Source: Paenibacillus stellifer
GTDB taxonomy: Bacteria; Bacillota; Bacilli; Paenibacillales; Paenibacillaceae
Reading direction: 5' to 3'
DNA length: 64,000 bases
Assembly (NCBI RefSeq): GCF_000758685.1
Contig: NZ_CP009286.1
Span: 5,437,001-5,501,000, forward strand
The number at the start of each line of letters is the position of its first letter. Position 1 is the stretch's first letter. The translations under genes were made by a program, and so were the position numbers. Shown piece after piece: positions 1-64,000 of the stretch. The notes beneath the pieces were generated by a model, which saw only the letters and a list, made by a program, of their open reading frames with translations, had not been told where the DNA came from and searched no databases.

Positions 1-765
1 AAGCAGATGAATGCCGCTCTGAGGGACAACCGGTTCAGACTGTATTTTCAGCCTCAGATCGACTTGGCAACCGGAGGAATTTGGGGCGTGGAAGCCCTGG
101 TCCGCTGGATTCAGCCTGACGGATCGGCCCTTCCTCCCTCCATATTCATTCCCTATGCAGAGGAATCGGGACTTATCGTGCCGCTCGGACGGCGGGTTCT
201 GGAGCAGGCCTGCATGACGGGAAGCTCCTGGCTTCAGGCGGGGAGAGAAGAGCTCGTGATCTCTGTCAATGTGTCCAATAAAGAGCTGGCGGCCGGCGAT
301 TATCTGGAGAACCTTAAGGCCATCCTCGCCGAAACCGGGTATCCTCCCCGGCTCCTGCAGCTGGAAGTGACAGAGAGCTCCAACATGGTCCAGAGAGAGC
401 AGCAGCTGCGACAGTTCCGCGAGTTGGCCGACATGGGCATTCAGCTGGCGATGGATGACTTCGGCACCGGCTATTCAACCTTCTCAGTTATTCAAAGCCT
501 GCCGTTCCAGGTATTTAAAATCGACAAGTCCATGACTGACGGGATTGACGGCGATTCCAAGGCCCGCAGCATTGTCCAGGCGATGATTGTGATGGCCCAC
601 AGCCTGAACCAGCAGGTTGTCGCCGAGGGCGTGGAGACCGCCGGCCAGGCCGAAGTTCTTCGGTCATTGGGCTGTGATGCCGTGCAGGGGTATTACTTCA
701 GCCGGCCGCTGCCGTTGGATATGCTGCTGGACTGGATGGACTCCAGGGAAAAAGGGACGGCTTGA
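1..765 (+). CDS. EAL-domain cyclic-di-GMP phosphodiesterase, 3' part
   Basis: This is the C-terminal part of an EAL-domain protein, the family that hydrolyses cyclic di-GMP to pGpG. The reading frame is already open at base 1, so the gene begins outside the window; the ATG at 7 is internal. The substrate and metal motifs are present in order: FQPQ, then GVEALVRW (the EAL signature), DDFGTGYS, the KIDKS segment, and AEGVET followed by QGYYFSRP near the end. This pattern predicts an active phosphodiesterase rather than a degenerate receptor. What lies N-terminal (often PAS and GGDEF domains) cannot be seen. It is the first of four cyclic-di-GMP-related proteins in the window. Confidence 0.93.
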   Translation, partial: KQMNAALRDNRFRLYFQPQIDLATGGIWGVEALVRWIQPDGSALPPSIFIPYAEESGLIVPLGRRVLEQACMTGSSWLQAGREELVISVNVSNKELAAGDYLENLKAILAETGYPPRLLQLEVTESSNMVQREQQLRQFRELADMGIQLAMDDFGTGYSTFSVIQSLPFQVFKIDKSMTDGIDGDSKARSIVQAMIVMAHSLNQQVVAEGVETAGQAEVLRSLGCDAVQGYYFSRPLPLDMLLDWMDSREKGTA

Positions 766-911
766 AGCAGCCTAAGCAGCAGCATCGGCCTGTCAGCAGC
801 ACCACGAGTTCGCTGTACCATACCGGGACTTTCCAAGCCGCCGTCACTACCCGCTGCAGCCTCATATCAGTTGCATCGCAATCATCACACCATTACCGGC
901 ACACGCCAAAA

Positions 912-980
912 AACGCAGACCGGGGCAGGCTGTCCCTTGTCTGCGTTCTAATATATTAACGGGCCTGGACGGCCAGGCCC
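912..980 (-). terminator. Tandem hairpins at the end of the mhqD operon
   Basis: AACGCAGAC (912-920) pairs with GTCTGCGTT (939-947), with a further inner GGGGCA/TGTCCC stem. On the minus strand it is followed by a T run, which suits termination of the leftward mhqD operon; the + side is AT-rich too. A second perfect hairpin, GGGCCTGG/CCAGGCCC at 961-980, lies just before it. Nothing else was recognised in the 766-1094 gap. Confidence 0.6.
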
Positions 981-1094
981 CGGAAGGGTAAGCGCCGCTT
1001 GAGATGCTGCCCGGGCACCCTGGCGGCCCGATCGCTTCAGGGGCCTGGTCGCTTCAGCAACTCATTGGCTTCACTGGTCCGATCGCACAGCAGC

Positions 1095-1703
1095 TCAGCT
1101 GTTCCGGCGCTCCAGCCACAGCCGGGCCGCTTCCGCTTCGGCGGCGCTCAGCCGATGCCCCTGATTGCCCCAGTGAACGGTTACTTCCGCGCCCGCTCCT
1201 TCGAGAAGTCCCTGAAGCTCCTCCGTCTCCTCCTTACGGAGCAACGGATCATTGAGGCCGGCGCCGATGAAGACCGGCGTCCCTTCAAGGGAAGGGAGGT
1301 CCATGCCGCGCAGCGGAACCATCGGGTGCAGCAGCACCGCCGATGAGAAGAGACTGCCGTAATGCATCAGCAGACTGCCCGCGATATTGGCTCCATTGGA
1401 GTAGCCGACAGCAATCAGCTCGGAAGCATCCAGATTATACTTGGCAACAGCCTCATCCAGAAACTGCTTTACTTCATGCGTCCGGAAGACGAGATCCTCC
1501 TCATCGAACACCCCCTCCGCCAGCCGGCGGAAGAAGCGGGGCATGCCATTCTCCGACACATTGCCCCGAATCCCCAGAAGAGCCGATCCCGGAGACAGCA
1601 TCTCCCCGAGCGGGAGCAGGTCCCGCTCATTGCCGCCCGTTCCGTGGAACAGAACCAGAACCGGCTTCGAAGCATCGCTTCCAGGCTTAAAGATATGAAT
1701 CAT
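1095..1703 (-). CDS. mhqD: MhqD-like carboxylesterase/hydrolase
   Basis: This is an alpha/beta hydrolase of the phospholipase/carboxylesterase type, 202 residues, close to the family's normal size. LFHGTGG near residue 18 forms the oxyanion region, GYSNG holds the nucleophile Ser102, and Asp152 and His183 are placed to complete the triad. The closest match I recognise is Bacillus subtilis MhqD (YodD), a member of the MhqR regulon for quinone and catechol stress; its physiological substrate is not firmly known. Its ATG overlaps the stop of the upstream dioxygenase gene (ATGA), so the two are translationally coupled. It is last in the mhqP-mhqO-mhqD operon. Confidence 0.88.
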   Translation of the reverse strand: MIHIFKPGSDASKPVLVLFHGTGGNERDLLPLGEMLSPGSALLGIRGNVSENGMPRFFRRLAEGVFDEEDLVFRTHEVKQFLDEAVAKYNLDASELIAVGYSNGANIAGSLLMHYGSLFSSAVLLHPMVPLRGMDLPSLEGTPVFIGAGLNDPLLRKEETEELQGLLEGAGAEVTVHWGNQGHRLSAAEAEAARLWLERRNS

Positions 1704-2650
1704 TGACGCTTCACCTCCAGCTCACGCACCGTAAAGGGTGCCAGATTGCCCTCGATTGCCGCGCGGTGCGGCTCATACCAGGACGGGAGCATAAGCTTCT
1801 GACCGAGCTTATCCGGCTCTTCGTCATTGGCGAATCCGGGCGGATCGGTCGCGATTTCGAACAGAATGCCGCCCGATTCGCGGAAGTAGATGGCGTTAAA
1901 GTACTGGCGGTCTTGAACCGGTGTAGGATGGAAGCCGCGGCTTGCCACGAAATCCTGCCATTCCAGCTGCTCCGCGTCATCCTTCGCCCGCCAGGCGATA
2001 TGATGCACAGTGCCGCTTCCGCCGGCGCCCAGCGGCAGCGGATCGATTTTGATATCGACGACATTGCCCAGAGGACCTTCTGACCGCAGTCGCACATACC
2101 CGTCTTCGTCAGCTACGCGTTCAAAGCCAAGCGTATGCACGAGCGTATCCACGGTGCTCGCAGGAGCGGCGCTGTACAGTACGGCCCCGCCGAAGCCCTT
2201 GATGGCATGCTCGACCGGAACGCCGCCGAACGACCAGGTGCTCTGCGGACCTTCCTCCCGTTCAACCAGTTCAACACGCAAGCCGTCATAATCGGCCAGC
2301 GACAAATACGTCTCGCCGATCCGCTGAATTTTCGTAACCGGAATATCGTAAGCGTTCAGGCGTTCCTCCCAGAAGGAGAGCGAGCCGACAGGGATAGCAT
2401 ACACCGTTACGCCAACCTGTCCGCTGCCGATCCGGCCCTTCCGGCCCACAGGAGACGGGAAGAAGGTAATGATAGTGCCAGGCGCTCCTGCCTCATTGCC
2501 GAAATACAGATGATAGACTTCGGGAGCGTCGAAGTTGATTGTTTTTTTCACCAGACGAAGTCCCAGAATGCCTGCATAGAAGTCCGCATTGCGCTGCGCG
2601 TCCTGTACGAACGCCGTAATATGATGAATGCCAGCCGTTTGAAGTTTCAT
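1700..2650 (-). CDS. mhqO: Ring-cleaving dioxygenase, MhqO/MhqA/MhqE family
   Basis: A 316-residue protein of the vicinal oxygen chelate (glyoxalase-like) fold with two repeated modules. The N-terminal module begins IHHITAFV and the C-terminal module has GTVHHIAW; the paired His residues and a late FEIATD glutamate are the expected metal ligands. The family is the MhqA/E/O group of putative hydroquinone/catechol ring-cleaving dioxygenases of Bacillus. It sits between a DoxX-type membrane protein and an MhqD-like hydrolase, the same partners as in the B. subtilis mhq operons, so a role in removing quinones or catechols is likely. Which Bacillus paralogue it corresponds to cannot be decided from sequence alone. 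Confidence 0.88.
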   Translation of the reverse strand: MKLQTAGIHHITAFVQDAQRNADFYAGILGLRLVKKTINFDAPEVYHLYFGNEAGAPGTIITFFPSPVGRKGRIGSGQVGVTVYAIPVGSLSFWEERLNAYDIPVTKIQRIGETYLSLADYDGLRVELVEREEGPQSTWSFGGVPVEHAIKGFGGAVLYSAAPASTVDTLVHTLGFERVADEDGYVRLRSEGPLGNVVDIKIDPLPLGAGGSGTVHHIAWRAKDDAEQLEWQDFVASRGFHPTPVQDRQYFNAIYFRESGGILFEIATDPPGFANDEEPDKLGQKLMLPSWYEPHRAAIEGNLAPFTVRELEVKRQ

Positions 2651-2694
2651 GATTTATTTCCCCTTTCTTGGCCCCGCGGCCCCACATGATTAAA

Positions 2695-3090
2695 TTAGAA
2701 CAGCAGATGATCCAGAGACAGCGAGCCCGGTCCCGCAAGCGCGATGGCAGCCGCAACTACAAGCAGCATAAGCGGGTATTCGTAACCGTTCGCCGTGGCC
2801 CAGAAGCCATTGCCGGCATGAACCTTCAGCGCTCCCGCCATCGCCAGAACCAGCATCACGGCTCCGACCGGAGTGAATAGTCCCAGCGCCAGCAGCAGTC
2901 CGCCGCCCAGCTCCAGCACGCCCGCCAGCACCGCCATCGCCACGCCGGGCTTGATGCCGACGGATTCCATCCAGCCGCCCGTTCCTTTAGGGCCGTAACC
3001 GCCGAACCAGCCGAACAGCTTCTGAGCCCCATGACCGATAAAAGCAATACCAATAAATAAACGAATCAGCAATAATCCTACACTTACCAT
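2695..3090 (-). CDS. mhqP: DoxX-family membrane protein (MhqP-like)
   Basis: A 131-residue integral membrane protein with about four hydrophobic segments. It opens with the typical DoxX pattern LLLIRLFIGIAFIGHGAQKLFGWFGG in shortened form (residues 6-30). DoxX proteins of this type occur beside ring-cleaving dioxygenases and are induced by quinones in Bacillus (MhqP/YdfP); their chemistry is unclear. It is the first gene of the leftward operon, 44 bp upstream of mhqO. A perfect inverted repeat matching the one before mhqR lies 33-48 bp upstream of the start, so MhqR control is expected. Confidence 0.88.
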   Translation of the reverse strand: MVSVGLLLIRLFIGIAFIGHGAQKLFGWFGGYGPKGTGGWMESVGIKPGVAMAVLAGVLELGGGLLLALGLFTPVGAVMLVLAMAGALKVHAGNGFWATANGYEYPLMLLVVAAAIALAGPGSLSLDHLLF

Positions 3091-3122
3091 TTTAGATCGT
3101 CTCCATTCTCTTTGGTTTAATA

Positions 3123-3138
3123 ATCTTTATTTTAAGAT
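3123..3138 (-). promoter_or_regulatory. Candidate MhqR operator upstream of mhqP
   Basis: ATCTT-N6-AAGAT (ATCTT at 3123-3127, AAGAT at 3134-3138). On the minus strand it overlaps a TAATAT sequence that could be the -10 of the mhqP promoter. The same half-sites with the same 6-bp spacer occur before mhqR. B. subtilis MhqR sites are similarly AT-rich with ATCT/AGAT arms. Confidence 0.7.
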
Positions 3139-3269
3139 ATTAGGCAAAAAAGAAAGCCTTTCTCGCCATCCGCCGCCAGTCTGTCTTCATTCCGGCACGG
3201 GTTCTGCGGATCCCATGGCTGACCTAGCGTTTCACGGGATCCTTATCCTTAGGCCGCATATGCGGCCTG

Positions 3270-3746
3270 CTAAGCACCGGCCCCTTTACCGAGACGCTTC
3301 AACATCCCGATCGCCTGCTCCTTCTCCGCCGTATCCAGTCCGTCCATCATCTCATGCAGTGTCGCTACATGCTTCGGAAAGATTTCGTCGAACAGCGCCC
3401 GTCCCTCTCCGGTGATCTCGGCGTAGGTTACGCGGCGGTCCTCACTGCACGGCACGCGCTTCAGCAGCCCCTTCTTCTCAAGCTTGTCGATGTTGTAGGT
3501 GATGCTTCCGCTTGTCACGAGAATCTTCTCGCCGATCTGCTGAAGCGGGATTCGGGTACGGTGGTACAGCACCTCCAGCACCATGAACTCGGCGGAGGAC
3601 AGCCCGTGGCTCTTCATATCCTTGACCGCCCGGTCCATCAGGCTCCGGTAAGCCTTGGACAATACGACGAACAGCTTAAGCGATGCCGCCTCATCCCGGC
3701 CGCTAATCTCTTCGGCCACAACCTGCTTCTCATTGCCTTCGCTCAT
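3270..3746 (-). CDS. mhqR: MarR-family repressor MhqR
   Basis: A 158-residue MarR-family winged-helix regulator. The central region SSAEFMVLEVLYHRTR, the recognition part TSGSITYNIDKLEKKGLL and the wing CSEDRRVTYAEIT match MhqR (YkvE) closely. In Bacillus, MhqR represses dioxygenase, nitroreductase and DoxX genes and is released by quinone-like electrophiles. The sequence from about residue 21 (ASLKLFVVLSKAY) aligns with the usual start, so this protein has an N-terminal extension of roughly 17-20 residues. It faces the same way as the mhqP-O-D operon, 180 bp upstream of it, and has its own promoter. A 16-bp GC-rich palindrome (3252-3267) sits at its stop codon but lacks a T run. Confidence 0.9.
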   Translation of the reverse strand: MSEGNEKQVVAEEISGRDEAASLKLFVVLSKAYRSLMDRAVKDMKSHGLSSAEFMVLEVLYHRTRIPLQQIGEKILVTSGSITYNIDKLEKKGLLKRVPCSEDRRVTYAEITGEGRALFDEIFPKHVATLHEMMDGLDTAEKEQAIGMLKRLGKGAGA

Positions 3747-3782
3747 TCCCTCTCACCTCCGTCATTTATCTTTGAATTAATT

Positions 3783-3828
3783 ATCTTTAACTTAAGATAA
3801 ATATACACCCCGTTTTTTCTATTGTCAA
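3783..3828 (-). promoter_or_regulatory. mhqR promoter with autoregulatory operator
   Basis: On the minus strand TTGACA (3828-3823) is followed after exactly 17 bp by TATATT (3805-3800), a strong sigma-A promoter. Immediately downstream is ATCTT-TAACTT-AAGAT (3783-3798 on the + strand), the same 5-6-5 inverted repeat found before mhqP. Binding there would block transcription, implying autorepression. A further ATCTT half-site lies at 3768-3772. Confidence 0.75.
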
Positions 3829-3949
3829 CACCTTGTTTAAAAATTATGCCAAATTGACCTTGCCCGGCAAAGGGGTGTATCCTTTTCTTCGATATGATAC
3901 CATTTACGCTTCTATTTATAGAAAGAACAAGCCGAAGGAGGCTTTGCTG

Positions 3950-4678
3950 ATGAACGATGCCAAGGAGCCGCGCCCGGACTATATCGGGCAGCAGGCCTAT
4001 AGCCGGCCGGAACCTGAAGCCGGCGTCCTGATCGTCACGGCGGTGGAGGTGGAAGCCGACGCCGTCCGTCGCGGTCTCGGCGGCGCACCCGGCTTCACCG
4101 TGATCGCGGCCGGGGCGGGTCCGGCCGCCGCAGCAGCCGGCACGGCCGCCGCCCTTGCCGCCGGCGCCGGACGTTATGCCTGCGTCGTCAGCGCCGGCAT
4201 CGGCGGCGGCTTCCCCGGCCGCGCCGCCGTGGGCTCGCTGGTCGTAGCCAGCGAGCTGATCTTCGCCGATCTCGGAGCCGAGACGGCGGAAGGCTTCCGC
4301 GGCGCGGACGAGCTCGGCTTCGGCCGCGTGCGCTACCCGGCCGACACCGGCCGGGGCGCAAGACTCGCCGCCGCGCTTGAGGCGGCGGGCCTCCCCGTGA
4401 GCACAGGCCCTGTGCTCACGGTCTCGACGGCGACCGGCACAGCGGATACGGCCGCCGCTCTCGCGGCGCGCGTACCCGGCGCGGCCGCCGAGGCCATGGA
4501 AGGCTGCGGAGTCGCCGCAGCCGCAGCGGCGCTGAATCTCCCGGTGCTGGAGATTCGCGCCATTTCGAACCCGGTCGGGCCGCGCGACCGGGACGCCTGG
4601 CGGATCGGCGAGGCGCTTGCCGCCCTCGCCGCCGCCGGGCCCATACTATCGGAGGTGCTGAAATGTCCGCAGAATTGA
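3950..4678 (+). CDS. mqnB: Futalosine hydrolase MqnB
   Basis: MqnB removes hypoxanthine from futalosine in the futalosine route to menaquinone. The 242-residue product has the nucleoside-phosphorylase-like fold: LIVTAVEVEADAV near the start, the Gly-rich AGIGGGFPG motif around residue 80, and AEAMEGCGVA, whose Met-Glu contacts the ribose. ATG 3950 was chosen because AAGGAGG lies 8 bp upstream; the frame is open for another 39 codons upstream but these have no family similarity. The gene is very GC- and Ala-rich. It overlaps mqnD by 16 bp, so the two are co-translated. mqnA, mqnC and mqnE are not in this window. Confidence 0.92.
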   Translation: MNDAKEPRPDYIGQQAYSRPEPEAGVLIVTAVEVEADAVRRGLGGAPGFTVIAAGAGPAAAAAGTAAALAAGAGRYACVVSAGIGGGFPGRAAVGSLVVASELIFADLGAETAEGFRGADELGFGRVRYPADTGRGARLAAALEAAGLPVSTGPVLTVSTATGTADTAAALAARVPGAAAEAMEGCGVAAAAAALNLPVLEIRAISNPVGPRDRDAWRIGEALAALAAAGPILSEVLKCPQN

Positions 4679-5514
4679 ATATTGCTTACTCGCCATGCCC
4701 CAACGATACGTTTGTCTTTCATGCCTGGGCCGCCGGGCTCGTTCCCGGAGCGCCCAAGCTGAACGTAACCTATGCCGATATCGACATCACCAATGGCCTC
4801 GCCGCCGAAGGCGCGGGGCCGGAGGTGCTCAAGATATCGTATGCCGCTCTGCCCTGGGTGCTGGAGCGGTACAAGCTCCTGCCCTGCGGCGGCGCGCTTG
4901 GCCGGGGCTGCGGCCCGCTGCTGCTGACTGGCGGCGGAACAGGCGCCATCCGTCGTCCGGAAGAACTGTCAAGGCGGCGGGTTGCCGTGCCGAGCGAACG
5001 CTCCACCGCCTATTTGCTGTTCCGCCTTTGGGCGGCCAGCCATGTTCCGGGCGGGGTGGGCGAAATTGTCGTCATGCCGTTCCACGAAATCATGCCGGCC
5101 GTGAGAGACGGCATCATCGACGCGGGACTGGTCATCCACGAGGCCCGCTTCACCTACTCCGCTTACGGCCTTCATATGCTCGTAGATCTGGGAAGCTGGT
5201 GGGAGACCGATACGGGGCTTCCGATCCCGCTCGGCGCCATCATCGCCCGCCGGGACCTGGACGCCGGAGCCGTCAGCGGCTGGATTCGGGCTTCGCTGCG
5301 CTATGCGTGGGATCACCCGGAAGCCTCGCAGGATTACGTGCTGAGCCACGCGCAGGAGCTGTCGCCGCAGGTGGCTAAATCACATATTGACCTCTATGTA
5401 AATGATTTTACGATGGAGCTGGGCGATAGCGGATATAACGCCATTTCCAGCCTGCTGGATCGGGCAGCCGATGAAGGGCTTGTGCCCTGGATCGACCCGG
5501 GTCTTCTCCGCTAG
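4663..5514 (+). CDS. mqnD: 1,4-dihydroxy-6-naphthoate synthase MqnD
   Basis: MqnD converts cyclic dehypoxanthine futalosine to 1,4-dihydroxy-6-naphthoate, a later step of the same pathway as MqnB. The 283-residue length is normal. The N-terminal YSPCPNDTF motif is diagnostic, followed by YADIDITN and EVLKISYAALPWV; the His in VIHEARFTYS fits the proposed catalytic base. The start has GGAGGTG a few bases upstream, inside the 3' end of mqnB. A strong terminator follows at 5580-5626, so mqnBD form a two-gene transcription unit. Confidence 0.95.
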   Translation: MSAELNIAYSPCPNDTFVFHAWAAGLVPGAPKLNVTYADIDITNGLAAEGAGPEVLKISYAALPWVLERYKLLPCGGALGRGCGPLLLTGGGTGAIRRPEELSRRRVAVPSERSTAYLLFRLWAASHVPGGVGEIVVMPFHEIMPAVRDGIIDAGLVIHEARFTYSAYGLHMLVDLGSWWETDTGLPIPLGAIIARRDLDAGAVSGWIRASLRYAWDHPEASQDYVLSHAQELSPQVAKSHIDLYVNDFTMELGDSGYNAISSLLDRAADEGLVPWIDPGLLR

Positions 5515-5579
5515 CCGCCTTCTTTCACGCCTGATAGAGACCTTGCTGATCGGCGCAATAGCGGATCAGTGCAAAGCCT

Positions 5580-5626
5580 GCAAAAGCCCCCAATCCCTTG
5601 CTATGAAAGGGTTGGGGGCCTTTTGC
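5580..5626 (+). terminator. Terminator after mqnD
   Basis: GCAAAAGCCCCCAATCCC (5580-5597) pairs with GGGTTGGGGGCCTTTTGC (5609-5626), with one unpaired base. The 18-bp stem includes its own A/T tracts, so it could act in both directions. Confidence 0.8.
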
Positions 5627-5754
5627 ATCGGGAATGAAAATCCAGCGAAAAGTCTTTTCTATTAAAATGTGCGAACAAGCCATGCCATTCGTCGCCGCTT
5701 TGCTAGATTTCAAGCATACCATGTACTATCAAACAGCAAAGGGGGTCTTCCGAA

Positions 5755-6042
5755 ATGGCTATTCTTCTGCCGCAGCAGTTCTTCAACCTCGCAGCAGGCA
5801 CCGGCAAATCCTATTACGAAAATCTCACAGGCGGAATCAACGCAGCCGTTACTGTGCAGAACAACTCCACTTTCCCTGTCAATCTCGTCATTACACGCGT
5901 CAACGCTCCAGTTATCACCTACACGATTCCCGCCGGCAACAGCCTGACGCTCTCGGTTAACCTGCTTCTCGTCGCCGCTCTGCTCGCTACCGCGGCCGGT
6001 CCGGTCTTCGGCTTCATCCAAGTCGCCACTTCCGATTTCTAA
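5755..6042 (+). CDS. Small beta-rich protein, possibly spore-appendage-like
   Basis: A 95-residue protein I do not recognise with certainty. It is rich in Thr, Val, Asn and Leu, has no Cys and no signal peptide, and alternates hydrophobic residues as in a beta sandwich (AAVTVQNNSTFPVNLVITRV, then a TYTIPAGNSLTLSV turn). This layout resembles the core domain of endospore appendage (Ena) subunits, but the N-terminal cysteines of Ena1/2 are absent, so assignment is only a hypothesis. AAAGGGGG lies 9 bp before the ATG. CATACCA, close to a sporulation sigma-G/K -10 element, lies upstream near 5716, without a clear -35. A strong terminator follows. Confidence 0.7.
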   Translation: MAILLPQQFFNLAAGTGKSYYENLTGGINAAVTVQNNSTFPVNLVITRVNAPVITYTIPAGNSLTLSVNLLLVAALLATAAGPVFGFIQVATSDF

Positions 6043-6111
6043 CATCCTACGCCGCAGCCGGCAAGCATCACCCGCAGTTCTCTCCCTCTCGGTGTTAAGG
6101 CACTCCTTGAG

Positions 6112-6159
6112 GCTGTCCCAAAAGCCATGAAATGGCTGCTTGGGCCAGCTTCTTTTTTT
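6112..6159 (+). terminator. Terminator after the small beta-rich gene
   Basis: The outer stem GCTGtCCCA/TGGGcCAGC (6112-6120, 6141-6149) encloses a GCCAT-gaa-ATGGC hairpin and is followed by TTCTTTTTTT. Confidence 0.85.
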
Positions 6160-6178
6160 ATACTAGGATCAACGTAGT

Positions 6179-6329
6179 CGCTTAAATGGACGCTCCGCGA
6201 ACGGACCGTTGTTCCAATCGCTGTGCTCTCCAGATTTTTTTCATTCCCTTCAACGGTAAAAATCCGGAGAGCAAGGCGACCGCTGCCGCTTCTGCGCAGG
6301 TCGTTCCGTCCTCTCCGCTGCTTTAAGCG
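6179..6329. repeat. 151-bp imperfect palindrome, possible intergenic repeat or MITE
   Basis: The ends are CGCTTAAA (6179-6186) and TTTAAGCG (6322-6329). Near the centre GCTCTCCAGATTTTT (6225-6239) pairs 14 of 15 with AAAAATCCGGAGAGC (6258-6272). The arms in between match only partly. There is no credible reading frame. It could be a small non-autonomous element or a folded intergenic repeat; only one copy was noticed here. Confidence 0.6.
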
Positions 6330-6641
6330 GAAAAAGAGTCTACAAACCTATCTACCATCACAAAAAAGAAATCGCCCCTTTTGGGAAAAACGAAAGTACC
6401 ACCAACCACCTCAAAAGGTGGCTGGCGCCTGCCCATAATCTACGAAAGCAAGCTGCAGTAGACCAAAAACGCAGAGCAGCGATCCTCAAGTAATCGGAGA
6501 GTCACCGCCTCCCGGCCATAGCCGGGATTCCGCATGATGCTTGCGGACGGTTCGGAGCATGACTTTCCACAACGACTCACTTGGCATCCAGCTGCTCCGA
6601 ACATCGAAAACTGTTCGAAGCATCCCTTCTTGCCAAAAGCA
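6330..6641. other. Non-coding stretch downstream of cheA
   Basis: No gene was recognised. Two short perfect hairpins are visible, CCACCT/AGGTGG (about 6406-6421) and CCCGGC/GCCGGG (about 6514-6529). Neither has a clear T run on the minus strand, so a cheA terminator is not certain. Confidence 0.4.
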
Positions 6642-8687
6642 CTATCCGTTCACCAGAAACGGCGCCTCCAGAATGAGCGCCACGCTGCCGTTGCCCAGGA
6701 TGGTAGCTCCCGAGAGATGATTCATCTTGCCGAGATATGTTCCCAGCGACTTGATAACCACTTCCTGGTTGCCGATAATCTCATCCACGCCGAAGGCGGC
6801 GCTCTTCTCCACCGATTTCACAATGACCACCGGAATCGACTTCGCTGTCCGCTCGGTCCGGTGATAATGAAGCTTGTCATGCAGCCAGTACAGCGGAACG
6901 ATTTTGCCGTGATTGATAATGGCTCTCTGGCCCTGAATGCTCTGCACGTCGTCCGGCGAAATCCGGACGATCTCGGATACATTGTACATCGGAATAATGA
7001 CCAGCCTGCCCGCCACTTTGACGAGAAGCCCCTTGATGATAGCCAGTGTGAGCGGAAGACGGATTGTGAATCTCGTGCCGGCACCGGGTCGGGTATCAAT
7101 GTCGATAATGCCGTTCAGTCTGCCAATCTGGCTGCGGACGATGTCCATGCCGACGCCGCGCCCGGATACTTCACTGACCTGGGAGGCGGTGGAGAAGCCG
7201 GGCTCGAAGATCAGATTGACGGCCTCCGCCTGGGTAAGACGGACGGCCTGCTCTTCCGTAATCAGCCCTTTCCGGATGGCGCTGGCCTTGATGATCTCTC
7301 CATCAATGCCCTTGCCGTCGTCCTCCAGCATAATCACAACATGATTCTCCTCATGGAACGAGGTGAGGGAGATGCGGCCTTTCTCCGGCTTGCCCGCGGC
7401 GGCGCGCGCCTCCGGGCTCTCGATTCCGTGATCGGCGCTGTTGCGGATCAGGTGAATCAGCGGATCGCCGAGCTCCTCGATAATCGTGCGGTCCAGTTCT
7501 GTCTCTCCGCCCTGAATGACCAGATCCAGCTGCTTGCCCAGCTTCTGGGACAGATCCCGGACCAGCCGGGGGAACCGGCTGAACAACTGGTCGATCGGCA
7601 GCATCCGGGTCTTCATGACCCCGTCCTGCAGCTCCTTGATCACCCTGCTCATGTGATCCGATACGCCGCCGATCGTATTAAGCGCCTGTGCCGGGTCGCC
7701 CCGCAGGCCCTCAGTCCGAAGATCGGCGAGCGAGGTCTGGTCGATCAGCAGCTCCCCGACCAGGTTCATGAGGTGGTCAAGCCGGTCCACGCTGACCCGA
7801 ACGGTCTGGGACGCTCCCTTCGCAGGCTCTCCTCCGGAAGGCGCGGCCTGCCGGCTCGGAGCCTGGGCCGGAGCCGAAGCCTCTGCGGGATGAGGAGCTG
7901 GGGACTGTTCGATGCAAGCCGCTGACGATGCGGACGCAGCGGCAGCCCCGGCGGTGAACGGCAGTACCTCTACCGACTGCACATCCGAGAATCCCGACAG
8001 CTTGTCCTGCAGCGCTTGGGCCTCCAACTGCGTCCCGATCACGAAGGCGAACAGCCGGTACGTCTCATCCTCTTCCTCTGTAGCGCCGGTTCCCTGCAGC
8101 GGCTGTGTCGAGGCAATGACGGTTCCGAGCTCATCCTCGCTCCGGTTCATCACGATCTGGTATCTCGCCGCCTTCATCAGGCAGTCTCCGGCCAGCTCGA
8201 TCCGGACCTCCAGCAGCGTTCGTCCCGCTGCTGCCTGTTCGTCCGCTTTTAGCGTCTCCTCCGGTCCCAGCACCAGCTGCTTCCGCTGCGCAGCCGCCAT
8301 CTCTCCGGAAGGACGGCTGATCAACGAGCGGATCTCCGATACGAGCGCGGAGAAGTCGGAGAACGGTCCGCCCCCGATATATTCGTCCCGAAGCGTCTTC
8401 ATGGCGTCCAGCGCTCTAAACATCAGATCGATGAATTCGGAGCCGATGGCGGCATTATTCTCCCGAACCCATTCCAGCGCATATTCCACCTGGTGGGTCA
8501 GTTCGCTCATTTCACCGAAGGCCATAGTGGATGAGGAGCCTTTGACCGTATGGGCCGAGCGGAACAACGTCTGCACATACTCAGGAGAAGGCGAACGCTC
8601 CAGCGAGAGCAGCGTCTGGTCCATCCTCTCCAGCTGTTCGTTCAGCTCCTCTATAAAAATATCCCGGTACGCCGATAAGTCCATCAT
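6642..8687 (-). CDS. cheA: Chemotaxis histidine kinase CheA
   Basis: CheA autophosphorylates on a His of its Hpt domain and passes phosphate to CheY and CheB. The 681-residue protein has the complete order: Hpt with FRSAHTVKGSS (phosphorylated His46), a poorly conserved P2-like region with an Ala/Pro-rich linker (about 240-295), a dimerisation domain (VDRLDHLMNLVGELL), the HATPase domain with LIRNSADHGIE (N box) and LEDDGKGID (G1), and a C-terminal CheW-like domain. It is the last gene of the MCP-cheW-cheA operon, 15 bp after cheW. No cheB, cheR, cheC or cheD is nearby, so this looks like a small accessory signalling unit rather than the main fla/che locus. Confidence 0.96.
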   Translation of the reverse strand: MMDLSAYRDIFIEELNEQLERMDQTLLSLERSPSPEYVQTLFRSAHTVKGSSSTMAFGEMSELTHQVEYALEWVRENNAAIGSEFIDLMFRALDAMKTLRDEYIGGGPFSDFSALVSEIRSLISRPSGEMAAAQRKQLVLGPEETLKADEQAAAGRTLLEVRIELAGDCLMKAARYQIVMNRSEDELGTVIASTQPLQGTGATEEEDETYRLFAFVIGTQLEAQALQDKLSGFSDVQSVEVLPFTAGAAAASASSAACIEQSPAPHPAEASAPAQAPSRQAAPSGGEPAKGASQTVRVSVDRLDHLMNLVGELLIDQTSLADLRTEGLRGDPAQALNTIGGVSDHMSRVIKELQDGVMKTRMLPIDQLFSRFPRLVRDLSQKLGKQLDLVIQGGETELDRTIIEELGDPLIHLIRNSADHGIESPEARAAAGKPEKGRISLTSFHEENHVVIMLEDDGKGIDGEIIKASAIRKGLITEEQAVRLTQAEAVNLIFEPGFSTASQVSEVSGRGVGMDIVRSQIGRLNGIIDIDTRPGAGTRFTIRLPLTLAIIKGLLVKVAGRLVIIPMYNVSEIVRISPDDVQSIQGQRAIINHGKIVPLYWLHDKLHYHRTERTAKSIPVVIVKSVEKSAAFGVDEIIGNQEVVIKSLGTYLGKMNHLSGATILGNGSVALILEAPFLVNG

Positions 8688-8702
8688 AATTGCCTTTTCC
8701 CC

Positions 8703-9128
8703 CTATCCGCCCAGGATATCTTCAAGCTTCAGAATACCGATCAGCCGGTCGTCACGCTGGCCGATCCCCTGATAGACTCCCGCATGGGGGATGCCGGTTT
8801 GTCCGGTTGGAGGGTGAATCTCTCCATAGGTCGTAACCCGGTTCACCTTGTCGACAATCATGCCGACAAACTCCTCCTGGTAACGGACGACGATGATCCG
8901 GGTCGCCCTTGTGTACGGCTCATCGGGCATGCCAAGCAGATTCCTCAGGCTCATGACCGGAACGACTTTTCCTCTCAGATTGACGACTCCCTTCACCTCA
9001 TGGCGGCTGAAAGGGATATCCGTAATGGCGAGCATCTTGATAATTTCATGAACGTCTTCAATGCGCATTGCGCAGGTCTCGGCGCCTACGGCAAGTTCAA
9101 TATATTGGTCTTGCTGAAGCGAGGTCAT
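8703..9128 (-). CDS. cheW: Chemotaxis coupling protein CheW
   Basis: CheW links receptors to CheA. The 141-residue product is one CheW domain: YIELAVGAETCAMRIEDVHEI at the start (given in part), then VVNLRGKVVPVMSLRNLLG and a final DDRLIGILKLEDIL. The frame stays open upstream into the receptor gene, but GGAGG lies 7 bp before the ATG at 9128, whereas the alternative ATG at 9134 is almost on top of that site. It lies 14 bp after the receptor gene. Confidence 0.94.
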   Translation of the reverse strand: MTSLQQDQYIELAVGAETCAMRIEDVHEIIKMLAITDIPFSRHEVKGVVNLRGKVVPVMSLRNLLGMPDEPYTRATRIIVVRYQEEFVGMIVDKVNRVTTYGEIHPPTGQTGIPHAGVYQGIGQRDDRLIGILKLEDILGG

Positions 9129-9141
9129 AGCCATCCCTCCT

Positions 9142-10731
9142 CTAACGGATTTTAAATACAGCCGCAGCTGCGGCCAGATCCTGGGACAACTGGGCAAGCG
9201 ATTGGCAGGTTGCTGCCGTCTCTTCCGATGCGGCCGCCGACTCTTCGCTTGAAGCGGCGATGGACTGTACGGCCTGCATGACTTCCGCCGCCTGGGCCGA
9301 CTCTTCCTCGCAGGCTGCGGCGATTTCATTAACCTTGATCGACGAATCATTAACCATGCCGATAATCCGTTCGAACGCCTCTCCTGTCCGGGAGGACTGC
9401 TGCACGCTATCGGCGACCGCTTGTACGCTCTGCTTCGTATTATCCTGCATCGCCTTGATAATCGTCGTAATCTCCTTCGTTGCTTCTCCGCTTCGCTCAG
9501 CCAGCTTCCGCACCTCATCGGCCACAACGGCAAAGCCGCGCCCCTGCTCGCCTGCGCGCGCCGCTTCGATCGCCGCATTGAGCGCCAGCAGATTGGTCTG
9601 CTCGGCGATATCGTCGATCACTTCGATAATGTCGCCGATCTTCTGGGAGTCGCTCTCCAGCTGGGCCATTTTACCGTTGACTGCCTGCATTCCCATCAGC
9701 GAAGCCTCAACTACCTTGCCGCCCTCACGCGCCGTCGCCACCGTTTCATTGGACAGATCCGCTGCTTCTTCCGCGCTGTTGGCCACAGAGTCGATAGCAG
9801 TGGACAGCTCTTTGAACAGATGGGTAATATTCCCCGCCTCAGTGGACTGGCTGGTGCTTGTGCTGGCGATTTCCTCGGTGCTCGCCGAAATCTGCTGCGA
9901 CGATGCGGCCACACTTTGCGAGTTCATCACGATGCCGTCAACCAGTCCTCTTAAATTGTCTACCATCCGGTTAACCGCCGAGGCCAGCTGCCCCGCTTCA
10001 TCTTTGGTGGATATCGCTACCTGCTCGGTCAAATCGCCATCCGCCACTTTGCTCGCGACCCCGACCATCTGAAGCAGCGGCTTCGAAATGGATCTGGCGA
10101 TCAAGGTGCCGATCAGAATGCTGAGAACGAGGGCGACAATGATGATGACCACAGTTACTGTGATGCCCGTTGAATAGTAATTTTGGGTTTCATCATTCGT
10201 TGCCGCTGCAATCTCGACATTCAGATCCGATAATTGATCCAACAGATTGGAAACTTTATCTGTCTGCGGTTTTAAAGACTCCGCTCTGAATTTAAGGAAT
10301 GCTTCCGGACTCTTCTCTTTGGCAATCTGCACCCCTTGACTAAGAAGATCTTTATATATGGAGAATTCCGGGTCCAGGCTTTTCATAATTTCCTGTTCTT
10401 TCGCCGTGGCCGCCCGAGGCCGATACTGCTCGATGTTTTTCTCAATATCCTGAACGGTAGCGTTGAGCTCCTTCTCATAGTTCTCCCGATTCGACGCCGA
10501 AGTCGCGGTGCTCAAATCCCGGACCAGCACTCTCGCCTTCTGAAAAGAGGTTTGAGCTCCTCCTAGCGTACTCACTGAAATCAGGTTGTTGCTGTACAGC
10601 TCGATCGCATTCTTGTTCATGTTCCGCATCGTCAGACTCGAGTAGACCCCCAGCGCCGCCAACAGCAGCGCAACGATCAAAAATGCGGAAATGATCTTTG
10701 TTACCGTCTTCAAGTTACCAAACCACTTCAT
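9142..10731 (-). CDS. Methyl-accepting chemotaxis protein
   Basis: A 529-residue membrane receptor. TM1 is about residues 10-32. A helical extracellular sensor of about 155 residues follows, compatible with a four-helix-bundle (4HB_MCP) module, then TM2 at about 188-211 and a HAMP domain ([20 protein letters not shown]). The cytoplasmic coiled coil carries the highly conserved hairpin tip ([20 protein letters not shown]). It is the first gene of the operon with cheW and cheA. The ligand cannot be predicted. Sigma-D-like promoter sequences lie in the AT-rich region upstream. Confidence 0.95.
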
Positions 10732-10898
10732 ACACTTACTCCCCCCGTTTTACATGATCGCACCTGCATTTACACCTTAATTCCCACTCTGATCCCATTC
10801 CATGGGAACCAGGCATCTATAGTCCTTATCGACAATATTCGCCACACTTTGATATGTTTTTTTGCCATAATTATTAAAAAGCTTATATACAATCCCGG

Positions 10899-10924
10899 AT
10901 ATCGGACCTTTATGTTCATATTGA
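10899..10924 (-). promoter_or_regulatory. Candidate sigma-D promoter of the MCP operon
   Basis: On the minus strand TCAA (10924-10921) is followed after 14 bp by TCCGATAT (10906-10899), 7 of 8 matches to the flagellar sigma-D -10 element but with a spacer one base short. A second, weaker candidate is TCAA (10852-10849)-N15-GTCGATAA (10833-10826). The rest of the 10732-11191 gap is AT-rich with no gene seen. Confidence 0.35.
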
Positions 10925-11191
10925 TAGGTATATTAGCCTACTATTATTTTCTAACCATATGACTATTCATATAATACTTTGGTATTACCTATGCAAGACG
11001 GTGTTTTTGCGCAAAATAATATTTTTATTAAGAGAGTTGTGAGCCCAATCGGCGTTTCCAGCTGGAAATGAGCACAGCTCCAGATGGACTGACTGTTCCT
11101 TAGCAAGGTTCAAAATCGTCGAGTGCTTCGCCGCCGGCCATGATAAAATTTACTTGTCTCCGGGGACAATCAAGTGCAGGGCAGGTGGCTT

Positions 11192-12664
11192 ATGTTTCAC
11201 GATCTAACGCTCAAATCGGTGGTTTCCTACATTGAAACGCATATCAACGAAGCTCTGGATAGCAAAGTATTGGCAAAGGTCGCCGGGTATGATGAGGATT
11301 ACTTCCGCCGCATCTTCAAGAACGGTACCGGGCAGAGCATTGCGCAATATGTCCGCTCCAGACGGCTGTCGGGTGCCGCATTCGCTCTACGCAACACCGG
11401 GCGAAGCGTTACGGAGATCGCGCTGGATTACGGCTTCGCTTCGCATGATGCGTTCACACGCGCGTTTCGAATCATGACAGGTCAAACCCCGACCGCCTTT
11501 CGTCAATCGGACGCTGTGGTGCGCGGCGTTGTGATTGTACCGGGCATGATGGCCCCTGTCATTGTCCAAAAGGAGAATGATGAAACAATGACGACGCAAG
11601 ATACTTCATCTGGCGGCATCGTGTTATACGGTGTCCCCAAAGTCAGCTATTACAACGATCCGCCCGAGCTCACGCCTTTCATTTCCTCGCTCAGGGCCTG
11701 TCTGACCTATGCGGGACAATCCATTTCCTATGCACGCCTGCTGGCCGGGTCCGGCGCGGCTTTCCGCCTGATGTGGAATCGGGAAATGTGGGACGGGGGC
11801 AATGTTGATATCCTGGCAAGCCGTCACGACCCGATGGAACCCATACACTTGGCATTTGCCGCGGCGGGACGTACAGGCGTATTTCTCGAGAAAAAGGACG
11901 GCAACCAAAGCGAAATGGCCGCTTTGATCCGCCAGGAGATCAACGCCGGACGCCCCGTCATCGGATTCGGAATTATTGGTCCGCCGGAGGCCTGTGTCAT
12001 TACAGGTTACCGGGATAACGGGGACGCTCTGCTCGGCTGGAATTTCTTCCAGGACTTCACCGAATGGAAAGGTTCGCTCGATACCGATCCATGCGGTTAC
12101 TTTATCCGCCGCAGCTGGTATGAACACAGTGAGACTATTGGAGTTATGGCGGTCGGCGATGCCGGTCCTCTTCCGGACGAGAGATCGTTCCTGAAGAACA
12201 CGCTTCGCCTTGCCGTCGAAATGATGGAAGCGCATGACGTGAATCAATATGCCGGAGGTCAATCGGCGTTTGACGAATGGGAACGCTCCTTGTTGGACGA
12301 AACCCAGTTCCCGAAAGACGCGCCGCTTCCGATGCTGATGGAGCGCCTGATGTGTCAGGGCGATGCGTTCACTATGGTGTCGGAGGGACGCGCGTATGCC
12401 AGTAGTTTCCTGGCAGAGGCGGCGGAGAGTTTCCCGGAGCTTAGCAGCGATCTTCGCGAAATTGCAGAGGTCTTTCATAATGAGCATCAGACCGCATGGA
12501 AGATGCAGAAATACCACGCTGATCTTTGTATGGGCGAGCCGCAGGCCAAAGCGCTGGCATTGCGGGACAACCGGGAGGCGATCGCCAGGCTCATCCGCAT
12601 ATGCAAGGAATTGGACTATCGGGCCCTCGGGCTAATCAAGGGCTTGCTTGAGAAGATGGGATAA
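11192..12664 (+). CDS. AraC-type DNA-binding domain fused to a BtrH/C39-like domain
   Basis: A 490-residue two-part protein. Residues 1-105 form an AraC/XylS DNA-binding domain with both helix-turn-helix units (AKVAGYDEDYFRRIFKNGTG and SVTEIALDYGFASHDAFTRAF). After a linker, residues from about 130 on look like the N-terminal domain of butirosin protein BtrH, related to papain-like C39 peptidases. Clues are SLRACLTYAG, ISYARLLAGSGAAFRL, INAGRPVIGFG and a late helical region. AraC domains are usually C-terminal; here it is N-terminal with an enzyme-like sensor behind it. ATG 11192 was preferred over 11174 because GGCAGGTGG precedes it. It is monocistronic. The effector is unknown. Confidence 0.85.
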   Translation: MFHDLTLKSVVSYIETHINEALDSKVLAKVAGYDEDYFRRIFKNGTGQSIAQYVRSRRLSGAAFALRNTGRSVTEIALDYGFASHDAFTRAFRIMTGQTPTAFRQSDAVVRGVVIVPGMMAPVIVQKENDETMTTQDTSSGGIVLYGVPKVSYYNDPPELTPFISSLRACLTYAGQSISYARLLAGSGAAFRLMWNREMWDGGNVDILASRHDPMEPIHLAFAAAGRTGVFLEKKDGNQSEMAALIRQEINAGRPVIGFGIIGPPEACVITGYRDNGDALLGWNFFQDFTEWKGSLDTDPCGYFIRRSWYEHSETIGVMAVGDAGPLPDERSFLKNTLRLAVEMMEAHDVNQYAGGQSAFDEWERSLLDETQFPKDAPLPMLMERLMCQGDAFTMVSEGRAYASSFLAEAAESFPELSSDLREIAEVFHNEHQTAWKMQKYHADLCMGEPQAKALALRDNREAIARLIRICKELDYRALGLIKGLLEKMG

Positions 12665-12672
12665 CCGGCAAC

Positions 12673-12700
12673 AAGCCGCTGCGTGCGTACGCGGCGGCTT
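12673..12700 (+). terminator. Probable terminator after the AraC-type gene
   Basis: AAGCCGC (12673-12679) pairs with GCGGCTT (12694-12700), with further GC pairing inside. The following T run is weak. Nothing else was recognised up to 12854. Confidence 0.5.
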
Positions 12701-12854
12701 CGTTCACTTCCCGATTTGCGAACAAGAACTTAACTTGAAACCGTTCCAGCCAACGCCAGGAAGAGCGACAGATGCAAAAACGCAAAAAACGCCTGCTCTC
12801 CTTGAACAGACGTCCTCTGCATATCGGGGGCCCCCCAATGGAACCTCGCTTCTC

Positions 12855-13304
12855 CTACAGGCTCAGGACGAACCCGGTCTTGGTGCCCTTCTGAAAGCCG
12901 CAGCTCTCGTAGAACGTGTGGACGCCCTCCATTTTCGAACCCGTCAGCAGCATGACCTTATAGCAGTTCTGCCCCCTCGCATATTCAACCGCATAGTCCA
13001 GCGCCATCCGGCCATATCCCAGCTTGCGAAACCCGCTGTGTGTCACCACATTCTCGATCAAGCCGAAGGGTCTTGCGCCTCTGGTCAAGTTCAGGGCAAC
13101 GAGCAGAACGCAGGAAGCGACCAGCATCCCGTCCCGCTCCACGACAATGATCTTCATGCCCGGATCGTTCATGATAACATCCCACTGCTCCTGCAGCGAG
13201 CCTGGTTCCAGATCGGGATCATCGGGATGAAGATGGCGGTACAGCTGAAGAAGCCCAGGGAGCTCCTGGCGGTTAATCAATCGAACTACAGCTTCGTCAG
13301 ACAT
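12855..13304 (-). CDS. GNAT-family N-acetyltransferase
   Basis: A 149-residue acetyl-CoA-dependent transferase of the GNAT superfamily. The acceptor side is variable. The cofactor-binding motif A is seen as IENVVTHSGFRKLGYGRMAL (beta 4 and the P-loop-like turn), followed by CYKVMLLTGSK and HTFYESCGF, the usual beta 5/alpha 4 signature. Substrate unknown. It is the last of a leftward row of small genes (14751 to 12855), with about 30 bp to its upstream neighbour. Confidence 0.88.
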   Translation of the reverse strand: MSDEAVVRLINRQELPGLLQLYRHLHPDDPDLEPGSLQEQWDVIMNDPGMKIIVVERDGMLVASCVLLVALNLTRGARPFGLIENVVTHSGFRKLGYGRMALDYAVEYARGQNCYKVMLLTGSKMEGVHTFYESCGFQKGTKTGFVLSL

Positions 13305-13334
13305 GATATGAAATACCTCCCGGGTTCGTTAATA

Positions 13335-13868
13335 TCACAAATAGCGCTTCAGAATGGCGTCGTCCCAAATTTGCGCCTCGATGTACCGTTCCGGTCCCTG
13401 CTCGCCAGCCGGGTTCCATTCCTGCGGAAGCCCGAAGCGGCTGATCAGCCCCGGTATTTCATCGGTCGTATAGACCTGCCCCCTGTACTCCCTGCCGTCC
13501 TGGAAACGCATAGCCGGGAACAGATCGCCATAGGTGAAGCTGACAGTCCCCGGGGCAAAGTCATCCAGACTGATGGCAACTTCCCTCCCCTCCCTGTACC
13601 AGCTCTTCACCCAGAGGCATTCGCCGAGGGTCATGTAATGGGGATAAGGAAGAACGGGCCTGCCGCCCTTCCGGAGGAACAGCTCTCTTGCCCGCTGCTC
13701 CAGCTCCCGGCGGATTTCCATATAATCGTCCTGCCGGCGGCTGGCAAATACATCCCCGTTCGTCTTCAATTCGCGGGAGACCGCCCGGGCCTCTTCCCTG
13801 GAAAGACTGGAGAGATTGCGGAAGGGTCCCCTTTCCCGTTCGTAATAGTGATACAGGTTAATCTTCAT
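13335..13868 (-). CDS. Conserved hypothetical protein
   Basis: A 177-residue soluble protein I do not recognise. It has no signal peptide or membrane segment and is rich in Arg, Glu and Tyr. Features include an N-terminal HYYERERGPF, a central LPYPHYMTLGECLW and TVSFTYGDLFPAM. Its start overlaps the end of the upstream methyltransferase gene by 11 bp, so it is probably translated with it. No function can be inferred beyond this association. Confidence 0.75.
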   Translation of the reverse strand: MKINLYHYYERERGPFRNLSSLSREEARAVSRELKTNGDVFASRRQDDYMEIRRELEQRARELFLRKGGRPVLPYPHYMTLGECLWVKSWYREGREVAISLDDFAPGTVSFTYGDLFPAMRFQDGREYRGQVYTTDEIPGLISRFGLPQEWNPAGEQGPERYIEAQIWDDAILKRYL

Positions 13869-14751
13869 CGCAAGGCCGCTCCACCGTACCGAATGTAATC
13901 TTCATATTGGGCGCGTAAGTTAACCAGGATTCCTCCGTGAACTCCCTGGAGAAGAGCATCTCTGCATCATACTGCCGGCGCGCCTCCTCATGACTTAAGC
14001 CCCGCGCGATCAGCTGTGTCACCGTTCGCTGGTAATCGCCGGGCTCCTGGCCCAGGCCCTCGATTTTGAGAGAGCGGAACAGTCTGCTCCGGCTCTCCGG
14101 GTCCATCCGCCGATCCAGAAAATTCACCTTGTCGCTCACCCGGCATTCCACTCGGCTTAACCCCAGCTCGCTGAGCAGAATCGGCAGCCGCAGCCCGATA
14201 TTCCCGTCCTTGCCCGTCCGCTGCGCATCGTTCTCGTACAGGCGCTGGAGGATGCCGAGGCTCGCAATCTTGGACTGCGGAGTTCCTTCCAGCCCATAAT
14301 TGGAGATGTTCCCGATCCAGTGGGGCTCGAAGCAGATCACCATCCCCTGGTTCACCACGCTGTCGACCATTCTCCCAAGGACATCCTCCACATCCGCCAT
14401 ATGAAGCAGAAAAGCGTGACAGACCGCAATATCGTACCGCCGCTTGGGCCGGATATCCTCAACGGAAGCTTCAATGAATTCGGTTTCATAATCAAGCTCT
14501 GCAAAAATCTCCCTGGCCTTGGCGATCAAATCCTTCCCTTTGTCGATCCCGGTATAGCGGGAGCCCTTCGGGAGCAGGGGGAGCAGCTTCAGCCCCAAGT
14601 AACCGTAGCCGCAGCCGTAATCGACCAGGCTGACCGGCCTTTCGATTCCCCAAACGCCTTTGACCAGAAATTCCAGATAATCATCGTTGTAATACAAACA
14701 GCGGGTGCTGTTCAGGTACTCGATCTGCTTATCCCAATAGTAGTCGGACAT
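13858..14751 (-). CDS. Class I SAM-dependent methyltransferase
   Basis: A 297-residue methyltransferase. The SAM-binding motif I is VDYGCGYGYLGL, the ribose-binding acidic position is GIDKG, and motif IV-like ICHAF/VCHAFLLHM follows an acidic segment (IAVCHAFLLHMADVEDV). The C-terminal third is specific to this subfamily and substrate is unknown. ATG 14751 is preceded by AGAGGAG at good spacing; the upstream ATG at 14769 is less likely. It overlaps the downstream hypothetical gene by 11 bp. Confidence 0.88.
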   Translation of the reverse strand: MSDYYWDKQIEYLNSTRCLYYNDDYLEFLVKGVWGIERPVSLVDYGCGYGYLGLKLLPLLPKGSRYTGIDKGKDLIAKAREIFAELDYETEFIEASVEDIRPKRRYDIAVCHAFLLHMADVEDVLGRMVDSVVNQGMVICFEPHWIGNISNYGLEGTPQSKIASLGILQRLYENDAQRTGKDGNIGLRLPILLSELGLSRVECRVSDKVNFLDRRMDPESRSRLFRSLKIEGLGQEPGDYQRTVTQLIARGLSHEEARRQYDAEMLFSREFTEESWLTYAPNMKITFGTVERPCDED

Positions 14752-14898
14752 AGGCGCTCTCCTCTGCACTCGGATTACTTCATGATGAATTCAGGCAGCC
14801 GGCTGTACTGCCCTTCCTGTTCTTCGGCCGCGGCCGATTCCACCCTGCCGGCCCGGGCGGACAAGCGGCGGCCTTGAATTTCGTTCGGCATATCCGCC

Positions 14899-15498
14899 TT
14901 AAACCTTTAAGCGCTCGCCTTGCTCTCCCGGCTCTCCTGGCCCGGACTCGGCTATTCGCAGCCGGGGCCAGATTTCCAGCCAGTTCTTGCTCCGCACCCG
15001 CTCTTGGAAACATTCTTCGTCGTGGCAATACGGGCTTCTCCGGATGATCAGATTGAACAGATCATGCAGGCCATGCGGAGCGATGACATTGATTTTCTTA
15101 TAACGATCCATACTGACGCCGACGGCGGTAGCCGTCTCCGGCCATCTCAGCATGGCGTCCTCCACCGACAGATAAGGCTCCGCCTGGTTCTTCAGGTGCA
15201 TTCTTGCCTGATTTTTGCAGGACCAGTTGTATTCGGGCAAAAGCTCCTTTAAGGCTTGGTCGTAACGCTTCTCGGTGTCTTCGTTAAGATCGGCCGGGTC
15301 GTAGTACAGCACATCCACATCGCTCAGCGGCGTAGGGCTTGCATAACCGTGCAGGTAATCCCATACCCCGCCTCGGACATATCCTGCGGCGATGCACCAG
15401 TTCGGCAGATGCAGCTGCTGCACCACCCGCAGGTCCCGGATCAGATTGTAGTTGTACAATATTTTGATCAGTCTATTCTCCAGTCTGTTCTCCAGCAT
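14899..15498 (-). CDS. Nucleotidyltransferase family protein (DUF925 type)
   Basis: A 199-residue protein resembling the small bacterial nucleotidyltransferase-like family formerly called DUF925. The fold signature is AAGYVRGGVWDYLHG followed by LSDVDVLYYD, where the Gly-rich turn and the two Asp of DVDV would bind NTP and metal. Later INVIAPHGLHDLFNLIIRRSP is typical of the family. Biological substrate is unknown. It is transcribed leftward, about 150 bp before the methyltransferase gene, so the operon connection is uncertain. Confidence 0.82.
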   Translation of the reverse strand: MLENRLENRLIKILYNYNLIRDLRVVQQLHLPNWCIAAGYVRGGVWDYLHGYASPTPLSDVDVLYYDPADLNEDTEKRYDQALKELLPEYNWSCKNQARMHLKNQAEPYLSVEDAMLRWPETATAVGVSMDRYKKINVIAPHGLHDLFNLIIRRSPYCHDEECFQERVRSKNWLEIWPRLRIAESGPGEPGEQGERLKV

Positions 15499-15543
15499 TT
15501 CTTGCTTTCACCAGCCTTGGAATGAATCCGCCTTGTTCAGGCT

Positions 15544-16035
15544 TCATCCGATTTTACTCCGCAAATACGCTTCATGCAGACCCTTTTGAACAAAATTGAA
15601 TTTCTTTCCGGTTGCCTGCTGAACACGGTCAATGATCTGACCCAGATGATAACCGGTATGCTCGACCAGATGATAAATCTGGTGAATATGCTCCTCCTCC
15701 AGCAATCGTTCCCCGTCCATATACCGCGAGATCACGGCATCCCATTGCTGAAGCTGCTGCCCGAACTTCATAAGCAGCTCATCGGCGGTCTGTTCGCTGA
15801 TAGGAAAATACTTCTCAAAATCCGGTTTCAGCTTCGGGTCCTTGCTCTCCAGACGAACGCAGTTCCTGGCGATATGCTCACATACATGCAGAGCGATACC
15901 GCCGATCGAATTGCCGCCCGGATACGGCTCCTGCCATAAATGCTCTTGACTCAAACCTTGCAGTGCTTCCTTCAGTTTAGGAAAATACAGATCGGTCATT
16001 CGATGAAGCGAGATTCTTAGGAACAAGGAGTCCAT
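15544..16035 (-). CDS. DinB-like metal-dependent protein
   Basis: A 163-residue four-helix DinB/YfiT-type protein. The three-His metal site is visible as GIALHVCEHI early and LVEHTGYHLGQI late. Family members include thiol-dependent transferases (bacillithiol in Bacillales) and proteins of unknown activity. It precedes the nucleotidyltransferase gene on the same strand by about 45 bp and may be co-transcribed with it and with the MazG-like gene upstream (15-bp gap). Confidence 0.85.
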   Translation of the reverse strand: MDSLFLRISLHRMTDLYFPKLKEALQGLSQEHLWQEPYPGGNSIGGIALHVCEHIARNCVRLESKDPKLKPDFEKYFPISEQTADELLMKFGQQLQQWDAVISRYMDGERLLEEEHIHQIYHLVEHTGYHLGQIIDRVQQATGKKFNFVQKGLHEAYLRSKIG

Positions 16036-16050
16036 GCGTCGCCACCGCCT

Positions 16051-16359
16051 TTAATCATTTAACCATTTGAGCCATTTATTGTAAATAGCCTGATCCATAT
16101 CCATATCATTATGCTTCCCCATCGACAGCACCAGCCCCAGCACATCGGCCAGCTCGGCTTCAAAATTGTCCCGCAGCTCGGTTTCGGTCTTTCCTCTGGC
16201 TCTGGATTTATGATTAAGCTCCAGGTAGCACTGCACCAGCTCTCCGAGCTCTTCCTGGATTTTTAGAAGGAACCATTCATTGCTTGGCTCTACATCAATT
16301 TTGCTGCAATAGCTTCGGGTTACACGGCTTACTTGTTCGGCTGCATCCTGCAGTTCCAT
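16051..16359 (-). CDS. MazG-like NTP pyrophosphohydrolase
   Basis: A 102-residue single-domain all-alpha NTP pyrophosphatase. The MazG metal-binding pattern is present: EELGELVQCYLE, then an acidic helix ending EAELADVLGLVL, giving the E-x3-E and E-x3-D type ligands. Such small proteins hydrolyse non-canonical or excess NTPs to NMP plus pyrophosphate. It is the first gene of the leftward DinB-containing cluster; AGGAGG lies upstream of its ATG. Confidence 0.85.
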   Translation of the reverse strand: MELQDAAEQVSRVTRSYCSKIDVEPSNEWFLLKIQEELGELVQCYLELNHKSRARGKTETELRDNFEAELADVLGLVLSMGKHNDMDMDQAIYNKWLKWLND

Positions 16360-16511
16360 GATCTCCTCCTGTAGCGTTATGTCTTAGCTCCCCTTCCATT
16401 TTACCGAATTCGGCGCGGGGACGCCTATAGAAGAAATTACAGAATTTCTCATAACCTTGGTAGGAGGATGCTACAATAGTTGTAGGTCATAAAGAAACGG
16501 AGCGTGAAGCC

Positions 16512-17333
16512 ATGATCCCCGAAGGAAATCTGTATTCCAATGTCGAGCGATTCAAGGGTTTTCAAAAAGAATACGACCGGTACCGGCCGGAAGCGCCGCC
16601 GATAGTAGCCGAACTGCTGACAGGCTACCTGGGAGCAAGACCCGGCCTTGTCGTCGATCTCGGCTGCGGGACCGGCCTGTCTACCTTTCTGTGGACGGGA
16701 AGAGCCGACCGGATCATCGGGGTCGAGCCGGGGGACGACATGCGGAGCCGGGCGCTGGAGAAATGGGACGCCCTGGGCAAGCCGCAGCATATCTCGTTCA
16801 TCCAGGGCTACTCCAACGCTCTGGAGCTTGGGGCGGAAGAGGCTGACATTATCACCTGCTCCCAATCCTTTCACTGGATGGAGCCGGTCAGCACCTTGAA
16901 GGAGGCGGCGCGGGTGCTGCGTACCGGCGGGGTCTTCGCCGCCTACGACTGCGACTGGCCGCCCGTGCTTGAGCCGGCTATCGAGAACATGTACAACGAC
17001 CTGATCAGCAAGGCGGATACTGTAATCGAAGGCCGGGTGCCGCCTGAGAGCAGGGCCCTGAAACGCAACAAGGATGAGCATCTGAGCCGAATCCGCGAGA
17101 GCGGGGTCTTCAGCTTCTGCCGGGAGCTGGTCTTCCACAACATGGAGCGCTGCGACGCGGAGCGGTATGTCGGCCTTACGCTCAGCCAGGGCGGGATGCA
17201 GACCGTTCTCAGGCTGGGCGGCGGCGAGCTGGACGAAGACATCGCCTTGTACCGTCAGGCGGTGGAGCAGTATTTTGCGGGGCGGACGCTGGATACGATG
17301 TTCGCCTACCGGATGCGGCTCGGGATCAAATAA
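16512..17333 (+). CDS. Class I SAM-dependent methyltransferase
   Basis: A 273-residue methyltransferase related to the trans-aconitate/UbiE-like group. Motif I is VVDLGCGTGLSTF, the acidic ribose contact is VEPG, and SFHWMEP is the characteristic post-motif of this family. Substrate is unknown. The start is supported by GGAG 9 bp upstream. It stands alone on the plus strand, divergent from the MazG-like gene and convergent with potD, with a shared terminator between. Confidence 0.9.
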   Translation: MIPEGNLYSNVERFKGFQKEYDRYRPEAPPIVAELLTGYLGARPGLVVDLGCGTGLSTFLWTGRADRIIGVEPGDDMRSRALEKWDALGKPQHISFIQGYSNALELGAEEADIITCSQSFHWMEPVSTLKEAARVLRTGGVFAAYDCDWPPVLEPAIENMYNDLISKADTVIEGRVPPESRALKRNKDEHLSRIRESGVFSFCRELVFHNMERCDAERYVGLTLSQGGMQTVLRLGGGELDEDIALYRQAVEQYFAGRTLDTMFAYRMRLGIK

Positions 17334-17452
17334 GCCTGCGGATAACCTGGACCATGAATGTACAGATGCCGGGAAGACACGGTTACAGCAGATAGGCAAG
17401 AGCATGAAAGACAAGAGCACGAGAAACAAGGGCGGCCTTGTCCTCGGCAAAA

Positions 17453-17502
17453 AAGAGGCTCATGGAGAAGCGGGGCAGTCCCCGGCATCTCTTGAGCCTC
17501 TT
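17453..17502 (-). terminator. Terminator of the potABCD operon
   Basis: AAGAGGCTCA (17453-17462) pairs with TGAGCCTCTT (17493-17502), with a CGGG/CCCG inner stem. The minus strand continues into a T run, so it ends potD; it may also serve the convergent methyltransferase gene. Confidence 0.8.
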
Positions 17503-17523
17503 GATCTTTTGGCAGAAGCATCT

Positions 17524-18597
17524 TCAATCGTTATGCATCTTGAACTTCAGGAACAGCTCGTTGTAATGGGCGAGCATCTTCTTGCCGAGATTGTCGTAGA
17601 CCTCCAGCTTGTCGGTGAGCTCCTTCGGCGGATAGAAGCGCTCATCTCCGGAAATATCCTCCGGCAGCAGCGCCAGCGCGTCCTTGTTCGGCGTAGAATA
17701 GCCGACATATTCGGCATTCTGCGCCGCCACCTCCGGCCGGAGCATGAAGTCGATGAACTTGTACGCCCCCTCTACATTGGCGGCGGTACGCGGAATGACA
17801 AGGTTATCGGCCCAGACGTTCGAGCCCTCTTTTGGCACCACATAATCCAGCTTGTCATTCTCGTCCATGATCTCCGAGGCGTCCCCGGACCAGACGACCC
17901 CGACGGCCGCTTCCTCGTTCGCGAGCAGCATCTTGATCTCGTCTCCGACAATCGCCTTGACGTTCGGCGACAGCTTGTTCAGCTTGGTCAGCGCCTCTTG
18001 CAGATGCTCTTCATTCCTGTCGTTCAAGGAATAGTGCAGACTGTTCAGCGCCATGCCCATGATCTCCCGCGCGCCATCCACGAGCATAATATTGTTCTTC
18101 AGCCGGCTGTCCCACAGATCATCCCAGCTGTCGAACTTGATCCCGTGCGTCAGCTCCGGGTTGTAAATAATGCCGACCGTGCCCCAGAAGTAGGGAACCG
18201 AGTACTTGTTGCCCTCATCGAACGACAGATTCATGAACCTGGAATCGATGTGGGACAGATTCGGCAGCTTGCTGTGATCGATCGGGAGCAGCAGATTCTC
18301 CTCTTTCATCTTGGCGATGGCATAATCCGAAGGGACCACCACGTCGAAATTCGTGCCCCCCTGCTCAATCTTCGTCAGCATCGCCTCATTGGAATCGAAG
18401 GTCTGGTAGATGACGGTAATGCCTGTCTCCTTCTGGAACTGCGTCAGCAGCTCCGGGTCGATATAGTCGCCCCAGTTGTAGATGGTCAGGGTGTTGCCGC
18501 CGGAATAGCCCTCGCTTTTGTTCATCCATGAGCCTAGATACATCAGGGCGAAAGCTGCGATCATAATCGCCAGAAAAGCGTTCACGAGCTGCTTCAT
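17524..18597 (-). CDS. potD: Spermidine/putrescine-binding protein PotD
   Basis: The extracytoplasmic substrate-binding protein of the polyamine ABC importer, 357 residues. TLTIYNWGDYIDPELL is the family N-terminal signature after the export segment, and FDVVVPSDYAIAKM and VPYFWGTVGI are further PotD-type blocks. The N-terminus is a hydrophobic helix (about residues 5-21) with no lipobox Cys, unlike most Gram-positive binding proteins, so it may stay tethered by an uncleaved helix. Its start overlaps the potC stop by 4 bp (ATGA). It is last in the operon. Confidence 0.95.
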   Translation of the reverse strand: MKQLVNAFLAIMIAAFALMYLGSWMNKSEGYSGGNTLTIYNWGDYIDPELLTQFQKETGITVIYQTFDSNEAMLTKIEQGGTNFDVVVPSDYAIAKMKEENLLLPIDHSKLPNLSHIDSRFMNLSFDEGNKYSVPYFWGTVGIIYNPELTHGIKFDSWDDLWDSRLKNNIMLVDGAREIMGMALNSLHYSLNDRNEEHLQEALTKLNKLSPNVKAIVGDEIKMLLANEEAAVGVVWSGDASEIMDENDKLDYVVPKEGSNVWADNLVIPRTAANVEGAYKFIDFMLRPEVAAQNAEYVGYSTPNKDALALLPEDISGDERFYPPKELTDKLEVYDNLGKKMLAHYNELFLKFKMHND

Positions 18598-19418
18598 CTC
18601 GGCACCCCCGCATCCGCCGCCGGCTCGGCCGGAGATTGCTTGGCCTTCTTCGTCGTCAGCACGTAATACACCGCCACAAGCAGCACCGTGAACAGGAAAA
18701 TGAGCGTGGACAGCGCATTGATCGACAGCGATACGCCCTGGCGGGCCCGTGAATAAATTTCGACCGACAGCGTGGAATAGCCGTTGCCCGTTACGAAGAA
18801 CGTCACCGCGAAGTCATCGAGCGAATAGGTCAGCGCCATGAAGAAGCCGCTGAAGATACCGGGTCTTATGACTGGCAGGATAACCTTGGTCAGCACATCG
18901 GTACTGGAGGCGCCGAGGTCCCGCGCGGCGTCAGCAAGGCTAGGACTCATCTCCTCCAGATGCGGCAGAATCATCAGAACCGCGATCGGCACGCTGAAGG
19001 CGATATGCGACAGCAGCACAGACGAGAAGCCGAGCTTCACACCCGCGATCGTGAACAAAATCAGGAACGAAGCGCCGATGATGACATCGGGGCTAACGAT
19101 CAGCACGTTGTTCAGCGACAGCAGCGTATTCTTGGCTCTCCGGCTCCGGACCCGCTGAATGGCGAGCGCGCCGATCACGGCGATGACGGTCGCGATTGCC
19201 GACGACAGCAGCGCGATCACCAGCGTGTTGATGACGATGATGATCAGCCGGGTGTCCTGGAACACCTCGCGGTAGTATTCGAGCGTGAAGCCCTCGAATT
19301 TATGCATCGTCCCACCGCTGTTGAACGAGTAATACATCAAATAGAATATCGGTGCATACAGCACGACAAAGACAAGGACCAGATACAGATTGGACCAGCG
19401 GTTTCGCTTATTTTCCAT
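18594..19418 (-). CDS. potC: Spermidine/putrescine permease PotC
   Basis: One of the two inner-membrane permease subunits, 274 residues with six predicted helices. The EAA loop that docks on PotA is seen as [22 protein letters not shown]. It opens with the basic N-terminus typical of PotC (MENKRNRW). The gene overlaps potB by 11 bp and potD by 4 bp, so the permease subunits and binding protein are made together. Confidence 0.95.
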   Translation of the reverse strand: MENKRNRWSNLYLVLVFVVLYAPIFYLMYYSFNSGGTMHKFEGFTLEYYREVFQDTRLIIIVINTLVIALLSSAIATVIAVIGALAIQRVRSRRAKNTLLSLNNVLIVSPDVIIGASFLILFTIAGVKLGFSSVLLSHIAFSVPIAVLMILPHLEEMSPSLADAARDLGASSTDVLTKVILPVIRPGIFSGFFMALTYSLDDFAVTFFVTGNGYSTLSVEIYSRARQGVSLSINALSTLIFLFTVLLVAVYYVLTTKKAKQSPAEPAADAGVPR

Positions 19419-20217
19419 GCCGCACCTCCTTCCGGCCGCCCAGCAACACCATCACCAGCGCCATGACGAAGATCAGGAACATCGCAACTGTAGAGCCCAT
19501 GCCCCAATCCTGCGTCACCAGAAAATGCTGCTCGATCGCCGTGCCCAGCGTAATGACCCGGTTCCCCGCGATCAGGCGGGTGATCATGAACAGCGAAAGG
19601 GCCGGAATGAAGACCGCCATGCAGCCCGAACGGACGCCCGAGATCGTCAGGGGAAAGACCACCCGCCGGAAGGTTGTCCACCCCGAAGCGCCCAGATCAC
19701 GCGCCGCCGCAAGCAGCGACGGATTGAGATCCTCCAGGGCGCTGAAGATCGGCAGAATCATGAACGGGATAAAAATATAGACCGAGACGAACACAAAGCT
19801 GAAGCCCGTGAACAGAATCTGCTGCGAGCCGATGCCCAGTACGTCCAAAATGCTGTTCACCGGTCCGAACGTGCCAAAGATGCCGATGAACGCATACGTC
19901 TTCAGCAGCAGGTTGATCCATGTCGGTAAAATAATGAGCAGCAGCCAGAGCTGCTTGTGCTTCGCTCTTGTCAGCAGCCAGGCGGCCGGGTAAGCCACCA
20001 GCAGCGAGAACGCCGTGATCAGAAAGGCATACCAGAACGAGCTGAGCGTCATCCGCAAATAGACCGGCGTGAAAAAGTCCGCGTAATTGGACAGTGTCAG
20101 GTTGCCCTCGATGTCGAAGAGCGAGTAGTACAGCACGAGCAGCACGGGCGCGACGACGAACAGCGCGATCCACAGATAATACGGGATAAGATAGAACGGC
20201 TTGCTCTTACTTGCCAT
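19408..20217 (-). CDS. potB: Spermidine/putrescine permease PotB
   Basis: The second permease subunit, 269 residues. It has a long periplasmic first loop ([16 protein letters not shown]) as in PotB and an EAA loop [20 protein letters not shown]. It overlaps potA upstream and potC downstream, 11 bp each. The partnership with PotC in the PotABCD complex follows from order and similarity. Confidence 0.95.
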
Positions 20218-21283
20218 GAGCTTCCACCTCGCCGTACGCTTCCAGCCGTCTGTCGAACTCCTCCTCCGTCTCGCCGAACCTCATGACATGGATCGCTTCC
20301 GGATCGAAATAGAGGCCGATCTCGCCGCCCACCTCCGCCTTGCGGGTAGAATGGACCAGCCATTCCTGGCCCGATTCGTCGTAGCAGCTGATCTCGTAAT
20401 GCACGCCCCGGAACAGCTGGCTGTCCACCCGGACGCGGAGCTTGCCCTGATCGAGCGGCACAATCTCCAGATCCTCCGGCCGGATGACGATCTCGATCGG
20501 CTCATTCGGACGCAGACCGGCGTCCACGCACTCGAAGCGGCGGCCGTTGAACTCCGCCAAATAGTCTTCGATCATAACTCCCGGCACGATATTGGATTCA
20601 CCGATAAAGTCGGCGACATAACGGTTGATCGGCTCATCGTAAATGTCGTTAGGCGTGCCGCTCTGCTCGATCCGTCCCTTGTTCATGACGAAGATCCAGT
20701 CCGACATCGCCAGCGCTTCCTCCTGGTCGTGGGTAACGAAGATGAAGGTGATCCCGAGACGCTGCTGCATCTCCCGCAAAATATACTGCATCTCGGTACG
20801 CAGCTTCAGATCGAGCGCAGACAGAGGCTCGTCCAGCAGCAGCACCTGCGGCTCGTTGACAATGGCCCGGGCAATCGCGACCCGCTGGCGCTGACCGCCG
20901 GACATTTCGCTTACCGACCGGTTCCCGTATCCGGCCAGGTTGACGAAGCGCAGCGCTTCCTGGACTTTCTGCTCGATAACCGGCTTCTTCAGCTTCTTGA
21001 CGCGCAGACCGAACGCCACATTCTCGAACACGTTCAGGTGCGGGAACAGGGCATAATCCTGAAACACCGTGTTGACCTGACGCTCGTTGGCGGGAATGCG
21101 GTTCATGACCTTGCCTTCCATCGTTATGGTTCCCTCGGTCGGTTCGGCGAAGCCGGCGATCAGACGCAGAATTGTCGTCTTGCCGCAGCCTGACGGTCCG
21201 AGCAGCGTGTAGAATTTACCGCGTTCGATGTCGAAGCTGACGCCCTTGAGCACCGGCTCCTCATCCTCGTCGTAACGCTTCAT
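20207..21283 (-). CDS. potA: Spermidine/putrescine ABC ATPase PotA
   Basis: The ATP-hydrolysing subunit: Walker [11 protein letters not shown]-loop [10 protein letters not shown], signature MSGGQRQR, Walker [14 protein letters not shown]-loop VTHDQ, and a C-terminal TOBE-like domain. The annotated ATG (21283) probably is not the true start. Upstream codons to 21343 stay open and encode IIISFQNV, the expected first beta strand of PotA, and the only Shine-Dalgarno sequence (AAGGGGG, 21341-21335) lies before this extension. No ATG, GTG or TTG is available there, so a non-AUG start (for example ATA 21325 or ATT 21319) is suspected. First gene of the operon. Confidence 0.95.
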
Positions 21284-21471
21284 AACATTCTGAAATGAAA
21301 TAATGATAGATTCCTGAATGGCTATTTTTGTCAGCCCCCTTGCTTATGTATGAATTCGGTTAAGATTATCATACCCCGTTTTGACGGTTACGGCATCAAT
21401 TCTTTCGCTTCAGCCGCTTGATGTTCGTAATGTTGTAATAAGTGCCTACTGAACCATAATTCCGGCGGTGC

Positions 21472-21477
21472 TATAAT
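21472..21477 (+). promoter_or_regulatory. -10 element of the exporter-like gene
   Basis: TATAAT about 50 bp before the start at 21526. The -35 region 17 bp upstream (CTGAAC) is poor. Confidence 0.5.
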
Positions 21478-21525
21478 GAAAAGTGTCTGAAAACAGCGTA
21501 AACTTGCTAAAATTTTTGAAAAGAG

Positions 21526-22659
21526 ATGAGTGTCATGCACGAGGGGCTGCAGGAGCGTCTTGAAAAGTACGGTTTTTCCTTATATATGATTCGGGTCACG
21601 CTTGCGGCTTCGATATCCTGGATGGTTGTGCACGCCATCTACGGCGGCGAGTTCTCCTACTTCGCTCCGCTGGCGGCAATCCTGATTACGCAGGGCAGCG
21701 TGAGGGCCTCTTTGGAAAAAGGCCTCTGCCGGCTGCTCGGCATCGTGCTTGGCGGAACCGTCAGCCTGCTGGTCGGGCATTTCATGAACGTTGGTCCGCT
21801 GTCCATCCTGCTGATTCTGCTGGTCGGGCTTGGAATCGCCACCGCCTGCAAGATCAACTTCCAGGCCATCACCCAGGTCGGCGTCACTTCCGTTCTGGCG
21901 ATTACCTTTATCCAGGATCACTACGTGATGTACCGGGCATCCGAAACCTTGATCGGCGTCGTCATCGCGCTGGTCTTCAATATGATTATCGTTCCTCCGA
22001 AGAGCTTCGGCAGCGCAAGAGGAGCCGCGCTCGAAGGAAGTCTGCTGCTGGCGGACGGGCTGAACGGCATCGCGCCGGGGCGGGCTGAAGCCATGCAGGC
22101 GGAATTCCTCAAGCGGGCGGACGAACTGCTCAAGGCCAGCACACGCAAGCAGGCCGAGCTGCACTTCACCATTTGCCATCTGCCGAACCGCTATGAACTG
22201 AGCATGCTGAAGCAATCGACTTCCCATCTGAAGACGATGCACGGCTATGTGAAAGAAATTGCAACCGAAATTTCGCTGCTTCCGGCGCATTACGCCGCAT
22301 CCGACTGGATGAAGGAGAATCTGCAAGCCACAGCAGACTGCATCGCCCTCTTCGGCGCCAAGGCCCTGTCAGCCGCCGACTGCGGCAGCGTGCTGCCGGA
22401 GAAGCTCCGGCTGGCACGGGAGCTGCAGCTGACCAGCTTCTCCGAGCTGCAGGGAAGCTGCTCGCTGACCGCCATTCGCGATCTCGGCGCCGTCTTCTCC
22501 CATCTGAACCGGCTGTTGAATGAAGTGGAGCGCGCCGACTACGACTTCTGCTCCGCCGCCCCGCAGCGGGCGCTGGCCCATGCGAACCGGGCTGTACGCT
22601 TCGCCAAGGATAAACGCCTTACGGCGTCCTCCAGACGCCATGCGTTTACCGAGAAATAG
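21526..22659 (+). CDS. FUSC/aromatic-acid-exporter-type membrane protein
   Basis: A 377-residue protein with about five N-terminal membrane helices (residues 20-155: FAPLAAILITQGSVRASLEKG, given in part, is the ArAE/FUSC signature) and a helical cytoplasmic C-terminal domain. The family exports aromatic carboxylic acids or is of unknown function. The last 17 or so codons (KDKRLTASSRRHAFTEK) and the stop lie inside a 95-bp dispersed repeat that recurs at 48564, so the original C-terminus was probably different. An alternative start is the ATG at 21535. It is divergent from potABCD. Confidence 0.85.
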   Translation: MSVMHEGLQERLEKYGFSLYMIRVTLAASISWMVVHAIYGGEFSYFAPLAAILITQGSVRASLEKGLCRLLGIVLGGTVSLLVGHFMNVGPLSILLILLVGLGIATACKINFQAITQVGVTSVLAITFIQDHYVMYRASETLIGVVIALVFNMIIVPPKSFGSARGAALEGSLLLADGLNGIAPGRAEAMQAEFLKRADELLKASTRKQAELHFTICHLPNRYELSMLKQSTSHLKTMHGYVKEIATEISLLPAHYAASDWMKENLQATADCIALFGAKALSAADCGSVLPEKLRLARELQLTSFSELQGSCSLTAIRDLGAVFSHLNRLLNEVERADYDFCSAAPQRALAHANRAVRFAKDKRLTASSRRHAFTEK

Positions 22660-22699
22660 AAGACCTGTTGTAAGCAACAACTTATAAAGTCTTATATTT
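22605..22699 (+). repeat. 95-bp structured repeat, copy 1
   Basis: About 92% identical (8 differences in 95, no gaps) to 48564-48658. It can fold into two hairpins: a GGCGTC/GACGCC stem within a longer imperfect one, and TTGTAAG/CTTATAA enclosed by AAGAC/GTCTT. Several differences between the copies keep pairing through wobble pairs. The copy overlaps the 3' end of the upstream gene and carries its stop codon. Confidence 0.85.
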
Positions 22700-22705
22700 C
22701 AAAAA

Positions 22706-22748
22706 GGGACTCTCCCACAAGCTTTAAGCTTGGGAGCGTCCCTTTTTT
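22706..22748 (+). terminator. Terminator between convergent genes
   Basis: GGGAC-t-CTCCCA (22706-22717) pairs with TGGGAG-c-GTCCC (22731-22742), followed by TTTTTT; A's precede it, so it can serve both strands. Confidence 0.85.
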
Positions 22749-22799
22749 ATGCGCTGATTATCCTGTAAGCTTCTGTTCCTCCCGCCGGCTTCTCTCCCG

Positions 22800-23402
22800 T
22801 TATTCCCCGTAGACTGGACGTTCCAGATCGAAGATGCGGCCGATCAGACTGTATGAGTTTCCCGCCAGCCGGCTGACCGGCTTCAGGCCCGCGATGTCGA
22901 TCCGGCCGTTGTGAATGAGATCGTCCCGTACGTAGAAGCTCAGCGCCTCGCCTACGAACAGGTCAAAGTGGCCAAGATCCGCATGGTGAACGAGGCGGCA
23001 CTCTATCGCGACCGGACTTTCCGCAACGCGGGGAACGGCCACGATCTCCGACGGAACAGCCGTCAGGCCCGCCAGTTCCAGCTCGCTCACGCCTTCCGGA
23101 GCGTTGATCGACGTATGATTGATCGCCTCGATGTTGTCTTCATCCGTGATGTGCACCACAAACTCTTCGCTGCGCAGAATGTTGCGCGCCGTGTCCTTCA
23201 GCGTTCCGTCCGCATGCTTGCCGCACGAGAACATGATCATCGGCGGATTATCGTTCACGATGTTGAAGAAGCTGAAGGGCGCCGCATTGACGACTCCATC
23301 CGCATCAATGGAAGTGACGAACGCGATCGGCCGCGGCACGACGCTGCCGATCAGGATTTTGTAATTGTCATGAATACTCTGCCCGCTTACCGGAATAATC
23401 AT
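22800..23402 (-). CDS. Flavin reductase-like FMN-binding protein
   Basis: A 200-residue protein of the flavin reductase/flavoredoxin family, which binds FMN in a split-barrel fold. Typical blocks are GSVVPRPIAFVTSIDADG, NAAPFSFFN and HTSINAPEGVSELELAGL. Natural electron acceptor unknown. GGAGG precedes the ATG. Its 5' end overlaps the end of the upstream EamA gene by 35 bp, so they are co-transcribed, divergent from a LysR gene. Confidence 0.9.
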   Translation of the reverse strand: MIIPVSGQSIHDNYKILIGSVVPRPIAFVTSIDADGVVNAAPFSFFNIVNDNPPMIMFSCGKHADGTLKDTARNILRSEEFVVHITDEDNIEAINHTSINAPEGVSELELAGLTAVPSEIVAVPRVAESPVAIECRLVHHADLGHFDLFVGEALSFYVRDDLIHNGRIDIAGLKPVSRLAGNSYSLIGRIFDLERPVYGE

Positions 23403-24309
23403 GGTTATCCTCCTTCGAGAACGCCACCTCTATGAGCCGGTCCGTTCTTGGCCGTACATTAACCAGCACTATACTGATTACGACCAGCAGCAGACCCGCC
23501 ACCAGATTCAGCGTTATCTGTTCATTTAGGAAGAGGACGCTTGAGCCGATGGAAACAAGCGGAATCAGGAAAGTGTAGGACCCCACCTTGCTCGCTTCGC
23601 CCTCATTGATTAGCTTAAAGTATACCAGCCAACCAAGAGCAATCACAAATACGGCAATAAACAACGTCTCGGAGATAAATGCGGCGTTCCAGGTAATCGC
23701 CCCCCAAGATTCGGTCGCACTTCCAGCCGCCAGCAAAATGACGCCGCCAATCGTTATCTGCATGGCCGTCATCCACAGAATGTCAACTCTTGCGGCGTTC
23801 CGCTTGATATAGATCGTCCCGAGCGCCCAGCACAGCGCGCTGAGCAGCGCCAGCACAATGCCAATCGGGGAGATGCTGCCCGAGAATCCGCCGGCGCTTA
23901 AAGCAGCCACACCGAGGAAGCCGATCACCAGGCCCGCGATTTTGCGTCCATACATGGACTCGCCAAGCCACAGCCAGGAGAACACCCCGAGCAGCACCGG
24001 CTGCAGAAAGACGATGGCCGAGAACAGCCCTGGCGCCACATACTGCAGGCCGATGGTTTGGAAGCCATAATAGAACACAATGCTGAGCAGAGCCGACATC
24101 AGATATATAGGCCACAGCTGCCTGAGCCTTAGAAGCCTCGCCTTTGGCAAAGCGATCAGAATTAGCAGCACTCCTCCGATGACGGTACGGATGCCGGAGA
24201 AAAGCAGCGGGGGCGCATAGGCAAGCGCCGCTTTTGATAATGGCCAATTGATGCCCCAGACTAGAATCAGGAACATCAGCAGCAGAAAAGTCGTTTTGGA
24301 GCGGGACAT
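23368..24309 (-). CDS. EamA/DMT-superfamily transporter
   Basis: A 313-residue membrane protein with ten predicted helices made of two EamA repeats. PPLLFSGIRTVIGG marks the first and ALCWALGTIYIKRNA the second. Such proteins export metabolites or amino-acid-like compounds; the substrate is not predictable. AAGGAGGG precedes the ATG. The C-terminal tail overlaps the flavin reductase start. The divergent LysR gene 24407 is the likely regulator. Confidence 0.9.
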   Translation of the reverse strand: MSRSKTTFLLLMFLILVWGINWPLSKAALAYAPPLLFSGIRTVIGGVLLILIALPKARLLRLRQLWPIYLMSALLSIVFYYGFQTIGLQYVAPGLFSAIVFLQPVLLGVFSWLWLGESMYGRKIAGLVIGFLGVAALSAGGFSGSISPIGIVLALLSALCWALGTIYIKRNAARVDILWMTAMQITIGGVILLAAGSATESWGAITWNAAFISETLFIAVFVIALGWLVYFKLINEGEASKVGSYTFLIPLVSIGSSVLFLNEQITLNLVAGLLLVVISIVLVNVRPRTDRLIEVAFSKEDNHDYSGKRAEYS

Positions 24310-24406
24310 GTAAGGCCCTCCTTGTATGATGATCTGTTAAGATGATACAATAACTGCAGTCATAAATAAAATGAATATTACTCATGAGGAGCATACCAAA
24401 ACTGAT

Positions 24407-25309
24407 ATGAACAAAGCGCAAATGGAGCTGTTCGTCAAAATCGCCGAAAGCGGAAGCTTCACCCGGGCTGGCCAGGAGCTGAACATGACCCAGCCTGCCG
24501 TAAGCCGGGCCATCTCCACCCTGGAAGCCGAGCTGGATGTCACGCTGCTGATTCGCGACCGGCGCGGCATCTCGCTGACCGAAATCGGGAAGCGGATTCT
24601 CGTGATCTTCCGGGATATTCTCAAAGGCTATGACCTTGTCGATCAGGAAATCGCTGCGGAAAAAGGGCTGGAGAAAGGCCTCATCTCCGTGGGGGCTTTT
24701 CCGGCGGCGGCGGCCTATTTCATTCCGCCCATCATTGGCGCCATCACCCGCAAATATCCGGGCCTGGATTTCCGGCTTCATGAAGGCTCGATTGCGGAGA
24801 TCAAGGAGTGGCTGGAGAACGGAGTCATCGACGTCGGCATCCTCATTCCGCCGTTTGACGGCTTCAAGACCTATCCCCTGTTCACGGAGAAGCTCTATGC
24901 GGTGCTGCCGGACAACCATCCGCTTGCGGCAAAGCCCGTCGTTCGGGCCAAAGAGCTGGCGGATGAGACGATGCTCATCTGCAGGTCGGGCTACGAGCCG
25001 CCGGTCGTCGATCTGTTTCGCCGGGCGGATGCGGACCTGTCTGCCAAGTATATCATCGGCAACTATCACACAGGGCTGAACATGGTCAAGGAAGGCCTTG
25101 CCTGCGCAGTCATGTCCCGGCTGTCCCTGCTGGCTCCGCCGGAGGGCGTCGCCATCCGGGAGCTTGATCCGCCCGCTACCCGCGACATCGTTCTTGCGGT
25201 AAGCCCAGCCGGAAGCGCATCGCTTGCGGTCCGGCTGTTTCTGGACACGGCGACTGGAATGTTCAGCGAGGCCGGGAACGAGCCTGTTGGGACAACCGGC
25301 GTACAGTAA
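24407..25309 (+). CDS. LysR-family transcriptional regulator
   Basis: A 300-residue LysR regulator: N-terminal winged helix (FVKIAESGSFTRAGQELNMT, then QPAVSRAIS) and a periplasmic-binding-like effector domain (GLISVGAFPAAAAYFIPPII). The start was placed at the ATG giving the standard family N-terminus; a longer form from ATG 24371 is possible, and neither has ideal Shine-Dalgarno spacing (GAGGAG lies 16 bp before 24407). It is divergent from the EamA/flavin-reductase operon, the classic LysR arrangement, and ends just before an aldo-keto reductase gene. Confidence 0.9.
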   Translation: MNKAQMELFVKIAESGSFTRAGQELNMTQPAVSRAISTLEAELDVTLLIRDRRGISLTEIGKRILVIFRDILKGYDLVDQEIAAEKGLEKGLISVGAFPAAAAYFIPPIIGAITRKYPGLDFRLHEGSIAEIKEWLENGVIDVGILIPPFDGFKTYPLFTEKLYAVLPDNHPLAAKPVVRAKELADETMLICRSGYEPPVVDLFRRADADLSAKYIIGNYHTGLNMVKEGLACAVMSRLSLLAPPEGVAIRELDPPATRDIVLAVSPAGSASLAVRLFLDTATGMFSEAGNEPVGTTGVQ

Positions 25310-25399
25310 GCCGTAAGCCCAGGCGCATCCACTCCGCCTTATACTTGAAGCGGGACCGGAAAGTCACACATGCAACCGACACTAAAGGAGCGAACATTG

Positions 25400-26380
25400 T
25401 TGAAATACCAACGACTAGGCAATAGCGGACTACAGGTATCACAGCTTGGACTCGGCACCAACGCCTTCGGCAAGCGGGCGGATCAGGCGGCCTCCACGGC
25501 CGTGCTGCACACCGCGCTTGACCGCGGCATCAACTTCATCGACACGGCCAACATCTACGCCGGCACCGAATCGGAGCGGATTATCGGCGAAGCGCTGGCC
25601 GGCCGGCGGCATGAGGCCGTGCTGGCCACCAAGGCCGGGCTTGTGCGCAGCCCCGGGCCCGGCGGCAGCGGCTCCTCGCGCTTCCACCTTATGCGCGAGC
25701 TCGAGGACAGCCTCCGGCGGCTGAAGACGGATTATGTGGATCTGTACCAGATCCACACCTTCGATCCAAACACGCCGCTAGAGGAGACACTGCGCACGCT
25801 GGACGACATGGTGTCGTCCGGCAAGGTGCGCTATATCGGCGCCTCCAATTACGCCGCCTGGGAGCTTATGAAGGCGCTCGGCATCAGCGAGCGCCTGGGG
25901 CTGACGCGCTACGTCTCGCTTCAGTGCAGCTACTCCCTCGCCGACCGGACGCCTGAGCGCGAGTATACGCCGCTCTGCCTTGACCAGGGCGTCGGCATCA
26001 TCCCCTACTTCCCGCTCGCCGGAGGCATTCTGACCGGCAAGTACAGCGGCGGCGGGGGCGCTCCGGCCGGTTCCAGGGCCGATACCGACCCGAACTTCGC
26101 CCGGTTCCTGACACCGGAGCGGATTGCGCTCGGCGAAGAGACGAGCCGTCTTGCCGCCGGGCTTGGCACGACGCCGGCCTCGCTCTCGCTGGCCTGGCTG
26201 ATGAACCGTCCGGCTGTCTCGACAGTCATTGTCGGCGCGACGCGCGCCGGGCAGCTGGAGGACAGCCTGGAGAGCATTGCTCTCGAGCTAAGCGCCGAGA
26301 TCATGGAGCGGCTGGACGAGATCAGCCGCCCGTTTGTAGGCGGCGAGCCTTTTGCCGTGTACCGGCTGCCGCAGGACTAA
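25400..26380 (+). CDS. Aldo/keto reductase
   Basis: A 326-residue NADPH-dependent (alpha/beta)8-barrel oxidoreductase. The catalytic tetrad is visible: Asp and Tyr in FIDTANIYAG, Lys in LATKAGL and His in YQIHTFD; the C-terminal VIVGATRAGQLEDSLES binds the cofactor phosphate. The TTG at 25400 was chosen because AAAGGAG lies 9 bp upstream and the product then starts MKYQRLGNSGLQVS as in the family; the ATG at 25370 lacks a ribosome-binding site. It is most like the voltage-gated-K-channel-beta type reductases; substrate unknown. Confidence 0.9.
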   Translation: MKYQRLGNSGLQVSQLGLGTNAFGKRADQAASTAVLHTALDRGINFIDTANIYAGTESERIIGEALAGRRHEAVLATKAGLVRSPGPGGSGSSRFHLMRELEDSLRRLKTDYVDLYQIHTFDPNTPLEETLRTLDDMVSSGKVRYIGASNYAAWELMKALGISERLGLTRYVSLQCSYSLADRTPEREYTPLCLDQGVGIIPYFPLAGGILTGKYSGGGGAPAGSRADTDPNFARFLTPERIALGEETSRLAAGLGTTPASLSLAWLMNRPAVSTVIVGATRAGQLEDSLESIALELSAEIMERLDEISRPFVGGEPFAVYRLPQD

Positions 26381-26400
26381 CGGCGATAATCTTTCACACA

Positions 26401-26443
26401 AAAAGGAACGCTGCGCAGTTATGCTGTCAGCGTTCCTTTTTTT
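26401..26443 (+). terminator. Terminator after the aldo/keto reductase gene
   Basis: AAAAGGAACGCTG (26401-26413) pairs with CAGCGTTCCTTTT (26428-26440), followed by more T's. Confidence 0.9.
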
Positions 26444-26504
26444 AAACTCCAAATGGCTCCGGGCAGTGCCCTGGTTACCGCCTATTGCTCTTGCCAGGCA
26501 ATCC

Positions 26505-27844
26505 TTATCCTGCAACGCCAGGCGCTCGGCGGCTTAATCCGCCATCCTTATTGGGCTGCGATCGAGAAGACGAGCGTTTTTCGGCATTGTTCACGAGGAC
26601 GTTTACCCTGTAGTTGCCCACGGTCACCTGCTTGTCGGCCAACTGCATCCCTGCTTCCATGTCGGCGCAATTGGAGGCGAAGAAGGTATGAAAAGTGCTT
26701 GCATCATATGTAAACAATTGATTGGCGAACAGCCTGATCGGCTCTTCATTCCGCGCCAGCGTCCCTTCACGGAGCCGAACGGTAATGCCGTATGTATTGT
26801 ATGTCGGATCGAGCCAAATCGCCGCTTCTTCCGTCGCCGCCACGCTTCCCGCTCCGGTATTGCCCATGCTTCCGCTCTGCTGAACCGCAATCTTCTCTTT
26901 CTCATCCTTAAATAATCGAAGCGTTGTGTCCAGCAGATCGTAATTGGAGCCGCGAAGCTGTCCGGCCTTCAGCAGCGTGTCATACGCATCCCACATTTGC
27001 TTGTCCGGGAACACAACGATTTTCTGCCCGCCAGCTGTCGGCACGAGCCGCTGCAGCTTGTCGGCCTGGGGCTGGATCGGAATCCGCTTCGTCTTGTCGA
27101 TGAGGCGGTTCAAAATCACGGCGATTCCGCTCGCGTCACATAGCGGCCTACGCCGAACTTTCCGTCCGGATACCCTTGCATGATTCCTTTGATCAGCGAT
27201 TCCGCAATGAATCTCTGCTCGCGTTCGCTCGCGCTGGTCAAATCTCCATATGCCGCAGCCACCGAACAGCTGAACTGCTCATCCTCGAGGAACTCGGTTT
27301 CTTGAAGTGTATAGAACAAAACCTCCGCCACATTTTCCCGGGTCATATCACTCTGAAAATCGCTGTAGCGGCTTTTGTTCAGAAAATTCAAGTCGCTCGC
27401 CACATCGATATAGGGCTTGGCCCAGTATCCCGTCATAGCGGGTTTGAAGTCGAAATACCGGTAATCCTGCTTCAGGATCGTGCGATTCTCTTCCGTGAGC
27501 GAAGCAAGAAAAGAGGTGCGCCAACTTCGCTCCTGATTGGGATGAAGGTTACTGAACGACAAAATCAGCATCTTGACGAACTGGTCCACCTGGACTGGCT
27601 CGTTAGGCCGAAAAGTCCCGTCCGGATATCCGTTCAAAATCCCGTCGGTTACCATTGTTTCAATCTCTTTTTGCGCCCAATGTCCGCTGATATCCTTGAA
27701 TGCGGCGCTTGGCGTTGCCGTACTCGTTGTTCCGCTTGCTGCCCCGGCAATCCCGGCCGTCCCGATTAAGCCGGTCAGCAAGCAAATCGCCGGCAGTATC
27801 CGCACACCCTTTCTTCCGATTCGTCTTAGCACCTGTCCTGTCAT
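26505..27844 (-). pseudogene. SLH-domain surface protein interrupted by a frameshift
   Basis: Two frames together make one protein. The first (27844-27116, 242 codons) has a signal peptide ending GIAGAAS and two full SLH repeats (AAFKDISGHWAQKEIETMV, then a GYWAKPYIDVAS unit). It enters the third repeat (GIMQGYPDGKFGVGRYVTRAE) and stops. The second (27119-26505) continues with VILNRLIDKT, the normal end of an SLH repeat, plus about 190 residues I do not recognise. One missing base near 27119 restores the frame. The junction reads GTGA, so coupled re-initiation is formally possible, but splitting one SLH repeat argues for a mutation or sequencing error. AGGAGG precedes the first start. Confidence 0.75.
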
Positions 27845-28193
27845 TTCCGGGCCTCCTGATATTCATATGGCATTTTAAGTAGTAGAGTAAGCTGCCATCA
27901 TTCAGAAAACCACATTACGAGGGGCTGACGCCTCTCCTTTCGTTGTGAATAGGCCGAACGGCCGCCGCCGGCTTGCCGGCAGTTCAGGGCAGGTGTAGCC
28001 CAAAATGACCACAACGGCTCAAATGGGGAGAAGAAACAGGGGGATTCCCAGGCAATGAGAAGTGCGTCGGTGTACCCGCTTTGTCAGCTTTACTTACCGT
28101 CTTCAAGCTCTCGTCTCCAGAGGCGCCCATTTCCCGCTTGGAAGTCATTGCCGGATCATCGCTATATATCTCCTAAGTGAGGCTATCGGTCGG
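27845..28193. other. Intergenic region before the SLH gene
   Basis: No gene recognised. Small perfect hairpins occur (GAGGGGC/GCCTCTC near 27919-27936 and GCCGGC/GCCGGC near 27969-27982) without T runs. It must hold the leftward promoter of the SLH gene. Confidence 0.4.
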
Positions 28194-29249
28194 TTATCCC
28201 TTCAGACGTTCCCAATCCGGGGCCTCCTGCCGCACAAGCGGCGCAACTTTCGTTCCGAACAGCCTTATCGCCTTCATTACCTCCGCGTGCGGCATCGTGC
28301 CATGCGGCAAGTGCAGCAAAAACCGCGTAATCCCCACATGCTTGCGCAGGTGGATGATTTTTCGGGCGACGGTCATTGGATCTCCCACATAGAGCGCGCC
28401 GTCAAAACGGCAGGCAGCCTCGTAATCCGAACGTTGATACGGCGGCAGTCCTTTCTCGATTGCCCGCACGTTCGTTCTGGCATAGGTGGAAGGGAAAAAC
28501 TGTTCCAGTGCTTCTTCATTCGTCTCGGCGACATATCCATGCGAGTGCGACGCTACCGGCAGCCGGGAAACATCATGTCCGGCCCTTGCCGCCGCTTCCT
28601 TATAGAGCCGCACCTGCTCGGCGTAATCGGAAGGATTCACCTTGCCGATAATCGCCAGCGCAAAAGGCAATCCAAGCTCTCCGGCGCGGACCGCGGATTC
28701 CGGACTTCCGGCGCTGCCGATCCAGATCGGCAGGGGGTTCTGCACCGGCCTCGGGTATACCCCGAGATTCGGGATGGCGGGCCGGTGTCTGCCGCTCCAG
28801 TCGACCTGCTCCGATTGCTGCAGCTTCAGAAGCAGGTCCAGCTTCTCCTCGAACAGCTCCTCATAGTCCTTCAGATCATAACCGAACAACGGAAACGACT
28901 CCAGAAACGAGCCGCGGCCGGTCATGATCTCCGCACGTCCTCCCGATAGACCGTCAAGCGTTGCAAAATCCTGAAATACCCGGACGGCATCGGCCGAGGA
29001 TAAAATGGTGACCGCGCTGGTGAAGCGGATGCGCCGGGTCAATGCAGCCGCAGCCGCCATCACCACCGCCGGCGAGGAAGCGGCAAAATCGGGACGATGA
29101 TGCTCACCCACGCCGAAAACATCCAGTCCCACCTCATCCGCAAGCACCATCTCTTCCACCACTTCACGCAGACGCTGCGCATGACTCATCGTTTCACCCG
29201 TCTGAACGTCGGGAGTTGTTTCTACAAAGCTGCTAATTCCAAGTTCCAC
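28194..29249 (-). CDS. LLM-class flavin-dependent oxidoreductase
   Basis: A 351-residue bacterial-luciferase-like monooxygenase that would use reduced FMN or F420-type flavin. The family core is MVLADEVGLDVFGVGEHHRPDF, given in part, followed by IRFTSAVTILSSADAVRVFQDFATLD in shortened form, and PIWIGSAGSPESAVRAGELG. Substrate unknown. It is monocistronic; no terminator is obvious. A second member of the superfamily lies at 38513. Confidence 0.9.
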   Translation of the reverse strand: MELGISSFVETTPDVQTGETMSHAQRLREVVEEMVLADEVGLDVFGVGEHHRPDFAASSPAVVMAAAAALTRRIRFTSAVTILSSADAVRVFQDFATLDGLSGGRAEIMTGRGSFLESFPLFGYDLKDYEELFEEKLDLLLKLQQSEQVDWSGRHRPAIPNLGVYPRPVQNPLPIWIGSAGSPESAVRAGELGLPFALAIIGKVNPSDYAEQVRLYKEAAARAGHDVSRLPVASHSHGYVAETNEEALEQFFPSTYARTNVRAIEKGLPPYQRSDYEAACRFDGALYVGDPMTVARKIIHLRKHVGITRFLLHLPHGTMPHAEVMKAIRLFGTKVAPLVRQEAPDWERLKG

Positions 29250-29414
29250 TCTTACAATCCTCCCACGCGATTATGTAATTCTTTCATTCTATCTCTTTAA
29301 ACTTTTGAATTCAAAATTTTAATTTCATGGCCTGGAGGATGCGGCGGAGTATTCGAAAAAAACTCAGAAATTATTTCTGCAATGCAAGAGTCGTTAGGAT
29401 AGAAATCAGGACGT

Positions 29415-29452
29415 TAAAAAGCCTGAGTCCCTATGAAAACAGAACTCAGGCT
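29415..29452 (-). terminator. Terminator of hcp
   Basis: AGCCTGAGT (29420-29428) pairs perfectly with ACTCAGGCT (29444-29452); the minus strand continues with TTTTTAAC. Confidence 0.85.
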
Positions 29453-29526
29453 AATATATGGCTTATTAATGCTGTCTACTTGCAGGGATCACTTCATACG
29501 CGGTTAGGCTTGCAGCATAAGCTTCC

Positions 29527-31182
29527 TTACACAACCGACAGGAAACGCTCCACATCCTCGTCCACGGTCGTAATGCCGCCGATTCCGAAGGTCTCCACCA
29601 GAATGTTCGCCACGTTCGGCGACAGGAAGGCCGGCAGCGTCGGGCCGAGATGGATGTTCTTGACGCCAAGATAGAGCAGCGCCAGCAGCACGATGACGGC
29701 TTTTTGCTCATACCAGGCAATGTTGTAGCTGATCGGCAGGTCGTTGATGTCGTCCAGACCGAATACCTCTTTCAGCTTCAAGGCGATGACGACCAGTGAA
29801 TAGGAGTCATTGCACTGGCCCGCATCCAGCACGCGAGGAATGCCTCCAATATCGCCGAGGTCGAGCTTGTTGTACTTGTATTTGGCGCAGCCTGCCGTCA
29901 GGATGACCGTGTCATTCGGCAGCGCCTGGGCAAAGTCTGTATAGTAGTTCCGGCTCTTCATCCGTCCGTCGCAGCCGGCCATGACGAAGAAGCGCTTGAT
30001 CGCCCCGGTCTGTACCGCCTCTACAACCTGGTCCGCCACGCCCATTACAGCTGCGTGAGCGAAGCCGCCGACAATCTCTCCGGTCTCTATTTCCACGGGA
30101 GGCTCGGAGGCCTTGGCCTGCTCGATGATCACCGAGAAGTCTTTCGGTGCTCCATCCTTGCCGTCTTCGATATGCTTCACGCCCGGATAGCCTGTGTTGC
30201 CGGTCGTGTAGAGCCGGTCCTTGTAGCTATCCTTCGGCGGCACGACACAGTTGGTCGTCATGAGAATCGGGCCGTTGAAGCTCGCGAACTCCTCATTCTG
30301 CTTCCACCAGGCATTGCCGTAATTGCCGACAAAATGGCTGTATTTCTTGAAAGCCGGATAGTAATGGGCGGGGAGCATTTCGCTGTGTGTATACACATCA
30401 ACGCCTGTGCCTTCCGTCTGCTTCAGCAGCTCTTCCATGTCCTTCAGATCATGGCCGCTTATCAGGATGCCGGGACGGCTGCCTACGCCGATATTGACCT
30501 TCGTGATCTCCGGATTGCCGTAGGTCTCCGTGTTGGCCTGGTCAAGCAGCGCCATGACGGTAACGCCGTGCTTGCCGCATTCCATCACGAGTCCGACCAG
30601 TTCATCCGCTGTGAGTCCATTGTCCAGCGTAGCGGCCAGGCCGCGCTCCAAGAAGGCTTGGGCCTCTGCGTCGTGATAACCGAGAACCGCAGCGTGCTCC
30701 ATATAGGCGGCCATCCCTTTGATGCCGTAGGTGAGCAGCTCCCGCAGGGAGCGGACATCCTCGTTCTCCGTCGCCAGCACGCCGACCTGAGCCGCTTTGT
30801 CCTCAAGCTCGGCATCGGTCGCCAGCGACCACTGAACGGCGTCATGGCTTCCAAGCGGAATAGCAGCCAGGGAACCGGCCAGTCTGTTCTTCCACTGCTC
30901 CCGAATCGCCAAGCCCTCTCTAACCCGGGCGATAAAGCCTTCGCGGTCAAAATTGGCGTTGGTGATGGTCGCGAACAGGCTTTTGACGATGAACTGCTCC
31001 GATGCGAAATCGATTACCCCAAGCTCGCGGCCCTTCGCCGCATACACGGAAATGCCTTTCAGCGTGTACAGCAGAAGATCCTGCAGATTGGCGACGTCGT
31101 CGGTCTTGCCGCATACACCCTGTATGGTGCAGCCCGTACCTTTCGCGGCTTCTTGGCATTGAAAGCAGAACATGCTGCTCAT
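29527..31182 (-). CDS. hcp: Hydroxylamine reductase / hybrid cluster protein Hcp
   Basis: Hcp reduces hydroxylamine or nitric oxide under anaerobic nitrosative stress. The 551-residue protein has the N-terminal cluster motif C6-x2-C9-x8-C18-x5-C24, the spacing of [4Fe-4S] class Hcp, and the hybrid-cluster ligands further on ([14 protein letters not shown] and VLDAGQCND). Length fits the short form lacking the insertion. AAGGAG precedes the ATG. It is transcribed leftward, divergent from a Crp/Fnr regulator, with a symmetrical site between the two. No hcr reductase gene is adjacent. Confidence 0.96.
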
Positions 31183-31247
31183 GGTTTATCCACTCCTTTT
31201 GATTTGGCGGTAAGTCGTTTCTGTCGGCATCTTTACTTGTTGTACCG

Positions 31248-31291
31248 ATTGTAGTAGACTGGCCCCAAACATTCGGTAACGCATGTTACCG
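31248..31291 (-). promoter_or_regulatory. hcp promoter with Crp/Fnr-type site
   Basis: CGGTAAC-GCAT-GTTACCG (31274-31291) is a 7-4-7 inverted repeat centred at 31282.5. On the minus strand the -10 TACAAT (31253-31248) predicts a start near 31241, putting the site at about -41.5, the class II activator position. The regulator encoded next door is the likely ligand. Confidence 0.7.
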
Positions 31292-31360
31292 TTTATTTAA
31301 AAAATTGAGAGTCGGATAACCTGTCAATTACAATACCGGCCTTTGGATTGGAGGCTGCAG

Positions 31361-32047
31361 ATGAAGCTGGAGGCGGAGGTGCTGAGGACCTCTCTTCTTT
31401 TTCGCGGTAAGACGCCGGATGAGATTAACGGACTGCTGGATACGATGCGGTTCTCTGTCCGCAGCTGCCGCAAGGGCGAAATGATCATAAGCGAGGGAGA
31501 GACGGCAGACCGGCTTGGCATCGTCCTGTCCGGAGAGGTCGAAGTCCACAAGCTGCAGCCCGGAGGCGGGGGCATCACGATTGCCCGCTTGGGCAAGGGG
31601 CAGACGTTCGGAGAGGCGGTGCTGTTCCGCAGAGATAACCGCTACCCCGCCACCATCATGTCATCAGGCCGCAGTTCGGTCATGTTCATCGGCAAGCAGG
31701 AGTTGCTGCGCCTGTTCGCCGAGGACACTGACATGATGTCCCGGTTCATGGAGAATCTCTCCGAGCGGCTTGTCATGGTGAACCGGCAGATCGAGATGCT
31801 GTCGGCGGGGCCGCTGCGCCGCCGGATCGCGCATCATCTGCTCCAGCTGGCTCAGCGGCAAGGAACGGACAGCGTTCGCCTTCCGTTCAGCCGCAAGCAG
31901 TGGGCCGAGCATCTGAATGCGGCCCGGCCCTCCCTGTCGCGGGAGATGGGCATCATGCGCGACAACGGCTGGATCGCCTTCAAAGGGAACACAGTGACGC
32001 TGCTGGAGCGGGAACGGCTCAAGGAGCTGCTGGACACGGGCAGATAG
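31361..32047 (+). CDS. Crp/Fnr-family regulator, probable hcp activator
   Basis: A 228-residue regulator with an N-terminal cyclic-nucleotide-binding-like domain (GEMIISEGETADRLGIVLSGEV, given in part) and a C-terminal winged helix (RKQWAEHLNAARPSLSREMG). It lacks the Cys cluster of Fnr, so it is not an oxygen-sensing iron-sulfur protein of that type; HcpR/DNR-like nitric-oxide sensing is a reasonable inference from its place beside hcp. ATG 31361 was chosen because GGAGG lies 6 bp upstream; ATG 31343 has none. It is divergent from hcp. Confidence 0.9.
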   Translation: MKLEAEVLRTSLLFRGKTPDEINGLLDTMRFSVRSCRKGEMIISEGETADRLGIVLSGEVEVHKLQPGGGGITIARLGKGQTFGEAVLFRRDNRYPATIMSSGRSSVMFIGKQELLRLFAEDTDMMSRFMENLSERLVMVNRQIEMLSAGPLRRRIAHHLLQLAQRQGTDSVRLPFSRKQWAEHLNAARPSLSREMGIMRDNGWIAFKGNTVTLLERERLKELLDTGR

Positions 32048-32086
32048 GAGCGTGCTGCACCGGTGCGGAGCGGCCTGCATATAAAA

Positions 32087-32115
32087 AATGACCCGCCCGA
32101 CTCGGGGGGGTCATT
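32087..32115. terminator. Bidirectional terminator between convergent genes
   Basis: AATGACCC (32087-32094) pairs with GGGTCATT (32108-32115). It overlaps the stop codon of the HD-GYP gene and is preceded by an A run, so it can terminate both sides. Confidence 0.75.
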
Positions 32116-33031
32116 CTTCTTCCGTGGCCTCGAGCAGGCCATCGGCGATCAATGCTTTTTCAAACAGACGAACCAGTTCGGCATCATAGTGGATGCCTGA
32201 TAGCCGCTTCAACTCGTCCATCGCGACTTCGGCAGGAAGCCCCTTGCGGTACGGACGGTCGGAGGTCATGGCGTCGAAGGTATCGGCGATTCCGATAATT
32301 TTGGCCTCCAGCAGGATCTCGTCCTCCTTGATTCCGTAAGGGTATCCCGAGCCGTCAAGTCGTTCGTGATGCTGGAGAATGATTAAACTGACTTCCAGAC
32401 TGTAACGTTCTTTAACAATCATATAACCGTCATAGGAATGCCGTTTGACAATATCGAACTCTTCGGGCGTCAAACGACCTTCCTTATTCAGGATTTCCTC
32501 AGGCGTATAAATTTTGCCGACGTCATGAAAGATGGTAGCCAGATATAGGTTCTCCAGCTGCTCTTTGGTAAGCACGATCATTCTTGCTATTCGCAGGGAA
32601 TGCTCCTGTACTCTGACGCTATGATGAAATGTATAATTATCCTTTTCCTCAACCTGTTTAACAACCTCAGCCAAAGCTACTACTCTGTTGCTAACCAGAT
32701 AAAAAGCAGGCTTGGTCGTGTACCATAGCAGTTTCATATCGGTTGTAGGCGTGAAAAACACCGCTTCTTGCAGATCCTTTACATAGAAATAATCATTTTG
32801 CTTTAAAGTGACTTCTTTCTCTTTGCTCTTATAGATGCACTCACCCTCAAGTATGTAAAAGAACTCCATAGTTTCTGTATCATCACTTGGATATACGTAA
32901 AACATTTTGTTATTGCGTATAGTTTGAAGAATTACCTCAGAGCCATCACCTCTAGCCAATAGAGACAAATCGGAAGAATCATATCTGGCTGTTTCAATGC
33001 TCTCTCCATTTTTCCCAAGATAAAGGCCCAT
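32111..33031 (-). CDS. HD-GYP phosphodiesterase with cupin-like sensor domain
   Basis: A 306-residue protein. Residues 1-110 look like a cupin-type barrel (VYPSDDTETMEFFYILEGE, then QNDYFYVKDL). Residues 125-300 form an HD-GYP domain with HD at 169-170 (FHDVGKI), HHERLDGSGYP at 221-231 and IADTFDAMTSDRPYR. HD-GYP proteins hydrolyse cyclic di-GMP with two or three metals; all key residues are present. It is soluble, with no membrane segment. It is downstream of a secreted coiled-coil protein (15-bp gap), probably one operon. Confidence 0.9.
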   Translation of the reverse strand: MGLYLGKNGESIETARYDSSDLSLLARGDGSEVILQTIRNNKMFYVYPSDDTETMEFFYILEGECIYKSKEKEVTLKQNDYFYVKDLQEAVFFTPTTDMKLLWYTTKPAFYLVSNRVVALAEVVKQVEEKDNYTFHHSVRVQEHSLRIARMIVLTKEQLENLYLATIFHDVGKIYTPEEILNKEGRLTPEEFDIVKRHSYDGYMIVKERYSLEVSLIILQHHERLDGSGYPYGIKEDEILLEAKIIGIADTFDAMTSDRPYRKGLPAEVAMDELKRLSGIHYDAELVRLFEKALIADGLLEATEEE

Positions 33032-33046
33032 AAGTTTTGTTCCTTT

Positions 33047-33754
33047 CTACCAAACTACATTTATTGGATCGATCCACACTTCCCGGTCGGCGATTTTCAC
33101 AAGCTTCCAGAAATGGTCAGCGATTACTCCAAGCTCGGCGGCCTGTGCGATCGCGTCATCGGCAATCTGGAGGGTTTCGTTATAGAGGTCGGTGATGAGC
33201 TTGTCCAGCTCGGTCGTGTACTGCTTCGTTCTTGCGGCAATCAGAGAATCCAGTGCGGAAGCGGTCTGATTCAGTTCATTCACGCTGGCCTGAACCTGCG
33301 AGGAGCCGCTGCCTTGTGCATTGAACATTTGGGCAACCACTTCATCCGATGCGGCCTTGATTTCCTTAATATCAGCAGCAATGCTGGCGTTCTCTTGATC
33401 AAGCTTGTTCTGAACCTCGGCGGCTTCGGCAGCGATCTGAGCTTTTTGGGAAGCATTTTTTTCCTTGTCGAGCTTCACGTTCAGATCATCCAGCTTATCG
33501 TTCAGCTGATTGGCGGCCTGGCTTTCTTCAATAGCCTTAATATCTTGCAAATAGTTCTGTTGTAATATATCGGCTGCTGCTACCGCATTTTCAATCTTGG
33601 TTTCAATTTGAGTGTTGGCCTGCTCAATAATTTGCAGTGCCTTCTGTTGATCTTCGGTTGTGCTGCTTGATACCGGCGAAGCAAATACGGACCCGCTGAT
33701 CAGGAAGAGCACCAGCATGAGGGGCGCAGTGCTTGTCAGTAGCTTCTTAAGCAT
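33047..33754 (-). CDS. Secreted coiled-coil protein of unknown function
   Basis: A 235-residue protein with a signal peptide (MLKKLLTSTAPLMLVLF, likely cleavage after VFA at residue 25). The rest is Ala/Gln/Glu/Asp-rich, with long predicted coiled coils from about residue 35 to 205. No family was recognised. The C-terminus (LVKIADREVWIDPINVVW) is conserved-looking and non-helical. It lies between the HD-GYP and GGDEF-EAL genes on the same strand, so a link with cyclic-di-GMP-controlled surface behaviour is possible but unproven. Confidence 0.78.
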   Translation of the reverse strand: MLKKLLTSTAPLMLVLFLISGSVFASPVSSSTTEDQQKALQIIEQANTQIETKIENAVAAADILQQNYLQDIKAIEESQAANQLNDKLDDLNVKLDKEKNASQKAQIAAEAAEVQNKLDQENASIAADIKEIKAASDEVVAQMFNAQGSGSSQVQASVNELNQTASALDSLIAARTKQYTTELDKLITDLYNETLQIADDAIAQAAELGVIADHFWKLVKIADREVWIDPINVVW

Positions 33755-33875
33755 TTCACATTACCCTTTCTTTGGTTGGATTATTTTTCTTATCCATTAT
33801 AGTATTGGCGATTGCCGTTTTACTAGCGTATTCGTGGAAGAATCAGGCGATTCGACAAAAGAATTAGAAAATTCT

Positions 33876-36869
33876 CTACACTTTTCTCATATCTGCGGTC
33901 CACGGTTCATATCTCCGCATCCAATCCTCCACCTCCTCTTGCGGAATCGGGCGGCTGATCAGGTAGCCTTGAATTTTGTCGCAGCCTACCTCATCAAGAA
34001 AGTCCAGCTGATCCGCAGTCTCCACACCCTCTGCCGTTACTTTCAGCCCCATATCATGTCCGATAGCGACAATGGAGCCGGCCAGCGGCATGCTGTCCCC
34101 GCTGCCGGGGACACCGTCGATGAAGGATTTGTCGATCTTTAGCGTTGTAATCGGCAGCTGGCTCAGGTAGCTGAGCGAAGAGTAGCCTGTTCCGAAATCA
34201 TCCAGCGCCACTCCAATGCCCTTGCCTTTCAGGAATTCCAGCTTTGTGCTGATCTCCTCGAAAGATTCCATCACGACGGATTCCGTAATTTCGAGTTCAA
34301 GATCATGCGGGTTCAGACCTGTCTCTTTCACAACGGACAGCACCATATCAGTGAAATCATCCGTCAGCAGTTGAATAACAGAAATATTGATCGAGATGTG
34401 GCACGGGCCAAAGCCCTTCCGGTTCAATTCAGCAATGAAACAGCAGGCGCTTCGCAGCACCCATTCTCCGATCGGCACAATGAGGCGGCAGTCCTCGGCT
34501 ATCCGGATGAAAGAGAGCGGCGACACGAAGCCGAGCTGCGGGCTGTTCCAGCGGATCAGCGCTTCGAATCCCCATACCTCTCCGGTCTGCCCGTTCACTT
34601 GCGGCTGGTAATGCAGAGACATTTCTCCATTGTCGATCGCATGTCTCAGATGCTTCTCGATCACCACCCGCTCGTCGAAATGCTGCTGCATGCTTTTTCC
34701 GTATAAAATATAGGTGCCTTTGCCCGCCTGCTTCGCTTTATACATGGCGATGTCGGCATTCTTGAGCAGTGTTTCGGCGGTTGTGCCGTCTTTCGGATAC
34801 TGGGCAACTCCGACGCTTACCGAGACATGAATGGTGCTGTCTCCGAGCTGGAACGGCTCCTTGAAGCTCTGAACCAGCGCTTCGGCATAGAACACCGTCT
34901 GCTCCGGGGATGCCGTATTCTTCAGGAAGATCACAAATTCATCGCCGCCGAACCGGTAATGCCTCGTCGTTCCGAGATCCAGCTTCCTTAACCGCTCTCC
35001 GGCCTGCATCAACAGCCGGTCGCCGAACGTATGCCCCATGCTGTCGTTGATATATTTAAAATTGTCGACGTCCATAAAAAACAGCGCCGCTCCGGCATCC
35101 GGAGACTCGTCGATAAAATCCTTCAGCTCCTCGGCCAGCGACAGACGGTTCGGAAGCCCGCTAAGCTCGTCGTTGTAGGCCAGAATCCGATACTTCTCCT
35201 CGCTCGCCTGCAGCAGTTCCTGGTTCTCGACCACTTTGTTATACTGCTCCATCAGCTCCTGCTGCAGAGCGGTCAGCTCCTCATAAGTCATTTCCAGCTC
35301 CTGATAGCTGACCTGCAGCTTGCTCTCAAAGCCCTTGCGGTCCGTGATGTCGGTCATGGAACCGGCGAACCGGATGAAATCACCCGCCTCATTGCGCAGC
35401 ACCCTGCCCCTCGTCTGAAACCACAAATAGATGCCGGACTTGGAGCGAAACCGGGATTCACAATAGTAGTAAGCGCTTCTGCCTTCCAGATGGTCCTTGC
35501 GCTGCTGCTCATCCTCCTCAAGGTCTTCGGGGTGAAGAATAGGCGTCCAGCCTCTATGGGCTTCTTCAAGTTCGCCTGGCTGGTAGCCGAGCAGTTCATA
35601 CCACCGGTCCGAGAAATAATAGGTCATTGTCGTCATATCGAAATCCCAGATGACCGAATCGGCTCCATAAGCCGCCAGGCTGAATCGCTCGTTGCTGGCT
35701 GTCAGCTGCTTGCGGATTCTGCGGATGATTCCGGCATGAATCAGCAGAAGCAGAATAAAGATGAGCAGCGCGGCGAACACCGCAATCAGAGTCAGGACAA
35801 GCGTCCGATAGGTCTCATAGAATGAGAAAGGCCGGTTGACCACCTCGCTGCCCGGAGGGAGGCTCTTCAGCGAAACGTGAAACTTCGTCAGCTCGTTATA
35901 ATCGAACACGTCGCGGCTTGTCCCGGCGTAGGAGACTGGAATGCTCTCGGGGTTCTCTCCCCCAAGCACACGCAGCGCGAGATTGCCGGACTTCTCTCCT
36001 TGCAGCTTGCCGCTGAGGAGGCTTCCGCCGAACGCTCCGTGATTCAAACCGAAATCATAAGTATGATAGACCGGAACGGCGCTGGCTGCGGCAAGCTCGC
36101 TCGACATCCGGTCGAATTCGATAATTCGTCCCGTGGCGTCACTGTAATAAGTTGTCATCAGCAGAATGCTGTCCGAACCGAGCGATGCCGCCCTTCTCTT
36201 CATCTCCTCGCCGGACAACCGGTTCATCGGATAAATATGGAGATCGGGATTCAGCGCCTTGATCTGGCTTTCGACCATTTCTCCTGTTGACAGACCGCTC
36301 TCGGAATTATCAAAAATCAAATAAATGTTTCGAATAGCAGGATTAATGTACAGCGCCATTTTAACCGTCTCGGCTGTCGGTAAATTCTCAATGACGCCGG
36401 TCAGATTACTATGGGCCGGAAGCTTGGAATAGCTGACCTCGTTGACACCGCTGAAAATAATCGGCGCATCGTTAAACAGCTCATGCCGGTACTTAAGCGC
36501 AAAATCCAAAGCGGCATCGTCCGTTGTCACGATGACATCGATACGAACATCCGCGTATTTGCCCTTGACCAATTCGTAGAAGCGCTCCAGGTTCTCCTTG
36601 CTCGGATACCGTTTCCAATCCAAATACTCGATATAAATAACGGGAACCGTCTTCGCCTGTTCCAGCCGGTCCACCAGTCCGTCATTCTGATCGTCCGTCC
36701 ACTCAAAGCCTTTATGGTAAGAGTGAAGGACCAGCACATTCTGCGCAGGAGCATCGGAAGCAGCAGCGGTATTCGGTGTAATGCAGAGCAACATAAGGAG
36801 CAAGAGTACTAATCCGACACCTCTTCGCCGCCTGCTTGTACGATCAGACCCAAGACCCATCGCGCACAC
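33876..36869 (-). CDS. Membrane GGDEF-EAL protein with ABC-type binding and PAS domains
   Basis: A 997-residue bifunctional-type cyclic-di-GMP protein. Order: signal segment (about 17-37), an extracytoplasmic substrate-binding-like domain of the ABC_sub_bind type (VLVLHSYHKGFEWTDDQNDG onward, to about 330), a membrane helix (about 355-382), a PAS domain (ERFSLAAYGADSVIWDFDM onward), a coiled coil, GGDEF (intact RFGGDEFVIFL) and EAL (intact GFEALIRW, DDFGTGYSSLSYL, AEGVET). Both catalytic signatures are complete, so either activity is possible. It probably senses an extracellular ligand. The divergent neighbour is a LacI regulator. Confidence 0.94.
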   Translation of the reverse strand: MCAMGLGSDRTSRRRRGVGLVLLLLMLLCITPNTAAASDAPAQNVLVLHSYHKGFEWTDDQNDGLVDRLEQAKTVPVIYIEYLDWKRYPSKENLERFYELVKGKYADVRIDVIVTTDDAALDFALKYRHELFNDAPIIFSGVNEVSYSKLPAHSNLTGVIENLPTAETVKMALYINPAIRNIYLIFDNSESGLSTGEMVESQIKALNPDLHIYPMNRLSGEEMKRRAASLGSDSILLMTTYYSDATGRIIEFDRMSSELAAASAVPVYHTYDFGLNHGAFGGSLLSGKLQGEKSGNLALRVLGGENPESIPVSYAGTSRDVFDYNELTKFHVSLKSLPPGSEVVNRPFSFYETYRTLVLTLIAVFAALLIFILLLLIHAGIIRRIRKQLTASNERFSLAAYGADSVIWDFDMTTMTYYFSDRWYELLGYQPGELEEAHRGWTPILHPEDLEEDEQQRKDHLEGRSAYYYCESRFRSKSGIYLWFQTRGRVLRNEAGDFIRFAGSMTDITDRKGFESKLQVSYQELEMTYEELTALQQELMEQYNKVVENQELLQASEEKYRILAYNDELSGLPNRLSLAEELKDFIDESPDAGAALFFMDVDNFKYINDSMGHTFGDRLLMQAGERLRKLDLGTTRHYRFGGDEFVIFLKNTASPEQTVFYAEALVQSFKEPFQLGDSTIHVSVSVGVAQYPKDGTTAETLLKNADIAMYKAKQAGKGTYILYGKSMQQHFDERVVIEKHLRHAIDNGEMSLHYQPQVNGQTGEVWGFEALIRWNSPQLGFVSPLSFIRIAEDCRLIVPIGEWVLRSACCFIAELNRKGFGPCHISINISVIQLLTDDFTDMVLSVVKETGLNPHDLELEITESVVMESFEEISTKLEFLKGKGIGVALDDFGTGYSSLSYLSQLPITTLKIDKSFIDGVPGSGDSMPLAGSIVAIGHDMGLKVTAEGVETADQLDFLDEVGCDKIQGYLISRPIPQEEVEDWMRRYEPWTADMRKV

Positions 36870-37239
36870 CCCACTTATTTAGATCCCTTCCTCCGTCTGG
36901 AGGACAACCGGGAATTTTCGACATTTATAGATTCGCTTCCAGCTATTTCCCCTCCTTCTATTGTCGGAAGAAAGCTTGAAAATTTATAGACAAATTCTTC
37001 TTTTTATACAGCGTGTACAGCGAGCCATCCCTGCTGTCAAGCGTATATTCCGGCCATTGCCCTGAAGAAGGCCTCAGCCGAATGTCTGCGCTTGGCCGCC
37101 GTCCGCAGGCGTTTCCCATACTTGAAAGATAGCTTAGCGGTTATGGACACAGGGAGAGCATCCAAGTTAGAATGGACTGGAATAACGGCAAGGACCGGGC
37201 GGCGCTGCGCACAGAGCCCGGTGACAGGAGCGATTAGAG
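36870..37239. other. Divergent intergenic region
   Basis: No gene recognised. On the minus strand TAAA (36986-36983)-N14-TCCGACAA (36968-36961) loosely resembles a sigma-D promoter for the GGDEF-EAL gene, again with a spacer one base short. AGGAG lies 9 bp before the lacI-type start at 37240. Confidence 0.35.
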
Positions 37240-38217
37240 ATGCCTACGATCAAAGACGTCGCCTTACGGGCCGGCGTATCCGTTACTACTGTATCCCGCG
37301 TGCTGAACAACCGCGGCTATTTAAGCGAGGAGCTCAAGAAGAAGGTCTACCACGCCATGGACGAGCTCCATTACCGGCCCAACGAGCTGGCCCGTTCGCT
37401 CAGCCGCTCCAAATCGAACCTCATTGGACTGATCGTTCCGAATGCGGCCAACCCGTTCTTCGGCGAACTGATCAGCCATATTGAAGAGTATGCCTACAAC
37501 CAGGGTTATCGGCTGCTGCTGTGCAACTCCCTTCTGGACCGCAAGAAAGAAGCGGAATACATCGACATGCTCCGCTCCAGTCGCGTGGACGGCATCATTC
37601 TGGGCAGCCATACGCTGGAGGTCGAGGATTACCGTCATATCCACCTGCCTGTCGTAACGTTCGACCGGCAGATATCGGACGATATCCCTTATATCAGCTC
37701 CGACAATTACCGGGGCGGAGAGCTGGCGACAACGCTCCTCGCGGACAAGGGATGCCGCAAAATCGCCCATATCGGCGGGCACCCCCATCCCGATCTGCTG
37801 GCACTAAAGCGCCTGGACGCCTTCAAGGCGGTTGCGATGAAGAGGGGAATTGCGCATATCGAAATCCATACGGATGTCGATGTGTTTCATTATCCGCAGT
37901 ATGGGCCCTTAACCGCCCGCCTGCTGGAGGAGCATCCCGATATTGACGGCATCTTTGCCAGCAGCGACATGATCGCAGCCTATGCACTCAAGGTGTGCCG
38001 GGAGCATGGACGCAAAATTCCGGGCGACATTAGAATTGTCGGATACGACGGCGTGAAGCTGACGGATCTGTTCTCGCCTTCCCTGACAACCGTGGCGCAG
38101 CCGATTCCGGATATGGCACGCCGCGCCGTGGATCTCATCATCCGGCAAATGCAGGGCGGCCAGGTGGAGATGGAGCATGTGTTTCCGGTTGAGCTGGTGG
38201 AAGGCGGCACGGCGTAA
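37240..38217 (+). CDS. LacI-family transcriptional regulator
   Basis: A 325-residue LacI-type repressor: N-terminal helix-turn-helix and hinge (TIKDVALRAGVSVTTVSRVL, then the hinge region ELARSLSR) and a sugar-binding-type core (LIGLIVPNAANPFFGELIS, then FASSDMIAAYALK and RIVGYDGVKLTD). No sugar operon is adjacent on either side, so it acts as an orphan and its ligand is unknown. It is followed by a strong terminator. Confidence 0.93.
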   Translation: MPTIKDVALRAGVSVTTVSRVLNNRGYLSEELKKKVYHAMDELHYRPNELARSLSRSKSNLIGLIVPNAANPFFGELISHIEEYAYNQGYRLLLCNSLLDRKKEAEYIDMLRSSRVDGIILGSHTLEVEDYRHIHLPVVTFDRQISDDIPYISSDNYRGGELATTLLADKGCRKIAHIGGHPHPDLLALKRLDAFKAVAMKRGIAHIEIHTDVDVFHYPQYGPLTARLLEEHPDIDGIFASSDMIAAYALKVCREHGRKIPGDIRIVGYDGVKLTDLFSPSLTTVAQPIPDMARRAVDLIIRQMQGGQVEMEHVFPVELVEGGTA

Positions 38218-38336
38218 AGCCAGCGACTTCGACACACAAGCCCTGAAGACATGAAGGCATGAAGGCGTCCGTGTGGAAATGCAAGTGTGCGGGATTGAAG
38301 GATGGAACCGTCTGGAAAGAGTATCCGGACCCGATT

Positions 38337-38370
38337 AAGGACTGACGGCTGAAAGCCGCAGTCCTTTTTT
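38337..38370 (+). terminator. Terminator after the LacI-family gene
   Basis: AAGGACTG-a-CGGCT pairs with AGCCG-c-AGTCCTT, followed by TTTTTT. Confidence 0.9.
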
Positions 38371-38432
38371 CGCGTGCCGGCAGGGAGATTCCCTATTCTT
38401 ACTTAAAGTAGGTAAATGATGATAAGTTATGA

Positions 38433-38438
38433 TATAAT
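38433..38438 (+). promoter_or_regulatory. -10 element before the YhbW-like gene
   Basis: TATAAT about 75 bp before the start at 38513; no good -35. A TTACTT/AAGTAGGTAA imperfect inverted repeat at about 38400-38415 lies where a -35 would be and could bind a regulator. Confidence 0.45.
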
Positions 38439-38512
38439 CGCAGTACTGCGTTTTGTTGCAGTCGTGAATACTGCTGAATAATCCATAAAACCTGATATAC
38501 AGGAGGTCTTCT

Positions 38513-39523
38513 ATGAAACAGCTTCATGATGTACCCGTCTCCGTGCTGGACCTCGCTCCCATTGTGGAAGGCGCCACCGCTGCCGATTCGCTGAAGAACA
38601 CGCTGGATCTCGCACAGCATGCCGAGCGCTGGGGATATAACCGCTTCTGGCTTGCCGAGCATCACAACATGCCCGGCATCGCAAGCTCGGCCACCTCGGT
38701 CGTGATCGGCCATGTGGCCGCAGGCACGGAGCGCATCCGGGTCGGCTCGGGCGGCATTATGCTGCCCAACCATGCGCCGCTGATGGTGGCGGAGCAGTTC
38801 GGCACGCTGGAGTCGCTGTTTCCCGGCCGGATCGATCTCGGCCTCGGCCGCGCGCCCGGCTCCGACCAGCCCGCCTCGCGGGCAATCCGCCGGGGCTTCG
38901 GAAGCGACGGCAGCGACTTCCCCGAGCAGCTCGCGGAGCTTCGGGCTTACTTCGACCCCGAGGGAGCGGACCGTCGTCCCCGGGGCGTACAGGCCGTTCC
39001 GGGCGAAGGGCTGAACATTCCCATCTGGCTGCTTGGCTCAAGCGGCTTCAGCGCCCAGCTTGCCGCCCGGCTCGGCCTGCCGTTCGCCTTCGCCAGCCAT
39101 TTCGCGCCGGATTATCTGCTTCCGGCCCTGCACCTGTACCGCACAGGCTTCCGGTCGTCGGAGACGCTTGAGAAGCCGTATGCCATGGTCGGACTGAACG
39201 TTGTAGCCGCCGATACCGACGAGGAGGCACAGCGGCTCGCTACCTCCGGACAGCAGCAGGCGCTTAGTCTTGTGCGCGGCCGTCCGGGGAAGCTGAAGCC
39301 GCCGGTAGACAGCATGGACGAGCTCTGGAATCCGATGGAGAAATCTCTCGTCCTCGGCCGGCAGCAGTACGCTGTCGTCGGCAGTCCGGATACCGTGCGG
39401 GATCGGCTGCAGCAGTTGCTGGAGGAGACGGACGCGGACGAGTGGATCGTGACCTCGCAAATCTACGATCATAACGCACGGCTCCGCTCCTATGAAATTT
39501 TATCCAAGGTGCTGGTTGTCTGA
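38513..39523 (+). CDS. LLM-class luciferase-like oxidoreductase (YhbW-like)
   Basis: A 336-residue flavin-dependent monooxygenase-like protein. The pattern [32 protein letters not shown] and [14 protein letters not shown] is that of the short MsnO8/YhbW subgroup. Substrate unknown. CAGGAGG precedes the ATG. It has its own promoter-like TATAAT and a perfect palindromic terminator, so it is monocistronic. Confidence 0.92.
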
Positions 39524-39552
39524 CCCGAACCTTGTATGTTTCATTCCGATCA

Positions 39553-39584
39553 AGTCCGGCTCCTGCGCAGGAGCCGGACTTTTT
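39553..39584 (+). terminator. Terminator after the YhbW-like gene
   Basis: A perfect 28-bp palindrome (AGTCCGGCTCCTGC and its complement, 39553-39580) followed by TTTT. Confidence 0.92.
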
Positions 39585-39803
39585 AATGGAGTTACACCGA
39601 TATACACCACTTGCCCCCCCTTTTGTCCCGTATAGCCCGGCCCTAAGGAGTATTGTACGGCTCCCTTACTTTATACTATATTAATTCGCAATAGAGAACA
39701 GAAGGATGCTTTGGGAAGGGCGTCCGCATTTGGAAGGAGCCTTGAAGATTTCCTTTGGGAAAGGAAGCTGAGCGAGTTCATGTTAGGTTGTGAGGTCTCT
39801 TGC

Positions 39804-40022
39804 ATGGCGAGCGGCTTGCCCGCCGCAGTCAAACCCCTGTCGTTCGTTGTAGGAAACGCAAGCGTTTCCGCCCCCTCTGAAACTCCCCTGTCCGCCGCCT
39901 CGGGTCAACCGTACATCTTTCTCCGGCAAGTCGCGGGCGCCTGGTACAACTGGGTCCTGATCATACTGGCAGCCGTAATTCTCCTGTTTATCATCTTCAA
40001 AAGGATTAAAGTCAAGCGATGA
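39804..40022 (+). CDS. Small single-span membrane protein, hypothetical
   Basis: A 72-codon frame from the ATG at 39804, with GTGAGG 8 bp upstream. The frame is open further up to a TTG at 39711. The N-terminal half is Ser/Ala/Pro-rich. The C-terminus is a strong membrane helix (WYNWVLIILAAVILLFIIF) followed by a basic KRIKVKR tail, giving an outside-to-inside topology. No family was recognised. A sigma-A-like promoter (TTGTAC at 39653, TATATT after 18 bp) lies upstream. Whether it is expressed is uncertain. Confidence 0.45.
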   Translation: MASGLPAAVKPLSFVVGNASVSAPSETPLSAASGQPYIFLRQVAGAWYNWVLIILAAVILLFIIFKRIKVKR

Positions 40023-40161
40023 ATCTGCCGCCCTCATCCCTAATGGTCCCGTCTCCGGGCGCTGCCCCTCCTGCTTGTTCCGCCACCCTGCACAAATAGG
40101 GTTTCCGGCCTGAACATGATAAAATAGAAGGGCTGACGAAGTCATAGAGGAGATGAAGAAT

Positions 40162-41394
40162 TTGAAGCAAGAGGTTATAGAGCGATTCATTTCATACGCG
40201 AAGGTCGATACACAGGCGAACGAGAATTTCGAGACCTGCCCTACGACTCCGGGCCAACTGGAGCTGGTACGGAAGCTTGCGGACGAGCTGGCGGAAATCG
40301 GCCTGGAAGACATTTCGATCGACGACAACGGCTACCTGTTCGCCACACTTCCATCCAACACCGAGAAGGAGGTTCCCGTCATCGGCTTCCTCGCTCATGT
40401 GGACACCGCCCCCGAGACTACAGGAGCCGGCGTGAATCCGCTTGTAGTCGACGCTTACGACGGCGGGAATATCGTGCTGAATGAGAAGCTGAACGTTGTG
40501 CTCTCTCCGAAGAGCTTCCCGGAGCTTGCCGGATACGTCGGCCAGACCCTGATTACAACCGACGGCACCACGCTGCTCGGCGCGGATGACAAGGCGGGAG
40601 TCGCCGAAATCATGACGGCTATGAATTACCTGAAGCAGCATCCGGAGATCAAGCATGGCAAGATCCGGGTAGGCTTCACCCCCGACGAAGAAATCGGACG
40701 GGGACCGCACCGGTTCGATGTAGCAGCCTTCGGCGCCGAGTATGCCTATACGATGGACGGCGGTCCGCTCGGCGAGCTGGAATACGAAAGCTTCAACGCA
40801 GCCGTTGCGAAGGTTGTTTTTCATGGAATCAGCGTCCACCCCGGTACAGCCAAGGGCAAGATGATCAACTCAGCGAAGGTCGCGATCGCCTTCGTGGACC
40901 GGATGCCGGCCGGAGAGGCACCGGAATTCACCGAAGGACGGGAAGGCTTCTATCATCTGGCCTCCTTCCAGGGAGGTGTGACGCTAAGCACCCTATCGTA
41001 TATTATCCGCGATTTCGACCGCGCCTCGTTCGAAGCACGCAAGACGTTCCTGCACACCCTGGCCGAGGAATTCAGACAGACCTATGGCGAGAAGAGCATC
41101 GAGCTGGAGATCCAGGACCAGTATTTCAATATGAGAGAAAAAATCGAGCCTGTCCGCCACATTGTCGACATTGCGCATAAGGCGATGACCAATCTCGGCA
41201 TCGAACCGGTGGTCAAGGCGATCCGGGGCGGCACCGACGGCTCCCAGCTGTCCTATATGGGACTGCCGACACCGAATATCTTCGCCGGCGGCGAGAACTT
41301 CCACGGCAAATATGAGTACATCTCGGCCGACACCATGGTTAAGGCGACCGAGGTCATTGTCGAAATCGTGCAGCTATTCGAGGCCCAGGCTTAG
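40162..41394 (+). CDS. pepT: Peptidase T (tripeptidase)
   Basis: PepT is an M20B zinc aminopeptidase that releases the N-terminal residue of tripeptides in the cytosol. The 410-residue product carries AHVDTAPE (zinc His and catalytic Asp), LLGADDKAG (bridging Asp), [11 protein letters not shown] (catalytic Glu-Glu), TMDGGPLGE and the late [11 protein letters not shown]is ligand. The TTG at 40162 was chosen: AGAGGAG is 9 bp before it but touches the ATG at 40153, and the resulting start MKQEVIERF fits the family. Monocistronic. Confidence 0.95.
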
Positions 41395-41448
41395 AATATC
41401 TACCGTCAAATGGGCACAGACTGGCTCCATTTGCGGCAGCCAACTCAA

Positions 41449-41487
41449 AGAAGCCTCCTTCTTCGCAGATCGAAGAGTGAGGCTTCT
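41449..41487 (+). terminator. Probable terminator after pepT
   Basis: AGAAGCCTC (41449-41457) pairs with GAGGCTTCT (41479-41487), with inner CTTCG/CGAAG. The T run is weak on both sides. Confidence 0.6.
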
Positions 41488-41558
41488 GCCGTTTATTCGC
41501 GATGGAACGAATGGGGTCAACGGACGAAGCATCGGCTTATATCAGAACAGCCTATATT

Positions 41559-42698
41559 CTAGCCCTTGACCGGCATCCATCCCGGTGTATTCGTAATCGC
41601 GCCCCAGAGATAATTCGGAATAACCAGACGTTCCTGCGCAGAAGGATCAAGCTCCGTCTCAATGTCCAAGGCACGGTCTGCCTCCACCTTCTCCACCCAG
41701 TCGGGATCAATCAGCAATGGACGGCCCAGCGCGACAAGAGCCACGCCGCTGTTCAGCGCTTGAGCGGCGTCCTCTGCCTTGTACAGTGAGCCGACGCCGA
41801 TGACCGGCGCTTTGCCGCCCGCGCGGTCGACAATCTGCTCGATCCGCGAACGCTTATCCTCGGTCCCCCGGTGCGGGAGTGACCAGAATTCCCGTAGAGA
41901 GACATGCAGATAGTCCAGCCCTTCCGCGGTCAGCGCATCGACCAGGGCAAAGGTTTCGGCCATCGTAATGCCTGGCGTCTCCGGCTCCTCGGGCGAGAAG
42001 CGGTAGCCGACGATGAACGCCTCCGGACCGGCATGCTTCGCCGCGGCTTTCTTCACTTCGCGCAGCACGGCGAGCGGGAAGGTCAGGCGCTTCTCCAGGC
42101 TGCCGCCCCAGCGGTCTTCGCGGCGGTTGGAATGCGGGGAGAAGAACTGCTGCACGAGATACCCGTTCGCACCGTGGATCTCTACTCCGTCAAAACCGGC
42201 TTCGATCGCCCGGCGCGTCGTTTCGCCGAAAGCCGCGATGATGCTCTCGATTTCGGCATCAGTCAGCTCGCGCGGCACGGGCCCCTGTCCCCCGCCCGGC
42301 AGTTCCGCCGGCACGGCGCTAGCGCTGACCGTCTGGCCGTCCGGCAGCAGATCCGGCGGACATTGGCGGCCGCCGTGGAAAATCTGCAGCACGGCCTTCG
42401 CGCCCTGGCCCTTGATCGTGTCCGCCAGCCGCTTCAGGCTGGGAATCAGCTCATCCTTATCCGCTCCGAACTCGCCTGGGAAGCCCTTGCCTCCCGCCGA
42501 CACATACACGCAGGCTGTAATTACCATGCCTACGCCTCCTGATCGGCGCTCGTAATAAGCGAGCTCTTCATCCGATACCGTTCCGTCGGGATTCGCAGCA
42601 AAATTGGTCATGGGCGCCATTACTACCCGGTTCTTCAAAGCCGCCCCATTGGCGAAAGCGTAGGGCTCCAATAGCTCTTGGAATGTTCTTTCCGTCAT
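41559..42698 (-). CDS. NADH:flavin oxidoreductase, Old Yellow Enzyme family
   Basis: An FMN-containing (beta/alpha)8-barrel ene-reductase, 379 residues. FMN and substrate motifs are clear: KNRVVMAPMTNFAAN, LQIFHGGRQ, GFDGVEIHGANGYLVQQF and RREDRWGGSLEKR, with a phosphate-binding VIGVGSLY. Substrate unknown; the family reduces alpha,beta-unsaturated carbonyls. ATG 42698 was preferred; upstream codons overlap the HxlR gene and are not conserved. It lies 28 bp after the HxlR-type regulator, which probably controls it. Confidence 0.93.
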   Translation of the reverse strand: MTERTFQELLEPYAFANGAALKNRVVMAPMTNFAANPDGTVSDEELAYYERRSGGVGMVITACVYVSAGGKGFPGEFGADKDELIPSLKRLADTIKGQGAKAVLQIFHGGRQCPPDLLPDGQTVSASAVPAELPGGGQGPVPRELTDAEIESIIAAFGETTRRAIEAGFDGVEIHGANGYLVQQFFSPHSNRREDRWGGSLEKRLTFPLAVLREVKKAAAKHAGPEAFIVGYRFSPEEPETPGITMAETFALVDALTAEGLDYLHVSLREFWSLPHRGTEDKRSRIEQIVDRAGGKAPVIGVGSLYKAEDAAQALNSGVALVALGRPLLIDPDWVEKVEADRALDIETELDPSAQERLVIPNYLWGAITNTPGWMPVKG

Positions 42699-42726
42699 CT
42701 TTGGATTCTGCCTCCTCGCAAATCTA

Positions 42727-43116
42727 TCAGTTGGATGGTCGGCACCGGACCGACGTATCATCAGTCTTCCAGATTACCTTCTCCCCGTAGTTCTTACCCC
42801 AGTCATACATCATGCGAAGCACCGGGAGCAGGCTCTGCCCGTACTCCGTCAATGAGTATTCTACTCTCGGCGGCACTTCTGCATACACCTGTCGAAGGAC
42901 CAGCTGGTCTTCCTCCAGCTCCCGAAGCTGGTTGGTCAGCATTTTTTGGGTAATATGGGGAATTAGTTTCTTGAGTTCGCTGAACCGCTTCGTGCCTTCA
43001 AGGCCAAGATGCCACAAAATAATGAGCTTCCATTTGCCTCCGATGACGGCAAGCGTTAGCTCCTTCTCGCAGTTAATCTCTCTAAGGTTGATGCGGTCTC
43101 TGATGTCTGTCGCCAA
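42727..43116 (-). CDS. HxlR-family transcriptional regulator
   Basis: A 129-residue winged-helix regulator of the HxlR/YodB family: [20 protein letters not shown] at the N-terminus, [20 protein letters not shown] (recognition helix) and [22 protein letters not shown] wing. It has one N-terminal Cys at the YodB/HypR redox-sensing position, so thiol-based sensing of electrophiles is possible. It lies in one operon with the Old Yellow Enzyme gene. hxlAB end 140 bp upstream with a terminator between, so control of hxlAB is possible but not implied by order alone. Confidence 0.9.
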
Positions 43117-43186
43117 AGCTAGGCAGGCCTCCCTTCGTCTATCCTTTATGATACACCTCCGCCGAAGTCCAAAGCAAAATGCGAAA

Positions 43187-43218
43187 GAACAGCCCCCTCC
43201 GATAGGAGAAGGCCGTTC
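43187..43218 (-). terminator. Terminator of hxlAB
   Basis: On the minus strand GAACGGCC-tt-CTCC pairs with GGAG-gg-GGCtGTTC, followed by TTTC and a T-rich stretch. Confidence 0.65.
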
Positions 43219-43256
43219 CTTAATGAAATCCTTCGCTCTTCACTTCATACAAATAG

Positions 43257-43814
43257 CTATTCCAGGTTGGCATGCTTGCCGAACATCCGGCTTGAAGTCT
43301 GTCCGGTCAGCTCCATCAGGCGAAGAATGACCGAGTCATAGAAGAGAAGCAGCGTCTGCTCGAACAGGGAGGCCATCGGCTGAATCGTGAGGCTTCCTTC
43401 ATCGCTTCGGCTCTTCGGAGCGCCCGGCAGCTTCACGGCCAGATCGGCCAGCCTTCCGAGCGTGGACTCCGGTGCCAGCGTTACCGCGGCAATCTTCGCC
43501 CCTGCCGATTTCGCCTTCTCTGCCACAGCGATCAGGCTGCGGGTCTCGCCCGAGCCCGATCCCAGAACCAGCACATCGCCTTCGCCGATTCCGGGAGTCA
43601 CCGTCTCGCCGACCACATAGACCTCCTTACCGGCATGCATGAGCCGCATGGCGAAGGCGCGGCCCATCAGCCCGGAACGGCCCGCCCCGGCTACAAAGAC
43701 CTTGTCCGCTTCTTGCACCAGCGCGACCAGCGCCTCCGCCTCCTTCGCATTCAGAAGCGGAGTTGAGCGCCCCAGCTCGTTCATGATTTCCTGCGTGTAC
43801 CGAACCGTCTCCAT
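43257..43814 (-). CDS. hxlB: 6-phospho-3-hexuloisomerase
   Basis: HxlB isomerises hexulose 6-phosphate to fructose 6-phosphate in the ribulose monophosphate route, which fixes formaldehyde. The 185-residue SIS-domain protein has VFVAGAGRSGLMGRAFAMRL, VLVLGSGSGETRSLI and a catalytic-type Glu region. It follows hxlA by 6 bp. In non-methylotrophs such as B. subtilis the pair detoxifies formaldehyde. Confidence 0.94.
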   Translation of the reverse strand: METVRYTQEIMNELGRSTPLLNAKEAEALVALVQEADKVFVAGAGRSGLMGRAFAMRLMHAGKEVYVVGETVTPGIGEGDVLVLGSGSGETRSLIAVAEKAKSAGAKIAAVTLAPESTLGRLADLAVKLPGAPKSRSDEGSLTIQPMASLFEQTLLLFYDSVILRLMELTGQTSSRMFGKHANLE

Positions 43815-43820
43815 AGTCCT

Positions 43821-44453
43821 TTACGTCTGGCTCACGAGGCGCTTCATCTCGGCGGCAGCGGCTTTCTTGTCCGTCAGGCTTGTAATACCGCCGCCTACGA
43901 TAACAAGGTCCGGCTGCGCCGCGATCACTTCAGGCAGCGTCTCCAGCTTGATGCCGCCGGCTATAGCCGTTTTGGCATGCTTGACCACACTCTTGATCGC
44001 CTTAAGATCCTGGAAGGAGTTCTTGCCTTCGGCCTGATGATCATACCCGGAATGCACGCAAATATAGTGCGCTCCCAGCGCATCGACCTCCGCCGCTCTC
44101 CCCTTGATATCCTTCACGTTGATCAGATCGACCAGAACCTCGCGGCCGCACTTGTTCGCTTCATCCACCGCGCCCTTGATCGTTGAATTGTCGGATACGC
44201 CAAGCACCGTTATAATGTCCGCTCCCGCCTCGGCCGCCTTCATCACCTCGTAACCGCCGGCATCCATCACCTTCAGATCGGCCAAAACGGTCAGGGATGG
44301 GAACGCGTCTTTGATCGCCTTTACGGCATGCAGCCCTTCGTTGATAACGATCGGTGTGCCGATCTCTACGATATCGATATGGTCGGCCACTTCGGCCACT
44401 ACCTCTTTAGCTCCGGGAATATCTACAAGATCAAGCGCCAGTTGAAGTTTCAT
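43821..44453 (-). CDS. hxlA: 3-hexulose-6-phosphate synthase
   Basis: HxlA condenses formaldehyde with ribulose 5-phosphate. The 210-residue barrel belongs to the OMP decarboxylase suprafamily: LALDLVDIPGA, ADLKVMDAGGYE (metal and catalytic Asp-x-Lys-x-x-Asp), and a late AGGIKLETLP/VIVGGGIT phosphate site. AAGGAG precedes the ATG. First gene of hxlAB. A palindrome overlapping the -35 region suggests activator control. Confidence 0.94.
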   Translation of the reverse strand: MKLQLALDLVDIPGAKEVVAEVADHIDIVEIGTPIVINEGLHAVKAIKDAFPSLTVLADLKVMDAGGYEVMKAAEAGADIITVLGVSDNSTIKGAVDEANKCGREVLVDLINVKDIKGRAAEVDALGAHYICVHSGYDHQAEGKNSFQDLKAIKSVVKHAKTAIAGGIKLETLPEVIAAQPDLVIVGGGITSLTDKKAAAAEMKRLVSQT

Positions 44454-44504
44454 TGTATGTTATCTCCTTTACGTTTACGCATGTTGAATGCTGTGTTGGA
44501 GTTT

Positions 44505-44534
44505 ATTGTAGAGCCTAAGCTTCCCGTACGGAAG
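44505..44534 (-). promoter_or_regulatory. hxlA promoter with palindromic candidate operator
   Basis: On the minus strand TACAAT (44510-44505) is a good -10. The -35 position is occupied by CTTCC-N5-GGAAG (44520-44534) instead of a consensus -35, as expected for an activator-dependent promoter. HxlR-type activators control hxlAB in Bacillus. Confidence 0.5.
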
Positions 44535-44596
44535 TAGGCACTTTGCCGTGGCGTAGTTACCCTGGGGATACTATTGGGCGTTAGGAGTGAACCTGA

Positions 44597-44630
44597 AAGA
44601 GCCCGCTCCCCAAACAGGGAACAGGCTCTT
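44597..44630 (-). terminator. Terminator after the 92-residue hypothetical gene
   Basis: AAGAGCC (44597-44603) and GGCTCTT (44624-44630) enclose a CTCCC/GGGA stem. It lies downstream of 44752 on the minus strand; no gene is seen between it and hxlA. Confidence 0.65.
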
Positions 44631-44751
44631 CTGCGCAATGCGCTCGTTCATTCCCGGCTCATTCTATGAACCGGACTTTATCAACGCATCGAAATGCAGC
44701 CCCTGTCCAGGGGCGCACCCGCGCTTCATATGGTTCTGCCGGATACTCACC

Positions 44752-45030
44752 CTAATCCAGGTAGCCCGCCAGCCCCTTGTCCATCAAGTAATCCATTTCC
44801 GCTTCCAGTATGTCCTCCACGGTAATTTCGTCCAGCTTGACGTCGCGGCGGCTCAGCACATAATCGACCAGATCGTCACTGTCGATATCGACCTCGCCCT
44901 TGGCGTTCGCCTTCGCACCGTTTATAAAGACCTGAGCATGCTTCAGCACCAGAGCTACCGCCTTGGGATCCGCCTTCGTCTCCTTCACAATATAGGTGAT
45001 CAGCTCCTGCTCGTTGACGCGCTCTTTCAA
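44752..45030 (-). CDS. Conserved small acidic protein of unknown function
   Basis: A 92-residue acidic, mostly helical protein (TTG start, with AGGAAAGGAT upstream). It has ALVLKHAQVFINGAKANAKG followed by EVDIDSDDLVDYVL and an acidic tail; no membrane segment or known motif. I recognise no function. It is transcribed leftward, 90 bp after the GGDEF gene, possibly with it. Confidence 0.7.
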   Translation of the reverse strand: MKERVNEQELITYIVKETKADPKAVALVLKHAQVFINGAKANAKGEVDIDSDDLVDYVLSRRDVKLDEITVEDILEAEMDYLMDKGLAGYLD

Positions 45031-45118
45031 TGGGGTTCATCCTTTCCTGTTGGGCTCAGCCCCATTGTATCACAATCCGCGCCGGTTCCGTTCATGCCGC
45101 AAGGATCGCCCGCCGGAA

Positions 45119-46678
45119 TCAGGAGGCGGTAAATTCTCCGCTCATCGTAACCATATTCTTGCCGTTTGTCTTTGATATGTATAAAGCTTGATCCGCCTGA
45201 CGGTACAACTCCTCAAAGGGCGCATCGGGCTCCTCGGCATAGACGACACCGATGCTGACCGTCAGCTGTATCAGTCTTCCCCCGTCCAGCATTACATTAT
45301 GGGGGACGAGCGCATGCCGAATCGCTTCCGCCGACTCCATAGCCTCTTCCCTGCCTGAAGCCGGCAGACAGAGTGCGAACTCCTCTCCCCCGAGGCGTCC
45401 GGCGAACGCTCCGTTCCGGCACAAATGCCGAAGCTTCCGGGCAAAGGAAATAAGCGCCTGGTCGCCGGCCAAATGACCGTAGGTGTCGTTCACCAATTTG
45501 AAATCGTCAATATCCATCAGCAGCATCGCAAGCCCGTCGCCGTCCGGACCCTTCCAGGCATTGAATGTCTTCAGGAAATGCCGCCGGTTGCTCAGCCCGG
45601 TGAGGTCATCCATGGAGGCCTGGTACTTCAGCTCCCGCTCATGGCGCTTCTCATCGCTATAATCCTTCAGCATGAGCAGCATGGAAGCCTGCCCGAAGCC
45701 TTCGCCGCCCAGCGGGATCAGCGATACGCCCCAGCATATATCCTCGTTCTCGCCCATATGGAGCTTGATTTCCCCGCCTCTTCGCTCATTAAAGCTCGTC
45801 AAAAGGGAAGGATGCTCCTGCAAATATGGAATGAGGGACCGCCCGGCCCAGCTTCCCGATACGGGTCCGAATACCCGGCTCATCAGCCGCTCTCCCGTTT
45901 CATTCACGCTGACAATACCTCCGTCCGGGCCAATCACGGCCACTCCCTGGCTGGCGCTATTCTCCCCGTAATCAGTCACAGACGGCCCCATATTAAGTGC
46001 CGAGCGGCGGTACACTGTGAAATAAATCGCAACCACCGCCGGGAGCATAACAAGCGCGGTGAAGCCAGGCAGCGTAATATGCAGCGCCGGATTCGCCACA
46101 ATGCAGGCAACCGGAATCAGCATGCCGATAAGAACAGGTATATGAGGCTTCCTCCGTTCCCGGGGAAGGCGGAGCAGCGAAATGAGAAGCAGAACGGCAG
46201 CGTACATGCTGAATAGCTGGTCATACGCAATAAGTCCCATACTGAGCAGCGTCGGCTTCACATAAATGCCGCTGATGCCGGCGACGGTCTCCATGCCTAC
46301 TGCGCTGCGCATCAGATGATGATAGGAATCGGTAAAGATCAGAAGGAAGTAGAGAAAGATCGGAGAAGCGAGCAGAGCGAGCCTTTTGCGGGAAATGCTG
46401 TGCGAGGGAGCTGTGTAATTCTTCACCGCGGCGTAAGCGAACAAGTCGATCAGGAACAAAGGAATCTGCTGAATATTTCGGAGCCATAGCTTAAGCTTGA
46501 ACATCGGAGCCATGATTTCCGCGGCAGCACCCGTTAGAGCGAGGCCGATCAGCAGCAGCAGAATCCACAGATAACGCCTGCCCGGCAGCCTTCTGAACCG
46601 GTAGGACATAATTCCCATATACAGGCTGATAATTCCAACCAGCAACAAGTAGTACGGATATCCTTTCATCCACGGCAT
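45119..46678 (-). CDS. Membrane-bound diguanylate cyclase with PAS domain
   Basis: A 519-residue protein. Residues 1-205 contain seven predicted helices in the layout of a histidine-kinase-type 7TM sensor; a PAS domain follows (QGVAVIGPDGGIVSVNETGE, about 225-340), then GGDEF (DDLTGLSNRRHF to the end) with an intact GGEEF signature (RLGGEEFALCL). It should make cyclic di-GMP from GTP. The frame is open upstream to 47095 but AGGAG is 9 bp before ATG 46678 and the product then begins MPWMKGYPYYLLL with the first helix. It is divergent from the AAA remnant. Confidence 0.92.
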   Translation of the reverse strand: MPWMKGYPYYLLLVGIISLYMGIMSYRFRRLPGRRYLWILLLLIGLALTGAAAEIMAPMFKLKLWLRNIQQIPLFLIDLFAYAAVKNYTAPSHSISRKRLALLASPIFLYFLLIFTDSYHHLMRSAVGMETVAGISGIYVKPTLLSMGLIAYDQLFSMYAAVLLLISLLRLPRERRKPHIPVLIGMLIPVACIVANPALHITLPGFTALVMLPAVVAIYFTVYRRSALNMGPSVTDYGENSASQGVAVIGPDGGIVSVNETGERLMSRVFGPVSGSWAGRSLIPYLQEHPSLLTSFNERRGGEIKLHMGENEDICWGVSLIPLGGEGFGQASMLLMLKDYSDEKRHERELKYQASMDDLTGLSNRRHFLKTFNAWKGPDGDGLAMLLMDIDDFKLVNDTYGHLAGDQALISFARKLRHLCRNGAFAGRLGGEEFALCLPASGREEAMESAEAIRHALVPHNVMLDGGRLIQLTVSIGVVYAEEPDAPFEELYRQADQALYISKTNGKNMVTMSGEFTAS

Positions 46679-46814
46679 GGACATTTCTCCTATTTTTTTA
46701 TATGGCTTCGACTCATTATATCCTATAACTTCCAACAATTGAACTTGGCCTTCATTAAATTGCGTCTCTTTTTTTGATTGCTTATAATGATGAAGAACTA
46801 GAGAAAGGGCGTGA

Positions 46815-47207
46815 TACTCCGCGCTGCGCCGTCCGGGCCGGTTCAACCATCTTCTGTTCGTTCCGCCTCCAGAAGCGGCGGAGCGGGAGCTGATTCTCGG
46901 CCTCAAGCTGGCGGGCAAGCCGCAGGAGAAGCTGAGCCTGAAGCGGTGGTCCGATATGACTACGCATTTCTCCGGCGCCGATCTGGAGCAGATCGTAAGG
47001 GACGCGGTGGAGAAGGCGATCGAGCGCTCTCTCGAATCGGGAAGCATCCAGCCGATTACCGATAACGACATGAAGGCGAGCATCGCCGGACGCAAGCCGA
47101 CAACGCTGGACTGGTTCTCGACGGCGAAGAATTACGCAACATTCAGCGACATCAACAAAGATTACGAGCAGGTGCTCGACTACGCGAAGACCCACCGAAT
47201 CAAATGA
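46815..47207 (+). pseudogene. 5'-truncated AAA+ ATPase
   Basis: Starting just after an in-frame stop at 46812 the frame reads YSALRRPGRFNHLLFVPPPE, the second-region-of-homology with arginine finger of classical AAA ATPases. It then continues through the C-terminal lid (THFSGADLEQIVRDAVEKAI). Walker A and Walker B are missing and no start codon precedes the homology; the first ATG is 46956, which would give an 83-residue lid fragment. So the 5' two-thirds of the gene has been lost, with the break near 46812 next to the divergent GGDEF gene's promoter. The 3' neighbour is a TPR gene that probably was its operon partner. Confidence 0.78.
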
Positions 47208-47217
47208 ACAGGCGGTG

Positions 47218-48108
47218 ATGTCCGTGAATACGAGTGAATCGGGTGCTCTGCATGGTGTGCGGGTCTACCAGCTGATGAACTGGCGCCGCTTCCCGGAAGC
47301 GATCCGCGAAGCCGAGAATTGGATCGCGGAAGACCCTGAGAACTCCGACGCCTACGGGATGCTGGCCCAGGTGCACTTGAAGGCCGGCAGCTATGATCAA
47401 GCGCTGCACTGGTCGTCCGAGAGTCTGCGCTGCGATCCCGAGAATCCCATCGCCTGGTTCGTGCGAACCATTACGCTCTATTCGCAGGGCGAGGAGAAGC
47501 TGTTCATGGAGGCGGTGGTCGAGGCGCAGCGGATCGATCCCCTGGAGAGCCATTATCCGTTTCTTAAATTCAATCTTTATCACAAGAAAGGCAGTCTCAA
47601 GGAAGCGAGAGAGGAGCTGGACCAGGCGCTCCGGCTGAATCCGGACCGGGCCCTGTACCTTGCGGCCGACAGCTATCTTCGGGCCAACTCCCGGGATTTC
47701 GAAAGCTCGCTCGCCTCGGAGGGCATGGCGCTCTTCCAGGACCCCGAGGATGACCAGACCTTTCTGCATCTTGCCTGGGCAGCGAACCGCAGAGGGGATT
47801 ACGGCAAGGAACTCGAATTCATGAAGAACGCGGTCCGCATCGACCCTGCCGACGAGCAGATCCGGGCCGAATATTTGAGCAGCCTGCAGAAGAAATATTG
47901 GTTCTACCGGGTGCTGCTGATGCCGTTCGTCGTGAAGAAGCGGCTCGCGAGGTGGCAGTTCCTGCTGATCTGGATCGTGCTCTGGCTCGTCTTTCGTCCG
48001 TTAGTGGTGCTGTTTCTGCTGCTCTACGTCCTGGCTCACTGGGCCTCCAGGCTTATGGTTCGGGTGCAGGTGTTCGGCTGGCGGTCGCTGTTTCGCAAAA
48101 TCTCGTAA
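47218..48108 (+). CDS. TPR-repeat protein with C-terminal membrane helices
   Basis: A 296-residue protein with about five tetratricopeptide repeats (for example SDAYGMLAQVHLKAGSYDQA and NAVRIDPADEQIR). It ends with two hydrophobic helices (WQFLLIWIVLWLVFRPLVVL, then LLLYVLAHWASRLMV) and a basic tail. It probably is a membrane-anchored assembly factor. It follows the AAA fragment by 10 bp, which suggests a former two-gene unit; its present promoter is unclear. Confidence 0.85.
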   Translation: MSVNTSESGALHGVRVYQLMNWRRFPEAIREAENWIAEDPENSDAYGMLAQVHLKAGSYDQALHWSSESLRCDPENPIAWFVRTITLYSQGEEKLFMEAVVEAQRIDPLESHYPFLKFNLYHKKGSLKEAREELDQALRLNPDRALYLAADSYLRANSRDFESSLASEGMALFQDPEDDQTFLHLAWAANRRGDYGKELEFMKNAVRIDPADEQIRAEYLSSLQKKYWFYRVLLMPFVVKKRLARWQFLLIWIVLWLVFRPLVVLFLLLYVLAHWASRLMVRVQVFGWRSLFRKIS

Positions 48109-48191
48109 GCCCGGTCTTATCTGCATAGGTTTGTACATACATAAGAATATTCAAGCATAAGGACTTCAATCGCGAAGCTTGTTTTTTTGTT

Positions 48192-48247
48192 AAAAAAGGG
48201 ACCCTCGCCACAGCAGCCGTCCGGCCGCCGCATCGCAAGGGTCCCTT
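48192..48247 (-). terminator. Terminator of rpmE2
   Basis: AAGGGACCCT (48196-48205) pairs perfectly with AGGGTCCCTT (48238-48247), and the minus strand continues into TTTTTT. It may serve the convergent TPR gene as well. Confidence 0.85.
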
Positions 48248-48258
48248 CGTTATTCCTC

Positions 48259-48510
48259 TTATTGCTTCTTCTGATTCAGGCGCTGATTGAAACGGTCGAT
48301 CCGGCCGCCGGTGTCGATGTTCTTCTGTCTGCCGGTGTAGAACGGATGGGAAGCGGAACTGGAATCCACCCGGATGACCGGATAGGAATTGCCGTCCTCC
48401 CATTCCATCGTCTCGTTCGAAGACTTCGTGGAGGCGCTAAGGAACTTGTAGTCTGCGCTGGCGTCGTAGAAAATGACCTGGTTGTACTTCGGATGAATAC
48501 CTTCTCTCAT
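48259..48510 (-). CDS. rpmE2: 50S ribosomal protein L31 type B
   Basis: An 83-residue L31 of the zinc-independent type: [20 protein letters not shown], then [20 protein letters not shown] and RIDRFNQRL. The four Cys of zinc-binding L31 are absent. In B. subtilis the equivalent (YtiA) is repressed by Zur and replaces zinc-L31 when zinc is scarce; no obvious Zur box was seen in the 50 bp upstream. A copy of the 95-bp repeat lies 54 bp upstream. Confidence 0.97.
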
Positions 48511-48563
48511 GGTTATCCCTCTTTTCCGTTAATTGAAGCTCAAGTATCATATACCCTGAAACG

Positions 48564-48658
48564 CAAGGATAAACGCCTGACGGCGTCCTTTAGACGCCGT
48601 GCGTTAACCGAGAAATAGAAGACCTATTATAAGCAACAGCTTATAAAGTCTTATATTT
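48564..48658 (+). repeat. 95-bp structured repeat, copy 2
   Basis: The counterpart of 22605-22699. Hairpin 1: CGGCGTC-cttta-GACGCCG inside AACGC/GCGTT. Hairpin 2: TTATAAGC-aaca-GCTTATAA inside AAGAC/GTCTT. It lies between the starts/ends of two leftward genes (upstream of rpmE2, downstream of the K+ channel gene). The same plus-strand frame (KDKRLTASFRRRALTEK, stop) is open in it. Confidence 0.85.
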
Positions 48659-48709
48659 GAACAAACCTCTCAACATTGTGGCCGGATTTCCGGCAAAACA
48701 TACCGCCGC

Positions 48710-49723
48710 CTACACCGTCCGTCCCGCAATCTTCCGGTAGGTTGCCTCATCCGAGACGACATACAGCCGGGCCTGCTCCGGGATCGGATCGCCCAGCCGC
48801 CGGTTGATCCCGAGATCATTCCGGTCGGCGATAAGCGTCGCGCCCTGGCGCAGCAGCGCCTGAAAAGCATCCTCATAAGTCTTCCACGACCGGTCGACCG
48901 GAACCTCGTAAATGTCATCGCCGTGGGCGCGGCTGATCAGCTGCGCAATGACTTCAGGGTTCCCCTCCTGCAGCGCGGCCCGCACGGCAAGGCGGGAGAC
49001 CGCGTCGTGGGAGAGCACGAAATCATTGACCCGGACATGCCGGAAGTTCTGCACGTTCTTCTCTTGCTGAATTTCCACCGTCGTATGCACGTCCGGAGCC
49101 AGCCGCTCGATACTCGAAGCGATCAGCAGCGTCTTGCCGTCGACAAGCGAAGCCTCATCAATTCGCGTATCGCCGAAGATAATCGCGGCCCGCGCCCGGG
49201 CGATGCCCGCCTTATCCAGAATTTCGTCAGAGGACGGGTCGCCGCTGATGAAATGAACCTGGCGCAGCTGCTCCAGCGGATGCTGGCCCGATTCGTCGAT
49301 GATCACAATATGGCAGTCCGGGTTATAGCTGAGAATTTCCTCCACCGCCGACTGCGCTTTTTTGCTCCAGTTAATAAGAATAACATGACTTCTTCCTACA
49401 TAAGACAGCTTGCCCGCCCTCCTCTGTCTCCCGATCTCCGCGATGGAATCGATGACCTTGCCAATGACCAGGCTGAGCAGCCCGATGCCAAAAATATACA
49501 GAAAGATCGAGAAGATTTGACCGGCATGGGTTTTGGCGAAAAAGTCGCCGTAGCCCACCGTGGCCATAGTCGTCATGACCCAATAGAACGCATTGAACCA
49601 ATTGCCGAAAGTTCCCGGTTCGAGCAGGTAAGCCGCCGTCGCGCTGAGCAGGACGAACAGGAGGATAATCAGCCCGATCGTTCGTTTCCGGATATTCGTC
49701 ATAATTGTGGACAGCTTGAGCAA
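48710..49723 (-). CDS. Two-TM potassium channel with TrkA-N/RCK domain
   Basis: A 337-residue channel subunit. TM1 is about residues 16-33, the pore carries the K+ selectivity filter TVGYGD at 55-60, TM2 is about 70-90, and a regulator-of-K+-conductance domain starts at about 111 (HVILINWSKKAQ). The C-terminal half (EVPVDRSWKTYEDAFQALLR onward) fits TrkA-C-like ligand binding. It resembles B. subtilis YugO and MthK. The TTG start is uncertain; ATG 49702 is an alternative. It is the last gene of the five-gene operon beginning at 52723, 37 bp after the DUF350 gene. Confidence 0.92.
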   Translation of the reverse strand: MLKLSTIMTNIRKRTIGLIILLFVLLSATAAYLLEPGTFGNWFNAFYWVMTTMATVGYGDFFAKTHAGQIFSIFLYIFGIGLLSLVIGKVIDSIAEIGRQRRAGKLSYVGRSHVILINWSKKAQSAVEEILSYNPDCHIVIIDESGQHPLEQLRQVHFISGDPSSDEILDKAGIARARAAIIFGDTRIDEASLVDGKTLLIASSIERLAPDVHTTVEIQQEKNVQNFRHVRVNDFVLSHDAVSRLAVRAALQEGNPEVIAQLISRAHGDDIYEVPVDRSWKTYEDAFQALLRQGATLIADRNDLGINRRLGDPIPEQARLYVVSDEATYRKIAGRTV

Positions 49724-49760
49724 AAAATGAATGGTGCTCTCCTCCCGCCGGGAATCCCGC

Positions 49761-50153
49761 TTAAATAATCAGACTGCTGATCGCAAAGGCCGTACCGATA
49801 AACACCATGCACAGCAGCGTTCCGACCGCCACATTGCCTTCTTTCAGCTGCTCCGACACCCGGAAATTGATCGTCACCAGTTCAAAAATCCAGTATGCCG
49901 CCACCAGGCACACATACCCGACCGCGAACCACAACGCCATGAACCAGATCGATGTATTGGTATAGGCCGCCACGCCGAGAATAATGGCGGTTGCGAGAAA
50001 CTTCCCGCCCAGCGCCAGGCCGACGGCCGTATTGCCTTTTTTCAGCTCTTCCAGATCCTTAAACGGTGTCATCCAGCTGAATATGAGCATCCCGACCAGC
50101 TGGAGAACGATGATTACTGCCACACTTACCAGAATATTAATCACATCCGTCAT
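49761..50153 (-). CDS. DUF350 (YjfL-type) membrane protein
   Basis: A 130-residue protein with four helices made of two similar halves (each ending in a GNTAVGLALGG or GNVAVGTLL motif), the hallmark of DUF350/YjfL. Function unknown. ATG 50153 overlaps the lipoprotein stop (ATGA) and has GGGGG upstream; a GTG at 50162 is the alternative. In enterobacteria YjfL is encoded beside a glutathionylspermidine-synthase-like ligase, as here. Confidence 0.9.
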   Translation of the reverse strand: MTDVINILVSVAVIIVLQLVGMLIFSWMTPFKDLEELKKGNTAVGLALGGKFLATAIILGVAAYTNTSIWFMALWFAVGYVCLVAAYWIFELVTINFRVSEQLKEGNVAVGTLLCMVFIGTAFAISSLII

Positions 50154-50812
50154 TTCGCCCACCCCCGAAATTTTGCATAAGCCAAATCGTAGTCCGCAAA
50201 ATCATGAACTTCTTCCAGCACGACGGAGACCACTTTCTTCTTCTCCATGTCGGTATAGCGTTTGGCGTCGATCGGCTGCTTGATCCGGTTGCCCGACGGC
50301 AGCTCCACCACAGCGAAGTTCCGGGTCTTGCCCTTGTACTCCGTCTTGTACACGCCGACAAGGTCGACGTCTGTCGTGACTGATACTTTCAGGTTCTTCA
50401 GATCGTCTGTAGCCGACTGCAGATCCTTGTACGATTTGATCGTGGACCAGGCCGACAGCTTAACCGTGTTCTTCTGGTCGGCGTCCGTCGTCATTTCGGC
50501 ATCCATATATTGAAGCGTCCATACCTTGTCGCCCGTGGCATAGTTGTTGTCGTTGGGCAGCAGCTCGTTGTCGGGCAGGATCGTCATGTCGCTGCCGACC
50601 AGATCCCCGACTGTGCCTTCCACGACCCGGTAATCCCACGGAACGCGCGCCACATCACTCGTCGTATCGGCATTCGGATTCGTGGAGAAGACGCTGTCCG
50701 GATTATTGGAGCAGGCGGTCAGGCCCAGCACCGCTGCGATCAGCAGCGGCAGCAGGACAAGACGCAGGCTCCGGCCGCGCCGCGCAGCCGTCTTGCTAGA
50801 GTTCTTGCGCAA
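50150..50812 (-). CDS. Lipoprotein of unknown function in the ligase operon
   Basis: A 220-residue lipoprotein. A basic N-terminus and hydrophobic core end in the lipobox LTAC (Cys34), so it should be anchored on the outer face of the membrane. The mature part begins with an Asn/Ser/Thr-rich stretch, then VPWDYRVVEGTVGDLVG and a mixed alpha/beta region. No family was recognised. TTG start (GGGAG 9 bp upstream); it overlaps the ligase gene by 17 bp and the DUF350 gene by 4 bp. Confidence 0.85.
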   Translation of the reverse strand: MRKNSSKTAARRGRSLRLVLLPLLIAAVLGLTACSNNPDSVFSTNPNADTTSDVARVPWDYRVVEGTVGDLVGSDMTILPDNELLPNDNNYATGDKVWTLQYMDAEMTTDADQKNTVKLSAWSTIKSYKDLQSATDDLKNLKVSVTTDVDLVGVYKTEYKGKTRNFAVVELPSGNRIKQPIDAKRYTDMEKKKVVSVVLEEVHDFADYDLAYAKFRGWAK

Positions 50813-52010
50813 TTGGTCTCACTCCCATGGCAATAAAGTGGCTTGTATTTCCGGTAATGGGTCCGCCGCCCCGGCCCAGCAGGCCGCACGGCTTCCCGTT
50901 GATCACGAACATGCCGGTCAACAGATGAAGCTCGCCTTCCGGCGTCCCGATTCTCGCCAGCTCCGCCCGCTTCTGGTACACGGACGGAAACAGCGCGCTG
51001 CTGTCGAATCCGTCTTCATCCTCCAGCTCCAGGCTTCCCGCAGGGTCGTAGAGCCGGACGGAGCCGCCCTCGCGGCCGAACATCGACTTGGAGACGAAGT
51101 TCCCGGAGAAGACCGGCTTGTTATAAGTCGGAAGCATGTAGTTCTCAATCGCTTCGCGGTCTTCGGCGTCGAACAGCAGGCCGAGCTCATACAGCCCCCA
51201 TACCGCGGCCATCAGTCCCTTGGACTGAAGCAGAATGCTATGGGGATTGTTGAATAGCGTCAGCTGGCCGGTCTCAACCGAATAAGCCAGCGCATCGCCG
51301 CCTTCATCGACGGCCATCCACTCCTTCGGATACAGCGCGAACATCCGCTCAATGACGCGGCCCTGACCGTCCTTGACGACCCCATCGTCAATGGTCAGCT
51401 CCAGACAGTCCACGCAGGCAATATCGAGACCGCTGTGGCGGACCAGTGCTTCAATCGTGCCCGAATCCTCGAGATGAGTGCCATAATCGACGCAAGCCGC
51501 GGTATCGGGCAACTCTTCACCCCAAGCGGCCGCAACCTGCTCTGGCATTCCCCCGTTAACCGTGGGCACGCCTTCTCTCTGACACACCCAGGGCGTCGCG
51601 ATCGACGCTTCCACGTAACCTGTCGGTGTGTCCGCGTTCAGCTCCAGCAGCTTGATTACGCCTTCATCCGACACGGCAAAATCAAACCGGGCATACCGGC
51701 TGATCAGTCCCTCGGACGGAATCGGGATCAGATCAAGCATCTCCCACAGCACCTCCGGAATGCCAATCAGACTGTACAGATCATGGCGTCCGTGCACATA
51801 GCGGGCGGCCTTGTCGAGCACGTTCCACAAACGCCCGGAGGCCCGATACAGCTCCTCATAGACATCTCCGCGCATGACCGCAACGCCGTCCAGCCAGTAT
51901 TCCTCGTCTTCAAGATCGGCCCAGGTGAAGCCCATCTCCCCGAGCTTCTCCACCGCTTCCTCGCGGCCGCCTCCCTGATGGCCGATCCATTCAAATACAG
52001 GCCTTGTCAT
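50796..52010 (-). CDS. Glutathionylspermidine-synthase-like ATP-grasp ligase (YgiC/YjfC type)
   Basis: A 404-residue ATP-grasp amide ligase related to the synthetase domain of glutathionylspermidine synthase and E. coli YgiC/YjfC. Recognisable blocks are RYARFDFAVSDEGVIKLLEL with NADTPTGYVEAS (metal and substrate region), PHSILLQSKGLMAAVW, a KPVFSGNFVSKSMFGREGG phosphate-binding stretch and a C-terminal GLLGRGGGPITGNTSHFI. There is no amidase (CHAP) domain, so only ligation is expected. The real acceptor is unknown. It is coupled by ATGA to the Ser-rich gene upstream, whose product may be its substrate. Confidence 0.93.
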   Translation of the reverse strand: MTRPVFEWIGHQGGGREEAVEKLGEMGFTWADLEDEEYWLDGVAVMRGDVYEELYRASGRLWNVLDKAARYVHGRHDLYSLIGIPEVLWEMLDLIPIPSEGLISRYARFDFAVSDEGVIKLLELNADTPTGYVEASIATPWVCQREGVPTVNGGMPEQVAAAWGEELPDTAACVDYGTHLEDSGTIEALVRHSGLDIACVDCLELTIDDGVVKDGQGRVIERMFALYPKEWMAVDEGGDALAYSVETGQLTLFNNPHSILLQSKGLMAAVWGLYELGLLFDAEDREAIENYMLPTYNKPVFSGNFVSKSMFGREGGSVRLYDPAGSLELEDEDGFDSSALFPSVYQKRAELARIGTPEGELHLLTGMFVINGKPCGLLGRGGGPITGNTSHFIAMGVRPIAQEL

Positions 52011-52723
52011 CCGCCGAAACCGCTGCTCTTGGAGCTCGAACGGGAGCTTGATCTTGAGCTCGACTTGGAGGATTTCGATGACTTGGAGCTCGATGAGCTG
52101 GAGCCGAGGCCGCTGGACGTTCCGCCAACCCCGCCCGACGACGAGGAAGTCTTCCGTCTCGTAATGGTGCCGGTCGTGGAGGTTGACGTCTTGGGCTTCA
52201 CTACAGACCCCGTTACCGGCTTGTTCTGGAATTTGGTGCTGTCATAAGTACGCGGCTTGTAGACGGTGCGGGTTCCGCCGTAATACGTCGGACGTCCGTC
52301 ATACCACCGGCTTGGCGAATAGCTTGAGCCGCTGTTGAACAGAAAATGATACAGCAGCAGATCGTCCCAGCCGAAGCCGGAGTTGTAGCCGCCGTAATTG
52401 TTGATGACGGTCGTGCCGCCCGACGTGCTTACGCCCGGCGACGCCGTAGGCTGGGCCGTCTCTCCCCCCGTATCCTCCGGATACGGGATGTTCCAATCCA
52501 CGTATTGGTCAAAATACGCTTTGACTTCCTCCGTGGACCAGGATACCAGCTTCGGCTCATCCGCTGATCCGCTGCTCGCATTGGCTGGCGGCGCCGGAAC
52601 AAACAGCGCGTTCGCCAACAATGCGACGCCGAGCGATGTCGACAGCGCCTTAACCGGCTTGCTGGCAGGATCGAAGCCCCTGCTCTCTTTCTTCTCATTC
52701 TCAGGTTGCTGTTCTCTACCCAA
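52007..52723 (-). CDS. Ser-rich YgiB/YjfM-like protein with C-terminal Gly-Gly
   Basis: A 238-residue protein, first in the operon (TTG start, AGGAGG 8 bp upstream). It has a hydrophobic segment (about 28-48, ending in VPAPPANA, possibly a signal peptide), an acidic middle and a Gly/Tyr/Asn part (TVINNYGGYNSGFGWDD). A basic Thr/Lys stretch follows (VYKPRTYDSTKFQNKP), then about 50 residues almost entirely of Ser with Lys/Arg, ending SSGFGG. The same architecture, including the final Gly-Gly, occurs as I recall it in E. coli YgiB (DUF1190), the operon partner of YgiC. A Gly-Gly tail is a plausible acceptor for the ligase. Confidence 0.85.
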   Translation of the reverse strand: MGREQQPENEKKESRGFDPASKPVKALSTSLGVALLANALFVPAPPANASSGSADEPKLVSWSTEEVKAYFDQYVDWNIPYPEDTGGETAQPTASPGVSTSGGTTVINNYGGYNSGFGWDDLLLYHFLFNSGSSYSPSRWYDGRPTYYGGTRTVYKPRTYDSTKFQNKPVTGSVVKPKTSTSTTGTITRRKTSSSSGGVGGTSSGLGSSSSSSKSSKSSKSSSRSSSRSSSKSSGFGG

Positions 52724-52793
52724 AACGGGCGCCTCCTTTAAATCGGATCTTTCATTAATTGACCGAATACGTTACGTTCACAGCTCGAACGGA

Positions 52794-53159
52794 TTATTCC
52801 GTCCGCATCGGAACTAGCAGAAGCTCAAGCTTGCCTTCGTCCAGATTGAGGCGTCCCTCAACAGTCTCGAATTCGCGGCCAGCTACAACCAGATAGTTCA
52901 CATGCTCCAAAGCGGCGATCATCGCTGCGCTCCAGGGGCGTTCCTCAATCCGGTTCAGCTCGCCGTCCTGCATCTTCTCATATAAAATGACGCTCATTCC
53001 GTTATCCAAAGTCTTTCCCCGCCTTTTCATTGTAATCGGTGCATTCTTCGTGTTCATACGGATGGAGAGCATTCGATGTTTCAGAATGACGCTTCTGTCA
53101 TTGTAAAAGCTTCCCATAACAGAATAATGGTTCCCCTGCCTGGAAGCAATGATTTTCAT
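52794..53159 (-). CDS. Hypothetical protein
   Basis: A 121-residue basic protein with no signal peptide or membrane helix; predicted mixed beta/alpha (VILKHRMLSIRMNTKNAPIT, then MSVILYEKMQDGELNRIEE, and a beta-rich end). I recognise no family. It precedes the Ser-rich gene by 70 bp on the same strand and may share its transcript. Confidence 0.65.
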   Translation of the reverse strand: MKIIASRQGNHYSVMGSFYNDRSVILKHRMLSIRMNTKNAPITMKRRGKTLDNGMSVILYEKMQDGELNRIEERPWSAAMIAALEHVNYLVVAGREFETVEGRLNLDEGKLELLLVPMRTE

Positions 53160-53191
53160 AGTTATGCTTCTATCCTTTTATTACATGACAA

Positions 53192-53220
53192 AACCGCGAG
53201 CCAGCCGCAAGCCCGCGGTT
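53192..53220 (-). terminator. Terminator of the stalk-domain gene
   Basis: AACCGCG (53192-53198) pairs with CGCGGTT (53214-53220); the minus strand continues TTTTGTC. Confidence 0.6.
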
Positions 53221-53245
53221 CCGTCAAAGCCCTTATGGCTTCAGC

Positions 53246-54370
53246 TTATTTCAACTTATAGGTGACTTTCCACACCGTATCGTTGGTGAAAGATCCGTAG
53301 GTAAAGGTCAGCACATCCCCTTCCCGCTTCTTCAATGTCAGCATGCGCTGCAGCACATACACATCCCACCCGTCGGAATGCTCCCAATCTCTCCAATCTT
53401 CCGGCTCCGTCAGCTCCTTGGTCAAATTGACGGCCTTATCCGTTGACGGATCGATCACATACAGATGCGCGTTATCGACGAGGCGAACCACCAGCGCGTC
53501 GGGAGCGGCGTATTCAACAGTGAACTGGCCGGTGCTGCCCGTAAGACCAAGTATATCGTAGGCTTTGCCCGGAGCGCCGTCTTTACCCAGATATTGCACG
53601 CTTTCCCCATCCCGGAGGAATGTTTGCGTTGAAGGAACGGCCAGCTTCAAGTCGTAAGCCGACATGGAGAGATGGTAGTCTTTTTGCAGCGTGATGACCC
53701 CGCCCTGAATGACCGCCTGATACACATTGCTGAAATTCGTGAACATGGCGTAATGATTGTCGCTGAGCGTCAGCAGATTAACCGTCCCAGACAGTCTTCG
53801 GATTTCCAGTCCATGCAAGTACGAAGAAGCCTTGACCGGAAGCTTGCCGGCCAGCTTGGGCTCCCCGCCACTCGATACATACACCTCGCCCGACTGCTGG
53901 GACACCCAGTAGACCGTTCCGGATGCCGCCGCTGTCACATAACGGGGTGCATCGAGAATGTTCAAATTTCCGCTTGCCGGATCGCGCCACACCTTGCCGC
54001 CCAGGAGAACCGCGCCGCCGACAAGAGGCACGCTCAGAACTCCCGCATCATTGCGGAATGGCTGCGCCAGCTTCACCGCCGCTCCATTCACCTTGGCCTC
54101 TTGGGACCCTGCCATCAATGTGATCTGACGGTCCGGACGAGTCAGCACCACCATTTTCGCAGATGGATTCCAGACCACCGAATATCCCATATCCGCGGCA
54201 AGAGCCTTTAACGGAACCCAGGTAACTCCCGCAGATACCTTCGCTTTCTCTGACAAACCCAAATTTTTATAATTCAGCAAAATCGGCGCCGATCCCGCCG
54301 CGTAAGCCTCTCCTGCCCCAAGCGCAAGTGCCGCGGCCAGCAAGGCGGCCGTTAGTCTTCTTGCTTTCAT
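53246..54370 (-). CDS. Secreted protein with copper-amine-oxidase-like stalk domain
   Basis: A 374-residue secreted protein. The signal peptide ends AGEAYAAG (about residue 23). Residues 30-130 match the copper amine oxidase N-terminal (stalk) domain common in Paenibacillus: VTWVPLKALAADMGYSVVWN, then ITLMAGSQEAKVNG and SVPLVGGAVLLGGKVWRDP. The remainder (YVTAAASGTVYWVSQQSG on) is beta-rich like a propeller; no catalytic domain is visible. ATG 54370 is preferred (AAGGAG 11 bp upstream and a signal peptide right after). Role at the cell surface unknown. Confidence 0.88.
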   Translation of the reverse strand: MKARRLTAALLAAALALGAGEAYAAGSAPILLNYKNLGLSEKAKVSAGVTWVPLKALAADMGYSVVWNPSAKMVVLTRPDRQITLMAGSQEAKVNGAAVKLAQPFRNDAGVLSVPLVGGAVLLGGKVWRDPASGNLNILDAPRYVTAAASGTVYWVSQQSGEVYVSSGGEPKLAGKLPVKASSYLHGLEIRRLSGTVNLLTLSDNHYAMFTNFSNVYQAVIQGGVITLQKDYHLSMSAYDLKLAVPSTQTFLRDGESVQYLGKDGAPGKAYDILGLTGSTGQFTVEYAAPDALVVRLVDNAHLYVIDPSTDKAVNLTKELTEPEDWRDWEHSDGWDVYVLQRMLTLKKREGDVLTFTYGSFTNDTVWKVTYKLK

Positions 54371-54592
54371 CAACCTGCCATCTCCTTTGCCTGCAACTCT
54401 ATCATCAGCATAGACGGAAATTTCAGGAAAAAGTTTCGGGGCAACCCAGAAAAGCGAGCTGTTACCCCATGTCTGTTCAACCTGCGGCCTAACGGAGTGG
54501 TATGTCAAAAATCCTTCAGCCTTCAAAAGCTAGAATCACTTGTCCGGAAATGCTTCGATTGATCACCTGTTGAACTCCGCAAGCACACGCCA

Positions 54593-54665
54593 AATAAGCC
54601 GGCCTATCGTGAGTTTCTCCCCTAGAATTTCCTGGCAGATTCTTCACTCTTTGGGTCGGCTTATT
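54593..54665 (-). terminator. Possible terminator of xpt
   Basis: AATAAGCCG (54593-54601) pairs with CGGCTTATT (54657-54665), but the intervening 55 bases are long; internal AGAAT/ATTCT and GTGA/TCAC pairs could close it. Confidence 0.4.
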
Positions 54666-54708
54666 CAATAGAGGCCATCGGCAGATCCGCTCTTACGAAC
54701 CAGGCGTC

Positions 54709-55299
54709 TTACCCGATAACCGCTTCATTCCCGATAAAAACAATCTCGCCCGGAGCCATGGAGGCGATCCGCGCCAGCGCATGTACCTCGATGCCTCTCT
54801 CCTCGAGCAGTCCGCGTCCTTCCTGGAAGCTCTTCTCGATGACGCAACCAACGCCCAGCAGCTCGGCGCCCGATTCTTGTACAATATCGGCCAGGCAGAC
54901 CAGCGCCGCTCCCGTGGCGAGGAAATCGTCGACGATCAGCACCTTGTCGTCCGGACCGAGATACTGCCGCGAAATGCTCACCAGGTACGACTCTCCACGG
55001 GTGAACGAATGCACCGGAGCCGAATAGACTTCGCCTTCCTGGGTGACGGCTTTCTTTTTCTTCGCATAGACAAACGGAACACCCAGCGCTATCGAAGCCG
55101 CCATCGCGAACTGGATGCCGCTCGCTTCGATCGTCAACACCTTCGTAATCGGCCTGCCGCCGAAAATCCTTGCGAACTCCCGGCCAATCTCCAGCACCAG
55201 CGTGGTGTCCACCTGATGATTGAGGAATGAATCCACCTTAAGCACCGTATTCGACAAAATCCGGCCGTCCTGTCTAATGCGCTCTTCCAATACCTTCAT
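54709..55299 (-). CDS. xpt: Xanthine phosphoribosyltransferase
   Basis: Xpt salvages xanthine (and guanine weakly) to XMP using PRPP. The 196-residue enzyme begins MKVLEERIRQDGRILSNTVL and has the PRPP loop VLIVDDFLATGAAL and a late GVGCVIEKSFQEGR, all typical. The frame extends upstream to 55467 but this lies within the riboswitch leader. Unlike B. subtilis, no xanthine permease (pbuX) gene follows. Confidence 0.97.
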   Translation of the reverse strand: MKVLEERIRQDGRILSNTVLKVDSFLNHQVDTTLVLEIGREFARIFGGRPITKVLTIEASGIQFAMAASIALGVPFVYAKKKKAVTQEGEVYSAPVHSFTRGESYLVSISRQYLGPDDKVLIVDDFLATGAALVCLADIVQESGAELLGVGCVIEKSFQEGRGLLEERGIEVHALARIASMAPGEIVFIGNEAVIG

Positions 55300-55335
55300 C
55301 GTATTCTTCTCGCTCCTTCGTTCATGACGCAACGC

Positions 55336-55380
55336 AAAAAAGGACAGATTCCCTGAGTCTCTCAAGTGAATTTGTCCTTT
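55336..55380 (-). terminator. Riboswitch-controlled intrinsic terminator of xpt
   Basis: AAAGGACA-AATTC pairs with GAATC-TGTCCTTT and is followed by a T run on the minus strand, about 85 bp after the aptamer and about 37 bp before xpt. It is the expected off-state of a guanine riboswitch. Confidence 0.85.
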
Positions 55381-55464
55381 GGGGTGTAGTTCCCTTATGG
55401 TCAAACACGGCAGGCGTGTCCGCATCCGGATATCGCCCTCGCAAAAGGCACCGGCTGCGCTATT

Positions 55465-55537
55465 CACTCATAGTCGGACAATTGCAATGGTCGTCCGGTA
55501 GATACTTATGGGCCTTATCCCCATTATTATATGAGTT
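55465..55537 (-). ncRNA. Guanine riboswitch aptamer
   Basis: On the minus strand P1 is ACTCAT/ATGAGT, J1/2 is TATAAT, the P2 loop is GGATAAGG, J2/3 is TATCTACC, and the 3' junction is CCGACTATGAG. The C in GACTAT is the guanine-specific position (adenine switches have T there). All conserved junction elements of the purine riboswitch are present. Confidence 0.95.
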
Positions 55538-55558
55538 GCTTGTTTGGGCACGCCCTTT

Positions 55559-55587
55559 ATATTACACGCCCGCCCTTATCCGTACAA
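55559..55587 (-). promoter_or_regulatory. Promoter of the riboswitch-xpt transcript
   Basis: On the minus strand TTGTAC (55587-55582), 17-bp spacer, TAATAT (55564-55559), about 20 bp before the aptamer. Confidence 0.75.
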
Positions 55588-55683
55588 GGAAATTTTCGGT
55601 TGCTTTCAGTCTGCGGCAAATTGGTTTCATTTAATGGTAAACTATACAAGCAGAAGATTTGAACAAGTATTGTGGGAGGGCCA

Positions 55684-56043
55684 ATGGATAAAGAGAAAAT
55701 AATAGATTATTGTCTGACTTGTCCAGCTGCATATGAAGACTATCCTTTTGACGAGAATTGGACGGCAATTCGCCACAAGGGCAACAACAAAATTTTCGCA
55801 ATGATCTACAACTATAACGGGCATCTGTGCATGAACCTCAAGTGTGAGCCTGCCAGAGCCGATATCCTCCGCAGCATTTTTGAAGATGTAAAACCAGGTT
55901 ACCATATGAACAAAACGCACTGGAACACCGTTATTTTGGATGGCAGCATGCAGGATGATGATATTTTTGAAATGGTGCAGCATAGCTTTCAGCTTACGAG
56001 ACCCAAAGTGAAAAAGGGAAAGGCAAACCCGCCGCAATTTTAA
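55684..56043 (+). CDS. MmcQ/YjbR-family protein
   Basis: A 119-residue protein of the MmcQ/YjbR (CyaY-like fold) family. Signature parts are DYCLTCPAAYEDYPFDENWT, given in part, KIFAMIYNYNGHLCMNLKC and GYHMNKTHWNTVILDG. Family members are called DNA-binding but their role is unclear. ATG 55684 was chosen over 55672 because GGGAGGG lies just upstream. It stands alone, convergent with the SorC gene. Confidence 0.9.
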   Translation: MDKEKIIDYCLTCPAAYEDYPFDENWTAIRHKGNNKIFAMIYNYNGHLCMNLKCEPARADILRSIFEDVKPGYHMNKTHWNTVILDGSMQDDDIFEMVQHSFQLTRPKVKKGKANPPQF

Positions 56044-56046
56044 TTG

Positions 56047-57006
56047 CTAATCAACTATTTCCATATCCAAAATCATCTGGGCCGTCTCCTCCGTCGTTAC
56101 GAGCATATTCATCCACCCGCTGCGCAGAGCCCCGAGGATTCCTTCCGCCTTCTCGGGCGATTCGGCGACACCTATTGTGTATCTGGCTCTGCTCAGCTGC
56201 TCCGGCATAATTGTCAGCAGTCTGTCGTCCAGAACCGTACGCACCCGATTGCCTTCCTGATCGAAAAAGCGGGAACAGATGTCGCCTGCCGCCCGGCCAT
56301 CCACAAGCTCCCGGATCGCTTCCTCGCCGTAGAACGCCTGCCACTCTTTTCTGCCCCGCTGCCGCAGGGCTCCGATCCCAAATACAGCTATACCCAGACG
56401 GTCCCACAGCCCTGATATTTCCCTGTAATGCCTGGACTCCGCCCAAAGCTTCCGCATTTCACCCCGCTCCGAAACAGCTGGAAGATCAATCATTCTCGAC
56501 CTTGCTCCCCATCTCGCAGCAGCCTGATAGCAGATGGTATTGACATGGTATTCGCTGTCCAGCGTACCCGCAGGTCCTCCAACCATCGGCACGAAGGTAA
56601 CAAACGGCCTGCCCGCATAAGGCAAGCTGCCGGCTACCATTGACATGGCGCTTCCCCAGGAGAAACCGATTACTTCGTCTTTGCGCGCGAGCCGCGCTAC
56701 CCATTGCCCGCACGCTTCCCCCAGCGCCCGTAATCTTGCACCGGTATCGCTGCTGGGCGCCGGCACCACTACGGCTTCCTTGAGGCCGAACTGTTCCACC
56801 AAACGCCGCTCCAGTCCGGAAGTTCCGCCAGCTTCGTAATTAATGGTAATCTTGACGATTCCCTCCTCGCGGACTCTCTTCAGCAGACGGCTGATGGTTG
56901 TGCGGTAGATGCCCAGCCTCTGGGCGATTTCGCTCTGTGTCATATTGTCTTCATAATACATCTGCGCGATGGTAACCAGCAGCTTTCGATCAGGCTTTGC
57001 ATCCAT
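56047..57006 (-). CDS. SorC-family sugar-responsive regulator
   Basis: A 319-residue SorC/DeoR(Bs) regulator: N-terminal helix-turn-helix (NMTQSEIAQRLGIYRTTISR) and a sugar-phosphate-binding core (IGFSWGSAMSMVAGSL, then GIAVFGIGALR and GDICSRFFDQEGN). ATG 57006 has AAGGAG 8 bp upstream. It is divergent from rpiA and its oxidoreductase partner, with an inverted-repeat operator between, so it very likely controls them in response to a phosphorylated sugar. Confidence 0.93.
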   Translation of the reverse strand: MDAKPDRKLLVTIAQMYYEDNMTQSEIAQRLGIYRTTISRLLKRVREEGIVKITINYEAGGTSGLERRLVEQFGLKEAVVVPAPSSDTGARLRALGEACGQWVARLARKDEVIGFSWGSAMSMVAGSLPYAGRPFVTFVPMVGGPAGTLDSEYHVNTICYQAAARWGARSRMIDLPAVSERGEMRKLWAESRHYREISGLWDRLGIAVFGIGALRQRGRKEWQAFYGEEAIRELVDGRAAGDICSRFFDQEGNRVRTVLDDRLLTIMPEQLSRARYTIGVAESPEKAEGILGALRSGWMNMLVTTEETAQMILDMEIVD

Positions 57007-57089
57007 ACCAAGCTCTCCTTCGCGATCCGTCTTCAGGGCAGACTGCATTTGACAGGCGGACCTCACAGTTATATGCTTTAGGCGCCGAT

Positions 57090-57126
57090 TTAGCACATTA
57101 ATTATTATAATGCACATTTGTGCTAA
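57090..57126 (+). promoter_or_regulatory. rpiA promoter and SorC-type operator
   Basis: TATAAT at 57106-57111 is a -10 for rpiA. GCACA-TT-TGTGC (57112-57123) lies over the predicted start point. A further AGCACA half-site makes a larger perfect repeat, TTAGCACA (57090-57097) and TGTGCTAA (57119-57126). This suits repression by the divergent SorC protein. Confidence 0.65.
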
Positions 57127-57152
57127 CGAACAATGCGGAAGGAGCGGAACGG

Positions 57153-57854
57153 ATGAAAGACGACGAACTGAAGCAAGCATGCGCCAAAGCGGCGCTTACT
57201 TTTATCGAAGACGGAACCGTAATCGGGCTTGGGGGCGGAAGCACCGTTTCTTATCTGATCGGCTATATTAAGGAGAGCGGCATTAACGTCAAGGTGGTCA
57301 CCCCATCCTTCAAGACCCGGATGCTGTGCCTGAAGAGCGGCCTGAACGTGCTGCATACAGGCTCTGTCAGCAAGCTCGCTGTTGCTTTTGACGGATGCGA
57401 TGAAGTCGACGAGGATTTCAATGCGCTGAAGAGCGGCGGAGGCATTCATACGAGGGAGAAGCTTGTTGCGCGGATGGCGGACCGCTACATTCTGCTGGCC
57501 GACGCCGGCAAAGTCGTTAACCATCTAACCTTCCAGAAGCCGGTTGTGCTGGAGGTGCTGGAGGACGCGCTCGCCTATACGGAAGCCGAAGCCGTCAGAC
57601 TCGGCGGCAGAGCGGTTCTTCGCCGCAGCGAAGCCAAGGACGGGTACACAGCCACCGAGGACGGCAACCCGCTGCTGGATATTTTTTTCAGCCATGTAGA
57701 CAATATCAGCGAGCTGCAGCTGCAGCTTAAATCCATTCCCGGCGTTGTGGAGACATCGCTGTTCACCGAAGAAGTAACTGATGTGCTGATCGCAGCCGAA
57801 GATGGGATCTCCTGGCTGTCGAAATATCCGATCACGGAGGGGGAGTTACAATGA
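57153..57854 (+). CDS. rpiA: Ribose-5-phosphate isomerase A
   Basis: RpiA interconverts ribose 5-phosphate and ribulose 5-phosphate. The 233-residue protein shows VIGLGGGSTVSYLI (phosphate loop), AFDGCDEVDEDFNALKSGGG (catalytic Asp region) and an ILLADAGKVV lysine-type segment, all standard. AAGGAG precedes ATG 57153. It overlaps the downstream oxidoreductase by 4 bp (ATGA). Confidence 0.95.
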   Translation: MKDDELKQACAKAALTFIEDGTVIGLGGGSTVSYLIGYIKESGINVKVVTPSFKTRMLCLKSGLNVLHTGSVSKLAVAFDGCDEVDEDFNALKSGGGIHTREKLVARMADRYILLADAGKVVNHLTFQKPVVLEVLEDALAYTEAEAVRLGGRAVLRRSEAKDGYTATEDGNPLLDIFFSHVDNISELQLQLKSIPGVVETSLFTEEVTDVLIAAEDGISWLSKYPITEGELQ

Positions 57855-58816
57855 GCGGCATCAAATGGGGCCTTATCGGCCCGGGCGCCATTGCGCAGGA
57901 GTTCGCCCAGGCCATGAAGGAGACCGGCGGGACGCTGAATGCAGTGAGCTCGCGTTCCCTGGAGAAAGCAAAGAGCTTCGCCGAGCAATACGGCGCCGCA
58001 GGAGCTTATGGAGATTACCGCAAAATGCTGCGCGATTCCGAAATCGACGCTGTCTATATCTCCACTCCGCACAGCAACCACTACGAATATATTATAGAGA
58101 GCTTGCGGCAGGGCAAGCATGTGCTTGCAGAAAAAGCGATAACCGTCAATATCGGCCAGCTCCGGGAAATCGCCTCGCTCGCCAAGGCGAACGGTCTGGT
58201 CGTGGCTGAAGCGATGACGATTTACCACATGCCCCTGTATGCGAAACTGCGGCAGATCGTCGAAGAGGGCGAAATCGGACCGCTGAAGATGATCCAGGTA
58301 TCCTTCGGCAGCCATAAAGAATATGACGTGAACAACCGTTTCTTCAGTAAAGAGCTTGCCGGCGGGGCGCTGCTCGACATCGGCACCTATGCACTGTCGT
58401 TCGCAAGATTCTTCTTGTCGCGTCAGCCTAATGAAGTGCTTACCACCTACAAGCCATTCGAAACCGGTGTCGACGAACAATCCGGCATTCTGCTCAAGAA
58501 TTCGGCGGATGAATTGGCCGTCATATCCCTGACCATGCGGGCCAAGATGCCCAAGCGGGGCATCGTTGCCGGAGAGAACGGCTTCATTACCGTTGATAAT
58601 TTCCCCCGCGCTTCCCAAGCGGTTGTTCAGTATCCGGACGGAACCCAGGACATGATTCTGGCCGGAGATACCGCTCTGGCGCTGCAGTATGAGATCCGGG
58701 ATATGGAGGAAGCCATCCGCACGGGGAGAACGGACACGCTCGGGCTGTCGCTTGACGTGATGGAGATTATGAGCAGGGTCAGAGAACAGTGGGGGCTCTC
58801 CTATCCTTTTGAATAA
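57851..58816 (+). CDS. Gfo/Idh/MocA-family oxidoreductase
   Basis: A 321-residue NAD(P)-dependent sugar or polyol dehydrogenase. The Rossmann start is KWGLIGPGAIAQEFAQAM, the conserved EKA motif appears as VLAEKAITVN, and the C-terminal catalytic region has GGALLDIGTYAL. Substrate unknown; the joint operon with rpiA and the SorC regulator suggest a pentose or modified-sugar pathway feeding the pentose phosphate route. Confidence 0.92.
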   Translation: MSGIKWGLIGPGAIAQEFAQAMKETGGTLNAVSSRSLEKAKSFAEQYGAAGAYGDYRKMLRDSEIDAVYISTPHSNHYEYIIESLRQGKHVLAEKAITVNIGQLREIASLAKANGLVVAEAMTIYHMPLYAKLRQIVEEGEIGPLKMIQVSFGSHKEYDVNNRFFSKELAGGALLDIGTYALSFARFFLSRQPNEVLTTYKPFETGVDEQSGILLKNSADELAVISLTMRAKMPKRGIVAGENGFITVDNFPRASQAVVQYPDGTQDMILAGDTALALQYEIRDMEEAIRTGRTDTLGLSLDVMEIMSRVREQWGLSYPFE

Positions 58817-58835
58817 GAATCGAACTTGATCCTTT

Positions 58836-59232
58836 TGGACTGACCCCGTAACGTGAGACATATCAAACACCTTCAAGAGAATGAAACCTTGTCGAAAGAT
58901 AGGGGAGATAACCTTGGAGGTGGTTGCGTTAGCAACAAGACTGAGCAGCCCGTAGAAATAAAGAGGAAGGTTATATAAATGTAGTGGAAGGATTTCCGGT
59001 AAAGAGGTCATGGAGCAACTGGGAATACGGAATAAGACACAGCAAAAAACATGGATGAGATGGTATCAAAAAGGCAAAGTGCATCGTCGGAACAGCCTGT
59101 AGGTAAGCATTATAGCTACGTAAAGAGTCCAGAACACTCATCGGAGCAGAAAAATCACAGACGGAAAACCAGTTGGACCTGCTAAAAAGGTAGAAAGAGT
59201 TGGAAAGGAGGCGGAACCAGAGGTTGTAGTAG
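58836..59232 (+). mobile_element. Decayed IS3-family element, left end with orfA remnant
   Basis: TGGACTGACCCC (58836-58847) looks like an IS3-type terminal inverted repeat. From about 58924 three frames in turn encode pieces of an OrfA: ATRLSSPVEIK, then GKEVMEQLGIRNKTQQKTWM with RWYQKGKVHR, then EQPVGKHYSYVKSPEHSSEQ, and QLDLLK with KELERRRNQ. Several frameshifts and stops make it dead. OrfB and the right end are missing. Confidence 0.8.
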
Positions 59233-59254
59233 ACTCCTATAACTCAATTCGAAC

Positions 59255-59297
59255 TAAATAACCAGTCGCCGATGGATTTCCGACGACTGGCTATTTA
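59255..59297. terminator. Symmetrical hairpin, probable bidirectional terminator
   Basis: TAAATA-a-CCAGTCG (59255-59268) pairs with CGACTGG-c-TATTTA (59284-59297). It lies downstream of the leftward gene ending at 59371. Confidence 0.65.
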
Positions 59298-59370
59298 GAC
59301 TTGCAAGGTGGTTTTGATCCCTGTCTCGCAAACGGGGACCAGTCCCGCATGATTTTTTACGAACTATATC

Positions 59371-60009
59371 TTAAAGCTGATTCTGATATTTTTCTAATAC
59401 CTGTTCTTTAAAGTTTTCCCCACTCTGTTGTTCTTCCGTTGTATCCTTCTTCAGCTTATCAGAAGAATTGAGACTAAATTTTCCAAGGTTCATATTAATT
59501 ACGCCGTATTGTCCCTGTGTATTCTTCTTAAGAAAAATAATACTTTTATCACCTTGATTTAATTCTGTGTAATCCTCAAAAGTTATCTTTTTCTTATCAC
59601 TGCCACTTACTAAATAAGATATTGGTTCAATAATACTTAACACATCACCTTTAAGAATTACTGAATCCTTTGGGGCCTTAATGACGTGGTCAACTAAAAC
59701 ATCAGTTATTGTATAAAAATCCTGAACAGATCCGTCATAAAAAGTTGTAACAATATGTTCTCGATCATCGAAACTCTGTGTTGCTGTCCCTACAATAATT
59801 AACTCAGACGCCTTATCTAGTTCACTAACCGTTTCTTGTTTAATATATGATGCACTTATGGATATTGTCGGTATACTTGTTGATGCCAAAGATCTTTGAG
59901 GCTTTACCGAATCAAGCTTTGATGAGGATGGATTATTTATTGAATAAAAATAAACAGAAGTAATAATTACTGCCACCAATGTAACTATACTAAACACAGT
60001 TCTCTTCAT
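59371..60009 (-). CDS. Membrane-anchored hypothetical protein, AT-rich
   Basis: A 212-residue protein with an N-terminal membrane helix (FSIVTLVAVIITSVYFYSI) and a Ser/Thr/Lys-rich outside domain (SELIIVGTATQSFDDREHIV, then DYTELNQGDKSIIFLKKNTQ). No family is recognised with confidence. The base composition is much more AT-rich than the surroundings, and it lies next to IS remnants, so recent acquisition is likely. It follows the metallopeptidase gene by 31 bp on the same strand, probably in one operon. Confidence 0.82.
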   Translation of the reverse strand: MKRTVFSIVTLVAVIITSVYFYSINNPSSSKLDSVKPQRSLASTSIPTISISASYIKQETVSELDKASELIIVGTATQSFDDREHIVTTFYDGSVQDFYTITDVLVDHVIKAPKDSVILKGDVLSIIEPISYLVSGSDKKKITFEDYTELNQGDKSIIFLKKNTQGQYGVINMNLGKFSLNSSDKLKKDTTEEQQSGENFKEQVLEKYQNQL

Positions 60010-60040
60010 CTAATTTTACCTCTTTCTTCAAAATAATATT

Positions 60041-60607
60041 TCAGTCTCCCCACTTAGAGATTAATGACATAGCATCGTACGTAGTAACACCGACACTTTG
60101 AATACCTTGTTTCATAACGGACGACGCAGAGGTGGTAGTATGGTCCTGAGATAGCGAGTGTCCAACTTCATGAGTTGCATTTGAAGAAATTTGAGTTGAA
60201 GTCATCTGATTAAGTTTCATCGTATTATCATATATAGCCACGGTGCTGAATGCCCAAAGAGAGTTATTATCTACCACTTGCCCATATGCGTTGTATGGGA
60301 CATGCGTACCTATTACCGCCGGGTTACTTGTGACGCCAACAAAATATTTGTCTGGTAGACCACTTGAGGATGTCGTTTTTCCAACTTCAACCGATGAAGA
60401 AACTTCGTTCCAGCGGGTTCTAGCGGTATCAAAAGCCGAGGTGTAACCATAAGATGAAACTGAAGAATCATAATAGGCATTAAAAAATGCAGAACTTCTT
60501 CCTCCTGAATACCAAAGTGCCGAAGAAGTTTGGTCGAAGATTAGAAATAGTAAAAAGAGCGAACAAGTAATTACAATAATTTTTCTAAACGCTAAGAATT
60601 GTTTCAC
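60041..60607 (-). CDS. Secreted matrixin-like zinc metallopeptidase, AT-rich
   Basis: A 188-residue protein with an N-terminal hydrophobic export segment (about residues 9-29). The zinc motif is HEVGHSLSQDH (His146, Glu147, His150, His156), the metzincin HExxHxxxxxH pattern but with Ser where the conserved Gly normally sits, followed by SVMKQGI as a possible Met-turn. The mature domain is about 155 residues, a minimal M10-like size with no prodomain visible. GTG 60607 was chosen (AGGTGG 6-8 bp upstream); the two GTGs at 60616 and 60619 are alternatives. It heads the pair with the membrane-anchored gene 59371. Confidence 0.85.
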   Translation of the reverse strand: MKQFLAFRKIIVITCSLFLLFLIFDQTSSALWYSGGRSSAFFNAYYDSSVSSYGYTSAFDTARTRWNEVSSSVEVGKTTSSSGLPDKYFVGVTSNPAVIGTHVPYNAYGQVVDNNSLWAFSTVAIYDNTMKLNQMTSTQISSNATHEVGHSLSQDHTTTSASSVMKQGIQSVGVTTYDAMSLISKWGD

Positions 60608-60884
60608 TTTGAGCACCACCTATTAGATTTGAAATTAGTTTATATCATATTACTTATTTTTAGCATGCCTCCTTTCCCCTTTACTAAATCCGATAAGTAA
60701 TAAAGTAGAATGCATCAGATGTAAATATATTGAATATTTTCATAAGTTATACATATATTTTTCAGTTAATAATATCTAACCTGAAATACACAAGTAATTA
60801 TCGCTAAAAAACGAAAAAGGCCTCCGAATCTTTGGCAGAATGGTGTTGGCGAGAACAACCTCAACCAAAGAGAGGAGCACCTGT

Positions 60885-61630
60885 ATGTTGAAGTCTACCT
60901 TACCCGCAAGCAAATTAAGACCGAATTATCACTGAACGAATCGACGAGATTCGGAGTAAGCAATGTCTATCTGGAATACATGGAAAAAACAAGCTGGCGG
61001 GTACCCTAAAACTCATCTTCTGAAGAAGGCGATAAAGCGGTTGTTTCCACTTCATTGCACCTTCCTTTATCTACTCATCGACTGGACACTCAATTGCGAG
61101 CGACTGTTCAATTTCCGTCAATTGCAGAACGACTCCCTGTTGTGTCGTTTCTCGTAGGACGATGCTCTCACCATTCTGTACTGAACAAGGAGCTCATCCG
61201 CTTGGACAAAGAAAACCCGACGATCCATGAAGCTTCGGTCCATCAAGCTCTCTCATCCAGGATTTGGACTCTACAGTAGGAACCGTGTAAGGTGATCAGG
61301 CGAATACTGATAAGGGACAAACTCGCACAAGCCTGGTCGCAAAAGATACCACCCGCTCCTGACCTTCGAAGGGCCATCCTGTTTCTACCTGAGTGCCGTC
61401 CTGCGTGTCGGGAACACCCACTCTTCCATAAATGCGTTACCATTTGTGGAAGAGGCGCTTGCTCTGCTTAAAGTCAATCCGTTAAGCATACTCTTTTCAG
61501 AAAAAGGCTCTAGCGGAGAAGACTTCTACGCCTTATGTGTAGAAGCAGGGCATCCGGCCAGAGTATTGGCTCTTGTGCAGCAGCGAATCACGATCCGTGT
61601 CACTCTGTTGGATTGATTTTTCAAAAAAAT
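60885..61630 (+). mobile_element. Decayed IS1380-like transposase
   Basis: Scattered frames carry conserved parts of an IS1380-type DDE transposase: LFNFRQLQNDSLLCRF (about 61110), DLDSTVGTV followed by a stop then GDQ (about 61265), and a continuous stretch HKPGRKRYHPLLTFEG, FYLSAVLRVGNTHSS, DFYALCVEAG (about 61330-61610). Frameshifts and stops rule out activity. The left limit is uncertain. Confidence 0.7.
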
Positions 61631-61674
61631 ACATGGAAGTAACGGAACTCACTCTTATGGGTAGGGGGAACTGT

Positions 61675-61905
61675 ACCCTACGTGCAGGTTTATTTCCCAG
61701 ACCCGTTCTTCTGGTAGCGGGGGTCAAACGAAAACACTAACGGGTTGCTTCGAGAGTTCTTTCCGAAGAGCCCCGATTTAGCTTCTGTCACCGACGAACA
61801 ACTCCCGGAGGAAGATTCGTTTGATAAACTACCATCCTCGTGAATGTCTCAGGTGGATGTCCGCTCAAGAAGCCTTCTGGGATGAAGTGTAGCACTTAGC
61901 TTGAC
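61675..61905 (+). mobile_element. IS30-family transposase, 3' remnant
   Basis: From 61688 the frame reads VYFPDPFFW, a TAG stop in place of Gln, RGSNENTNGLLREFFPKSPD and VTDEQL. After a frameshift it continues NYHPRECLRWMSAQEAFWDE, the well-known IS30 C-terminus. Only the last third of the gene is left. Confidence 0.8.
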
Positions 61906-61917
61906 AATCCGTCGAGC

Positions 61918-61962
61918 AAAAAGCCGGCACCGTCACGCTTCCTGCGTGCGGCAGCCGGCTTT
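61918..61962 (-). terminator. Terminator of the SRPBCC-ArsR operon
   Basis: AAGCCGGC (61921-61928) pairs with GCCGGCTT (61954-61961), with inner CACGC/GCGTG; the minus strand continues TTTTTGC. Confidence 0.85.
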
Positions 61963-61965
61963 CTG

Positions 61966-62286
61966 TTACAGCTCGTTCTCGGTGATATGCTTCAAAATGG
62001 ACAATTTATTGCTCCAGAAGCGCTCATAGTAGGCGAGCCAATCCCTGATCTCTTCCAGCGGACCGGGCTGAAGACGATACAGCTTCTCCCGGCCGACTTT
62101 GCGGCCGCTGACCAGCTCCGCCTCGGCTAGCACATGCAGATGCTTCACAATGGCAGTCCGGCTGACGGGAAAATGAGCCGCGATGTCGGAAATCGGCCGT
62201 TCTTTCTCGGCAAGGAGCATCAGCACCTGTCTGCGGGTCGGATCGGCAATCGCCTGGAACACATCATGCTTCTCCGCCGCCTCCAT
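61966..62286 (-). CDS. ArsR-family transcriptional regulator
   Basis: A 106-residue winged-helix repressor of the ArsR/SmtB fold: FQAIADPTRRQVLMLLAEKE, ISDIAAHFPVSRTAIVKHLH (recognition helix) and the wing SGRKVGREKLYRLQPGPL. No metal-binding Cys pair is present; this subgroup accompanies SRPBCC (AHSA1) proteins. It starts 1 bp after the SRPBCC gene stop. Confidence 0.92.
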   Translation of the reverse strand: MEAAEKHDVFQAIADPTRRQVLMLLAEKERPISDIAAHFPVSRTAIVKHLHVLAEAELVSGRKVGREKLYRLQPGPLEEIRDWLAYYERFWSNKLSILKHITENEL

Positions 62287-62287
62287 C

Positions 62288-62722
62288 TTAGGCTTCGATC
62301 GCTTTCTTCAAGCGTTCCTGCACGATGGCAACCCAGCCGCCGGCCATCCGGTCGCGGATAACGGAAGCCTTCTCTTTCGCCTTGCCGACCAGCTCATCCG
62401 GCCGCTTCCAGCCGCCGTGAATCAGCGTGAACTCCGTCCGGTCTCCCAGATCCTTGAGCTTGAATGTAACCGTCCACCCTTCCGTATCCCAGTCAAAGGA
62501 CAGCCCGTAAGGCGGATTCACCTCCGTTACTTTGCAGGGCGAAGCCCCGAACGGCGATTGAATATGAAATTCATGTCCGACCTCTGCCTTGAAATCATTC
62601 GGCATAAACCACTGGGCAATCCCCTCGGCGGTTGAAACCTTACTCCACACCTTCTCAATCGGTGCTTCAATCGTTACCGTCTGCACGACGTCAGGCAGAT
62701 TCTGCTCGTTATTCAAATCCAT
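62288..62722 (-). CDS. SRPBCC/AHSA1-domain protein
   Basis: A 144-residue START/Bet-v-1-like protein of the AHSA1 type: [53 protein letters not shown] and a final [17 protein letters not shown] helix. Such proteins bind hydrophobic ligands; the paired ArsR regulator is the usual neighbour and probably controls its own operon. Confidence 0.92.
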
Positions 62723-62829
62723 GGATTTTGATCTCCTTTTACAGCTTTTTATGACACCTTTTAGTTGTACATTTTAGCATTATATATAACCATATGGTTT
62801 CATGTCAAATTCCGCACCTCACCCGCTCC

Positions 62830-63774
62830 TCATCCGCTTATCGCCGAGATCAGAACCGGCAGGGCAGCAAAAGAAGCGAGGGTCGTCCACATGATGCACC
62901 TCGACACGAGCGAAGGCGAAGCGTCAAAGCGCTCAGCCAGCACAACGGCATTCACCGCCACCGGCATGGAGGCGAGAATAAACAGCACCGAACGGAGCGT
63001 GCCTGTAACCCCGAGCAGCGTAAGAACAGCCAGCGCGAGCAGCGGACCGCCCACCAGCCGCATAACGAGGCCCGTCCAGAACACCGATTGCCCTTCCTTG
63101 ACGGCGGGCATCGTCCCGACCTTCATCATTTGGGCGCCCAGTATGGCGAGGACGACAGGAGAGTACGCGCCTGCGGCCATCGTGACCCCTCTCTCCACTT
63201 CCGCTGGCAGATGAAGATGGAAGCTCCGCAGGATTAGCGCCAGAATGGCGGCGTAAATGGCGGGAAGCGAGAAGACCGACTTCACGGCGCTCCTTACGGA
63301 AAAAGAAGACCGGGCCGCGAAATACACCCCGACCGTATTGGCGATGATCATCTGCGAGATTACGTATACGGAGGCTTTGTCCAGACCCGCCTGACCAAAT
63401 GCGAGCAGCACGAGCGGCAGACCGTAATTGACGCTGTTGGTCAGCGCGGAAATCAGGGTCAGCCCCGCCCGGTCGGCTGCCGATGACTTCAGCAGTCTTC
63501 CTAACCCGGAAGCCACCACCCAGAGGACGAGCAGGTTGAGCAGCGCGAACGCCAGCGTCAAATAGATGTCATCATATGATATCTCGGCATGCGCGAGCGT
63601 ATCCAGAATAATTGCAGGACTCAGAAAGTACAGATACAGCGTCAGCAGCGGCTTCGTGTCGAGTTTCTGGTAGCGGTAGAGCAGCGCCCCGGCGAGGACG
63701 GGAATCGACAGCGGCACAATGACTTCGTATAACGTGGACAGAACAGTCTGAATCAAGCAGGACACCCCGATCAT
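62830..63774 (-). CDS. AEC-family transporter (auxin efflux carrier type)
   Basis: A 314-residue membrane protein with about ten helices, built of two five-helix halves. TLYLYFLSPAIILDTLA and ALTNSVNYGLPLVLLAFGQ match the AEC family, and SVLFILASMPVAVNAVVLAE is the matching second-half motif. Bacterial members export or import organic acids such as malate; the substrate is not predictable. It is monocistronic. Confidence 0.92.
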   Translation of the reverse strand: MIGVSCLIQTVLSTLYEVIVPLSIPVLAGALLYRYQKLDTKPLLTLYLYFLSPAIILDTLAHAEISYDDIYLTLAFALLNLLVLWVVASGLGRLLKSSAADRAGLTLISALTNSVNYGLPLVLLAFGQAGLDKASVYVISQMIIANTVGVYFAARSSFSVRSAVKSVFSLPAIYAAILALILRSFHLHLPAEVERGVTMAAGAYSPVVLAILGAQMMKVGTMPAVKEGQSVFWTGLVMRLVGGPLLALAVLTLLGVTGTLRSVLFILASMPVAVNAVVLAERFDASPSLVSRCIMWTTLASFAALPVLISAISG

Positions 63775-63938
63775 CTTCGAATTTCCCCACTATACCCCCT
63801 GACCATTTATCCGTCCAAGACTTGTAACGAATAGCTTTATAGCCTATACCTATTACACATGACATATTTATAAGTTTCTCGGCAAAATGATCTGTGAACG
63901 TACGCCCTTGGCAGATTGCCGCTCCCCCATATATGCCA

Positions 63939-63975
63939 AATACCCCGGGGCAGAATGCAGAAGCCTCGGGGTATT
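63939..63975. terminator. Hairpin near the window end
   Basis: AATACCCCG (63939-63947) pairs with CGGGGTATT (63967-63975). It probably ends a leftward gene lying beyond 64000; the 63775-63938 stretch holds the AEC promoter but no recognised gene. Confidence 0.55.
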
Positions 63976-64000
63976 GCTTGGCGTTCAATTATCATTTCAG

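Follow-up and report, generated by a model that had tools for sequence, protein, structure and literature searches.

In the soil bacterium Paenibacillus stellifer, a GspS-like ATP-grasp ligase is encoded together with a Ser-rich protein ending in Gly-Gly, a lipoprotein, a DUF350 membrane protein and a K+ channel, which raises the question of what this ligase modifies and why its gene is found among genes for membrane proteins. The cluster was analyzed within a stretch of 64,000 nucleotides (the window; contig NZ_CP009286.1, positions 5,437,001 to 5,501,000). The reading favored here, with a probability of roughly 0.6, is that the genes of this cluster make up a system that tags an envelope protein with a polyamine, with a link to PspA.

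The five leftward genes reported by a first-pass annotation were real and correctly placed in an ORF check (Table 1). The ligase gene overlapped the gene of the Gly-Gly (GG) protein by 4 bp (ATGA), the lipoprotein gene overlapped the ligase gene by 17 bp, and the DUF350 gene overlapped the lipoprotein gene by 13 bp. The first ATG, GTG or TTG start of the channel ORF is at 49723, leaving a gap of 37 bp after the DUF350 gene; the channel probably starts at the ATT codon at 49732, because all 34 relatives with a channel have a start-type codon at the aligned position (ATG 14, GTG 8, TTG 5, ATT 4, CTG 3). The annotated five-gene operon held for these genes but missed a sixth, gene X, which preceded the GG gene in 48 of 49 related loci (70 bp from it in the window) and is probably the first gene of the cluster. 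Its product is small and beta-rich (structure model pLDDT 91.5) and matched no Pfam family over the cut-off. The related loci, with ligase identities of 58-97%, came from Paenibacillus, Cohnella and Gorillibacterium or were labelled only Bacilli or Paenibacillaceae. Co-occurrence in related genomes, on which the annotation had staked its reading, was found in 48-49 of the 49 loci for a four-gene core in the same order (GG protein 48, ligase 49, lipoprotein 48, DUF350 48), and the absences corresponded to contig ends (L006, L046). The K+ channel was present in 34 loci and absent from 15.

Table 1. Features of the ligase cluster in the window.
Feature	Position	Strand	Remarks
Two-TM K+ channel gene, TVGYGD + RCK/TrkA_N	48710-49732	-	3' end 48710; start 49732 probable
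DUF350 membrane protein gene (YjfL family)	49761-50162	-	PF03994
Lipoprotein gene	50150-50812	-	220 aa; lipobox LTAC
Standalone GSP_synth ATP-grasp ligase gene (YgiC/YjfC type)	50796-52010	-	404 aa; PF03738
Exported Ser-rich GG protein gene	52007-52723	-	238 aa, Ser/Gly tail
Tail codons (Ser/Gly/Lys-rich C-terminus, final Phe-Gly-Gly)	52010..52156	-	within GG gene
Gene X	52794-53009	-	71 aa, TTG start

The membrane genes of the window combine DUF350 and a K+ channel with the ligase in one operon. The DUF350 protein scored 107.5 bits against PF03994 (cut-off 26). The channel matched PF07885 (Ion_trans_2; 65.6 bits, cut-off 22.5), TrkA_N (44.5 bits, cut-off 23.8) and MthK (E=1e-20), and it contains a TVGYGD filter and an RCK domain, in keeping with a predicted RCK-gated K+ channel; a role of this channel in gating ion flux for the system is speculation. 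In Rhizobium, Pseudarthrobacter and Deinococcus, too, annotated ion channels are encoded close to the ligase. The lipoprotein had no Pfam match in the window and insignificant matches only in other members, and its family contained 47 invariant columns in a 24-sequence alignment (rows L015 and L030 left out). The earlier view of a distinct Bacillales variant may stand for the lipoprotein family, which looks particular to this group, but not for the channel, and the operon type is no distinct Bacillales invention, because the combination of K+ channel, DUF350 and ligase has already been described: the available part of Ravi et al. (2024; PMC11237479) includes, as a third group, PspA-linked operons with ATP-grasp, K+ channel, DUF350, DUF1190 and DUF2491 genes, and variants with AdoMetDC, DUF4247, DUF2617 or band-7 genes. 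In the related loci, PspA-DUF4178 was located between DUF350 and the channel in six of 49 and about 1.5 kb past DUF350 in a seventh, and PspA was absent from the other 42. The host genome harbors a PspA-DUF4178 pair away from the operon, and the ten proteins of the window scanned between 47 and 55 kb included no PspA, and hence no CesT/Tir-PspA dyad.

The ligase scored 172.9 bits against PF03738 (GSP_synth; cut-off 29.3) and matched the structures of YjfC (7uk6, E=2e-18) and YgiC (7uk8, E=7e-10). PF03738 was the sole Pfam match of the 404-aa protein, and NF007801 reached 25 bits against a cut-off of 882; the absence of the amidase domain proposed by the annotation is borne out. All ten active-site residues examined by alignment (GspS numbering: R316, D318, E330, N332, E391, K498, K533, R538, Q568 and R598), which we take to be ATP/Mg and substrate residues, are kept in the window ligase, including those for ATP and Mg whose loss would have spoken against the annotation. 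The ligase is a standalone enzyme of the YgiC/YjfC type with a predicted peptide-polyamine activity. The annotation had regarded the E. coli homologs as lacking an agreed function, which is outdated for the ligase, since YgiC and YjfC are reported to be peptide-spermidine ligases (Pederick 2023), and RefSeq product names also give this activity. No settled physiological substrate of these two enzymes was found in the accessible literature.

The most likely substrate in the window is the GG protein. It carries a signal-like N-terminal segment, ends in KSSGFGG and had no Pfam match at E 0.01, DUF1190 included. Among its 48 orthologs, 46 end in FGG (the other two in FSS and FGS), and the last 40 residues average 72% Gly+Ser; the extreme C-terminal end is nearly invariant and the preceding stretch is variable. 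The host genome contains seven GFGG-stop sites, with a Ser/Gly tail only at that of the window.

The proposal that the GG protein is a ligase substrate gained from a survey of distant ligases, in which the pairing of tail and ligase extends beyond this locus. The survey covered 18 stronger matches (19 regions) among 42 matching phylum genomes, with nine weak ones scanned over short flanks (the own genome, two same-genus genomes and 12 weaker matches were left out); 20 plasmid records among the matches listed (60 of 158, 40 of 143), picked by organism before their neighbors were seen; and three phage records among the matches listed (40 of 76). All ten residues were kept in 41 of 47 aligned ligases, one of which is E. 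coli GspS. The loci of the other 40, all standalone ligases from five phyla and two phages, each held a Ser/Gly-tailed protein whose gene adjoined the ligase gene or was at most 0.8 kb away. These partners are often lipoproteins (lipobox in 25/37), share a GG-[FWYIL]-G-like core and end in Gly or Ser in 39/40. Tailed ORFs made up 33 of 502 near ligases vs. 4 of 1216 elsewhere in the same 41 loci (Fisher p 2e-14; overlapping frames counted), by a script whose tail rule was fixed after the pattern had been spotted; in 31 of the 41 loci this rule picks out a partner, and eight further partners were identified by eye. The last residue of 41 non-window partners was Gly in 24, Ser in 16 and Ala in one; therefore, Gly is not required. 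The putative portable tag is approximately [RKS]GG[FWYIL]G followed by Ser/Gly through the last residue, on otherwise dissimilar exported proteins. Tail genes were absent from the loci of Azospirillum L125 (seven of the ten residues lost) and L101 (two lost), from nine loci with weak ligase similarity scanned over short flanks, and from ±2.5 kb around the ligase of the T4-like phage phiAS4 (one residue changed); the changed-residue ligases L118 and both L124 copies still had a tail gene in the locus. From these comparisons, the C-terminal tag is a general feature of the ligase family and not of Paenibacillus.

The occurrence of the same tag beside the ligase in distant bacteria and phages suggests a protein modification, predicted to be linked to membrane stress. 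The genes might instead share only a stress regulon, their Ser/Gly tails being accidental, as stress operons can contain functionally separate genes and the channel varies among loci; this is very improbable given the enrichment of tails near ligases across five phyla and two phages. The ligase might also produce a small soluble peptide-polyamine, as E. coli GspS, which has this fold as well, does with glutathione, while the tail serves as a flexible linker, a common low-complexity element of exported proteins, on a co-regulated envelope protein. This explanation is unlikely, because conservation in an otherwise variable tail is concentrated in its last residues, the tail gene accompanied every intact standalone ligase, none of 36 ORFs at the E. 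coli gss locus is tailed, and YgiC is stated, by Sui (2012) as quoted in PMC12506659, to lack GspS activity.

Modification of the tail leaves the choice of amine, and an amino lipid, amino acid, cell-wall peptide or diamine might be attached. Such a substitution would agree with the varied amines accepted by ATP-grasp ligases, with differences at GspS T446, W571, K607 and D610, beyond the catalytic core, in the window ligase, and with AdoMetDC not being found in the host genome, because of which we only infer spermidine. It is nevertheless rather improbable, since the Glu aligned to GspS E391, presumably acting with spermidine, is kept in 43/47 ligases, phage Motura has an annotated homospermidine synthase gene, a tailed lipoprotein gene and the ligase gene in a row, and spermidine is the reported amine of YgiC and YjfC. 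The host genome looks as if it carries a carboxyspermidine route, with a carboxynorspermidine decarboxylase match 520 bits over the cut-off and an adjoining saccharopine-dehydrogenase-like gene.

In the polyamine-tagging reading, the GG protein would be synthesized with an export-signal-like segment at its N-terminus and, at the other end, a flexible tail of Ser, Gly and Lys that closes with Phe-Gly-Gly, both seen in its sequence. The cytosolic ligase would bind the free C-terminus and use ATP/Mg to convert the carboxylate of the last Gly into an acyl phosphate, which an amine would then attack; we infer this step from the conservation of the active-site residues and from the chemistry of GspS, in which the carboxylate used is that of the Gly of glutathione. 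The amine would most likely be spermidine, given the family activity and the apparent carboxyspermidine route. Because most partners have a lipobox or a signal-like N-terminus, the ligase would have to act before or during export, and the GG protein would afterwards display a polycation at its C-terminus, outside the membrane. The membrane part would consist of DUF350, the lipoprotein, X and the RCK K+ channel, and PspA-DUF4178, linked to it by gene order in some relatives, may tie it to the membrane-stress response. More tentatively, at somewhat short of an even chance, ATP-grasp ligases of bacteria and some phages may generally read the portable tag and cap its carboxylate with a polyamine, the tethered polycation acting at the membrane and perhaps also on the operon's K+ channel, just as K+ channel pores are blocked by free polyamines.

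The tag common to the neighbors of 40 intact ligases from five phyla names a likely substrate and the exact residue. If true, bacterial envelope proteins would be modified at their C-terminus with a polyamine, a modification for which the open-licence literature searched gave no description, and polyamines, K+ channels and the PspA stress response would be linked to one another. The operon type is already known; the new part is the family-wide C-terminal tag, which we did not find in print in the open-licence literature searched.

Among known systems, E. coli glutathionylspermidine synthetase/amidase (GspS/A) shares the ATP-grasp domain and all ten residues; in contrast to the window, it has a fused amidase, no tail ORF in its locus and, presumably, free glutathione as substrate. 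E. coli ygiBC and yjfIJKLMC, which combine a DUF1190 lipoprotein and a peptide-spermidine ligase with DUF350, PspA and DUF2491, have the same ligase type and residues, exported partners ending in Gly-Gly (YgiB ...SSRSMGG, YjfM ...RGHWGG) and, in yjf, an adjoining DUF350 gene. However, their partner has a DUF1190 body with a lipobox, PspA adjoins in yjf, and the stretches examined contain no annotated channel, LIPO-like or X-like gene. The third group of Ravi et al. (2024; PMC11237479), as far as its available part extends, shares the GspS-like ligase, K+ channel, DUF350 and an exported partner, and PspA-DUF4178 beside the operon in 7/49 related loci. The window differs in having the Ser-rich FGG protein instead of DUF1190, with only the tail in common, lipoprotein and X families without Pfam matches, and PspA elsewhere in the genome; the available PspA-operon account does not mention a Ser/Gly tail. 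The window channel resembles MthK-type RCK K+ channels in its two TM segments, TVGYGD filter and RCK domain but, unlike them, belongs to a ligase operon.

The first-pass annotation had joined a Ser-rich Gly-Gly protein (the GG protein), a GspS-like ATP-grasp ligase, a lipoprotein, a DUF350 protein and an RCK-gated K+ channel into one minus-strand operon, and this five-gene set was confirmed, with overlaps of 4, 17, and 13 bp followed by one 37-bp gap. A Pfam scan assigned the ligase to GSP_synth, the fourth gene to DUF350, and the fifth to an ion channel that carries a TrkA_N/RCK domain, and matched no family to the GG protein or the lipoprotein. No second ligase copy was found at E 0.001 in the 5.66-Mb genome of P. 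stellifer; a second DUF350 gene was located at G000:C1:1923307-1923699.

Features of the ligase cluster in the window
Feature	Position	Strand	Remarks
Five-gene set	48710-52723	-	
Gene X	52794-53009	-	71 aa, beta-rich; upstream of the GG gene
Channel start codon, probably ATT	49730-49732	-	aligned position in 34 relatives
Type B ribosomal protein L31 gene	48262-48510	-	downstream of the channel; near the channel in 6/49 loci

Exact peptide patterns of the ligase retrieved 49 loci from the species-genome collection (identity, 58-97%), and the nearest named relative was P. sinensis, whose ligase is 97% identical. The expected co-occurrence in relatives was borne out: the gene order was constant, the ligase was present in 49/49 loci, and the GG protein, lipoprotein, and DUF350 gene were each present in 48/49, the missing cases being contig ends. 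Gene X was well conserved and kept in 48/49 loci. The channel was present in 34/49 loci, and two of the 15 loci without it end near the genes concerned. Its aligned start position in the 34 relatives was ATG (14), GTG (8), TTG (5), ATT (4), or CTG (3), an unusually loose start-codon usage, with translation perhaps low. A pspA-DUF4178 pair was found on the opposite strand between DUF350 and the channel in six of the 49 loci (L015, L029, L030, L037, L049, and L052) and approximately 1.5 kb beyond DUF350 in L033, and DUF4178 without pspA occurred in two further loci (L044 and L050). P. stellifer harbors such a pair apart from the operon (L142, about 3.193-3.195 Mb), and its products are relatives of the pairs beside the operon in 7/49 loci. 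In a sample of the host's taxonomic family, 145 of 197 genomes contained GSP_synth matches, the lower-scoring of which may represent a second lineage.

The closest solved structures to the ligase by sequence are E. coli YjfC and YgiC. The bifunctional model NF007801 scored far under its cut-off, and the synthetase domain alone is present. Retention of the ATP/Mg residues, on which the proposed activity depended, was upheld by alignment with E. coli GspS, in which all ten tested positions were kept (R316, D318, E330, N332, E391, K498, K533, R538, Q568, and R598); their functional roles are those assigned from the GspS crystal structure.

Among 48 GG orthologues, Gly and Ser made up an average of 72% of the last 40 residues, and the tail was variable (43 distinct last-15 sequences), with Phe at -3 in 48/48, Gly at -2 in 47/48, and Gly at -1 in 46/48, the exceptions ending FSS and FGS. 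The pattern GGNTTYGGNGGNTRA occurred at seven sites in the P. stellifer genome (six for the reversed pattern), and the single Ser/Gly tail end among them was that of the window. In E. coli, the proteins encoded ahead of ygiC and yjfC, namely YgiB and YjfM, end in SSRSMGG and RGHWGG, respectively; therefore, ligase neighbors were examined in other organisms, namely in 19 regions from 18 other genomes of the same phylum, 20 plasmid loci from Pseudomonadota, Actinomycetota, Deinococcota, Cyanobacteriota, and Bacillota, and three phage loci.

C-terminal tails of proteins encoded beside ligases
Source	Tail
Vibrio	SSRGGWGSSVSSRSSWGG
Rhizobium	VARQGFGGRSSFSFGG
Pseudarthrobacter	VSRGGFGGTAKGGSGS
Deinococcus	VSRGGLTSTARGALSSGG
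Acinetobacter	VSRGGFGGAVSSGG
Nostoc	RVSGFGSFRAGGASS
Bacillus plasmid (ligase identical to that of phage vB_BsuS_PJN02)	KSSGIGKSSSSKSSGFGG
Virgibacillus	GKSGIGSSVKPSGRGASS
Phage Motura	VRGGFGSTGSSFSAGG
Phage Phosso	GKGGFGGRSGGFGG

The bodies of the tailed partners were unlike one another. DUF1190 was found in YgiB and the Phosso protein and, by annotation, in six plasmid loci; the Motura lipoprotein scored 20.9 bits, slightly below the cut-off of 22, and the partners from Acinetobacter, Deinococcus, and Trichormus gave nothing over the Pfam cut-off. A lipobox-like motif was present in 25 of the 37 partners checked. Long GSP_synth-matching proteins (823-880 aa) stood beside DUF350 and tailed proteins in L094, L095, and L099 (tailed protein ends SAIS, TSTS, and HVGS), with two GSP_synth matches apiece in L094 and L099.

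Every ORF with 60 or more codons across 41 loci was scored by a rule devised after the pattern had already been seen (last residue G/S, penultimate G/S/A, nine or more G/S among the final 20 residues); tail ORFs numbered 33/502 near the ligase (same strand, within 2.6 kb) vs. 4/1216 elsewhere (Fisher p 2e-14, overlapping frames being counted as ORFs). The script found a tail ORF in 31/41 loci, and two of the 33 (second ones, in L103 and L130) look spurious; inspection revealed looser tails in eight of the ten loci missed, and neither approach found any in L101 and L125. No tail ORF occurred at the E. coli gss locus (0/36), and the script found none in nine weak GSP_synth loci. Of 47 aligned ligases, among them GspS, two L124 copies, and three from phages, 41 had all ten residues intact. 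Except for GspS, every intact ligase (40/40) had a tail gene next to it or no more than 0.8 kb away, and the tail ended in Gly or Ser in 39/40, the exception being Sphingomonas L119, which contains SRGGFG and ends in SIHA. Three altered ligases had no tail gene in the flanks read, with seven residues changed in Azospirillum L125, two in L101, and one in Aeromonas phage phiAS4 (±2.5 kb). L101 is the second ligase of its genome, and the other (L100) is intact with a tail gene. However, L118 (one change) and both L124 copies (four and two) keep a tail gene in the locus; therefore, the link between residue loss and tail loss is only suggestive. GSP_synth ligases are carried by T4-like phages; that of phiAS4 (L151), near a Band-7 protein, may have its target among the proteins of the host.

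Both annotation and citations describe E. coli YgiC and YjfC as peptide-spermidine ligases. AdoMet decarboxylase was not found in the P. stellifer genome, and was present in 163/197 genomes of the family sample, of which G582 alone was listed under Paenibacillus. The P. stellifer genome contained a weak Spermine_synth match (42.6 bits), a carboxynorspermidine decarboxylase (520 bits; cut-off, 409) whose neighboring gene resembles, by eye, carboxynorspermidine/saccharopine dehydrogenases, and two Orn/Lys/Arg decarboxylase matches. We read the decarboxylases and the dehydrogenase-like gene as a probable carboxyspermidine route to spermidine. In Achromobacter phage Motura (L152, 668-3493), an annotated homospermidine synthase gene lies directly upstream of the consecutive genes for the tailed lipoprotein and an intact ligase; its product has Pfam saccharopine dehydrogenase domains and no NCBIfam match.

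Gene linkage, residues, and tails form the observed basis of the mechanism proposed here. The ligase would activate the carboxylate at the C-terminus of the tail and join a polyamine to it, probably in the cytosol ahead of export, because no export signal was seen by eye on the ligase. The product would be a polycation flexibly tethered at the membrane, and its association with PspA, DUF350, and the K+ channel suggests a role in membrane or potential stress. The boldest part, that the tethered polyamine may act directly on the channel, is based on gene linkage, and 15/49 loci lack the channel. No report of the C-terminal tail was found in the open-licence literature, as judged by titles and abstracts, and the section on PspA operons in Ravi et al. 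(2024; PMC11237479) does not mention it. That section describes PspA operons with a GspS-like ATP-grasp ligase, a K+ channel, DUF350, a DUF1190 lipoprotein, and DUF2491, as well as variants without PspA. The operon in the window is a variant of these systems.
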